Positions 1-40,881 of a stretch of DNA of 40,881 nucleotides are shown here, piece after piece (position 1 is the stretch's first letter; every line of letters begins with the position of its first letter). The stretch lies in assembly GCA_902766095.1 (NCBI GenBank), contig CACXCN010000060.1:1-40881 (forward strand). The letters run 5' to 3'. The notes beneath the pieces are model-generated. The model saw only the letters and a list, made by a program, of their open reading frames with translations, did no database searches and was not told the origin of the DNA. The stretch comes from an uncultured Selenomonas sp. GTDB lineage: Bacteria > Bacillota > Negativicutes > Selenomonadales > Selenomonadaceae. The translations under genes were made by a program, and so were the position numbers.

Positions 1-84
1 GTAGGTGCCCGAGTGGTTAAAGGGAGCAGACTGTAAATCTGCCGCCTCACGGCTACGATGGTTCGAATCCATCCCTGCCCACCA
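1..84 (+). tRNA. tRNA-Tyr (GTA), 5' end cut by window edge
   Basis: This is a class II tRNA with a long variable arm. The anticodon stem is 26-30/38-42 and the loop at 31-37 carries anticodon GTA (33-35). The T stem-loop is 57-73 with the TTCGAAT loop, the 3' acceptor strand is 74-80, and an encoded CCA sits at 82-84. The 3' acceptor strand lacks its first two 5' partners, so about two bases lie outside the window. Confidence 0.95.
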
Positions 85-93
85 CTAGCAGAC

Positions 94-122
94 AAAGCAT
101 CGCTGTAGAGCGATGCTTTTTT
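94..122 (+). terminator. Rho-independent terminator of tRNA-Tyr
   Basis: An 11-bp stem (94-104 with 109-119) closes a four-base loop and runs into a T tract (117-122), ten bases after the tRNA. The remaining 123-227 shows no gene or clear signal. Confidence 0.9.
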
Positions 123-338
123 GTATTGTTCAGCAGCGGTGCCCTGATTCGATCTATCGGGAGTCCATGGACGGCGTGTACCGTTGATCAATGGGAGGAA
201 TAGCAAATAAGCGCGGGCTAGGGCTCCTTACAAGTTCTTCGGGACGAAAGCCCACGTTTTCAAACGTGGGATGAAGTCCCATTTCAAACAATGTAGATAA
301 AGCTTGATAAAACATCTACAATATGCTATATTGTAGAC

Positions 339-740
339 ATGGAAAATAAATATTTCCGGACACGTACAACAGTGTCCCTTATAAACTATCATTTTGTATT
401 TTGTCCAAAGTACAGGCGCAAGATATTTCTGATTCCGCATGTCGAGGAAAGATTCAAAGAGCTGACACGGCAGATATGCAAGGAACTTGAAATCGAAATC
501 CTTGCTATGGAATGTCATATCGACCATGTACATCTGTTCTTAAAGTGCTGGCCGAAACAATCCCCTGCCGAAATCATGAAGAAGGTGAAAGGAGCTTCTT
601 CTCATGTTCTGCGAGACGAGTCTCCTCAGCTGGCTGGAATGTCCAGCCTTTGGACAAGAAGTTATTTTGTTTCTACCGCTGGCAACGTCAGCAGTGAGAC
701 CATCAAGTGGTATGTAGACACCCAGAAAACAAGGGGGTGA
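339..740 (+). CDS. tnpA: IS200/IS605 TnpA, Y1 HUH transposase
   Basis: This 133-residue protein is the single-strand DNA transposase of the element. It cuts the TTAC and TCAA ends through a transient 5'-phosphotyrosine link. The HUH pair is H63-V-H65 in the CHIDHVHLF segment, and the catalytic tyrosine is expected at Y125 in the C-terminal helix. The length fits the family (about 130-155 residues), and I see no frameshift or missing motif. tnpB starts six bases downstream in the same direction, so the two are probably translated from one message. The gene appears able to encode an active enzyme, but activity cannot be judged from sequence alone. Confidence 0.93.
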   Translation: MENKYFRTRTTVSLINYHFVFCPKYRRKIFLIPHVEERFKELTRQICKELEIEILAMECHIDHVHLFLKCWPKQSPAEIMKKVKGASSHVLRDESPQLAGMSSLWTRSYFVSTAGNVSSETIKWYVDTQKTRG

Positions 741-746
741 ATAGTA

Positions 747-1865
747 ATGATCAAGACATTCAAGTTTAAACTGTTCCATGCCAAACGGAACAAAAAGCTG
801 CACCGGCAAATCAATGCTGCCGGTATGTCCTACAATCATTGCATAGCCCTGCATAAGCGATATTGGAAATTGTACCATAAGTCTTTGAATATCTATGCGC
901 TTCAGAAGCATCTCACAAAGCTGAAGAAGCTGCCGCGTTTTGCGTACCTGAGAGAAATCGGCTCACAGGCATTGCAAGATGTCGCCGAACGTATCGACAA
1001 GGGCTATAAGCTCTTCTGGAAGAATCTGGAACGCAAGAAAAAGACTGCGCCGCCAGGCTTCCGTAAGATACGAAAGTACAAATCTTATACACTCAAACAG
1101 GCTGGATGGAATCTCGACCAAGAGCATGGCATTATCTTTATTGCAAAACAGAAATACCGTTATTCAAAAAGCCGTGACATCGAGGGCAGAATTAAGACCT
1201 TGACTGTCAAGCGAGATTGCCTTGGCGATATTTATATCTATTTTGTCTGCGAACTGCCAGATAACGAAGTCAAAGCACGAACAGGTAAAAGCGTCGGTTT
1301 TGACTTCGGTTTCAAAGGCAAGATGCTCGTAGCTGAAAATCCGAAAGAAGATATTAAAGAGCCATCATTCTTCCGCAAGGCAATGAACGATATAGCTTGC
1401 GCCAATCGAAAGCTGTCCAGTAAGCGCATGCGCTCAAACAATCGGCATAGAGCTCGTTTGGAGTTGGCTCGCCTACATCGCAAAGCTGCCAATCAGCGCA
1501 ATGCTTATCATTGGCAGTTAGCAAGGGAGCTGTGTTCCCGTTATGCAGTCATCTGTCTCGAAGACTTGAATATGAAATTTATGCAGAAAGGTCACGGTAA
1601 GAAAGTCATGGACTATGGTTTTGCTGAATTTCAAAACATCCTTGCTTATGTAGGCCAGCAAGTCGGTACTAGAATCGTTAAGATAGACAGATTCTTTCCG
1701 TCCAGTCAAATTTGTTCAGATTGCGGTTATCAGAATTCTGAGATGAAAGACCTCCGTATTCGTGAATGGAATTGTCCAGCATGTGGTACGCACCACGATA
1801 GAGATAGGAATGCTGCACATAATATCCACCAAGAAGGCTTAAGGATTCTTCTTGGGTCAGCCTGA
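747..1865 (+). CDS. tnpB: TnpB, RNA-guided RuvC-like nuclease of the IS element
   Basis: This 372-residue TnpB is of the OrfB/IS1341 type, ancestral to Cas12. Studied TnpB proteins use an RNA made from the element's right end to cut DNA next to the transposon target motif, which favours keeping the element. The RuvC acid residues are visible as D186 (GFDFG), E272 (CLEDL) and D351/D353 (HHDRDRNAAHN). A four-cysteine zinc ribbon lies between them (C323, C326, C343, C346). The start ATG at 747 follows a GGGGGTGA Shine-Dalgarno site. The protein looks intact. The guide RNA should end at 1988 and continue into the right flank. Confidence 0.93.
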   Translation: MIKTFKFKLFHAKRNKKLHRQINAAGMSYNHCIALHKRYWKLYHKSLNIYALQKHLTKLKKLPRFAYLREIGSQALQDVAERIDKGYKLFWKNLERKKKTAPPGFRKIRKYKSYTLKQAGWNLDQEHGIIFIAKQKYRYSKSRDIEGRIKTLTVKRDCLGDIYIYFVCELPDNEVKARTGKSVGFDFGFKGKMLVAENPKEDIKEPSFFRKAMNDIACANRKLSSKRMRSNNRHRARLELARLHRKAANQRNAYHWQLARELCSRYAVICLEDLNMKFMQKGHGKKVMDYGFAEFQNILAYVGQQVGTRIVKIDRFFPSSQICSDCGYQNSEMKDLRIREWNCPACGTHHDRDRNAAHNIHQEGLRILLGSA

Positions 1866-1988
1866 AATAAACAATCAAACTGGGCAGGGCATTGTCCAGC
1901 TGTAGGAGTTCTCGCAAGACTATCATGAGATAGCAGAGAACGTTAGTCACTCAGGAATCCCACGGCTTTAGCCGTGGGAGGATGTCAA
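1770..1988 (+). ncRNA. Putative omega-RNA (reRNA) of TnpB
   Basis: In characterised IS200/IS605 elements the guide RNA scaffold overlaps the 3' end of tnpB and runs to the right end of the element, and the guide is the adjoining flank. By analogy the scaffold here covers the end of tnpB, the 123-bp 3' region and the terminal hairpin at 1959-1978. The guide would start at 1989. The 5' limit given is an estimate and nothing in the sequence fixes it. Confidence 0.5.
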
Positions 1989-2026
1989 GAACCTCCAGCC
2001 CGCGCTTTGCGATAATGATAGCCGGT

Positions 2027-2419
2027 TCAGGCTTTGTCCATCGGGCAGCTCACGGATTTCTCGCCGCGCACGGCGGTGTGCTCGCCCTCGAACAGAGCCT
2101 GGCTCATGCGGCGCATGAGCTCGTCCTGCTCACGCGATTCCGAGAATACGACCTGCTGGTCAGCCGGCATCGTATCGCCTTCGAGCTCGGTGATGGCGAG
2201 CTGCAGGCGGTGATCCTTGTCGGAGCGGAAGGAATATTTGCGGCGCGTGGAGAGCCATTCGGTGATCATGGCGACATTCTGGCCGCTGGCGTTCTTGTTG
2301 TAATCGCGGTAGGCAGCGGCTGCGATGGCAGCGGCGCGCCCGAGGTCAGCGGTGGCGCCGAGCAGCGAGTAGGTGGCGTCGTCTTTTTCGGTTATGAGCT
2401 GGCTTATGATATAGAGCAT
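2027..2419 (-). CDS. Hypothetical protein, 130 residues
   Basis: I do not recognise this protein. It is likely a real gene. Its codon use (GGC, CGC, GAG, CTC, ATC) matches the host genes, an AGAAGGA Shine-Dalgarno site precedes the ATG, and a good promoter lies 42 bases further upstream. It is hydrophilic apart from a short alanine-rich stretch near residues 29-38, shows no signal peptide or membrane segment, and has one cysteine near the C terminus. It is a single-gene unit on the minus strand. Its probable terminator hairpin has been split by the IS200/IS605 insertion. Confidence 0.75.
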   Translation of the reverse strand: MLYIISQLITEKDDATYSLLGATADLGRAAAIAAAAYRDYNKNASGQNVAMITEWLSTRRKYSFRSDKDHRLQLAITELEGDTMPADQQVVFSESREQDELMRRMSQALFEGEHTAVRGEKSVSCPMDKA

Positions 2420-2460
2420 GATAGTTCCTTCTTTCGCTGATGTTATACCGTACTGCTATT

Positions 2461-2488
2461 ATTTTAGCAGGTTGGCGATACCTGTCAA
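2461..2488 (-). promoter_or_regulatory. Sigma-A promoter of the 2027-2419 gene
   Basis: Reading the minus strand, TTGACA (2483-2488) and TAAAAT (2461-2466) are separated by 16 bases, and the ATG follows about 40 bases downstream. Confidence 0.8.
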
Positions 2489-2514
2489 ATGAGGGGGCCT
2501 CTTGTACTGCATAC

Positions 2515-2543
2515 AAAAAAGCACCAGCCAACGACTGATGCTT
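2515..2543 (-). terminator. Terminator of tRNA-Arg
   Basis: On the minus strand, AAGCATCAG pairs with CTGGTGCTT (one G-T pair) and is followed by a run of T (2515-2520), directly after the tRNA. Confidence 0.85.
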
Positions 2544-2553
2544 TGCTTGCAAA

Positions 2554-2631
2554 TGGTGACCCAGGGGGGACTCGAACCCTCGACCCTTTGATTCGTAGTC
2601 AAATACTCTAATCCAACTGAGCTACTGGGCC
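2554..2631 (-). tRNA. tRNA-Arg (ACG)
   Basis: The minus strand gives a full cloverleaf with encoded CCA (2556-2554). The acceptor stem is GGCCCAG with CTGGGTC. The anticodon arm is TTTGA-CTACGAA-TCAAA with anticodon ACG, normally read as ICG. The T stem GAGGG/CCCCC holds one A-C mismatch at pair 50-64. Confidence 0.95.
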
Positions 2632-2670
2632 ATATGCTGTTTTTGACTGCCTGTGCAATCAACGAATAAT

Positions 2671-2699
2671 ATGATAGCACGAGTGTGCCACTCTGTCAA
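2671..2699 (-). promoter_or_regulatory. Promoter of tRNA-Arg
   Basis: Minus strand TTGACA (2694-2699), a 17-base spacer and TATCAT (2671-2676) lie about 40 bases upstream of the tRNA. Confidence 0.88.
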
Positions 2700-2797
2700 C
2701 ACTTTTTTTCGGTAATGAAAATAAAAGTGAATTTCGTTCATTTTTGTCTTTTCCTGGCTATGAAATTCAGATATAATAGACGTATATCGATCTGGGG

Positions 2798-3487
2798 GTG
2801 GTGGAAATAGAGCAGGACGATGCGCTGCCATTGGGCCGGCGGGCGCGCAAGAAGATAAAGACGCGACAGGCCATCATCGATGCGGCCGTGCGCTTGTTCC
2901 GTGAGCAGGGATACCGCGAGACGTCCATAGCTGATATCATGCGGGTGGCGGATCTCGGGGTGGGGACATTCTACAATTATTTTGCTACGAAGGAAGATAT
3001 GCTGCTCTACATGCTGGGCAATCTCGTCCATAAAGTCAATGAGACGCTGGCGCGTGAGCGCCAGCAGGGAGCGACCTCGCTGCGCCTGCTGGCTGCCGGG
3101 ACTGGCGTCATGGCGGATTTCCTGGAGCAGAATCGCTATGTCCTGCCGATATTCCTGGCGGCCGCGGAGCATGGCAGTCGCATGGCGGAGCGAGGCGGCC
3201 AGCAGGAGCCGCTGCCTCCGGGGCCGCAGGCTCCACATGGGGCCGGCGGGGCCATGGAGACATCGGATCATTCGCCGGGGTTCGGCCGCCTGTTCGGTGA
3301 AATCATCGCCGAGGGACAGCGTGCGGGGGAGATCCGCTCCGATGTGCCGCCGGCCGTGATATCCGAGATGTTTCATTCGACATTCCAGGCGGCGGCGTTC
3401 AGCCAGCTGCCGCTGTCGTTCGCTGATAATGTATCGCTGAAAACCCGCCTGCTGCTCGACGGCATCAGGCCGCAGCAGGATGACTGA
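2798..3487 (+). CDS. TetR/AcrR-family transcriptional regulator
   Basis: This is a 229-residue one-component regulator. The N-terminal TetR helix-turn-helix spans about residues 18-65, with the typical RQAIIDAAVRLFREQGY helix and the VGTFYNYFATKEDM segment. The C-terminal ligand and dimer domain is variable, with a Pro/Gly-rich insert near residues 130-160. A TATAAT box at 2772-2777 would put transcription just before the gene. The start is uncertain: tandem GTG codons at 2798 and 2801 lie within a GGGGG run and the ribosome site is poor. It is 54 bases upstream of nirJ1 in the same direction and may control itself and the following operon. The ligand is unknown. Confidence 0.88.
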   Translation: MVEIEQDDALPLGRRARKKIKTRQAIIDAAVRLFREQGYRETSIADIMRVADLGVGTFYNYFATKEDMLLYMLGNLVHKVNETLARERQQGATSLRLLAAGTGVMADFLEQNRYVLPIFLAAAEHGSRMAERGGQQEPLPPGPQAPHGAGGAMETSDHSPGFGRLFGEIIAEGQRAGEIRSDVPPAVISEMFHSTFQAAAFSQLPLSFADNVSLKTRLLLDGIRPQQDD

Positions 3488-3541
3488 GCGGCACCTTTAT
3501 CCGCTGGCTTGGGCAAAGATATTATTTTAGGAGATTTATTG

Positions 3542-4732
3542 ATGATAAGTGTAACGAAGTTGCTGTTCGCGCGCGATTATTACGGAGATAAGCTGCGCTA
3601 TACGAAGAATGCCCACAATATGCGCAATGGTGCCGCAGAAGGTGTGGGACCGGTCGTAGTCTGGAACTCGACGAAGACGTGCAATCTGCACTGCATGCAT
3701 TGCTATATGCAGTCGGACGGGCGGAAATACAAGGATGAGCTGACGACGGCCGAGGCGAAGCAGTTTATCGATGACCTGGCCGAGTTCCATGTGCCGGTGC
3801 TGCTGTTTTCGGGCGGCGAGCCGTTGATCCGGCCTGATTTTTTCGAGCTGGCTGAACATGCGGCCCAGCGCGGCGTGCGGCCGACGCTCTCGACGAACGG
3901 TACGCTCATCACGCGCGAGGTGGCGCATCGCATCCATGATATCGGCGTGGGCTATGTGGGCATATCGCTCGATGGTCTCGAGGATGTGAATGACAAGTTC
4001 CGCGGCGTCGCTGGTGCTTACCAGAAAGCGATGGAGGGAATCGAGAACTGTGTGGCCGTGGGGCAGCGGGTCGGTCTGCGCTTCACGATCAACCATCACA
4101 ATATCCAGGAGCTCGACAACATTTTCGACTTCATCGAGGAGCATGAGATCAATCGCGTCTGCTTCTATCATCTGGTCTACTCGGGCCGCGGGTCGGCCAT
4201 GATGGATCAGGATGTCACGCCGGCCGAGTCCCGTCGGGCCATGGATACGATCATCCGCCGCACGCGTGATTTCGAGGAGCGCGGGCTCGAGAAGGAGATC
4301 CTGACCGTCGACAATCACTGCGACGGTGTATATATGTATCTGAAGGCGCTGGCGGCCGGCGATACCGCTGTGGCTGAGCAGATAAAGAAATACATCTCGA
4401 TGAACGGCGGCAACCGCTCGGGCATCGCGTTCGGCGAGGTCGACCCGCAGGGCTATGTGCATCCCGATCAGTTCACGCAGCATCACACGTTCGGCAATGT
4501 GCGCGAGCGGAAATTCGGCGATATATGGTCGGATACATCGGATCCCATCATGGCTGGCCTGAAGAACCGCAAGCCGCTGCTGAAGGGGCGCTGTGCGAGC
4601 TGCCGGTTCCTCAATGAGTGCAACGGCAATTTCCGCACGCGGGCTGAGGCGCGCACCGGCGACTTCTGGGAGAGCGATCCGTCGTGCTATCTGACGGATG
4701 AGGAGATCGGTCTCACGGGAGGTGCGAAATGA
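3542..4732 (+). CDS. nirJ1: Radical SAM/SPASM-like protein, NirJ1/AhbC type
   Basis: This is a 396-residue radical SAM enzyme. The [4Fe-4S]-SAM motif is CNLHCMHC (C47, C51, C54), followed by the SGGEP SAM-binding motif near residue 90. A C-terminal cysteine region (CASCRF..C, then SDPSCYL) could bind another cluster. The N-terminal KLLFARDYYGDKLRYTKN and WNSTKTCNL segments match the NirJ1 family. That family is tied to the siroheme-dependent route to heme or heme d1 (AhbC/AhbD relatives), acting on tetrapyrrole side chains. I chose ATG 3542 because AGGAGA (3529-3534) lies seven bases before it. An upstream in-frame TTG lacks such a site. The stop overlaps the next start (ATGA), implying coupled translation with nirJ2. 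Confidence 0.88.
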   Translation: MISVTKLLFARDYYGDKLRYTKNAHNMRNGAAEGVGPVVVWNSTKTCNLHCMHCYMQSDGRKYKDELTTAEAKQFIDDLAEFHVPVLLFSGGEPLIRPDFFELAEHAAQRGVRPTLSTNGTLITREVAHRIHDIGVGYVGISLDGLEDVNDKFRGVAGAYQKAMEGIENCVAVGQRVGLRFTINHHNIQELDNIFDFIEEHEINRVCFYHLVYSGRGSAMMDQDVTPAESRRAMDTIIRRTRDFEERGLEKEILTVDNHCDGVYMYLKALAAGDTAVAEQIKKYISMNGGNRSGIAFGEVDPQGYVHPDQFTQHHTFGNVRERKFGDIWSDTSDPIMAGLKNRKPLLKGRCASCRFLNECNGNFRTRAEARTGDFWESDPSCYLTDEEIGLTGGAK

Positions 4733-5853
4733 GTGCGGCGGAAGGAATGAAGCATATGCCGTCCGGCGTAGCGACTGCGGCGGCCGGGCCGGACAGCCAT
4801 CCGCACGGTCATGGCGGCGGTCATCCGGGCGGCCATCCCGCCGGCCACGGCGGCCAGATCGGTATCGTCTCCTGGAATACGACGAATGCCTGCAACATGT
4901 ACTGCGCGCATTGCTATCGCGATGCGGGCTGCCAGGCCAGCGATGAGCTGTCGACGGCTGAGGCGAAGGACATGCTCGACGGCATCGCCCGGGCGGGCTT
5001 CCGCATCATGATTTTCTCGGGCGGCGAGCCGCTCATGCGGCCGGATATCCTCGAGCTCGTGCGCTATGCGGCGCATCTCGGCCTCATACCGGTGTTCGGC
5101 ACGAACGGCACGCTCATAACGCCGGACATGGCCGTGGCGCTGAAAGAGGCTGGTGCCAAGGGCATGGGCATATCGCTCGATTCGCTCGATGCAGCGAAGC
5201 ACAACAAGTTCCGCGCTTTCGAGGGGGCCTGGGAAGGGGCCGTGCAGGGCATGAAGAACTGCTGGGCGGCCGGGCTGCCGTTCCAGATCCATACGACTGT
5301 CATGGACTGGAACCAGGCCGAGCTCGAGGCTATCACGGATTTCGCGGTCGAGATAGGGGCTCGGGCCCATCATTTCTTCTTCCTCGTGCCGACGGGCCGC
5401 GCCCGCACCATCGAGGAGGAGAGCCTGCGGGCGGAGCAGTACGAGGATGTCCTCACGCGCATCATGCGCAAGCAGGAGACCGTGCCGATCGAGCTCAAGC
5501 CGACCTGTGCCCCGCAGTTCCTGCGCATAGCGGCCCAGCTCGGCATAAAGACGCGCTTCAGCCGCGGCTGTCTGGCCGGGCTCTCGTACTGCATCATCAG
5601 TCCGCGCGGCAAGGTGCAGCCCTGTGCCTATCTGAAAATGGAGCTCGGCGATGTGCGCGAGAAGCCATTTGATGAGATATGGCGCGACAACGAAGTCCTG
5701 CAGCGGCTGCGCACGCTCGAGTACAGCGGCGGCTGCGGCACGTGCAATTACCGTCGCCTCTGCGGCGGCTGCCGCGCACGCGCGGCCATATATCATGGCG
5801 GCGACTACATGGCGGAGGAGCCCTGGTGCCTCTATCATGGCCGTCGGGGCTGA
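4729..5853 (+). CDS. nirJ2: Radical SAM/SPASM protein, NirJ2/AhbD type, with His-rich N terminus
   Basis: This is a 374-residue radical SAM enzyme paired with nirJ1. The cluster motif is CNMYCAHC (C55, C59, C62), followed by FSGGEPLMRPD. The C-terminal SPASM-type cysteines lie at RGCLAG.SYC, the VQPCAYL segment and GGCGTCNYRRLCGGC. The core from about residue 46 (VSWNTTNACN) fits the NirJ2 family, likely acting late in siroheme-dependent heme synthesis. Residues 1-43 are an extension rich in Gly, Pro and His (His at 9, 24, 26, 28, 32, 36 and 40) that I do not expect in the family. It could bind metal, but that is speculation. The start overlaps the nirJ1 stop. Confidence 0.88.
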   Translation: MSAAEGMKHMPSGVATAAAGPDSHPHGHGGGHPGGHPAGHGGQIGIVSWNTTNACNMYCAHCYRDAGCQASDELSTAEAKDMLDGIARAGFRIMIFSGGEPLMRPDILELVRYAAHLGLIPVFGTNGTLITPDMAVALKEAGAKGMGISLDSLDAAKHNKFRAFEGAWEGAVQGMKNCWAAGLPFQIHTTVMDWNQAELEAITDFAVEIGARAHHFFFLVPTGRARTIEEESLRAEQYEDVLTRIMRKQETVPIELKPTCAPQFLRIAAQLGIKTRFSRGCLAGLSYCIISPRGKVQPCAYLKMELGDVREKPFDEIWRDNEVLQRLRTLEYSGGCGTCNYRRLCGGCRARAAIYHGGDYMAEEPWCLYHGRRG

Positions 5854-5875
5854 TTGACTGTTCAGGTGAAATTTT

Positions 5876-6679
5876 ATGATAAAACTTATACTTTCCGATA
5901 TGGATGGCACGCTGCTCGATGACCAGAGCCGGCTGCCGGCAGGGTTCGATGATATGATGGCGGAGCTGAAGCAGCGCGGTGTGCATTTCGCGCCCTGCTC
6001 AGGCCGGCAGTATTTCTCGCTGCTCGACAGCTTCGCGAAATACAAGGATGAGTTCATGTTCCTGGCGGAGAACGGTACGCTCGTGCGCTATCAGGGGCGG
6101 GAGCTGTTCTCGAGCCCGATGAATGCAGCGCTGGGCCGGCAGGTCCTGCGGGCTGCTGAGCAGCTGCCCGGCATCTCGGAGGTATTCTGCGGCAAGAACA
6201 ATGCGTATGTTCTCGAGCGGCAGATGTCGCCCGTGCTGCAGCAGGAGCTGAACAAATACTATACGCATGCGATGACAGTACCGGATTTCAAGCATATCGA
6301 TGATGAGATGATCAAGGCATCGTTCTATGATGCCAACGGCACGGCGGAGCAGACGATCATGCCGGTGCTCGAGCGATTCCGCGGACCGCTGCAGGTCATC
6401 CTGTCCAGCGCGTACTGGGTCGATGTGATGAATTTCGATATCAATAAAGGCATCGCCGTGCAGCAGGTGCAGCGCCGTCTCGGCATCACGCCGATGGAGT
6501 GCGCGGCCTTCGGCGATTATATGAACGATGCCGAGATGATGAGCTCGGTCTACTATAGTTTCGCCATGGCCAATGCGCATCCGAAGATCAAGGAGCTCGC
6601 GCGCTACAGCACCACGAGCAACAATGAGGGCGGCGTGCTGGCCGGTATCCGCCGGCTCATAGATGCCGGACTTTGCTGA
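5876..6679 (+). CDS. Cof-type HAD-IIB phosphatase
   Basis: This 267-residue haloacid dehalogenase-type phosphatase has motif I SDMDGTLLDD (nucleophile Asp near residue 8), a conserved CSGRQ segment and the C-terminal GDYMND motif that holds magnesium. The IIB cap domain lies between. The family hydrolyses sugar phosphates, flavin phosphates or other small phosphoesters in the cytoplasm, and the substrate cannot be predicted. It starts 22 bases after nirJ2 behind a weak AGGTGA site, so it probably belongs to the same operon. A link to tetrapyrrole synthesis is not implied by the family. Confidence 0.88.
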   Translation: MIKLILSDMDGTLLDDQSRLPAGFDDMMAELKQRGVHFAPCSGRQYFSLLDSFAKYKDEFMFLAENGTLVRYQGRELFSSPMNAALGRQVLRAAEQLPGISEVFCGKNNAYVLERQMSPVLQQELNKYYTHAMTVPDFKHIDDEMIKASFYDANGTAEQTIMPVLERFRGPLQVILSSAYWVDVMNFDINKGIAVQQVQRRLGITPMECAAFGDYMNDAEMMSSVYYSFAMANAHPKIKELARYSTTSNNEGGVLAGIRRLIDAGLC

Positions 6680-6705
6680 TTTGCAGAAGAAAGGAAGCAT
6701 GATTC

Positions 6706-7554
6706 ATGCGGCTCGATTATCACATGCATTTCGAGAAGGGTTCTTATGACAAGCAGTGGGTGGAGGGATTCTTCCGCGCTGCGGCGGAGCGTCATCTCGA
6801 TGAGATCGGCATATCGGAGCACTCGCATACGTTCCCTGAGTTCGAACAGCTCTATTACGACGATCTCGTGCTCGATGACTCCTTTATCGGCAGCTTCCAG
6901 CAGAAATGGCTGAAGTCGAACAAGTTCAAGTACACGTTGGATGAATATTTCGCGTTCATGCGTGGGCTGCAGAAAGACCATGCCGTGAAGATCGGCATCG
7001 AGGTCTGCAATTTCCAGAACCAGGAGCGTGTGGCCTCCATATTGAAGCAGTATCCGTTCGACTACATCATCGGCTCTGTCCACTTCATCAAGGGCTGGGC
7101 CTATGACTCGTCAGAGATCAAGGCGGAGTGGCAGCGTCACGATCTGCATGATATCTACGAGTGGTACACGGAGGAGATAGAGAAGCTGGCCGCCTCTGGT
7201 CTCTACGATGTGCTCGGCCACCCCTACAACATCCGGCTGTTCAAGTTCCTGCCGGATTTCGATGTGCGCCCGTATCTCGAGCGCGCCGTCAAGGCGCTCA
7301 AGCAGGCAGATATGATCGTCGATGTGAATACGGGGACGTATTACCGCTATCCGATCAAGGAGATATCGCCGTATCCGGAGTTCATGAAGCTGGCCGCGCA
7401 GTACGGGCTGCCCATCATCATCGACTCGGATGCCCATCAGCCACAGGATTGCGGAGCCTACCACGATGAGGCCGTCCGCTATGTGCGGGAGTTCGGCTAT
7501 GACAAGACGGTGCAGTTCGAGGGGCGGAAACGCACGATCGTCCCGCTTACCTAA
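6706..7554 (+). CDS. PHP-domain phosphatase, histidinol-phosphatase (HisK/HisJ) type
   Basis: This is a 282-residue PHP-superfamily metal hydrolase. The metal ligands are visible as DYHMHFE near the N terminus, the EHSH motif near residue 45, GSVHF in the middle, LGHPYN, and SDAHQP near the C terminus. The family includes histidinol-phosphate phosphatase, and many members are close relatives with other phosphoester substrates. No his genes are nearby, so the role is open. It follows the HAD gene by 26 bases with an AAGGAA ribosome site and ends the putative operon that starts at nirJ1. Confidence 0.85.
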   Translation: MRLDYHMHFEKGSYDKQWVEGFFRAAAERHLDEIGISEHSHTFPEFEQLYYDDLVLDDSFIGSFQQKWLKSNKFKYTLDEYFAFMRGLQKDHAVKIGIEVCNFQNQERVASILKQYPFDYIIGSVHFIKGWAYDSSEIKAEWQRHDLHDIYEWYTEEIEKLAASGLYDVLGHPYNIRLFKFLPDFDVRPYLERAVKALKQADMIVDVNTGTYYRYPIKEISPYPEFMKLAAQYGLPIIIDSDAHQPQDCGAYHDEAVRYVREFGYDKTVQFEGRKRTIVPLT

Positions 7555-7575
7555 TACTTTGGTGAGTGGGACCCC

Positions 7576-7770
7576 GCGGCAGGCATGGTTCCTTCATTCC
7601 GCTATTGTGGTTTGGCTAAAAGCAAATTTTTCCCAATGAATAGGTCCCTTGAAAGTACTTAAACGCGCTACGCTTGGACGAAAGTACTTTCCGCGGGAAT
7701 GCTTGATAGGGAAAAATTTCCTTTCTTGACGCCAACCCACGACGCTCCATTCCGGAATCATGCCTGCCGC
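7576..7770. repeat. 195-bp imperfect palindrome, ERIC/MITE-like
   Basis: The outer arms are exactly complementary (7576-7587 with 7759-7770). Matching blocks continue inward: AAATTTTTCCC at 7624-7634 with GGGAAAAATTT at 7709-7719, and AAAGTACTT at 7652-7660 facing 7681-7690. Nothing in it codes for a credible protein. The layout resembles short non-autonomous palindromic repeats. No clear target duplication is visible. A smaller hairpin (about 7788-7822) follows it. Confidence 0.75.
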
Positions 7771-7907
7771 TACCTTAGAAATGTAGCAAATGGTGGAAAT
7801 GCGTTGGCATTTTCAACATTTTGTCTTTAGTTGCGGGACGCAATATAAATATTACCGGTTATAATAAATGGAATTTATCGTCTCATAAAAAATGTTCAAA
7901 AATAGTA

Positions 7908-7937
7908 TTGACTAAAGTCCCTGCTGAGTTATATAAT
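7908..7937 (+). promoter_or_regulatory. Promoter of the leader/65-residue gene unit
   Basis: TTGACT (7908-7913), an 18-base spacer and TATAAT (7932-7937) form a strong sigma-A promoter, with AT-rich sequence upstream. Transcription should start near 7944. Confidence 0.85.
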
Positions 7938-7943
7938 GTGTTC

Positions 7944-8183
7944 AAGGTTAAGGGGTTAACCTGAACAGAGAGACAACCCACATGAGTTAGGTCGTGAGGA
8001 TGAACTTAGTCGTTAAGTTTTTCCCAGCAGAATTCGATATAACAAGTGAAAGGGTTGTAAAGAGAAATCCTATAGGATCTTTCCTGGGGGAACGGTGGTA
8101 AAAGCTGTGGAAGGTTTTATCATTGGCGGTTCCGATGAATTCAGGCAAGATGGAACCGCAATTCTAAAAAGGAGAGATTAATC
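7944..8183 (+). promoter_or_regulatory. Long structured 5' leader, type unknown
   Basis: About 240 transcribed bases precede the small gene at 8184. They can form a first hairpin (7946-7951/7956-7961), a long-range helix (ACAACCC 7973-7979 with GGGTTGT 8052-8058) and an 8-bp perfect stem (GCGGTTCC 8126-8133 with GGAACCGC 8152-8159). That last stem ends just before the GGAGAG ribosome site (8171-8176). I cannot match it to a known riboswitch. It could regulate translation or be a functional RNA itself. Confidence 0.55.
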
Positions 8184-8381
8184 ATGAAGATGCAAGTTTA
8201 TTCGCAGTGGATGGAAGATGTCTATGTGCCGGTTCGCGTGAGACAGTTCACCAAGGCTGCCAAGCTCATGGGAAAACACAATTTCAGCGAATATGCCGAT
8301 CTCGGTATGCACACGGAGCATCAGGCTGTAGCCGCATGGCTCGATGAGCATGAGATGGAGGCTGTGGCAGGCATCGCCTGA
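8184..8381 (+). CDS. Small protein of unknown function, 65 residues
   Basis: I do not recognise this protein. It begins at ATG 8184 with a strong AAAAAGGAGAG site seven bases upstream. It is soluble-looking, with no signal peptide, membrane segment or cysteine. The N-terminal half is basic and aromatic (VYSQWMEDVYVPVRVRQF). The C-terminal half is acidic and His-containing and likely helical. It has its own promoter, a roughly 240-base leader and its own terminator, so it is a single-gene unit. It sits directly upstream of hydF but is separated from it by a terminator, so a hydrogenase link is only positional. Confidence 0.8.
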   Translation: MKMQVYSQWMEDVYVPVRVRQFTKAAKLMGKHNFSEYADLGMHTEHQAVAAWLDEHEMEAVAGIA

Positions 8382-8399
8382 AACTAGATATGATTATTT

Positions 8400-8430
8400 G
8401 GCATTGTCTTTGCGGGCAATGCCTTTTTTT
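8400..8430 (+). terminator. Terminator after the 65-residue gene
   Basis: A 7-bp stem GGCATTG/CAATGCC (8400-8406 with 8417-8423) is followed by seven T. Confidence 0.92.
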
Positions 8431-8480
8431 GTACCTGGGGCAAATAAATCACCAGAAAATGATATTGTTTCCTAGTTATG

Positions 8481-8489
8481 TGTTATAAT
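8481..8489 (+). promoter_or_regulatory. Extended -10 promoter of hydF
   Basis: TGTTATAAT (8481-8489) is an extended -10 element (TG-n-TATAAT), 45 bases before the start of hydF. No good -35 box is seen at the normal distance. Confidence 0.65.
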
Positions 8490-8533
8490 TTATCTATATG
8501 TGATAAGAAGCAGATGGATTAGGAGTGAGCCAT

Positions 8534-9727
8534 ATGAGTCTGAATGATACACCGCGGGCTACGCGCCTGCATATCGGCCTGTTCGGGCGCCGCAACAGCG
8601 GGAAATCGTCTTTAGTTAACGCGTTAACCGGTCAACATGCGGCTATGGTATCCGATGTGCCGGGGACGACGACCGATCCGGTCTACAAGGCGATGGAGCT
8701 GCCGGGCATCGGTCCCGTCGTGTTCATCGATACGGCCGGCTTCGATGATGTCGGCGAGCTGGGCAGCAAGCGCGTATCGCGTACGCAGGATGCGGCTGAC
8801 GAGACGGATATCGCCCTGCTGCTCTTCCATGATGAGGATATCACGGAGGAGTGCGAGTGGGGACGGAGATTCCAGGCGCAGCATACGCCGGTCATAGCGA
8901 TCGTGAGCCAGGCCGATGCGGGCGGCACGCAGGAGCTGGCTGATCGCGTCGCAGAGGCGCTGGAGCTCCGGCCGCTGTGCGTCAGCGCGGCGACCGGTGA
9001 GGGCATCGAGGCTCTGCGGGCCGAGATCATACGCCAGCTGCCGGAGGACTATGATGGTGGCAGCATCACGGGCTCGCTCTGCCAGGCCGGCGATACCGTG
9101 CTGCTCGTCATGCCGCAGGATATCGAGGCGCCGAAGGGGCGGCTCATCCTGCCGCAGGTGCAGACGTTGCGCGAACTGCTGGACAAGAAATGCCTCGTCA
9201 TGTCCTGCACGGCCGACTGCATGCAGGAGACTCTGGCGGCGCTCAAGGAGCCTCCGGCACTGATCATCACGGACTCGCAGGCGTTCCGGATCGTGCATGC
9301 CCTGACACCGGCAGCCAGCCGGCTTACGTCGTTTTCTGTTTTGTTCGCGGGCTATAAGGGCGACATCAGATATTTTGCGGATTCAGCAAAGAAACTCGAC
9401 AAGCTGCCACCGGATGCCCATATCCTGATTGCCGAGGCCTGCACGCATAAGCCGATCGGCGAGGATATCGGCCGCGTGAAGATACCGCGCCTGCTGCGGA
9501 AGCACTTGGGCGATGGCATCCGCATCGATGTCGTCGCCGGTCGCGATTTCCCATCGGACCTGACGGGGATTGACTTCGTCATCCATTGCGGTGCCTGCAT
9601 GTTCAACCGGAAATACGTGCTGAGCCGTGTGGCTGCCTGCCGGGCGGCCGGAGTGCCGATGTCGAATTACGGCGTGACCATCGCTTATCTGCTGGGGATC
9701 CTGCCGGATGTGGAGCTGCCGGAATAA
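8534..9727 (+). CDS. hydF: [FeFe]-hydrogenase maturation GTPase HydF
   Basis: This 397-residue protein is the scaffold and GTPase on which the 2Fe subcluster of [FeFe] hydrogenase is built with HydE and HydG before transfer to HydA. The N-terminal GTPase domain has the P-loop GRRNSGKS (residues 18-25), the DVPGTTTDPV switch and IDTAGFDD. The C-terminal cluster-binding part has CTH followed by HCGAC, the HydF ligand pattern CxH...HCxxC. ATG 8534 is preferred because AGGAG (8521-8525) lies eight bases before it; the in-frame GTG at 8525 overlaps that site. hydE, hydG and the hydrogenase are not in this window. Confidence 0.95.
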   Translation: MSLNDTPRATRLHIGLFGRRNSGKSSLVNALTGQHAAMVSDVPGTTTDPVYKAMELPGIGPVVFIDTAGFDDVGELGSKRVSRTQDAADETDIALLLFHDEDITEECEWGRRFQAQHTPVIAIVSQADAGGTQELADRVAEALELRPLCVSAATGEGIEALRAEIIRQLPEDYDGGSITGSLCQAGDTVLLVMPQDIEAPKGRLILPQVQTLRELLDKKCLVMSCTADCMQETLAALKEPPALIITDSQAFRIVHALTPAASRLTSFSVLFAGYKGDIRYFADSAKKLDKLPPDAHILIAEACTHKPIGEDIGRVKIPRLLRKHLGDGIRIDVVAGRDFPSDLTGIDFVIHCGACMFNRKYVLSRVAACRAAGVPMSNYGVTIAYLLGILPDVELPE

Positions 9728-9747
9728 AACGGATCAGGGTGTGAGAA

Positions 9748-11271
9748 ATGAAGAATCTGACTTGGAAACGTCATATAGCAGGAGTGCTGGCTCTGACCGC
9801 CAGCCTCTGGGGCATGGCCGGGGGCGGCTGTCTGCCGGTGTCTGCGGCTGGGGAGGCGGTGGCGGCGGCAGAGTCGTCGGCTGCTGTCGCTCGTGAATCG
9901 GTACCCGCGCACCAGCGGTCAGACATCGAGCAGGCCGCGGCGGCCATCACGAGCCGCATCGCCCTGCCGCAGATACCGCAGGACCGGTTATTCAATGTTG
10001 TTGATTATGGTGCCGTGTCAGCTGACCGGCAGGATGACCGGCCGGCTTTCCGGCAGGCGATTGCTGCGGCCAGTCAGGCAGGAGGCGGTGTCGTCGTCGT
10101 GCCGGCCGGACATTACTATATCGCCGGTCCGCTGCAGCTGGCCAGCCATATCGAGCTGCGCCTCGAGAAAGGGGCCTGCATCGAGTTCAGCAACCGGCCG
10201 CGTGACTATGAGCATGACATCGTGCTGACACGCTTCGAGAGCACGGAGGTCTACAATTATTCGCCGCTCATCTATGCGTATGGCTGTGAGGATATAGCGA
10301 TAACGAGTACAGGCGGCGAGCGTGCGGGCATCATCGATGGCAATGGCGGTGCCTGGTGGCCGTGGGTCGGCGCCGGAGCCTGGAAGGGCTGCTCTCCGAA
10401 TCAGCAGGCAGCCAGCGAGGAACTGAAGGACATGGGCAACAGCGATGTCCCCGTGAAGGACCGCGTCTTCGGCCGTGGGAAATACCTGCGTCCGGTACTG
10501 CTGCAGCCCTATGCCTGCAAGCGCGTGCTTATCAAAGGTGTCCGCATCAAGGATTCGCCGATGTGGAACATCGCGCCGGTATTGTCGGAAGATGTGACGG
10601 TAGATAACGTGGATATCACGGCCGATGGCCCGAATACCGACGGCGTCGATCCCGATGCCTGCAGCAACGTCTGGATCAAGAACAGCCGGTTCGAGACCGG
10701 CGACGACTGCATAGCGATCAAGTCGGGCCGTGATGATGACGGGCGCCGCGTGGGCGTGGCCTCGTCGAACATCGTCATCGAGAACAATGTCTTCCGCGAT
10801 GGTCATGGCGGCGTGACCTGCGGCAGCGAGATGGCGGGCGGCATCGACCATGTATACAGCCTGAACAACGTCATGGACAGCCCAAACCTGCGCTGGGCGT
10901 ACCGGCTCAAGACGAACTCGCTGCGCGGTGGCGGCGTGACGGATTTCTATGCCTATGGCGACCGGATCGAGCGCGTGGAGCGGGCCGTGCTGACGGTCGA
11001 TATGGGCTATGCCGGCGGCGATATCGGCAGCTATACGCCGGATATACACGGCATCCACATGGAGAACCTGCAGGTGAAGCTGCATCATGCCCCGCTCGCG
11101 ACCGTGGAGACGTATGAGCGCAATCCGGTCTATGATTTCACCTGGCGCAACTGCCAGCTCCAAGGCGCAGGGAGTCATTTGTTCCGCCTCGAGAACACGC
11201 CGCCGGAGAATATCACGGTGAGCAGGATGAATATCGATGGCCAGCTGCACGATGGCCATGGCAATATGTGA
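9748..11271 (+). CDS. Secreted glycoside hydrolase family 28 (polygalacturonase-like)
   Basis: This is a 507-residue exported right-handed beta-helix enzyme. A signal peptide is seen at residues 1-33 (KR, a hydrophobic core, then PVSAA). The body begins with the usual NVVDYGAVSADRQDDRPAF segment. Family 28 catalytic motifs are present in order: NTDGVD, GDDCIAIKSG, the GHGG equivalent in FRDGHGGVTCGSE, and the YRLKTN substrate-binding segment. The family splits alpha-1,4-galacturonide bonds in pectin, and relatives of this bacterial type are often exo-acting, so the cell probably feeds on pectin fragments. It starts 20 bases after hydF, but shared function is unlikely. In a diderm cell the product would be periplasmic or exported. 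Confidence 0.92.
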   Translation: MKNLTWKRHIAGVLALTASLWGMAGGGCLPVSAAGEAVAAAESSAAVARESVPAHQRSDIEQAAAAITSRIALPQIPQDRLFNVVDYGAVSADRQDDRPAFRQAIAAASQAGGGVVVVPAGHYYIAGPLQLASHIELRLEKGACIEFSNRPRDYEHDIVLTRFESTEVYNYSPLIYAYGCEDIAITSTGGERAGIIDGNGGAWWPWVGAGAWKGCSPNQQAASEELKDMGNSDVPVKDRVFGRGKYLRPVLLQPYACKRVLIKGVRIKDSPMWNIAPVLSEDVTVDNVDITADGPNTDGVDPDACSNVWIKNSRFETGDDCIAIKSGRDDDGRRVGVASSNIVIENNVFRDGHGGVTCGSEMAGGIDHVYSLNNVMDSPNLRWAYRLKTNSLRGGGVTDFYAYGDRIERVERAVLTVDMGYAGGDIGSYTPDIHGIHMENLQVKLHHAPLATVETYERNPVYDFTWRNCQLQGAGSHLFRLENTPPENITVSRMNIDGQLHDGHGNM

Positions 11272-11354
11272 AAATCAGGCAGGGATGTTGCCGGCCGGCA
11301 AGAAATGGGGTAAAATTAAGAAAACGCATATTATTATAGATAGGGGGATATGTT

Positions 11355-12227
11355 ATGCCTATTGCGAGGTTGCTGCTTACATGCCTGGCGGCGCTGTTGC
11401 TGCTGGTGCCGGCGGGACAGGTTTCAGCTGAGGATGGCTGGTACTGGCTGAGCTCCGATGACAAATATTCCAAATATGTGGATCTCTCCTCTATAGTGAC
11501 GGAGGAAAGCGTGCAGACGCCGAAAGGCAAGGTGCCAATCATCATCGACGCTTGGACGAAGACGAGCTACAGCTATGAGGGCGCGAAGGAGACAATCGCA
11601 GCCTATGGGCTGACGGCCAAGATACCGAATCCGGCGAATTTCGCCTACAGCCTGGCTCAGGTGCGGGTGCGGCCACAGACGCGTACGATCCAGTATCTGC
11701 GCGAGGAGTTCTATGACCAGAAGAATACGTTGCTCTGGAGCAAGGGCGTCGGCCGGGAAAAAGAAATCAACTCGCAGCAGTTCGATGAAGAATTCTACGA
11801 TGCCGTCGTCGACCATGTGTTCCGCATGGGCGAGATGAAGCGCCGCACGGCCAAGGACCGCTGGCTGACGCTGTGGGAAGACCGCACGGCCGAGGGACAG
11901 AGCACCTATGTGACGGCGGATACGACGACGATGCGCATGAAGGGCAATAACCTGATATTGTGGGAATGGCAGGAGACGAAAGACGAGTATGGCAATGTGC
12001 TGGAGATCAAGTTCATGAAGAAGGCAGTCAATCTGCCGAACAGCACGGAGCGCGTCATAAACCTGCAGTATTGGACCAGCGCTACGGGTTGGCAGCGCCA
12101 GGACGAACCGGGGAATGACTACCGGGTACCGCAGACTGGCGCGGCCTACAATGGAATCAACGTTCTGCGGCAGTATGTGCGCAAATACCCGGCCTGGGTG
12201 AACCGTTATAATCTGGAAGGCAAATGA
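11355..12227 (+). CDS. Secreted protein of unknown function
   Basis: This 290-residue protein has a clear signal peptide (residues 1-25, PIARLLLTCLAALLLLVPAGQVSAED). I do not recognise the mature part. It is rich in Trp, Tyr and charged residues, opens with WYWLSSDDKYSKYVDLSSI, and contains a segment resembling surface-antigen or exported housekeeping proteins of Negativicutes (WLTLWEDRTAEGQ). No catalytic motif is visible. A GATAGGGGG ribosome site precedes ATG 11355. The next gene starts four bases after its stop, so it is probably co-transcribed with the GspC/PilP-like gene and the secretin and may work with them. Confidence 0.85.
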   Translation: MPIARLLLTCLAALLLLVPAGQVSAEDGWYWLSSDDKYSKYVDLSSIVTEESVQTPKGKVPIIIDAWTKTSYSYEGAKETIAAYGLTAKIPNPANFAYSLAQVRVRPQTRTIQYLREEFYDQKNTLLWSKGVGREKEINSQQFDEEFYDAVVDHVFRMGEMKRRTAKDRWLTLWEDRTAEGQSTYVTADTTTMRMKGNNLILWEWQETKDEYGNVLEIKFMKKAVNLPNSTERVINLQYWTSATGWQRQDEPGNDYRVPQTGAAYNGINVLRQYVRKYPAWVNRYNLEGK

Positions 12228-12231
12228 GAAC

Positions 12232-12909
12232 ATGAGCGAGGACAGCAGAGAAACAGAGGAAGACTGGCCTGCTGGAGTTGCGGATGGAGGCAGCCGGGCC
12301 GGAGTTGCGGCCGCCATGCAGCGTCTCTGGATGCGGGCTGAGGCAGCCTGGCAGGGCGGCTGGCGCACGCGCTGGCCGCTGATGCTGGCGATGGTCGTGC
12401 TGTGGGGCGGGCTGATCTATGCGCTGCTGCCGGCTGAGGAGCCCGCAGCAGCGCCTGGCAGCAATGTGGCTCAGGATCAGGCCCGGGCCCGGCCGTCTGC
12501 GGCCGGCCATGGCGGAGCAGTGCATGGGGCGGAGCTGGCAGCCGCGAAGAAAGAACTGCACGACCCGTTCCAGCTGCAGCACAGTACTCAGCCGGATAGG
12601 GAAAAGGCAGCGATGACAGCGGCCGCACCACCGCCATCTGAGGCGCCAGCGGCATCGCCCGCTGCTCCGGCAGCGGTGGCCGCTCCGGCGGTGATGGCCA
12701 GCCCGGCACCGGCACCCGTGGTGCCGCAGCTGACTGGTATCGTGCAGGGGGATCAGGGAGCCATAGCCCTGCTGCGTGTGGGAGCGCAGAGCGGGGCACT
12801 GGCAGCAGGTGAGAGCCTGGCCGGCTGGCAGGTCGTCGATATTGCCAGTGATAGTGCTGTCGTCAGCGATGGCAGCGAGACGGTGCGGCTGCCTATGGCG
12901 CAGCCCTGA
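12232..12909 (+). CDS. GspC/PilP-like bitopic inner-membrane protein
   Basis: This 225-residue protein has a short cytoplasmic N terminus, one membrane segment near residues 49-66 (WPLMLAMVVLWGGLIYALL), and a long Ala/Pro-rich periplasmic linker with a DPFQ motif. The C-terminal beta domain of about 55 residues starts at QLTGIVQGDQG and has the pattern LxGIV..ALLRVG....GESLxGWxVVxI. That resembles the homology region of GspC and PilP, which link the inner-membrane platform to the secretin. A secretin gene follows, which supports the call. Overall similarity is low because of the linker, so type II secretion and type IV pilus roles cannot be separated. Confidence 0.65.
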   Translation: MSEDSRETEEDWPAGVADGGSRAGVAAAMQRLWMRAEAAWQGGWRTRWPLMLAMVVLWGGLIYALLPAEEPAAAPGSNVAQDQARARPSAAGHGGAVHGAELAAAKKELHDPFQLQHSTQPDREKAAMTAAAPPPSEAPAASPAAPAAVAAPAVMASPAPAPVVPQLTGIVQGDQGAIALLRVGAQSGALAAGESLAGWQVVDIASDSAVVSDGSETVRLPMAQP

Positions 12910-12950
12910 GCTGAACCTATGGATTAGTTGTTGGGACAGGTAATGTGCTG

Positions 12951-14459
12951 ATGAATTGGGAAAAACTGAATAAAGTGCATCGGGCCGGCTGGGGATGGCC
13001 GGTCCTAAGGGAATGGGCGAAGAAATCGGCCGTAGCAGCCGTATGCGGCGGAGTGCTGCTGTCAGGGGCCGGCAGCGCGGCGGCGGGCCCCGTGAAGCTG
13101 AACGTCGTGGGGGCCGACGTGCGCTCCGTACTGCTCTCTACGGCCCGTCAGGGCAATCTGTCGCTCGTGCTCGATGATGCCGTCACGGGCAGTGTCAGCG
13201 TGAATCTCTGGGCGGAGCCGGCGGAGGCGCTGGAGCTCATAGCAGCGGCGAAAGGGCTGACGGTCGAGCAGGTCGGCAATGCCTATATCATAACGGGCCC
13301 TGGGCATGCAGGGGCGCTGCGGCATGTGCATGTGTACCAGCTGCACTATGCCGATCCGGACAATGTAGCACCGGCTGTCGAGCTGGCCCTGGCAGAGTCC
13401 GGCATGCCAGCCGGAAGCGGCAAGCCGGTCAGGCAGGCTGATAAGACAGCGAAACCGGCAGTCAGAGCGGCGAGTGTCGGCAAAACGGCTGTCGCCACGC
13501 CGGAAAAGGCTGCAGCTGCGAACGCGGCAACTGGCCGCGTAGCAGTAGACAGGGCGACGTCGTCGCTGATCTTTTATGGTACGAATGCCGAGGCCCGGGC
13601 GGTCGAGTCCGTGCTGGCTGCGCTCGACGTGCCGACGCAGCAGATCGCGCTCGAGGCCCGCGTCGTCGCCCTTTCCAAAGATGCCTCGAAGGAACTCGGG
13701 GTCGAATGGGACTGGTCGAAGCTGCCGCAATACCCGGAGCTGAACAAGACCTACCGTCATCGCGGTACGAGCAATGAGACGGCGGAGTACGATGTGAAGC
13801 GCCAATGGCATGGAGGCGAGCAGGTGCCCGGCATCATCCAGTTCGGACATGGTCCCGAGGGCGTACCGTTCGAATTCTACTATGAGGCCAAGATCAATGC
13901 CATGGTCACTGATGGCAAGGCCCGCATCCTGGCCCGTCCGAACATCACGACGGTGCAGGGGCGCGAAGCCAGCATCGTCATAGGCAACGAGGTCCCGGTG
14001 CCGAAGCAGTCCGTCACGGATTCCACGACGACGACCTCGCTGGAATATCGCATGGCGGGCATCATATTGCGCTGCACGCCGCGCGTAGAGGCAGACGGTC
14101 ATATAACGGCTGCCGTCCACACAGAGGTCAGCTCGCCGCTCTACGTAGACGATATCAAGGCGTATCGCTTTCAGACGCGCAGCGCGGATACGACGGTGCG
14201 CCTGCAGGATGGCGAGACCATGGTCATCGGCGGCCTCATCGGCAGTGATGAGACGCGTCGTCTGGCGAAGATACCGTTCCTCGGCGACCTGCCGGTACTC
14301 GGCAGCTTCTTCCGCAGTCAGAGCCGCAGCCATACGGATTCTGAGGTCATGATATTCCTGCGGGCCCGCACGGTTGATGATGCGGTGGCGCGCAGCGATG
14401 TCCGTCAGGCCGAGGCCCGGCTGGCTGCCGGACAATCAGAAAAGAGAAAGAAAAAATAG
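12951..14459 (+). CDS. Secretin (GspD/PilQ family)
   Basis: This outer-membrane secretin is about 502 residues long. A long N terminus with a hydrophobic segment near residues 26-46 serves as signal peptide. It is followed by an N0/STN-type domain (KLNVVGADVRSVLLSTARQ), an N1-type domain, a low-complexity Ala/Lys linker near 150-190, and the secretin domain. The secretin domain has the conserved ILARPNITTVQGREASIVIGNEVP segment and ends with GETMVIGGLIGSDETRRLAKIPFLGDLPVLGSFFR. Start is uncertain between GTG 12945 and ATG 12951; the latter lies ten bases from AGG. No ATPase, platform or pilin genes are in the window. Its presence shows an outer membrane. Confidence 0.9.
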   Translation: MNWEKLNKVHRAGWGWPVLREWAKKSAVAAVCGGVLLSGAGSAAAGPVKLNVVGADVRSVLLSTARQGNLSLVLDDAVTGSVSVNLWAEPAEALELIAAAKGLTVEQVGNAYIITGPGHAGALRHVHVYQLHYADPDNVAPAVELALAESGMPAGSGKPVRQADKTAKPAVRAASVGKTAVATPEKAAAANAATGRVAVDRATSSLIFYGTNAEARAVESVLAALDVPTQQIALEARVVALSKDASKELGVEWDWSKLPQYPELNKTYRHRGTSNETAEYDVKRQWHGGEQVPGIIQFGHGPEGVPFEFYYEAKINAMVTDGKARILARPNITTVQGREASIVIGNEVPVPKQSVTDSTTTTSLEYRMAGIILRCTPRVEADGHITAAVHTEVSSPLYVDDIKAYRFQTRSADTTVRLQDGETMVIGGLIGSDETRRLAKIPFLGDLPVLGSFFRSQSRSHTDSEVMIFLRARTVDDAVARSDVRQAEARLAAGQSEKRKKK

Positions 14460-14489
14460 AAGATCAATGATGTATTTTGGAGGGGTTGT

Positions 14490-15155
14490 ATGATAAAGGT
14501 CTTGCTGGCTGATGATCACGCATTGCTGCGACAGGGGCTGAAGCGCGTACTGAACTTCGAGGACGATATAGAGATCGTCGGCGAGGCCGCTGATGGACGG
14601 GAGGCTATGGCGCAGACGCTCGTACTGCAGCCCGATGTATTGCTGCTCGATATGAATATGCCGATCATGAATGGCCTCGAGGTAGCACGTCAGCTGCGCA
14701 AAGTGAAGTCGCCGACGCATATCATCGCTTTGACGATCCAGGATAACGAGACGTATGTTCTGGAGATGCTGAAAGCCGGAGCTCAGGGGTATCTGCTGAA
14801 GGACGTCGAGCCAGAGACTCTCATCGAGGCCATCCATGTAGTGGCAGCGGGGAATACCTATATATATCCCCAGCTGGCGGAGCGCTTGTTCGGCATGACG
14901 AATGTACATGGCAACCTGATGGCGAAAGCCGGCGAGATGCTCGACATGTCACCGGCAACCAGCCTGACGCGCCGTGAGATGGACGTGATGCGCTGCATCG
15001 CCAGGGGGATGTCGAATCATGATATAGGCATGGCTCTGGGACTCAGCGAGAAGACCGTCAAGAATCACCTGACGAATATATTCCATAAACTCGGAGTCAA
15101 TGACCGCACGCAGGCACTGATCTATGCGCTGAAGAACGATATGGTTTCGATATGA
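14490..15155 (+). CDS. NarL/FixJ-type response regulator (DegU-like)
   Basis: This 221-residue two-domain regulator has a receiver domain with DD at residues 8-9, the phospho-acceptor Asp in LLLDMNMP near residue 54, and Lys in YLLKD. The LuxR-type HTH is at the C terminus (LTRREMDVMRCIARGMSNHDIGMALGLSEKTVKNHLTNIFHKLGV). It begins behind a strong GGAGGGG site 30 bases after the secretin gene and ends with a terminator, so it looks like the last gene of the secretin unit. No histidine kinase is nearby; the partner must be elsewhere. It may control the genes upstream. Confidence 0.93.
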   Translation: MIKVLLADDHALLRQGLKRVLNFEDDIEIVGEAADGREAMAQTLVLQPDVLLLDMNMPIMNGLEVARQLRKVKSPTHIIALTIQDNETYVLEMLKAGAQGYLLKDVEPETLIEAIHVVAAGNTYIYPQLAERLFGMTNVHGNLMAKAGEMLDMSPATSLTRREMDVMRCIARGMSNHDIGMALGLSEKTVKNHLTNIFHKLGVNDRTQALIYALKNDMVSI

Positions 15156-15172
15156 TATAGAGATAACGTAGC

Positions 15173-15210
15173 AAGAGGGACTGCTTTCCGGCGGAGAGCA
15201 GTCCCTCTTT
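15173..15210 (+). terminator. Terminator of the secretin/regulator unit
   Basis: A 13-bp stem (15173-15185 with 15197-15209) ends in a short T run. 15211-15380 contains no gene. Confidence 0.92.
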
Positions 15211-15380
15211 GCGTGATCAGCCTCAGACAGGTACATTAAAAATAAAATACAGAAGTATGACGATAGAGCAGGAAAAAACAGGATGAGATAGAATTAGGTT
15301 TCATAGAAGCTGCTATCATAGGGGAGTAAGGGAAACAGTTATCGCTGAAACAGGGGATAGATGCCGGGGAGGTAAGTAAG

Positions 15381-17426
15381 ATGCCAGAGAAAATGAACGC
15401 CCAAGGAAAGGTACGTACCGTCAAGACCGAGATATTGGTCTACGTCCTGCCAATCGTGGCAATCGGTCTCATCGTCATGGCCGGAATCATATTCAAGTAT
15501 ATGAGCTCGGCCTTTGAAGACCAGCTGACGAAGAGCGCTACGATGAATACGGCCGTGACGGCCCAGAATGTGTCGGACTGGCTCGACGCCCGCATGCTCG
15601 AGACGCAGAATGCAGCCAACAACGTCAGCGCCAGGAATCTGGCGACCAATCCGCAGGCGATGAACGATAACAACCGCTATCGCCTGGCACTCATGAACAA
15701 GATTTATCCGGGCGTATATGATTCCGTCAGCTGGGGACCGTTTGACGGCTCGGGTGTGCTCTACGGCGAGACATCGGCCGGCGCCAAGGAGATGCACAAT
15801 GCGGAGAAAGTCTGGTACAAGGAAACCATGACGGGGGCCAGGGACTCGTTCATGTCGGCTCCGGTCATCTCGCAGGCGACGGGACGCATCATCGTCAACT
15901 CCATCGCACTGGCCAAGGATGCCGCGGGACAGAACGTGGGCATGGTGCTCGCGGCCATCTATGTCGATGCCGTGACCGATGAGGTCAATAAGCTCAAGTT
16001 CGGCGATTCGGGCTACAGCCTGCTCGTGTCCAAGGATGGCACCTATATCGTCAATCCGGACGAAGAATCGGTCATGAAGAAGAAGATTACCAACGAAGAG
16101 GACAAAGGGTTGCGCGAGCTCGGCAACAAGATGCTTTCGGGCGAGGGCGGCATGTATAAGTTCACCCGTGCCGATGGCAAGGACATGATCGCTTTCTATG
16201 AGCCGATCAAGGCTACGGGCTGGGGCATGGCGACGCTGGCCTATGAAGATGAGCTGTTTGCATCGGTCTACAGCACACTCAAGATCATGATCGTCATATC
16301 CGTCATACTGCTCGTGCTGATATCGCTGGGCATACTGGCTACGGTCAGCCGGGCGATGCGTCCGCTGGCCCTGATGGTCGAGGAATTGCATACGCTGGCA
16401 GATGGTGATTTCCGCGATCGCCCGTCCCGGGTCACGGTGAACAACGAGCTGGGTGTGCTCGCGCGGGCCGTGGGCGATATGCGCAGCAGCGTGGCCAAGG
16501 TCATCCATTCGGTATCGGAAACCTCGCAGACGATGGCTGCGGCTTCGGAGGAGCTCAGCGCGACGACCGAGCAGTCGGCGCAGGCTTCGGAGCAGGTCGC
16601 GAACTCCATCGTCAGCGTGGCTCAGAACACGGCAGAGCAGCTCGAGGCGGTCAACTCGACGACGCAGGCGATCAACGGCCTCAACGATACGATTCAGAAA
16701 GTCGCCCAGCAGGCCGACCGGGCAGCTGACGAGGGCCGTCAGGCGGCCGATGTGGCTCGCGAGGGCGGCCGCACGATGAACGAGGCCATCGAGCAGATCA
16801 AGCATATCGAGCAGTCGACGCTCGAGTCGACGAAGGTCGTGACCTCGCTCGGCGAGCGTTCGCAGGAGATCGGTCAGATTGTCGATACGATTTCGAGCAT
16901 TGCCGATCAGACGAACCTCCTGGCGCTCAATGCCGCTATCGAAGCGGCGCGGGCCGGCGAGCAGGGCCGCGGTTTCGCCGTCGTCGCCGATGAGGTCCGC
17001 AAGCTGGCCGAGTCCTCGCAGGAGGCAGCGCAGCAGATCGCCGATCTCATCAATCTGATACGCAAGGATACGGATAATGCGGTCGCAGGCATGCAGGCCG
17101 GCAGCGAGGAAGTCAAAGTCGGGACGCAGAACATCATCTCGATGGGCGAGTCTTTCCGGCGCATTGTCGAGCTCGTCGAACATATATCGGGAGAGCTCGT
17201 CCATATATCGGTGGCGACGCGCGGCATGGTCGACGGCGGTGCCGAGATCGTCCATCATGCGGATACGATCGGCAAGGCCAGCCGTAGCGCGGCTGAGGAG
17301 GCTGAGACGGTATCGGCTGCCACGGAGGAGCAGAGTGCCTCGATCGGGGATATCTCGAATGCGAGCACGAATCTGGCCCAGCTGGCTACCGATCTGCAGA
17401 ATGAGATTATGAAGTTCAAGATCTGA
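15381..17426 (+). CDS. Methyl-accepting chemotaxis protein, dCache type
   Basis: This is a 681-residue transmembrane chemoreceptor. TM1 is about residues 18-41 and a periplasmic dCache-like sensor is about 42-290, with [14 protein letters not shown] and [10 protein letters not shown] segments. TM2 is about 295-317, and is followed by a HAMP domain and a long coiled-coil signalling domain. The signalling tip [35 protein letters not shown] is fully conserved. It signals through CheW/CheA to the flagellar motor, so the organism is probably motile. The ligand cannot be told; dCache sensors often bind amino acids or other small molecules. It is a single gene with GGGGAGG eight bases upstream and its own terminator. 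Confidence 0.96.
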
Positions 17427-17445
17427 CCATCAGCCATATGGAAGG

Positions 17446-17487
17446 GGAGCCAGGGAAACTGCGGCAGGCAGGTCCCTGGCTCCTTTG
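17446..17487 (+). terminator. Terminator of the chemoreceptor gene
   Basis: An 11-bp perfect stem (17446-17456 with 17473-17483) is followed by TTT. Confidence 0.85.
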
Positions 17488-17518
17488 CCGTGCTGCAGGT
17501 GACGCAGGCCGCGGGCTT

Positions 17519-17528
17519 GTGCTATAAT
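17519..17528 (+). promoter_or_regulatory. Extended -10 promoter of the glycosylation cluster
   Basis: TGCTATAAT (17520-17528) is an extended -10 element. A poor -35 (TGACGC, 17500-17505) lies 17 bases upstream. It precedes the three-gene unit by about 80 bases. Confidence 0.6.
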
Positions 17529-17605
17529 GCTGTAATGGGAAGGGCTTGTTTTACGGAATTTTCGAGCTCTTTATTTCAGGACCGGGGACGGGAGGCGTAT
17601 GAGAC

Positions 17606-18595
17606 GTGCCGGAAAATATAAAGCCGCAATTGCTGGAATTCCTGCAGCCGGGGCCGGCGGAGCTTTCCATACTTGTCGTCGAGAGTCTGTATTACCTGCC
17701 GCAGTTGCGCCATATGTTTCCGCGGGCTCACATCTATGCAGTGGCGGCCGGGGATTCGCGCATCCTGCGGCCCGATCTGGAGCCGGATATGGATTTCCAG
17801 GCGCTCGGGGTCGAGTTCCAGGAGCTTGACTATATGAGCGAGCGGCTGCCGTATCCACGGGCCAGCTTCGACTATATCATCGGCGACCTGACGCTCGAGG
17901 GTGTGGGCAATCCTCAGGATATAGCGGCAGGGTTCTCCACATACATAAAGGAGACGGGATCCTGGCTCACGAGCTTCCGCAATATCCGCCACTGGTCGGT
18001 GCTGGCGGCGCTGCGCGACGGGCACTACTATCATGTGGCCACGCGCCTCTATGCCCGCCCGGAGTTCGAGCGGCTGCTGTACGCCTCGTATTACAAGAAT
18101 GTACGCCTGCGGCCGCAACGGCGGCCGGAGCCTGAGCCGGAACAGGGCCTCGCACAGTCGCTGCAGGCTCTCGGCTTCGCGAACCGTCATGACGACATGG
18201 ATGTCGAGTTCTGGCTCGTCCGGGCCGACCGCTCGATGCCGGAGCTCGCGCTGCTGAAATCCATGTATACTGCAGACGTGCGGCGGCGGTTGTCGCGGCT
18301 GTTGCATCGCATCGAATACGATGTGGATTGCGGGGCGCAGGTGCCGGCTTTCTGGGATTTCTGGAGAGAGACCGGCCTGTTCGCTGATTATGTGGCGGCC
18401 TTCGCGCGTGAAACGGTTTTCCATCCGGAGGCGTTTTATCGGCGGCTGCTGGAATACAGTCACGAGGAGGGCCAGCGCGATATCGTCCGGCAGATGCTCG
18501 GGGCGGCCGCTCAGGAGGCAAACCGGCCCGAGGAGCGGGCGATGTATGAGCGGCTGCTGGCGGCCGGGACGGCAGAAAAGAGGAATGACGGATGA
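17606..18595 (+). CDS. Methyltransferase-like protein in glycosylation cluster
   Basis: This is a 329-residue cytoplasmic protein. The first half suggests a class I SAM-dependent methyltransferase fold: ELSILVVESLYYLPQL as a possible first strand, then YAVAAGDSRI, and FDYIIGDLTLEGVGNPQDI like the motif IV/post-I region. The glycine-rich SAM loop is weak, so catalysis is uncertain. The second half is helical, with Arg/Glu-rich segments. GTG 17606 is taken as the start, with GGAGG ten bases upstream. The stop overlaps the start of the following glycosyltransferase (ATGA), so the two are translationally coupled. It may modify a sugar or protein handled by its neighbours. Confidence 0.6.
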   Translation: MPENIKPQLLEFLQPGPAELSILVVESLYYLPQLRHMFPRAHIYAVAAGDSRILRPDLEPDMDFQALGVEFQELDYMSERLPYPRASFDYIIGDLTLEGVGNPQDIAAGFSTYIKETGSWLTSFRNIRHWSVLAALRDGHYYHVATRLYARPEFERLLYASYYKNVRLRPQRRPEPEPEQGLAQSLQALGFANRHDDMDVEFWLVRADRSMPELALLKSMYTADVRRRLSRLLHRIEYDVDCGAQVPAFWDFWRETGLFADYVAAFARETVFHPEAFYRRLLEYSHEEGQRDIVRQMLGAAAQEANRPEERAMYERLLAAGTAEKRNDG

Positions 18596-19317
18596 CAGAG
18601 AATCCATACGGGCGCACGGCAGCAGAGAATGCGGCCCTTGACGCGAACCGTGTAGCCTTCATAACCTGTGTGAATGATGAAGACTGGTACAGCGAGTGCG
18701 AGCTGTATCTGAAATCGCTGGATCTGCCGGAGGGGATGACAGCGGAATACATTCCCGTGCGGGGGGCTGCCTCTATGTGTGCCGGCTACAATGCCGGAAT
18801 GCGGCAGTCCGAGGCCCGCTACAAGGTCTACCTGCATCAGGATACACTCATGGTGAACAAATCGCTCGTGGCCGATCTGCTGGCGCTGTTTGCCGATCCG
18901 ACGATCGGGGCCGTCGGGGTCATCGGCTGCCGCAGCCTGCCGCGGAGCGGTGTCTGGTGGGATGGCATGCGCAACTACGGGCGCGTGCTGCATGCCTGCG
19001 AGCCGGAGAGCGTCGTCGACTCCGAATGTATGGAGCCGGATGGCCCTTATATGGATGTCGAGGCCGTAGACGGACTTTTCATCGCGACCCAGTACGATAT
19101 CGGCTGGCGCGAGGATCTATTCACGGGCTGGCATCTCTATGACACGAGCGAGTGCCGCGAGATGGCCCGCCGGGGCTATCGCGTCGTTGTGCCGGACCAG
19201 AGCCGCGATTTCTGGTGCATCCATTGCCCGGTCGAAAAGCCGCTGGCGCCGTCCTACCGCGGCTATCAGAAGGCCTTTCTGCGCGAGTATGGCAGCGAGC
19301 TTCATCCCGAGGTCTGA
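18592..19317 (+). CDS. Glycosyltransferase-like protein (Glyco_tranf_2_5 / StrF type)
   Basis: This is a 241-residue GT-A-fold-type protein. VAFITCVNDEDWYSECELYLKSL followed by AGYNAGMRQSEARYKVYLHQDTLMV matches the Glyco_tranf_2_5 family (GT2-related, named after StrF). HQD may serve as the metal-binding DxD equivalent. The later GWREDLFTGWHLYDTSEC and DFWCIHCP segments also fit. These proteins transfer or are thought to transfer sugars in surface glycan or antibiotic pathways. It is coupled by overlap to the gene before it and followed 40 bases later by an OGT-family gene, so glycan or protein glycosylation is the likely role. Donor and acceptor are unknown. Confidence 0.82.
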   Translation: MTENPYGRTAAENAALDANRVAFITCVNDEDWYSECELYLKSLDLPEGMTAEYIPVRGAASMCAGYNAGMRQSEARYKVYLHQDTLMVNKSLVADLLALFADPTIGAVGVIGCRSLPRSGVWWDGMRNYGRVLHACEPESVVDSECMEPDGPYMDVEAVDGLFIATQYDIGWREDLFTGWHLYDTSECREMARRGYRVVVPDQSRDFWCIHCPVEKPLAPSYRGYQKAFLREYGSELHPEV

Positions 19318-19357
19318 ACTGTCGGGCTGGAATGTGATGTTTGGTGAAGGATAAAGC

Positions 19358-21085
19358 ATGGAGAAGGATATTTCGAACTGGCTGAACCTGGCCGACAAGT
19401 TCGCGGCCGAGGGCAATCCGCAGGGCATGCGTGCCTGCGCTCAGGAAATATGGGATGCCGAGCCGGGGAGCGCGGAGGGAGCTGCCATCATGGCCCAGGC
19501 CGCGCTCTGCAGCGGCAATGTCGATACGGCCGCCAGTATCGTGGCGGAGCTGCTGCAGCATGAGCCCGGTCATCTGCGCGGGAGACTCGTGCAGGCTGGC
19601 ATAGCGGCACGGGAATTCCGGCTCGATGAGGAACTGCCGCTGCTGCGACAGCTCATACCGGAGCTGACGGCTGCGAGTCAGGGACAGGCTACGCAGCCGG
19701 GCGGGATGTTCCTGCTGCGTCAGGCATACGGCTGGCTGGCTGACGCTCTGTATCTGGCGGCCGACCCGCAGGGCGCGGGACAGGCCATGCTGGCGCTGTC
19801 GAAGCTCTCTGCGGAGCCGTATGAGCGGGCGGTATTCTATAGCAAATATCTTTTCCTCAGCACGTACCGGGCCAGCGTGGCCCCCGCGGATCAGCGGGCA
19901 GCGGCCCGGCACTATGAGGAACTGTTGCAGGTAGCGCCCTATCGCCAGGCGCGCTGCTATAAACCGGAGAAGAAACTGCGCCTCGGCTACATATCGCCGG
20001 ATTTCCGCGAGCATGCAGTAGCTAATTTCGTCGCGCCGCTCGTGCAGGACTTCGATGGCGACCGGTTCACGGTGTTCTGCTACAGCCTGTCACGGCCTGA
20101 CAGGGTCACCCAGCGGCTCCGGCATGGTCAGGCCACGTGGCGCAGCCTGGCCGGCCGCAGCCCGCATACGGCCGCGCGCCTCATCGCTGAGGATGAGCTG
20201 GACATACTGGTGGACCTTTCCGGGCACTCGGATCACAATGCCCTGCCCGTCATGGCCTATCGTCCGGCACCGCTGCAGATATCGGGAATCGGCTATACGG
20301 CGACGACCGGGCTGTCGACGATCGATTATTTCCTGTCGGATGAGACCTGCCTGCCGAGCGGTGATGAGCTGGCGGCCAGCTGCTTTACGGAGCATATCCT
20401 GCGCCTGCCGCACTCGCATCTCTGCTATGCGCCCGGTGCCGTGCACCGCCTGCCACTGGCGGGGACGGAGCCGCCCTGGCTGCGCAATGGCTACATCACG
20501 TTCGGCAGCTTCAACAATTTTGCCAAGGTGACCGATGACACCCTGCTCATGTGGCGCGAGATCCTGGACCGTGTGCCGAACTCGCATCTCGTGCTGAAGG
20601 GCAAGATCTGCAGCATACCGTCGGGTTGCCAGATCGTGCGGGAGAGGCTCCAACGGCTGTCATTCGATACGGCGCGGGTCGAGCTGCGCCCCTATAGCCC
20701 CGACTACCTCGAGCAGTATCGTGATATCGATATCGCACTCGATACGATGCCCTATAATGGCGGGCTCACGACCTGTGAAGCGCTCTACATGGGGGTGCCG
20801 GTCGTCACGCTGCGCGGGCGCAGCCATGGCTCGCGCTTCGGCGCCTCCATCCTGCACAATGCCGGTGTCGATGAGCTCGTGGTCGAGAGCGACATCAACT
20901 ATGTACGGCGGGCCGTGCAGCTGGGCAGCACGCCAAATCTCGTCGCAGCCTATCACTCCGGCCTGCGCACGAATCTGGAGCGCTCGGCGCTCATGAACCG
21001 CCGTCAGTACATGGCGGAGCTCGAGTCGGCCTATCGCCAGGCCTGGCGGCAGTTCTGCCGCCAGAATGATGTGGACGCGGAGTGA
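19358..21085 (+). CDS. TPR plus OGT-like (GT41) glycosyltransferase
   Basis: This 575-residue protein has an N-terminal helical TPR-like region (about 1-200) and a C-terminal family 41 domain related to O-GlcNAc transferase. Conserved GT41 segments are clear: RLGYISPDFREHAVANF, DILVDLSGHSDHNALPVMAYRPAPLQISGIGY, FGSFNNFAKVTDDTLLMWREIL and DIALDTMPYNGGLTTCEALYMGVPVV. Family enzymes move sugars from UDP- or other nucleotide sugars to Ser/Thr of proteins in the cytoplasm. In bacteria they often target flagellins or surface proteins. The PYNGG.TT nucleotide-binding loop has Leu where Thr is usual. Its role in modifying a flagellin is an inference from the nearby chemoreceptor gene. Confidence 0.9.
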   Translation: MEKDISNWLNLADKFAAEGNPQGMRACAQEIWDAEPGSAEGAAIMAQAALCSGNVDTAASIVAELLQHEPGHLRGRLVQAGIAAREFRLDEELPLLRQLIPELTAASQGQATQPGGMFLLRQAYGWLADALYLAADPQGAGQAMLALSKLSAEPYERAVFYSKYLFLSTYRASVAPADQRAAARHYEELLQVAPYRQARCYKPEKKLRLGYISPDFREHAVANFVAPLVQDFDGDRFTVFCYSLSRPDRVTQRLRHGQATWRSLAGRSPHTAARLIAEDELDILVDLSGHSDHNALPVMAYRPAPLQISGIGYTATTGLSTIDYFLSDETCLPSGDELAASCFTEHILRLPHSHLCYAPGAVHRLPLAGTEPPWLRNGYITFGSFNNFAKVTDDTLLMWREILDRVPNSHLVLKGKICSIPSGCQIVRERLQRLSFDTARVELRPYSPDYLEQYRDIDIALDTMPYNGGLTTCEALYMGVPVVTLRGRSHGSRFGASILHNAGVDELVVESDINYVRRAVQLGSTPNLVAAYHSGLRTNLERSALMNRRQYMAELESAYRQAWRQFCRQNDVDAE

Positions 21086-21142
21086 TTTTGTGACAGCAGC
21101 TCCGTCAGGCACGAACAAATGTGGAAAAATAAGATAATTCAC

Positions 21143-21171
21143 TTGCATTTTGCTTAGAGGGCCAGTATAAT
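21143..21171 (+). promoter_or_regulatory. Promoter of the zinc-ribbon gene
   Basis: TTGCAT (21143-21148), a 17-base spacer and TATAAT (21166-21171). The predicted start near 21178 gives a leader of about 140 bases. Confidence 0.82.
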
Positions 21172-21236
21172 ATTACTCGGATGTTCTTATTTCCAAGGCT
21201 GACGTTGCGGCAAATCTCCTACCATACTTTTGAGGT

Positions 21237-21303
21237 ACAGATAGTCGATTTCGCGCAGAAAGGTTATGGTAATTAGGAACCCACGCCGATCTATTCTATC
21301 TGT
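21237..21303 (+). promoter_or_regulatory. Leader hairpin of the zinc-ribbon gene
   Basis: ACAGATAG (21237-21244) can pair perfectly with CTATCTGT (21296-21303), closing a 51-base loop just before the AAGGGG ribosome site. The function is unknown; it may control translation. Confidence 0.4.
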
Positions 21304-21318
21304 AAGGGGATTTGAACA

Positions 21319-21609
21319 ATGGAATTTCAGGACAAGACATTGACATGCAAAGAGTGTGGCAAGGAATTCACGTTCACCGCTGGTGAGCAGACTTTTTATG
21401 CTGAGAAAGGCTTCGAGAATGAGCCGGCCCGCTGCCCGGACTGCCGCAGAAAGCGTCGTCAGGCTCGCGAGGGCGGTGAGCAGCGCCAGATGTACAAAGT
21501 TGTTTGCGCTGATTGCGGCAAGGAGACGGAGGTTCCGTTCCAGCCGAAGGACGACCGTCCGGTTTACTGCCGTGAGTGCTTCAACAAGCGCCGCGCAGCT
21601 CGTAACTGA
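21319..21609 (+). CDS. Small zinc-ribbon protein with four CxxC pairs
   Basis: This 96-residue basic protein has four CxxC pairs (C10/C13, C39/C42, C63/C66, C84/C87), enough for two zinc ribbons. The pattern TCKECGKEF..FTAGEQ.FYAEKGF..PARCPDCR fits the zinc-ribbon domain family common in Firmicutes (CxxC-x17-CxxC type and relatives). Arg- and Lys-rich stretches follow each ribbon, which suggests binding to nucleic acid, but no molecular role is established that I know of. It is a single-gene unit with a strong promoter, a long leader and a terminator, suggesting high expression. Confidence 0.9.
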   Translation: MEFQDKTLTCKECGKEFTFTAGEQTFYAEKGFENEPARCPDCRRKRRQAREGGEQRQMYKVVCADCGKETEVPFQPKDDRPVYCRECFNKRRAARN

Positions 21610-21646
21610 TAACTTCATACTTGCTTAGTTAATAATTATGAGCGAT

Positions 21647-21671
21647 GGAGCCCGGCCTAGCCGGGCTCCGT
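21647..21671 (+). terminator. Terminator of the zinc-ribbon gene
   Basis: A 10-bp GC-rich stem GGAGCCCGGC/GCCGGGCTCC (21647-21656 with 21660-21669) with a three-base loop. The T tract is short. Confidence 0.8.
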
Positions 21672-21742
21672 TTGATATGATATATGTTGGCATTGTATTC
21701 AGCCAATAATGTATATTTATGCAAAAGAAAGGTATGATGAAC

Positions 21743-22540
21743 ATGAAGATCAAGAAAATCCTGACGGCTCTCGTAGCCTGCACCTTCGCAGTAGCCGCTC
21801 TGGCTGGCTGCGGCGGCTCGTCGTCGACGAGCTCCAGCTCCAGCTCGGGTTCCGGTTCGGGCAGCAAGGTACTGAAGGTCGGCTCGTCCATAGACTTTGC
21901 TCCGTTCGAGTTCCAGGATGAAGGCCAGAAAGAGTATCAGGGCTTCGATATGGATCTGATCCGCGCCATCGGCAAGGAGATGGGCTATGAGGTAGAGGTC
22001 CAGAACCTCGGCTTCGACGGCCTGATCCCGGCCCTGCAGTCGCATAACATCGATGTCATCATCTCGGGCATGACGATCAATGATGAGCGCAAGCAGAACG
22101 TGCTGTTCTCCGATCCGTATTATGATTCGGGCCTGACGATGGTCGTGCGCTCCGATGAGCAGAACATCAAGTCGTTCAATGACCTCAAAGGTCATACGGT
22201 AGCTGTTCAGATGGGCACGACGAGCGCCAAGGAAGTCAAGAAGATCGAGGGCGTGACGGTCAAGGAGCTCAACACTCCGGCTGACTGCTTCATGGAGCTC
22301 AAGGCTGGCGGTGTCGATGCCGTCGTCAACGATCGTCCGGTCAATGACTACTACATCACGAAGAATGCAGCCCAGGGCGTGAAGGCTCTCGATGACAAGC
22401 TGACGGCTGAGCAGTACGGCATCGCAGTCGGCAAGAACGACAAGGATCTGCAGGAGAAGATCAATGCTGCGCTCAAGAAGCTGCATGAGAATGGCGAGTA
22501 TGACAAGATATTTGCTAAATGGTTCGGTGGCAACAAATAA
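21743..22540 (+). CDS. Polar amino acid ABC transporter, substrate-binding lipoprotein
   Basis: This family 3 solute-binding protein is about 265 residues long. It has a lipoprotein signal peptide (KIKKILTALVACTFAVAALAGC) with the lipid-modified Cys after LAG, then a long Ser/Gly linker. The body has the expected VGSSIDFAPFEF, GFDMDLIRAIGKEMGYEVE, FDGLIPALQSHNIDVIISGMTI and GIAVGKNDKDL segments. It captures an amino acid, most likely glutamine or another polar one, for the permease and ATPase encoded next. ATG 21743 is preferred (AAGG ten bases upstream); ATG 21737 is possible. It leads a three-gene operon. Confidence 0.94.
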   Translation: MKIKKILTALVACTFAVAALAGCGGSSSTSSSSSSGSGSGSKVLKVGSSIDFAPFEFQDEGQKEYQGFDMDLIRAIGKEMGYEVEVQNLGFDGLIPALQSHNIDVIISGMTINDERKQNVLFSDPYYDSGLTMVVRSDEQNIKSFNDLKGHTVAVQMGTTSAKEVKKIEGVTVKELNTPADCFMELKAGGVDAVVNDRPVNDYYITKNAAQGVKALDDKLTAEQYGIAVGKNDKDLQEKINAALKKLHENGEYDKIFAKWFGGNK

Positions 22541-22576
22541 TTGCCGGTAGACAAGTTTTGACTTTAGGGTGAGAAA

Positions 22577-23242
22577 ATGGATTTCAATTTCGACCTGGTC
22601 GTCAACTCGTTCCCGCTGTTGCTGCTGGGAGCAGGAGTTACGATAAAGATTACGGCCATATCAGTCATGCTCGGTGTCATCATCGGCATGTTCATGGGTA
22701 TATCGCGCATTTGCAATGTGAAGATCATACGTATCATAGCGGCAGTATATGTCGACTTCATACGTGGTACGCCACTGCTCATACAGATATTCCTCGTGTA
22801 TTTCGCTTTGCCGATTATATCCGGTCAGCGTATCGATCCGTATATCGCGGCAATCAGTGCCTGCGGTATCAACTCCGGAGCCTATGTGGCTGAGATATTC
22901 CGTGCCGGCATCCAGGCCATCGATGTGGGCCAGATGGAGGCAGGGCGTTCGCTCGGTATGTCCTGGGCTCAGACGATGCGCTATATCATCATTCCACAGG
23001 CCTTCAAGCAGGTCATACCGCCGCTGGGCAATGAATTCATCGCTCTCCTGAAGGATTCTTCACTCGTGTCGGTCATCGGTTTCGAGGAACTAACCCGCCG
23101 CGGACAGCTCATAATCGCTCAGACGTATGGTTCGCTCGAGATTTGGACCAGTGTCGCCATCATCTACCTGGCGATGACACTGACCATCTCGCGTTTCGTG
23201 GCATATCTGGAGAGGAGGTTCCGCACCGATGATAGACATTGA
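22577..23242 (+). CDS. Polar amino acid ABC transporter permease
   Basis: This is a 221-residue inner-membrane permease of the HisM/GlnP family. It has several hydrophobic segments (for example residues 11-40 and 50-75), and a conserved EAA loop in [36 protein letters not shown] that contacts the ATPase. [14 protein letters not shown] is typical of the family. A single permease implies a homodimer in the transporter. It starts 36 bases after the binding protein and overlaps the ATPase gene by 14 bases. Confidence 0.95.
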
Positions 23243-23948
23243 GGGACTTTATAAGTCCTTTGGCAAGGTACACGTGCTCAAAGGCATCGACCTGCATGTG
23301 GACGATCGCGAGGTCGTCGCTATAATCGGCCCTTCGGGCTCGGGCAAGTCGACGCTCCTGCGCTGCATGAATTACCTGGAACAGCCGACGAAGGGTACGG
23401 TCTCTGTAGACGGCATCAAGCTCGACAGCACGGCCAATATCAACAAGGTCCGCACGGAGATCGGCATGGTCTTCCAGCGCTTCAACCTGTTCCCGCACAT
23501 GACGGTTCAGAAGAATATCATGCTGGCGCCGATGAAGGTGCGCGGCATGGACAAGGTCGAGGCTGCGGAGACGGCGGAGAAGCTGCTGCATTGCGTAGGA
23601 CTTGCGGATAAAGCCGAGGCCTATCCGCAGCAGCTCTCGGGCGGTCAGCAGCAGCGCGTAGCCATAGCGCGGGCTCTGGCCATGCATCCGAAAGTCATGC
23701 TGTTCGATGAGCCGACGTCAGCGCTCGACCCGGAGATGGTCGGCGAGGTGCTGGATGTCATGCGCTCGCTGGCTGACTCCGGCATGACCATGGTCATCGT
23801 CACGCACGAGATGGGCTTTGCCCGCGAGGTCAGCGACCGCGTGCTGTTCGTGGACGATGGCCGCATCATCGAGCAGGGCAAACCTGCCGATGTCTTCGAG
23901 CATCCGCAGGAGGAGCGCACGCGCGCATTCCTGTCCAAAGTGCTGTGA
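23229..23948 (+). CDS. glnQ: Polar amino acid ABC transporter ATPase (GlnQ-like)
   Basis: This 239-residue ATPase powers the transporter encoded by the two genes before it. Walker A is GPSGSGKST (about residues 34-42), Q-loop in [14 protein letters not shown], signature LSGGQQQR, Walker [13 protein letters not shown], and the switch His in VIVTHEM. Full length matches the family. Its start lies 14 bases inside the permease gene, behind GGAGAGGAGG, so translation is coupled. Confidence 0.96.
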
Positions 23949-23996
23949 GGCTGCATGCTGTGATGTAGCAATCGCAGTACATTAATGAAGAACAAT

Positions 23997-24025
23997 TTGA
24001 CATTGAAGGGAACAGAAAGTATAAT
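23997..24025 (+). promoter_or_regulatory. Consensus promoter of the cold-shock gene
   Basis: TTGACA (23997-24002), 17 bases, TATAAT (24020-24025): a full consensus sigma-A promoter. It overlaps the terminator hairpin of the upstream ABC operon; the -10 box lies in the hairpin loop. Confidence 0.93.
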
Positions 24026-24049
24026 TGTACTTGCACTGTTCCCTTTTTT
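24006..24049 (+). terminator. Terminator of the amino acid ABC operon
   Basis: A 10-bp stem AAGGGAACAG/CTGTTCCCTT (24006-24015 with 24036-24045) with a 20-base loop and six T. Transcripts begun at the cold-shock promoter would start inside the loop and so lack the first arm. Confidence 0.85.
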
Positions 24050-24096
24050 ATTGATAGGAACAGAGAGCGTCATCTCATGAAGTAGGAGGAATTCCC

Positions 24097-24297
24097 ATGA
24101 CAGGAAAAGTAAAATGGTTCAGCGGTGAGAAGGGCTATGGATTCATCGAGCGCGAGGATGGCGACGATGTATTCGTACATTTCTCTGCTATACAGGGCGA
24201 TGGCTATAAGACGCTTGACGAAGGTCAGGATGTAACGTTCGATATCGTCGAGGGTGCTCGTGGTCCGCAGGCTGCCAACGTCGTCAAGACGGCCTGA
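24097..24297 (+). CDS. Cold-shock protein (CspA family)
   Basis: This 66-residue single-domain OB-fold RNA chaperone has the RNP1 motif KGYGFIE and RNP2 motif VFVHFSAI. It starts with [11 protein letters not shown]. It binds single-stranded RNA and keeps messages unfolded, in the cold or in normal growth. It is a single-gene unit with a consensus promoter, a leader of about 65 bases, TAGGAGGAA ribosome site and its own terminator, which suggests strong expression. Confidence 0.97.
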
Positions 24298-24320
24298 TTG
24301 TCCGGAGAGATTGAAATACG

Positions 24321-24344
24321 GAGAGGCCTGCGGGCCTCTTTTTT
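24321..24344 (+). terminator. Terminator of the cold-shock gene
   Basis: GAGGCC/GGCCTC stem (24323-24328 with 24333-24338) and a run of six T. Confidence 0.92.
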
Positions 24345-24481
24345 GATGCATCTGCATCAGGTACAGCAGCCACGATGTTCGCTTGCAGAAATATTATTTA
24401 GAAAAAATCAGATTATTTAATTTTAAATAGCAGGAAAGACGCAACGCATAGCGAATAGTATAAGTATAACCCGATAGGGAG

Positions 24482-24533
24482 CCTTAAAAACATTAAGGTC
24501 ATCAAGAGTACATGCCAGTCTCCCGGGAGACTG
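24482..24533 (+). promoter_or_regulatory. Hairpins in the leader of hpf
   Basis: Two inverted repeats precede hpf: CCTTAA/TTAAGG (24482-24487 with 24493-24498) and an exact 18-bp palindrome CAGTCTCCCGGGAGACTG (24516-24533). The palindrome is 17 bases before the AAGGAG ribosome site. It may be an operator or an mRNA hairpin. No convincing promoter was found in 24345-24480. Confidence 0.4.
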
Positions 24534-24565
24534 ACAGCAGACTCATAGAAAAGGAGTTGTGTCTT

Positions 24566-25117
24566 ATGGCTACGTTCACTGTAAGAGGCAAGAACATCGA
24601 GATCACGCCGGCCCTCCGCGACTATGTGGAGAAACGCGTGGGCAAAGTAACGAAATACTTCGATGAGGTCGGCAATATCAAGGTAATGCTGACAGTCTCG
24701 AAGGGGCGCCATATCGTCGAGGTGACGGTGCCGATCAAGGGCGATATCCTGCTGCGTGGCGAAGAAGCTACGATGGATATGTATACGTCCATCGACCTCG
24801 TCGTCGAGAAGCTGGAGCGCCAGATACATAAGCAGAAGACGAAGCTGGCCCGTCGTTTCCGCGGTGGCGGATTCAAGGCGGAGGCTTTCAAGAATGAGGC
24901 GCCGGCAACTCCGGCTGCTGAGGCAGAGGATGAGGAGTATCCAGTCGTGAAGAACAAGCGCTTCGTCGTCCGTCCGATGGACGTTCAGGAAGCCATCATG
25001 GAGATGAACCTCATCAATCACAATTTCTTCGTTTTCCGCGATGCCGATACCGAGGAAATCAATGTTGTTTACAAGCGTAATGATGGCGCTTACGGCCTGA
25101 TCGAGCCGGAGAGCTGA
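24566..25117 (+). CDS. hpf: Ribosome hibernation-promoting factor, long form
   Basis: This is a 183-residue long HPF. The N-terminal domain (residues 1-100, FTVRGKNIEITPALRDYVEKRVGKVTKYF) binds the decoding centre of the 30S subunit. A linker rich in Ala and Glu (about 105-130) leads to the C-terminal dimer domain (VVKNKRFVVRPMDVQEAIMEMNLINHNFFVFRDADTEEINVVYKRNDGAYGLIEPE). That domain joins two ribosomes into 100S dimers in resting cells. ATG 24566 follows AAGGAG by nine bases; an upstream in-frame ATG would add a segment unlike the family. A YbjN-like gene follows 16 bases later. Confidence 0.97.
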   Translation: MATFTVRGKNIEITPALRDYVEKRVGKVTKYFDEVGNIKVMLTVSKGRHIVEVTVPIKGDILLRGEEATMDMYTSIDLVVEKLERQIHKQKTKLARRFRGGGFKAEAFKNEAPATPAAEAEDEEYPVVKNKRFVVRPMDVQEAIMEMNLINHNFFVFRDADTEEINVVYKRNDGAYGLIEPES

Positions 25118-25133
25118 GGAGGAATAGGACTAC

Positions 25134-25619
25134 ATGAACGCAAAAGCAGAAGCTTTTAAGAAATTCCTGGATGAGAAGAATCCGCAGGCCTGCCAGGTCG
25201 AGGAAGTTCCGAATGATGATCAGAACACGGTATTGTTCCGTTCCGGCTTGCTCGTTGATGGACAACGCCTGCCGCTGATATTCATCATCAGCGAAAATGC
25301 TTTCCCGATCATCCGCGTATTCATCGCCCCGAAGGCTGTGCACGATGACAACCATGAGGCTTTGCACAGGACGATCGATGAGTACAATGCGACTTATCTG
25401 CCGTTCAAGTTCTACTGCGATAGTGCGGATGCGCTGGTCATGGATACCTGCCTGCCGACGTTCGGCAATGAGGAAGCAAGCTTCGAGACATTTGCGGACG
25501 AGATGCAGGCGATGACCGATGCTGTGGCCCGCTTCATGACGGAGAACTATCGCAAGCTCATGCGCGTGATCTGGGGCACGTCGGAGGACGAGGAACAGGA
25601 TAAGAAAGACGCCGAATAA
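25134..25619 (+). CDS. Hypothetical protein, YbjN-like
   Basis: This 161-residue acidic, soluble protein has no signal peptide. The alternating pattern VEEVPNDDQNTVLFRSGLLVDGQRLPLIFIISENAFPIIRVFIAPK, a central helix (EALHRTIDEYNATY) and a second helix with VARFMTENYRKLMRVIWG resemble the YbjN/type III chaperone-like fold. That assignment rests on pattern only. The function is unknown; YbjN-type proteins have been tied to stress responses. It lies 16 bases after hpf, so the pair is probably one operon expressed in slow growth, and it ends at a bidirectional terminator. Confidence 0.75.
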   Translation: MNAKAEAFKKFLDEKNPQACQVEEVPNDDQNTVLFRSGLLVDGQRLPLIFIISENAFPIIRVFIAPKAVHDDNHEALHRTIDEYNATYLPFKFYCDSADALVMDTCLPTFGNEEASFETFADEMQAMTDAVARFMTENYRKLMRVIWGTSEDEEQDKKDAE

Positions 25620-25646
25620 GTTTCAGGGATATAGGGGTATGATGAT

Positions 25647-25676
25647 AAAAGAGCTGCTCAGCCGAGCAGCTCTTTT
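25647..25676. terminator. Bidirectional terminator between convergent genes
   Basis: AAAAGAGCTGCTC (25647-25659) and GAGCAGCTCTTTT (25664-25676) form a 13-bp stem with A/T tracts on both sides. It serves the plus-strand hpf operon and the minus-strand glycosyltransferase. One arm is made of the last codons of the latter gene. Confidence 0.92.
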
Positions 25677-26752
25677 AGTTTGCGGGTGACGATGGCCGGA
25701 TCGATGGCGTTGATGCATTCATTCGTATGTTTGCGGCAGCGCGTGCGGCAGCAGGACCGGCAGGCGGACGGACTCTCGATGAAGTGATGGCCGGGTGAGA
25801 GCGGCCCGTAGATGGATGGCGCCGTCGGACCCCAGAGCGACAGCGTGGGCAGCCCGACGGCTTCGGCCATGTAGAGCGGGCCCGTATCGCAGGTGAGCAG
25901 GAGATCGGCGGACTTCATGAGCGCGGCAAGCTCGAGCAGCCCGGTCGTACCGGCGATGGAGCTCGTGGGCCGCGCGATCGCAGCCCGGGCCTGCTCGATA
26001 TAGGGAGTGTCGCCCCGCGAGCCGATGAAGACGATCTGGATATTTTCCGGCAACGGCGCGAGGGCCGCTGCGAATTTCTGCGGCGGCCAGTGCTTGTCGG
26101 GCCAGGTCGTGCGCAGGCATACGAGCAGCAGCGGCCGGGCGGCATCGCCGCAGCTGATGCCGTGCTCCGCCCAGAATCCGGCTGCGAAGCTGTCAAGCTC
26201 CGGCGGCAGGCGGAGTACGGGGCAGGGCTCGAAAGCCTCAGGGCCGATACCGAGCGGTGCCAGCGCAGTGAAGTAGCGCTTTACCTTGTGCGGGCTCGCG
26301 ATGTCGGGGGCCATCTCGGTCATGAACAGCGGGTTGCCCTCGTGGCGCTCGTGGATGCCGATGCGGCGCGGGGCGCCGGTGAAGCGCGCGAGCAGCCCCG
26401 TCAGGAACAGCCCCTGGATGTCGAGGACGATATCGAACTGCTGATGGTGCAGCAGCTGCCGGGCAACCCGGAGCTCCCGGACGACCGTGCGCCAGTCGTG
26501 GCTGGCCGAAGCGCGGTCTATGGGGCGGCGGTCCCATACTAGCAGGTGGTCGATATCGGGATTATAGCGCAGCAGGACGTCCGCCGGAGGGCTGACGAGC
26601 CAGGTGATATCGAGGTCGGGGCGCAGCTCGCGCAGCTTGTGCACGACGGTTGTAGCGTGGAGTACGTCGCCGAGAGCCGAGAGGCGTATGACCAGGATGC
26701 GTGCTCCGGCGGCTGGTGCCTGCACCGAGCTGCGCTTATGATGAAATAGCAT
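25658..26752 (-). CDS. Glycosyltransferase family 9 (heptosyltransferase-like)
   Basis: This is a 364-residue GT-B enzyme. The N terminus ILVIRLSALGDVLHATTVVHKLRELRPD is the hallmark of ADP-heptose:LPS heptosyltransferases. The C-terminal nucleotide-sugar domain has CLRTTWPDKHWPP, LLELAALMKSADLLLTCDTGPLYMAEAVGLPTLSLWGPTAP. A Cys-rich tail (CRSCCRTRCRKHTNEC) is common in this family. It probably adds a heptose or similar sugar to the LPS core at the inner membrane, in line with a diderm cell. ATG 26752 has GAGGG six bases upstream. It is transcribed divergently from the helicase gene. Confidence 0.92.
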   Translation of the reverse strand: MLFHHKRSSVQAPAAGARILVIRLSALGDVLHATTVVHKLRELRPDLDITWLVSPPADVLLRYNPDIDHLLVWDRRPIDRASASHDWRTVVRELRVARQLLHHQQFDIVLDIQGLFLTGLLARFTGAPRRIGIHERHEGNPLFMTEMAPDIASPHKVKRYFTALAPLGIGPEAFEPCPVLRLPPELDSFAAGFWAEHGISCGDAARPLLLVCLRTTWPDKHWPPQKFAAALAPLPENIQIVFIGSRGDTPYIEQARAAIARPTSSIAGTTGLLELAALMKSADLLLTCDTGPLYMAEAVGLPTLSLWGPTAPSIYGPLSPGHHFIESPSACRSCCRTRCRKHTNECINAIDPAIVTRKLKELLG

Positions 26753-26788
26753 TTTTTCCCTCTTTTACGTGGTATTTTCCTATCTGTT

Positions 26789-26818
26789 ATTGTACAATAT
26801 AAAGTTAGAGTAGTACAA
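26789..26818 (-). promoter_or_regulatory. Promoter of the family 9 glycosyltransferase gene
   Basis: On the minus strand, TTGTAC (26813-26818), 18 bases and TACAAT (26789-26794), about 35 bases before the start codon. An opposing -10-like TATAAA (26799-26804) may serve the helicase. Confidence 0.65.
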
Positions 26819-26869
26819 GCGTCATTACCAGCAAATTTCCATGTTGCGTCACTCAGAGGAGGATTATTT

Positions 26870-29800
26870 TTGCTGCAGGACAGAGAAATAGAGCAACTTA
26901 CCTATCATTCGGCCTATATGCGCGGCCTCCAGTATTACGAGAAGGGGGCCGTGACCGAGTTATCGATGATGCGCAAGAAACCTTGTTTCCAGGCCAGGGT
27001 CAGAGGAACCGAGGACTATCATGTAATGGTCGAACTGGATGAACAGGGCGAGAAGGTCATGAGCAGCGCGTGCGACTGTCCAGCAGCTTTTGATCTGCGC
27101 GGGGCCTGCAAGCACGTGGTGGCAGCCTGTCTCGCCATCCAGCAGATCATCAATTCGCTGCCGGAGCCGTTCGAGGAATTCTGCAAGCGCATGGCGGCAG
27201 GCGGCGACTTGAGCGATATGCAGCCGAGACGTCACAGCGCAGCCGTCCAGCGTTTGTTCGATGCCTATGGGGAGGATGTGAAGACGCTGCCGGCCATGGT
27301 GCGGTCCGACAAGAGGAGCGATGCCTGGGTGCTGCCGTCGGCCAGCGAGGGGGTCCAGCTCGTGCCGCGGCTCTTCATCTCGACGGACGGGGAAAGATAT
27401 GTGCAGCGGTCGCTCGGATTCCGCATCGGCAAGGATAAGCTGTATGTCCTGCGCGACATGGAAGAGCTGCTGCGGCTGGTGCATGATAAGGGACGCTACT
27501 ATCTGGGCAAGAATTCGGGCTATATATATGGCGAGCGCATGCATTGGGCCGATGACCTCTCGCGGGCCCTGTACGGGCTGGTCGAGGATACGTATCACGA
27601 TGACATGAGCGTCGATACGGCACAGAGCCGCTGGTTCTATACACCATATTCATCGTTCATCAACAGCAAGAAAGAAATGCAGCTGTCGGATTCAAGATTC
27701 CGCCAGTTCCTCGCCATCATGAACGGGGCACCGTTCGAGATGCGTGTGAATAGCGTGGATTTCGGCGAGGTGCGTCAGGCTGCGGACGGGGAGCGGCCTG
27801 CGATCGAGGTCAATATGAACCGCCGTGGTCAGCAGGCCCGGCTCAAAGTCGACTGTGGCGACCTGTTGCCGCTCGACCAGGGACTTCGCTATCTGTATCA
27901 GGGACAACGCATCTACGAGGTCGACGACGATTTCGTAGATGCCTTTCGCCCGCTATGGCAGGTATTTGCCTCGACGAATCATGTGGATCTGGAGAAAGAC
28001 GAGCTGGGGCAGTTCTACTCCATGGTGCTGCCACGCCTCGAAGCCCTGGCCGATGTCAGCGTATCGCAGGAGCTCCAGCGCGACTATCGCCTCGAGCCGC
28101 TCGTCGTGGAGATGTACCTCGACTATATGGGCGACGGGCTGTCCGTCCGGCCGGAGTTCCGCTATGGCGACTATCGCTACAATCCGTTGCTGCAGCCGCA
28201 GCAGGAGGCCGCGATCGAGCTGCCCGATGGGCAGAAGCTCATCCGCGATATCCGCAATGAGCGCGAGTTCACGACCCGGCTGGTGAACAGCGGTTTCCGC
28301 CCTGAGCATGGTCTCTACGTGCAGCCCGATGAGGATGCCAGCTATGATTTCCTGAATGATGAGCTGCCGAATATGCCGGATTATGTCGATGTGTTCTATG
28401 CCGACAGCTTCCAGGAGAAGCCGGTGCGGCCGCTGCCGCATGTGACGGCGGGCGTGAGCGTCAATGACTCCAACCTGCTCGAGGTGACGTTCGATACGAG
28501 CAGCCTCGACCTGAACGAGCTGCTCGATATCCTGGACTCCTACCGGAAGAAACGGCGCTATTTCCGGCTCAAGGATAAATCGTTCATCAGCCTCAGCAGC
28601 CAGCAGCTGGCCGGACTCGCGAGCTTTGCCGAGAGTACGGGACTGACGCGCAGCCGCATCGGGGAGGGGAGCAGCTCCATCGAGCTGCCGCTGTCGCAGG
28701 CCATGTACATCGATGAGCTGGCCCGTGCCGATGAATCGCTGCGGCTCGAGCGCAGCAAGCGTTTCCGCTCCATCGTGCGCTCGATACGGCGCCCCGAGGA
28801 TGTCGACGTAGACGTGCCGGAGAGTCTGACGAATGTCCTGCGCGATTACCAGGTCACAGGCTTCACCTGGCTCTCTACGCTGGCTGCCTATGGACTCGGC
28901 GGCATACTGGCGGATGACATGGGCCTCGGCAAGACGCTGCAGGTCATCGCTTTCCTGCTCTCCCAGCAGGATGCCACGCAGCCGCCGTCGCTCGTCGTTG
29001 CTCCGACCTCGCTCGTCTACAACTGGCTCGATGAGATAAAGAAATTCACGCCGGCCCTGAAGACAGCGGTCGTGGCCGGCACGAAGGCCGAACGGCGTCG
29101 CCTGCTCGATGGCACGGATGACAGCTACGATGTGCTCATAACGACATACAATATGCTGAAGCGCGATATCGACCTATATGAGCAGCATAAATTCCGCTAC
29201 TGCATCCTCGATGAGGCCCAGCATATCAAGAACCCGTCGACGCAGAACGCCCGGGCCGTCAAGCGTATAAAGACGAGCGGCTATTTCGCCCTGACCGGTA
29301 CGCCGATCGAGAATACGCTGACCGAGCTCTGGTCGATATTCGATTTCCTGATGCCGGGCTACCTCCTGAGCCATGAGAAATTCAAGCAGCGCTATGAGAC
29401 GCCGATCGTGCGCGATCAGGATGAGCGGGCCATGAACGACCTGCGCTATCATGTCATGCCGTTCATCCTGCGGCGCATGAAGAAGGACGTCCTCAAGGAG
29501 CTGCCGGACAAGGTCGAGCGCAAGATGGTCTCGGATATGACGCCGAAACAGGAGAAGGTATATCAGGCCTGGTTCCTGCGCACGCAGAAGGATTTCGCCG
29601 CCGAGCTCGCGGCGCATGGCTTCGGTGAGAGCCGCATAAAGATACTGGCGCTGCTCACGCGACTGCGACAGATCGCCTGTGATCCGTCCCTGTTCCTCGA
29701 GGATTACGAGGGCGGCTCCGGCAAGCTCGACATGCTCGGCGAGATCGTCGATGACGCTGTCACGAGCGGCCACCGCCTGCTGATATTCTCGCAGTTCACC

Positions 29801-30229
29801 GGCATGCTCGCCCATATCGGCAAGCTGCTTCATCGCAAGCATGTCGATTATTTCTATCTCGATGGCAGCACGCCTGCGCTCGAGCGCATCCGCCTCGTCA
29901 AGGCGTTCAACGAGGGGAAGACGCCGGTATTCCTGATATCGCTGAAGGCTGGCGGAACCGGACTGAACCTGACCGGGGCGGATATGGTCATCCATTTCGA
30001 TCCCTGGTGGAACCCGGCCGTGGAGGACCAGGCGACCGACCGCGCCTACCGCATCGGGCAGAAGAACAACGTCCAGGTGCTGAAGCTCATAGCGCGCGGG
30101 ACCGTGGAGGAAAAGATTTACGACCTCCAGCAGAAAAAGAAATCGCTCATCGACCAGATGATAAAGCCGGGCGAGAACTTCCTCACGAAACTGACCGAGC
30201 AGGAAATAAGGGAGCTGTTCGAGAAGTAA
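26870..30229 (+). CDS. SWIM-domain SNF2-family helicase
   Basis: This is a 1119-residue SWI2/SNF2-type ATPase. A SWIM zinc finger lies near residues 68-88 (CDCPAAFDLRGACKH). A long middle region (about 100-640) is typical of bacterial members and precedes the ATPase. Helicase motifs are Walker A in DDMGLGKT (about 682), DEAQH (about 780), TGTPIEN, the SLKAGGTGLNLTGAD segment and QATDRAYRIGQ. Such proteins move along double-stranded DNA and remodel protein-DNA complexes, and a RapA-like role in recycling RNA polymerase is one option. The start is a TTG at 26870 with AGAGGAGG seven bases before it. The next gene, glf, starts 37 bases later. Confidence 0.94.
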   Translation: MLQDREIEQLTYHSAYMRGLQYYEKGAVTELSMMRKKPCFQARVRGTEDYHVMVELDEQGEKVMSSACDCPAAFDLRGACKHVVAACLAIQQIINSLPEPFEEFCKRMAAGGDLSDMQPRRHSAAVQRLFDAYGEDVKTLPAMVRSDKRSDAWVLPSASEGVQLVPRLFISTDGERYVQRSLGFRIGKDKLYVLRDMEELLRLVHDKGRYYLGKNSGYIYGERMHWADDLSRALYGLVEDTYHDDMSVDTAQSRWFYTPYSSFINSKKEMQLSDSRFRQFLAIMNGAPFEMRVNSVDFGEVRQAADGERPAIEVNMNRRGQQARLKVDCGDLLPLDQGLRYLYQGQRIYEVDDDFVDAFRPLWQVFASTNHVDLEKDELGQFYSMVLPRLEALADVSVSQELQRDYRLEPLVVEMYLDYMGDGLSVRPEFRYGDYRYNPLLQPQQEAAIELPDGQKLIRDIRNEREFTTRLVNSGFRPEHGLYVQPDEDASYDFLNDELPNMPDYVDVFYADSFQEKPVRPLPHVTAGVSVNDSNLLEVTFDTSSLDLNELLDILDSYRKKRRYFRLKDKSFISLSSQQLAGLASFAESTGLTRSRIGEGSSSIELPLSQAMYIDELARADESLRLERSKRFRSIVRSIRRPEDVDVDVPESLTNVLRDYQVTGFTWLSTLAAYGLGGILADDMGLGKTLQVIAFLLSQQDATQPPSLVVAPTSLVYNWLDEIKKFTPALKTAVVAGTKAERRRLLDGTDDSYDVLITTYNMLKRDIDLYEQHKFRYCILDEAQHIKNPSTQNARAVKRIKTSGYFALTGTPIENTLTELWSIFDFLMPGYLLSHEKFKQRYETPIVRDQDERAMNDLRYHVMPFILRRMKKDVLKELPDKVERKMVSDMTPKQEKVYQAWFLRTQKDFAAELAAHGFGESRIKILALLTRLRQIACDPSLFLEDYEGGSGKLDMLGEIVDDAVTSGHRLLIFSQFTGMLAHIGKLLHRKHVDYFYLDGSTPALERIRLVKAFNEGKTPVFLISLKAGGTGLNLTGADMVIHFDPWWNPAVEDQATDRAYRIGQKNNVQVLKLIARGTVEEKIYDLQQKKKSLIDQMIKPGENFLTKLTEQEIRELFEK

Positions 30230-30266
30230 TAAAAGCTGTATGCGAATATGTAAAGGAGTAAAGAAA

Positions 30267-31367
30267 ATGTATGATTATCTGATCGTCGGCAGCGGCCTCT
30301 ACGGCGCTGTCATGGCTCATGAGCTGCGAGCGGCCGGTAAGACGGTGCTCGTGCTGGAACGGCGCGGGCATGTCGGCGGCAATGTGTACTGCGAGGAGCG
30401 GGAGGGCATCAACATCCATCGCTATGGCGCGCATATCTTCCATACGTCGTATCAGGATGTATGGGATTATGTCAATCAGTTCGTGACGTTCAACAACTAT
30501 GTGAACTCGCCGATCGCGAACTATCGCGGCGAGCTCTACAACCTGCCGTTCAACATGAACACGTTCACAAAGCTCTGGGGCGTCGTCACGCCGGCCGAGG
30601 CCCAGGCCAAGATCGATGAGCAGCGGGCCGAGGCTCCGCAGGAGCCGCAGAACCTCGCGGAGCAGGCCATATCGCTCGTCGGCCGTGACATATTCGAGAA
30701 GCTCATCAAGGGCTACACCGAGAAGCAGTGGGGCCGCAAATGCGAAGAACTGCCGGCGTTCATCATCAAGCGCCTGCCGGTGCGGCTGACGTTCGACAAC
30801 AATTATTTCAACGACCGCTACCAGGGCATACCGGAGGGCGGCTATAACAAGCTCATCGAGGCATTGCTCGAGGGCGTCGAGGTGCGCACGGGCGTCGATT
30901 TCAACACGCCGGAGGGGCGGGCGCTGCGGCAGGAGGCCGCCCGCATTATCTACACGGGCCCCATCGATGAGTATTTCCACTACCAGCTCGGCGAGCTCGG
31001 CTATCGCGGCCTGCGGTTCGAGACCGACCGCTATGAGGAGGCCAACCATCAGGGCGTGGCCGTCATGAACTACACGGCCGCCGAGGTGCCGTATACGCGT
31101 ACCATCGAGCACAAGCATTTCGAATTCGGCCAGCAGCCGGTGACGTATGTGACGCGTGAGTATCCGGCCGAATGGCATCGCGGCGAGGAGGCCTACTATC
31201 CCGTGAACGACACGGCGAACCAGCGCCTCTACCAGAACTACTGCGCCCTCGCGGCCCGCGAAGACGACGTCATATTCGGCGGTCGCCTCGCTGAGTATCG
31301 CTACTACGATATGGACGATGTCATCCGCAGCGCTTTCGATGCCCTGAACAAGGAACTGAAACGCTGA
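30267..31367 (+). CDS. glf: UDP-galactopyranose mutase
   Basis: This 366-residue flavoenzyme converts UDP-galactopyranose to UDP-galactofuranose for surface polysaccharides. The FAD-binding Rossmann motif is YLIVGSGLYGAVMAHEL, followed by LVLERRGHVGGNVY and the family segment GINIHRYGAHIFHTS. Active-site signatures FNNYVNSP, GYTEKQWGRKCEELP and YYPVNDTANQRLY are all present. Full length fits the family. ATG 30267 is chosen because AAAGGAG (30252-30258) is eight bases upstream; an upstream in-frame ATG overlaps that site. No O-antigen or galactofuranosyltransferase genes are adjacent. Confidence 0.97.
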   Translation: MYDYLIVGSGLYGAVMAHELRAAGKTVLVLERRGHVGGNVYCEEREGINIHRYGAHIFHTSYQDVWDYVNQFVTFNNYVNSPIANYRGELYNLPFNMNTFTKLWGVVTPAEAQAKIDEQRAEAPQEPQNLAEQAISLVGRDIFEKLIKGYTEKQWGRKCEELPAFIIKRLPVRLTFDNNYFNDRYQGIPEGGYNKLIEALLEGVEVRTGVDFNTPEGRALRQEAARIIYTGPIDEYFHYQLGELGYRGLRFETDRYEEANHQGVAVMNYTAAEVPYTRTIEHKHFEFGQQPVTYVTREYPAEWHRGEEAYYPVNDTANQRLYQNYCALAAREDDVIFGGRLAEYRYYDMDDVIRSAFDALNKELKR

Positions 31368-31495
31368 GTCCGTCTGCAGTATACTGTAGCTACACCAAAA
31401 CGTACAAAAGACGAAAAAAAGCCCTATGATGGCCTGCCTGACCACAATGAAACAAATTGTGTTTTTTATACATGGACAAATTTGTAATTCCAGTA

Positions 31496-31524
31496 TTGAC
31501 TAATGTAACAATGTACACTATAAT
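31496..31524 (+). promoter_or_regulatory. Promoter of the liv operon
   Basis: TTGACT (31496-31501), a 17-base spacer and TATAAT (31519-31524). ACAAATTTGT, a 10-bp palindrome about 15 bases upstream of the -35 box, may be a regulator site. Confidence 0.88.
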
Positions 31525-31589
31525 TAGACTCATGTTAGTCATCCGCTTGTACGTTGAGCAGGATAGTCTTCGGACGAGGAGGAGTCTTT

Positions 31590-32759
31590 ATGTTTTTTGA
31601 AGGAAAGAAGAAACTGGCGGCAGTGCTCGCTGCTACTATGGTCATGGGCGGCGTGCTGGCCGGCTGTGGCTCCAGCTCGAACAGCAACGAGATCAAGGTC
31701 GGTGCGAATTTCGAGCTGACGGGCAATGTCGCTAACTACGGCGCAGCGTCCATGCGCGGCTTCAAGCTGGCGATCAAGGAGATCAATGATGCCGGCGGCG
31801 TGAATGGCAAGAAGATCGTCATCGCTGAGGCTGATAATAAATCCGAGGCCTCTGAGGCTGTTAATGCGGCTACGAAGCTGATTTCCGATGATGGTGCCAA
31901 AGTCATCGTCGGCCCGGCAGTAACGGCGAACGTCATTGCTGAGTCGCAGGTAGCCACGGAGAACAAGATACCGGTCCTGGCTCCGGATGCGACGAGCCCG
32001 GATGTCACGGTTGAGAATGGCAAGGTCAAGCCATTCATATTCCGCAGCTGCTTCATCGATCCGCAGCAGGGCACGGTCATGGCGAAGTTCGCCAGCGAGA
32101 ACCTCAAGGCCAAGACGGCTGTCGTCTACTACGATAACAGCTCCGATTACTCCAAGAGCCTTGCCAAGGTATTCCAGGAGAAGTTCGAGGCTGCCGGTGG
32201 CAAGGTCCTGATGCAGGAAGCATTTGTTGCGAAGGATCAGGATTTCAAGGCTACTCTGACGAAGCTCAAGGATGCGAATGCGGACATCATGTTCGTGCCG
32301 GCCTACTATGAGGAAGTCGGCAAGATCGTCAAGCAGGCCCGCGAGCTCGGCATGAACATGCCGATCCTGGGCACGGATGGCTGGGATGATAAGAAAGTCG
32401 CCGATATCGCCGGTGCAGATGCCCTGAACAACACGTACTTCAGCACGCACTACTCCGATAAGGATGAGTCGGTGAAGCCGTTTGTCGATGCCTATCAGAA
32501 GGAATACGGCGAGATGCCGAACGTGTTCGCTGCCCTCGGCTATGATGCCGGCAAGCTCCTCGCTGATGCTATAAAGCGCGCTGGCTCGGATGATCCGGAG
32601 AAGATCCGCGATGCCCTCGAGCAGACGAAGGACCTGCAGGTCGGTACTGGTACGATTACGATGGACAAGTTCCACAACCCGATCAAGCAGGCAGTCATAC
32701 TGCAGAACAAGGATGGCGACCGCGTGATGGTAGCCAAGATTATGCCTGAGGCTGAGTAA
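31590..32759 (+). CDS. livJ: Branched-chain amino acid ABC transporter, binding lipoprotein
   Basis: This 389-residue periplasmic-binding protein has a lipoprotein signal (KKLAAVLAATMVMGGVLAGC). It has the family 6 (Leu/Ile/Val-binding) features: IKVGANFELTGNVANYGAASMRGFKLAIKEINDAGGVNGKKI near the N terminus and QKEYGEMPNVFAALGYDAGKLLADAIKRA near the C terminus. It hands branched-chain or related amino acids to the permease encoded by livHM. ATG 31590 follows GAGGAGGAG; a longer in-frame start upstream is not needed. A hairpin with T tract follows the gene before livH. Confidence 0.95.
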   Translation: MFFEGKKKLAAVLAATMVMGGVLAGCGSSSNSNEIKVGANFELTGNVANYGAASMRGFKLAIKEINDAGGVNGKKIVIAEADNKSEASEAVNAATKLISDDGAKVIVGPAVTANVIAESQVATENKIPVLAPDATSPDVTVENGKVKPFIFRSCFIDPQQGTVMAKFASENLKAKTAVVYYDNSSDYSKSLAKVFQEKFEAAGGKVLMQEAFVAKDQDFKATLTKLKDANADIMFVPAYYEEVGKIVKQARELGMNMPILGTDGWDDKKVADIAGADALNNTYFSTHYSDKDESVKPFVDAYQKEYGEMPNVFAALGYDAGKLLADAIKRAGSDDPEKIRDALEQTKDLQVGTGTITMDKFHNPIKQAVILQNKDGDRVMVAKIMPEAE

Positions 32760-32790
32760 GCGGATGGCTTGATAAAAGCAAGCAGCAATG

Positions 32791-32820
32791 GGGGCCGCAG
32801 CGATGCGGCTCCTTGTTTTT
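32791..32820 (+). terminator. Intercistronic terminator/attenuator between livJ and livH
   Basis: A 9-bp stem (32791-32799 with 32804-32812, one G-T pair) with a GCGA tetraloop and a T-rich tail. It would let more binding-protein message than permease message accumulate. Confidence 0.75.
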
Positions 32821-32847
32821 GGAAAGGATTTACTGGGAGGCATGAAC

Positions 32848-33735
32848 ATGGACCTCTTGACGCAGATCGTGCAGCAGCTCATAAACGGTATATCGCTCGG
32901 CAGCATATACGCGCTTATAGCGCTGGGCTACACGATGATCTACGGCATCATAAAACTAATAAACTTCGCCCATGGTGATATCTACATGGTGGGCGCCTAC
33001 ATCGGTTTTTTTGCGATAACGCAGGCACATCTGAGCATCGTGCCGGCATTGCTCATATCGCTCGTGACGACCGGCTTCCTCGGCATGGTCGTCGAGCGGC
33101 TGGCCTATAAGCCGCTGCGCCACGCACCGCGCATATCGGTGCTCATAACGGCAATCGGCGTGTCATTCTTCCTCGAGTATACGAGCATGTATTTCGTCTC
33201 GCCGACGCCGCGCACGTTCCCGGCCGTATTTGGCGATGTCGCGGTCAATATCGGCGATATCGTCATCAACGGCCAGCAGCTCCTGATCTTCGGCATCACC
33301 GCCGTGCTCATGGTCGTGCTGACCTACATCGTGCAGCGCACGAAGCTCGGCAAGGCCATGCGTGCAGCCTCCTATGATACGGAGACGGCGCAGCTCATGG
33401 GCATCGATTCTGACCGCATCATCTCGTTCACGTTCGGCATCGGCTCGGCCCTGGCGGCTGTCGCTGGTGTGCTCGTCGGCATCTACTACAATTCCATCGA
33501 TCCGCTCATGGGCATCATGCCGGGCATGAAGGCATTCGTGGCCGCCGTGCTTGGCGGTATCGGCATCCTGCCGGGCGCAGTGCTCGGCGGCCTCATACTC
33601 GGCATCGTCGAGGCGCTCGTCTCGGGTTTCATCTCGTCGACGTTCCGCGATGCGGCAGCCTTTGCCATACTGATCATCGTCCTGCTCGTGAAGCCGACGG
33701 GTCTCTTTGGCAAGAATACGAAAGAAAAGGTTTGA
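32848..33735 (+). CDS. livH: Branched-chain amino acid ABC permease LivH
   Basis: This 295-residue inner-membrane protein has about eight hydrophobic segments. LINGISLGSIYALIALGYTMIYGIIKLINFAHGDIYMVGAY is the LivH hallmark, and the MRAASYDTETAQLMGID loop contacts the ATPases. GGIGILPGAVLGGLILGIVEAL lies near the C terminus. ATG 32848 has GGGAGG seven bases before it; ATG 32842 would be only one base from that site. It forms the channel with LivM. Confidence 0.96.
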   Translation: MDLLTQIVQQLINGISLGSIYALIALGYTMIYGIIKLINFAHGDIYMVGAYIGFFAITQAHLSIVPALLISLVTTGFLGMVVERLAYKPLRHAPRISVLITAIGVSFFLEYTSMYFVSPTPRTFPAVFGDVAVNIGDIVINGQQLLIFGITAVLMVVLTYIVQRTKLGKAMRAASYDTETAQLMGIDSDRIISFTFGIGSALAAVAGVLVGIYYNSIDPLMGIMPGMKAFVAAVLGGIGILPGAVLGGLILGIVEALVSGFISSTFRDAAAFAILIIVLLVKPTGLFGKNTKEKV

Positions 33736-33753
33736 GGAGGTGCCAGCTGAAAC

Positions 33754-34746
33754 ATGAAATATCTACGCATCAATGATCTGAAGATGCTGGCCCTGGCCAT
33801 GGTCATCTTCGCGGTGCTGCAGCTGCTCATCACCGGGCACATCATGAGCTCGTTCTGGCAGCTGAACCTGATCATCATCGGCATCAACGTCATCATGTCG
33901 GTCAGCCTGAATCTCATCAACGGCTATACCGGACAGTTCTCGCTCGGTCATGCCGGATTCATGGCGGTCGGAGCCTACGTCAGCATCGTGCTGACGACGA
34001 ATTTCCAGGTGCCGTTCTTCTTCGCCATACTGGCCGGCGCTATAGCGGCGGGCATCCTCGGTTTCCTCATCGGTATACCGACGCTGCGTCTGCGCGGCGA
34101 CTATCTCGCTATCGCGACCCTGGGCATGTCGGAGATCATCCGCATCTGCATCATGAATATCCAGTATGTCGGCGGCGCAGCCGGTTTCAAGGGCATTCCG
34201 CATCATACGACGTTCGCCTGGGTGTTCTTCTTCATGCTGTTCACGCTGTTCTTCATCAAGAACTTCGTGAACTCGACGGACGGCCGCGCCTGCCTCGCAA
34301 TCCGCGAGAACGAGATCGCGGCAGAGTCCATGGGCATCAATACCACGAAATACAAGATCATGGCGTTCACCATCGGCGCTTCGTTCGCCGGCGTGGCCGG
34401 CGCGCTGTTCGGCCATGCGTTCTATCTCGTCAGCCCGAACTCGTTCACGTTCATGCAGTCGTTCAACTACCTCATCATGGTCGTGCTCGGTGGCCTCGGC
34501 TCCATCACCGGCTCGATCGCCGGCGCGTTCGTCGTGACGTTCATATCGGCAGCGCTCGCCAGCTGGCCGGAGTTCCGCATGATCATCTACGCCCTGGCGC
34601 TCATACTCATGATGTTCTACCGTCCGCAGGGATTGTTCGGCTATATGGAGGTTACGAATACGGCTTTGTTCCGTAAATTCCTGAGCAAGCCCGCAGTGAA
34701 GACGGCGACGGATAACAGTGAGAAGGGAGGCAGCGCAAATGGCTGA
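33754..34746 (+). CDS. livM: Branched-chain amino acid ABC permease LivM
   Basis: This 330-residue multi-spanning protein is the second half of the channel. LNLINGYTGQFSLGHAGFMAVGAY and LRLRGDYLAIATLGMSEIIRI are typical LivM segments. RACLAIRENEIAAESMGINTTKYKIMAF is the EAA-like loop. YRPQGLFGY ends the membrane core, followed by a short cytoplasmic tail. It begins 18 bases after livH and overlaps livG by eight bases. Confidence 0.96.
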   Translation: MKYLRINDLKMLALAMVIFAVLQLLITGHIMSSFWQLNLIIIGINVIMSVSLNLINGYTGQFSLGHAGFMAVGAYVSIVLTTNFQVPFFFAILAGAIAAGILGFLIGIPTLRLRGDYLAIATLGMSEIIRICIMNIQYVGGAAGFKGIPHHTTFAWVFFFMLFTLFFIKNFVNSTDGRACLAIRENEIAAESMGINTTKYKIMAFTIGASFAGVAGALFGHAFYLVSPNSFTFMQSFNYLIMVVLGGLGSITGSIAGAFVVTFISAALASWPEFRMIIYALALILMMFYRPQGLFGYMEVTNTALFRKFLSKPAVKTATDNSEKGGSANG

Positions 34747-35524
34747 AGCAAAAGAAGATAAGGCGCTGCTTCGCGCCACTGACGTTTCAGAGGTCTTCGG
34801 CGGTCTGAAAGCCGTCGCGGATTTCAATTTCCACATCGACAAAGGCGAGCTCGTCGGTCTCATCGGCCCGAATGGTGCCGGCAAGACGACGGCATTCAAC
34901 CTGTTCACAGGCGTCTACCAGCCGACGACGGGTCAGATCGTGTTCGATGGCAAATCCATCGTGGGACTGAAACCGTATCAGATCACCCAGCGCGGCATCG
35001 CGCGCACGTTCCAGAATATCCGTCTGTTCTCGGAGCTGACCGTGCTCGACAACGTCAAAATCGCGTTCCATTTCCATGTGAAATACGGGCTGCTCGAGAC
35101 GGTGCTGCGCATGGGCCGCTATTTCACCGAGGAGGAACGCATCGACAAAGAGGCGCGCGACCTGCTCAAGATATTCCATCTCGAGGACAAGGCGGATGAA
35201 GTCGCGAAGAATCTGCCGTATGGCGCCCAGCGCCGTCTGGAGATCGCCCGTGCCCTCGCGGCCAAGCCGAAGCTGCTGCTGCTCGACGAGCCGGCTGCCG
35301 GCATGAATCCGCAGGAGACGAAGGAACTCATGGATATGATCCGCTGGATCCGCAAGGAATTCGGACTGACCGTGCTGCTCATCGAGCACGACATGAGCCT
35401 CGTCATGGGCATCTGCGAGCGCATATACGTACTGGAGTATGGCCAGATAATAGCCAGCGGTACGCCTGAGGTCATACAGAAGGATCCGGAAGTCATCCGG
35501 GCTTATCTGGGCGGGGAGGCATGA
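34739..35524 (+). CDS. livG: Branched-chain amino acid ABC ATPase LivG
   Basis: This 261-residue ATPase has Walker A GPNGAGKTT, Q-loop and FQNIRLFSELTVLDNV, signature region LPYGAQRRLEIARALA (a common LivG variant of LSGGQ), Walker B LLLLDEPAAGMNP, and the switch His in LLIEHDM. ATG 34739 has AAGGGAGG ten bases upstream and lies inside the end of livM. The stop overlaps an in-frame ATG before livF. Confidence 0.96.
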   Translation: MAEAKEDKALLRATDVSEVFGGLKAVADFNFHIDKGELVGLIGPNGAGKTTAFNLFTGVYQPTTGQIVFDGKSIVGLKPYQITQRGIARTFQNIRLFSELTVLDNVKIAFHFHVKYGLLETVLRMGRYFTEEERIDKEARDLLKIFHLEDKADEVAKNLPYGAQRRLEIARALAAKPKLLLLDEPAAGMNPQETKELMDMIRWIRKEFGLTVLLIEHDMSLVMGICERIYVLEYGQIIASGTPEVIQKDPEVIRAYLGGEA

Positions 35525-35526
35525 AC

Positions 35527-36252
35527 ATGGCAGACAAAAGCAAGAAGTTGCTCGAGATCAAGGATATCGATGTCTACTATGGCGCCATCCACGCCATAAA
35601 GGGCATCAGTCTCGAGGTCAATCAGGGCGAGATCGTGACCCTGATCGGGGCGAACGGCGCCGGCAAATCGACGACGCTGCGCACCATATCCGGGCTGTTG
35701 AAGCCGAAGAACGGCAGCATCACGTTCGATGGCGAGAACATCGCCGGCGTAAAGGCGCATGAGATCGTGCGTCGCGGCATATCGCAGGTGCCGGAGGGAC
35801 GCCGCATATTCGCTGAGATGACCGTGCTCGAGAATCTGGAGATGGGCGCCTTCATCCGTAAGGACAAAGATGGTATCCGGGCCGATATGCAGCACGTATT
35901 CGAGCTGTTCCCGCGCCTCGAGGAGCGCAAGTCGCAGGAGGCAGGTACGCTCTCCGGCGGCGAGCAGCAGATGCTCGCCATGGGACGCGCACTCATGAGC
36001 CGCCCGAAGTTGCTGCTGCTCGATGAGCCGTCCATGGGTCTCGCACCACTGCTCATCCGCGAGATATTCAAGATTATCGAGGATATTCATGCGAGCGGCA
36101 CGACCGTGCTGCTCGTCGAGCAGAATGCGAACATGGCCCTGTCGATCGCTGACCGGGCCTACGTCCTCGAGACCGGCCGCATCACGCTTTCGGGCACGGC
36201 CAAGGAGCTCGCGGCCAGCGAAGAGGTCAAGAAGGCCTACCTCGGCGGCTGA
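35527..36252 (+). CDS. livF: Branched-chain amino acid ABC ATPase LivF
   Basis: This 241-residue ATPase forms a heterodimer with LivG. Walker A is GANGAGKST, signature LSGGEQQMLAMGRAL, Walker B LLLLDEPSMGLAP, and the switch region VLLVEQNANMAL. ATG 35527 is eight bases after GGGGAGG; ATG 35521 would be two bases from it. The same GGGAGGCATGAACATGG stretch precedes livH, so both genes share this double-ATG start. Confidence 0.96.
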   Translation: MADKSKKLLEIKDIDVYYGAIHAIKGISLEVNQGEIVTLIGANGAGKSTTLRTISGLLKPKNGSITFDGENIAGVKAHEIVRRGISQVPEGRRIFAEMTVLENLEMGAFIRKDKDGIRADMQHVFELFPRLEERKSQEAGTLSGGEQQMLAMGRALMSRPKLLLLDEPSMGLAPLLIREIFKIIEDIHASGTTVLLVEQNANMALSIADRAYVLETGRITLSGTAKELAASEEVKKAYLGG

Positions 36253-36334
36253 TTTCCGGAACTTCTGGCAGGATTCGCGCTATTTTTGGCGAACTCTGTC
36301 ATAAGAAAGACAAATACTGGAAAGGGTGATATAC

Positions 36335-36985
36335 ATGTTCGTAGCAAATCGCATGACAAAGAATCCCGTGACTGTCACACCAGATACATCGCTCGATGAT
36401 GCGGCCCGCCTCATGAAGAAAGGGCATTTCCGCCGTCTGGCCGTCGTCGATGAGAATGGCAAGCTGGTCGGATTCTTTTCGGATAAAGACCTCATGCGGG
36501 CGGCTCCCTCGCCGGCGACGACGCTTTCCCGCTACGAGGCGACCGAGCTGCTGTCCGGTCTCAAGGTGACCGAGATCATGCAGCGCGATGTCGTATCGGT
36601 CAGCGATGACGCCACGATCGAGGAAGCCGCACTCATCATGTACGAGAAGAAGATCGGCGGTCTGCCGGTCGTCTCGAGTGTGGGCGCCGTCGTGGGCATC
36701 ATAACGGAGACAGATATCTTCAAGGCATTCGTCGATGTCATGGGGCTCGAAGAAGGGAAGACGCGCCTGACGATCGAGACGGACAACAGGGTCGGAGTCG
36801 TGAACGATATATCCGGCATATTCACGGCGCACGGACTCTCCATCGACTCGCTCGTGACATGCCGTCAGGACGATGGCAGCTACGAGATCATCGTGCGCGG
36901 CGATATCCCCGATGTGGATACCATAGCTTCCGAAATCGAGTCGAAGGGCTACAAAGTCGTCCACAAGGTAAAGATCGAAGCCTGA
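36335..36985 (+). CDS. CBS-CBS-ACT domain protein (AcuB-like)
   Basis: This 216-residue cytoplasmic protein has two CBS domains (MTKNPVTVTPDTSLDDAARLMKKGHFRRLAVVDENGKLVGFFSDKDL and MQRDVVSVSDDATIEEAALIMYEKKIGGLPVV) forming a Bateman module. A C-terminal ACT domain follows (LTIETDNRVGVVNDISGIFTAHGLSIDSLVT). CBS pairs usually bind adenine nucleotides and ACT domains often bind amino acids, so it probably senses energy state and amino acid supply. It starts 82 bases after livF, without a clear own promoter, and ends at a terminator. It is therefore likely in the liv operon. ATG 36335 has AAAGGG eight bases upstream. Its target is unknown. Confidence 0.93.
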   Translation: MFVANRMTKNPVTVTPDTSLDDAARLMKKGHFRRLAVVDENGKLVGFFSDKDLMRAAPSPATTLSRYEATELLSGLKVTEIMQRDVVSVSDDATIEEAALIMYEKKIGGLPVVSSVGAVVGIITETDIFKAFVDVMGLEEGKTRLTIETDNRVGVVNDISGIFTAHGLSIDSLVTCRQDDGSYEIIVRGDIPDVDTIASEIESKGYKVVHKVKIEA

Positions 36986-37026
36986 GCCGCACTGCGGCAT
37001 CATAACTGAATAACATCGGCAACGTG

Positions 37027-37069
37027 GCCGTTCAGCATGGACATCACCGTTCATGCTGAACGGCTTTTT
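37027..37069 (+). terminator. Terminator of the liv operon
   Basis: A 13-bp perfect stem GCCGTTCAGCATG/CATGCTGAACGGC (37027-37039 with 37052-37064) and five T. Confidence 0.93.
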
Positions 37070-37133
37070 GTTGCGAATGTATCATGTATACAAACATACT
37101 TTACAATAACGTGGTAATATTAGACGATATATA

Positions 37134-37162
37134 TTGCATTTGTACTACTTTGATAGTATAAT
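37134..37162 (+). promoter_or_regulatory. Promoter of the TAXI-TRAP operon
   Basis: TTGCAT (37134-37139), 17 bases, TATAAT (37157-37162), in an AT-rich region 55 bases before the first gene. Confidence 0.85.
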
Positions 37163-37216
37163 TATATACGTCATATAAAGATAGTGCATAGCAGACACAG
37201 ACACGGAGGGATTCAC

Positions 37217-38188
37217 ATGAAATTCAGCGGATTCAAGAAAGCCATAGCAGTGGCTCTGATGGCGGTTGCTACGGCAGCGCTCGTAACTGGTTGCGGTGGT
37301 TCGGGCGACCAGAGTTCGGCCAAGAAATTCCTGAACATAGGTACAGGCGGTACCGCTGGCACATACTATCCGATCGGCGGCGCTATGGCCGAGATATTGA
37401 ACAGCAACATCAAAGGCATGAATGCCTCGGCTCAGAGCACGGGTGCCTCGGTCGCCAACATCAACATGCTCAAAGATGGCTCTATAGATATGGCTATCGT
37501 GCAGAACGATATCACCTACTATGCCGTGAACGGCACCGAGATGTTCAAGGACAAGGCGGTAACGAACCTGCGCGGCATCGCGACGCTGTATCCTGAGACC
37601 TGCCAGTTCGTCACGCTCGACAAATCTGGTATCAAGTCCATCGCCGACCTCAAGGGCAAGCGCGTGGCCGTCGGCGCGGCCGGCTCGGGTGCTGAGGCCA
37701 ATGCCCGCCAGATACTCGAAGCCTATGGCATCACCTACAATGATATCGATGCTCAGTACCTCTCGTTCGCTGAGGGTGCCAGCGCCCTGAAGGACGGCAA
37801 CGTCGATGCCGCTTTCCTGACGGCAGGCTTCCCGACCGCTTCCGTGCAGGATATCTCCTCGCAGAACAAGATCCGCCTGCTGCCGGTAGACAGCGCGAAG
37901 GCAGATGCCCTCATCGCGAAATATCCGTTCTACACGAAGACCGTGGTGCCGGCTGGTACCTATGCCGGCTTCGATGAGGATGTATCGACCGTCTCCGTCA
38001 TGGCCATGCTCGTCTGCACGGACAAGGTCGACGATGCACTCGGCTATGATATCGCCAAGGCTCTGTTCACGAACCTCGACCGCATCCAGGCTGCTCATTC
38101 CGTAGGCAAGCTGATCACGAAGGAAGGCGCGCTGAACGGTATGCCGCTGCCGATGAATGCCGGTGCAGAGAAGTTCTTCAAAGAGTAA
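37217..38188 (+). CDS. TAXI-family TRAP transporter binding lipoprotein
   Basis: This 323-residue extracytoplasmic binding protein has a lipoprotein signal (KKAIAVALMAVATAALVTGC). The TAXI family marks are FLNIGTGGTAGTYYPIGGAMAEILN, SAQSTGASVANINMLKDGSIDMAIVQNDI, and SIADLKGKRVAVGAAGSGAEANARQILEAYGI. Characterised TAXI systems are few and carry compounds such as glutamate, other C4/C5 acids or sugar acids, so the substrate is open. ATG 37217 follows GGAGGG. It heads the operon with a DUF1850 protein and fused permease, separated from them by a hairpin. Confidence 0.95.
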   Translation: MKFSGFKKAIAVALMAVATAALVTGCGGSGDQSSAKKFLNIGTGGTAGTYYPIGGAMAEILNSNIKGMNASAQSTGASVANINMLKDGSIDMAIVQNDITYYAVNGTEMFKDKAVTNLRGIATLYPETCQFVTLDKSGIKSIADLKGKRVAVGAAGSGAEANARQILEAYGITYNDIDAQYLSFAEGASALKDGNVDAAFLTAGFPTASVQDISSQNKIRLLPVDSAKADALIAKYPFYTKTVVPAGTYAGFDEDVSTVSVMAMLVCTDKVDDALGYDIAKALFTNLDRIQAAHSVGKLITKEGALNGMPLPMNAGAEKFFKE

Positions 38189-38213
38189 TATCTGCCAGAC
38201 CCAGTATCAATAA

Positions 38214-38255
38214 CGCGGAGGCGGTCTCGCTCAGCAGAGCGGTGTCACCTCCGCG
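38214..38255 (+). promoter_or_regulatory. Intercistronic hairpin after the TAXI binding-protein gene
   Basis: CGCGGAGG (38214-38221) pairs with CCTCCGCG (38248-38255), with an inner CGCTC/GAGCG hairpin. No T tract follows directly, so it may protect the upstream message from decay rather than end transcription. Confidence 0.6.
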
Positions 38256-38288
38256 AATTATGTTAGGAGCCCGATTTATTTTTTTATC

Positions 38289-38780
38289 ATGAATTCAGCA
38301 AAGTTAAGGAATCCGTGTCTGTGGTTATGTCTCGTCGGCATCCTGCTGGCATTCTGGCAGATATCGGCGACACGCTGGGTGGTCGTATACGCCAACGGTG
38401 AGCGCGTGGCGATGACTCCGGCTGCCCAGGGCGTGCCGATATCACTGCGGTTCATCCACTCCGTGCAGAAGACGCCGGTCATCGAGAATCTGGCCGTCGA
38501 CTCTGATGTGCAGGGCCTCGTCCTGCACTCGACGCAGTATCAGTCATTCGGTGTCGGACTGCCGTTCCTGGCGACGGAAGGGGAGTTCAGCATGGTCGGC
38601 GATACGTATGTGCTGAACCATATGGAGCGGCGTGTGCCGCATCTCGTGCTGCGCACCGGTGTCGGCACCCAGCTCACGCTTTATCTGGGCTATGCGCGGC
38701 GCGAGTATCGCCTCTATGAGCGTTATGCCCCCGGGACGCCGATCGATATCCGCATCGGCCGGCTCAAGGATGTTATTTAA
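38289..38780 (+). CDS. DUF1850 protein of TAXI-TRAP operon
   Basis: This 163-residue protein has one N-terminal hydrophobic segment (about residues 10-27, LWLCLVGILLAFWQISA). The rest is beta-rich: LRFIHSVQKTPVIENLAV, LHSTQYQSFGVGLPF and HLVLRTGVGTQLTLYLG. The pattern fits the DUF1850 family, whose members are commonly found beside TAXI-type TRAP genes. Its job is unknown; a small membrane-anchored accessory to the transporter is a fair guess. The TAGGAG site lies 22 bases upstream of the ATG, which is far, so the start is uncertain. The fused permease follows after 35 bases. Confidence 0.85.
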   Translation: MNSAKLRNPCLWLCLVGILLAFWQISATRWVVVYANGERVAMTPAAQGVPISLRFIHSVQKTPVIENLAVDSDVQGLVLHSTQYQSFGVGLPFLATEGEFSMVGDTYVLNHMERRVPHLVLRTGVGTQLTLYLGYARREYRLYERYAPGTPIDIRIGRLKDVI

Positions 38781-38815
38781 GGAGCGGTCATCCGCTCAGG
38801 AAAGGATAGATATTC

Positions 38816-40756
38816 ATGGCAGAAAAAGAAGTGAAAGATACTGTCAAGTCCTCAGAGGAGGTGCTCAAGGAATACGACCGTGAGTCCGACAAGATGGAAT
38901 ACACCGGCATCATGGCCAAGATCGTGGCGGCCATAGCGATTGCCTTTTCCGTGTTCCAGCTCTATACAGCTACATTCGGCGTGCTCGATGCCCAGCTGCA
39001 GCGGGCAGTCCATCTCGGATTCGGCTTGGCACTCGTATACCTGCTTTACCCGACGCGCAAATCATGGTCGCGTCACAAGCTGCATCCGCTCGACCTCGTG
39101 CTGGCCATACTCGGTGCAGCGGCACCGGCCTACATCGTCATAGAGTATAACGAGCTCGTGCTGCGGGCCGGCCAGGTATCGAATACCGACCTTGCCGTCG
39201 GCCTGCTGGGCATACTGCTCGTCATCGAGGCCACGCGCCGCGTGGTGGGCATCCCGATGGTCTGCGTCGTGCTGGCTTTCATCGCCTATGCCTACGCCGG
39301 ACCCTATATGCCGGGCGTGCTGGCTCACCGCGGCCTGACGACGCAGCAGCTCGTCAGCCACCTCTTCTTCACGACCGAGGGCATATTCGGCATACCGCTG
39401 GGCGTTTCCTCGACGTTCATATTCCTGTTCATCCTGTTCGGCGCCTATCTGGAGTCGACCGGCCTCGGCAAGTTCTTCATCGATCTCGCGAACGCTATCG
39501 CGGGCTGGGCGAGCGGCGGTCCGGCGAAGGTCGCGGTACTGTCCTCGGGCCTCATGGGCACCGTCTCGGGCAGCTCGGTGGCTAACGTCGTCGGTACTGG
39601 CTCGCTGACCATACCGATGATGAAGAAACTCGGCTATCATAAGAATTTCGCGGGTGCTGTCGAGGCTGCTGCTTCGACGGGCGGCCAGCTCATGCCGCCG
39701 GTCATGGGCGCTGCCGCATTCCTCATGGCTGAGTTCGTGGGCGTCCCGTACATCGATATCGTAAAGGCTGCCATCATACCGGCTGCGCTGTACTTCGCCG
39801 GTGTCTGGCTCGGCGTTCATTTCGAGGCAAAGCGCAACAATCTGAAGGGCATCCCGCGCAGTCAGCTGCCGAAAATCAGCAATCTCCTCGTGGAGCGCGG
39901 CCATCTGGCCCTGCCGCTCATCGTCATTGTCTATCTGCTCGTATCCGGCTATACGCCGATGCGGGCCGCTCTGGTGGCTATCGTGCTGGCTATCGTCTGC
40001 TCGGCCCTGCGCAAATCGACGCGTATGAAGCCGATCGAGATCGTGCGCGGTCTCGAGAATGGCGCGAAAAACGTCCTCGGCGTGCTCGTGGCCTGTGCGG
40101 CGGCCGGTATCATCATCGGCGTCGTGACGAAAACCGGCGTGGGCCTGAAGCTCGCCTCTGGACTGCTCGACCTGTCGGGCGGTCTCCTGCTGCCGACGAT
40201 GTTCTTCACAATGATAACGGCCATTGTCCTCGGCATGGGCGTGCCGACGACAGCGAACTACGTCATCACCTCGACCATAGCGGCTCCGGCTCTCGTTCAG
40301 ATGGGTGTGCCGGTACTCGCCGCTCATATGTTCGTGTTCTATTTCGGCATCATCGCTGATGTCACGCCGCCAGTCGCTCTCGCGGCATACGCCGGGGCCG
40401 GCATAGCGGGCGGCAATCCGCTATGGACCGGAGTCAATGCTTCGAAACTGGCGATTGCGGCCTTTATCATCCCGTATATCTTTGTCCTGTCGCCAGTCCT
40501 GCTCATGCAGGGAGACGCCTCGCTCTGGGCGTTGCTCAGCTCGACAATCACCGCCATCATCGGCATGGTGGCCATCAGCTCGGCCATGATCGGCTATCTG
40601 GCTGATAACTGCCGTCCCTACGAGCGTATCATACTCATCATCGGCGGCCTGTCTCTGCTGAAACCGGGCCTCGTGACCGACCTTTGCGGCATCATGCTGT
40701 TCGCCATCGTCCTGTTCTTTCAGCTGCGCCGCAAGAAAGCCGCCCAGCTGGCGTAA
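38816..40756 (+). CDS. Fused TRAP transporter permease (4TM plus 12TM)
   Basis: This 646-residue inner-membrane protein joins the small DctQ-like and large DctM-like subunits. The first 160 residues hold the short membrane block (VAAIAIAFSVFQLYTATFGV and LHPLDLVLAILGAAAPAYIV). The large part carries GLMGTVSGSSVANVVGTGSLTIPMMKKLGY, STGGQLMPPVMGAAAFLMAEF, VLGMGVPTTANYVITSTIAAPAL and FYFGIIADVTPPVALAAYAGAGIAGG, all standard for the fused family. It imports substrate with Na+ or H+ using the TAXI protein encoded upstream. The start ATG 38816 follows an AGGAAAGG site. Confidence 0.97.
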   Translation: MAEKEVKDTVKSSEEVLKEYDRESDKMEYTGIMAKIVAAIAIAFSVFQLYTATFGVLDAQLQRAVHLGFGLALVYLLYPTRKSWSRHKLHPLDLVLAILGAAAPAYIVIEYNELVLRAGQVSNTDLAVGLLGILLVIEATRRVVGIPMVCVVLAFIAYAYAGPYMPGVLAHRGLTTQQLVSHLFFTTEGIFGIPLGVSSTFIFLFILFGAYLESTGLGKFFIDLANAIAGWASGGPAKVAVLSSGLMGTVSGSSVANVVGTGSLTIPMMKKLGYHKNFAGAVEAAASTGGQLMPPVMGAAAFLMAEFVGVPYIDIVKAAIIPAALYFAGVWLGVHFEAKRNNLKGIPRSQLPKISNLLVERGHLALPLIVIVYLLVSGYTPMRAALVAIVLAIVCSALRKSTRMKPIEIVRGLENGAKNVLGVLVACAAAGIIIGVVTKTGVGLKLASGLLDLSGGLLLPTMFFTMITAIVLGMGVPTTANYVITSTIAAPALVQMGVPVLAAHMFVFYFGIIADVTPPVALAAYAGAGIAGGNPLWTGVNASKLAIAAFIIPYIFVLSPVLLMQGDASLWALLSSTITAIIGMVAISSAMIGYLADNCRPYERIILIIGGLSLLKPGLVTDLCGIMLFAIVLFFQLRRKKAAQLA

Positions 40757-40800
40757 TAAAGCCTTCCTCACTGAGAAAGGTCGTGCAATGAGTGAAGCAT

Positions 40801-40845
40801 CCCCCTTTGGGGGAGGAGGACCGCGCTAGCGGTGGTGGGGGTGGC
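40801..40845. repeat. REP-like intergenic repeat at right edge
   Basis: Two adjacent inverted repeats: CCCCCTTTGGGGG (40801-40813) and ACCGC-gcta-GCGGT (40820-40833), followed by GGTGGGGG, which can also pair back to the C run. The G-rich style resembles short repeats scattered in Firmicute genomes. Only one copy is in the window, so copy number is not shown. No gene is seen from 40757 to the end. Confidence 0.55.
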
Positions 40846-40881
40846 GAGCTAGTAACTTTACTCGAGTACTATCGCATAAAC

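Follow-up and report, generated by a model that had tools for sequence, protein, structure and literature searches.

Promoters of the flagellar sigma factor σ28 have the published consensus TAAAGTTT-n11-GCCGATAA, and in E. coli aer the σ28 transcript starts 6 bp past the -10 octamer (PMC2859248). The SELEX motif of CsrA is RUACARGGAUGU, and the site of RsmE is an ANGGAN hexaloop (PMC7652899), while the flaA mRNA of Campylobacter has been proposed to titrate CsrA (PMC4894983). The flagellin leaders of B. subtilis hag and C. jejuni flaA are controlled by CsrA and FliW. In the window, by which we mean the whole stretch of 40,881 nucleotides that was analysed, a gene for a small protein of 65 residues has, to judge from its sequence and from comparison with known σ28-type motifs, two promoters, a housekeeping one at 7908 and one of the σ28 type at 8014, followed by a leader that resembles those of the CsrA/FliW-controlled flagellin genes.

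The σ70-type promoter TTGACT-18-TATAAT (7908–7937, forward strand, as all features below unless stated) agrees with the consensus in 11 of 12 positions and deserves the name of a strong promoter that the initial annotation gave it; a near-consensus σ70 promoter is present at the equivalent site in nearly all homologous loci, the best-scoring one being located 190–290 nt upstream of the start in the main copies and about 90–126 nt upstream in most paralogs. The CDS (8184–8381) has a well-placed start codon, as was proposed, with the Shine-Dalgarno sequence AAGGAG (8169–8174) about 10 nt 5' of the ATG; this is the second GGA of the leader and reads ACAAGGAG in many relatives. An intrinsic terminator is located at 8400–8430, with the expected stem of 10 bp at 8400–8423 followed by T7. 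The 244-nt leader is predicted to fold with -76.6 kcal/mol, whereas 200 versions with shuffled dinucleotides average -55.1 ± 4.6 kcal/mol and none of them is as stable (z -4.68). The 240-nt structured leader described earlier is confirmed, but the picture of a single long leader is wrong since a flagellar-type promoter at 8014–8040 splits it, and the 240 nt should instead be read as two stacked 5' ends. The first stretch of the σ70 transcript (7944–8013) is unconserved between genera and shows no consistent fold in relatives (mean z -0.44 over 44 leaders). No Rfam family matched the leader at the gathering threshold, and a relaxed E-value gave chance hits only among the 4227 families.

The inferred protein has no match in Pfam or NCBIfam and only noise-level hits in PHROGs, and searches of PDB sequences and with Foldseek gave nothing significant. 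A literature search for the small-protein family or the leader architecture also found nothing, and both are undescribed in the libraries searched, as the initial annotation had supposed. Homologs are present in 48 of 189 Selenomonadaceae genomes and in 10 of 30 genera besides the window's own. A profile search of 380 genomes of the class returned the same genomes and one doubtful interrupted match, and in a 398-genome sample of the phylum all matches fell within Selenomonadaceae; the small protein is real and specific to this lineage. All named relatives that carry it belong to Selenomonas, S. ruminantium and S. montiformis among them. A phage or plasmid origin was considered and rejected, no homolog being found in viral contigs, phages or plasmids. 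Twelve columns are invariant, including S7, Q8 and W9 (the SQW motif), R18, Q21, A25, A26 and G30 (AA..G), F34, W52 and the C-terminal A65, and in almost every homolog A65 follows V, I or L, with a variable linker upstream of this conserved end. The conserved [VIL]A weakly suggests a degradation signal and thus a short-lived protein, a reading that is only suggestive because the tmRNA tag of this genome is ANEDYALAA. The AlphaFold model is β-β-α-α-α with a mean pLDDT of 72 and a pTM of 0.53 and has no significant fold match; a likeness of the N-terminus to the 293-aa DNA-binding regulator 7dwn (PDB; E 0.017 over 26 residues) was too weak to be retained.

Almost every locus with enough flanking sequence has the main copy directly after one and the same PHP-domain gene, and hydF lies downstream in many. 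Upstream in the window, positions 3509–7554 hold a conserved cluster in which this PHP-domain gene is preceded by a pair of radical SAM/SPASM genes and a gene for a HAD hydrolase; where the flank is long enough, most loci keep the same order ahead of the small gene. The gap between the PHP-domain gene and the leader (7575–7780) contains an element of about 200 bp with inverted ends, CGCGGCAGGCATGGTTCC ... GGAATCATGCCTGCCGC, which by eye resembles a small palindromic repeat or MITE, and two adjacent ORFs of 133 and 372 aa at 339–1865 resemble, from their translations only, an IS200/IS605-type TnpA transposase and a TnpB-like protein. Paralogs are found in other neighbourhoods; the one in this genome (C29:13492 of G000; L080:3993–4190) is diverged, with 39% identity and a short leader in which neither a σ28 motif nor a clear GGA hairpin was detected.

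The σ28-type (FliA/SigD) promoter TAAGTTTT-N11-TTCGATAT, read in the window as TAAGTTTTTCCCAGCAGAATTCGATAT (8014–8040), combines a -35 of the form TAAA/TAAG with a -10 CGATAW at proper spacing and is matched both by the motif and by a position weight matrix (PWM). Its pattern occurs once in the window against 0.01 expected, and the most conserved block of the leader across relatives is TTAAGTTTT-N-CGATAW. A stricter pattern, TTAAGT..CGATAW, has four matches in the whole 2.34-Mb genome and one in the reversed control, and the three genomic matches other than this one precede a flagellin gene (C3), flgE (C11) and a flgG-type gene (C11). Flagellin promoters in the genomes of relatives within Selenomonadaceae show the same motif, and with a PWM built from flagellin promoters of the family only, the window element scores 20.2 (0 of 200 shuffles). 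The leaders of genera g1, g2, g3, g16, g27 and g28 (g numbers denote genera here and below) score 12.8–21, with a mean of 2.9 and a 99th percentile of 11.5 for shuffles. The motif is weak in part of g25, and the PWM found none in the leaders of g10, g14 and g17; since g14, g17 and the part of g25 in question are flagellated, its absence or erosion there counts against the explanation that is preferred below.

Between the σ28 -10 box and the start codon the 44 leaders have a mean fold z of -2.85, with 77% below -2. Three elements recur: P1, which is a long-range helix, the variable hairpin P2, and P3, a hairpin with a GGA loop. In most lineages the 5' strand of P1 begins 0–3 nt past the σ28 -10 box, and the 3' strand ends at or just 5' of the Shine-Dalgarno. 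In the window species P1 is weak, with several G-U pairs, and shifted about 10 nt downstream: the 5' strand AGGGTTGT (8051–8058), at a position conserved in relatives, is paired with GCAATTCT (8158–8165), which ends 3 nt upstream of AAGGAG. The arms covary between genera, as ACTGTCA/TGACAGT in g14, TACTATT/AATAGTA in g27, ACTACT/AGTAGT in g28, TACTTGC/GCAAGTA in g25, CTTGTA/TACAAG in g16 and CCTTGTGAAAC/GTTTCACAAGG in g17. RNAalifold on MAFFT alignments recovered P1 in g16 and g17 and the GGA hairpin alone across all genera, because the register of P1 to the Shine-Dalgarno differs between genera, and an arm-swap test was therefore used. The own arms of 18 representatives score 278 against 217 ± 10.8 for swapped arms, with 0 of 20,000 permutations as high; when each genus group contributes a single sequence, the test gives a median p of 0.00025 and a worst of 0.0055. 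The helix said at the outset to end just before the ribosome site is thus one that comparison supports by covariation across genera. Promoter bases aside, the structured part is invariant at the GGA loop, at the Shine-Dalgarno and at the start. In g3 leaders (L032, L044, L008 and others) an inverted repeat AATAAGTCCAG...CTGGACTTATT and a T run are located directly past the σ70 -10 box; this terminator-like repeat overlaps the σ70 start and is possibly an early attenuator.

P3 is a hairpin of 11 bp at 8093–8125 (8093–8103 with 8115–8125) and carries the conserved GGA loop GTGGAA at 8107–8112. Over 41 distinct hairpins the covariation of its tip is 0.570 against 0.330 ± 0.029 for shuffles, and sliding the arms gives no more than 0.21; both sides have changed in five of six pairs, and 47 cells show a double change. 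Every loop reads GNGG(A/G)N, the GG being invariant and the A present in at least 90%. A stem that varies around a constant GGA in this way is, as far as comparison goes, the signature of a CsrA-type site, and as in CsrA leaders a conserved, covarying hairpin carries a GGA in its apical loop and a second GGA overlaps the Shine-Dalgarno, but the first position is G in 41 of 41 aligned hairpins and not the A of the CsrA hexaloop ANGGAN. The flagellin leaders of the family contain strong NNGGAN hairpins in 17 of 25 cases, nearly all with the canonical C(ANGGAN)G, and also carry a CAAGGAGG ribosome site. That of this genome (L118 6300–8100, minus strand; G000:C3 about 47830–48025) has two hairpins with an AGGGAU hexaloop, together with the ribosome site CAGGGAGG, and looks like a strong CsrA-type leader in a Negativicute. 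The csrA and fliW genes are adjacent on C20 of the genome.

The two protein-bearing genera without detectable CsrA, g10 and g2, have a degenerate hairpin (p 0.0002, from loci that are few, related and not independent, and with g2 genomes that are 76–79% complete). No flagellin, FliW, CsrA or σ28 motif was found in the g10 genomes searched. G204 (locus L060) has an intact hairpin with neither a CsrA nor a FliW match, perhaps owing to an assembly gap. An upstream ORF starting in the GGA loop, where GGAUGG contains AUG, was rejected, since the window, with GGAAGG, has lost the AUG, as have g17 and g25. In g16 and g27 leaders (L050, L064, L004 and others) the loop GGAUGG may alternatively pair with a downstream CCAUC and hide the GGA, and RNAalifold sees two mutually exclusive hairpins around the GGA in g16.

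The explanation that we favour, with a little better than an even chance of being right, is a small-protein gene of the flagellar regulon with two promoters, whose translation is under a CsrA-type structured leader. The σ70 holoenzyme would transcribe the gene at some level and σ28 would add transcription within the flagellar programme. Both transcripts would share a folded 5' UTR with a GGA hexaloop upstream of the GGA-containing Shine-Dalgarno, and CsrA would keep the mRNA silent by bridging from the P3 loop to the ribosome site. When free CsrA falls, with FliW taking CsrA as for flagellin, translation would be released, and P1, ending at the ribosome site, might tune or stage access. That CsrA is the binding protein, that its sign is repression and that the small protein acts in the flagellar programme or responds to it is what we infer from a σ28-type motif, a covarying hairpin, a long-range helix and a conserved protein, all established by comparison, in a genome that has csrA and fliW. 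Against it stands the GNGGAN loop of P3, since the CsrA/RsmE motif and the flagellin hairpins of the family have A first. The intact hairpin of G204 also speaks against it, as does the Shine-Dalgarno of the window species, which a local helix is predicted to close in both transcripts. The protein persists in g10, which is non-flagellated and lacks CsrA, and its job can therefore not be purely flagellar; its task is probably broader than the flagellum.

A rather doubtful alternative is that promoter choice itself is the switch, the σ70 RNA folding a helix onto the ribosome site and being poorly translated, and the σ28 RNA being unable to do so and translated. With the 5' strand of P1 at 0–3 nt past the -10 box in most lineages and a σ28 start about 6 nt past it, as in aer, σ28 transcripts should lack most of that strand, and the predicted openness of the Shine-Dalgarno rises from 0.40 to 0.60 when the 44 leaders are cut at the σ28 start (27 up, 7 down). 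In the window species, however, the P1 strand at about 10 nt past the -10 box lies within the σ28 transcript, and the Shine-Dalgarno, being covered by another helix, a local one, is predicted to remain closed in both transcripts (0.23 and 0.17). This helix has 10 bp in the minimum-energy fold, between the anti-Shine-Dalgarno strand GATCTTTCCT (8076–8085) and 8170–8179, and is unseen in relatives; opening the site would by prediction cost 2.4 kcal/mol in the σ70 RNA and 6.5 kcal/mol in the σ28 RNA. In several lineages P1 merely abuts the Shine-Dalgarno, and the non-flagellated g10 keeps P1 without a σ28 promoter. Since the window species does not show the switch and g10 has the helix alone, promoter choice is kept as a rival. 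In a slightly less probable version the leader would be a new regulatory RNA of this lineage whose fold depends on the sigma factor used: the σ28 start would remove one strand of the helix that otherwise closes the ribosome site, a change from σ70 to σ28 would alter translation along with transcription, and CsrA would act on the shared hairpin. An extra local hairpin of the window species, GCGGTTCCG/TGGAACCGC (8126–8134 with 8151–8159), is likewise unseen in the folds of relatives, and a resemblance of AUGGAACCGC to a T-box bulge was dismissed, this being the unconserved arm of a local hairpin.

Two further readings are both improbable, and about equally so. The protein might bind the GGA hairpin of its own mRNA, as ribosomal proteins do, and the hairpin does accompany it both in orthologs and in paralogs from g27, whose neighbourhoods are different and which have no σ28 motif, but g10 and g2 keep the protein while the hairpin decays, so that it seems to track CsrA and not the protein; the paralog of the same genome is without a clear hairpin, and the PDB and Foldseek searches recognized no known RNA-binding fold. 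The leader might instead serve mainly to titrate CsrA, with the coding part secondary, which is a form that the dual-function RNA first put forward might take. Such a sponge would fit the near-consensus promoters, the GGA hairpins, of which g16 leaders have a second with a GNGGAN loop, for example GUACA[GGGGAU]UGUAC, and the precedent proposed for flaA, but each leader offers one or two hairpins only, position 1 of the loop is suboptimal for CsrA, and the protein is strongly conserved, so that the coding part matters. Least probable is a metabolite riboswitch, one of the roles first put forward: the length and structure of the leader and the helix at its ribosome site would fit, but Rfam gives no known family, the invariants are the GGA loop and the Shine-Dalgarno with no conserved, sequence-rich aptamer core between the helices, and the internal flagellar promoter accounts for the block that is most conserved. 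What the initial annotation made of the leader and the small protein is in sum partly supported, the riboswitch finding no support and the self-contained unit with an undescribed conserved small protein and an undescribed structured leader being upheld.

If the preferred explanation is true, an uncharacterised small protein of about one third of the Selenomonadaceae genera joins the flagellar/CsrA network, and with it a CsrA-type leader whose loop deviates from the canonical ANGGAN. The leader would also offer a compact case in nature for asking whether the choice of promoter can determine translation by way of the leader's fold, and the non-flagellated g10, having the protein without the flagellar promoter or an intact GGA hairpin, is a natural control.

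With translational riboswitch leaders the locus shares a structured leader and alternative folds around the ribosome site, but it differs in having no match among the Rfam families and no conserved sequence like a ligand pocket. Its σ28-type element has the motif of the family's flagellin promoters, including a -35 with TAAG and not the TAAA of the consensus, and unlike known σ28 promoters it sits within the transcribed leader of a σ70 promoter. From the hag and flaA leaders it differs by the GNGGAN loop in place of ANGGAN, by the extra covarying long-range helix, by the σ70 promoter upstream and by a gene for an uncharacterised protein of 64–77 aa and not for flagellin; because the loop departs at one of the defining positions and the binding is putative, we class the leader as a putative CsrA target and not as a proven member. 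By analogy it should nevertheless work like a CsrA/FliW-controlled flagellin leader, being located like these downstream of a flagellar promoter, combining like these a GGA hexaloop hairpin with a GGA in the Shine-Dalgarno, and occurring in a genome where csrA and fliW are present side by side.
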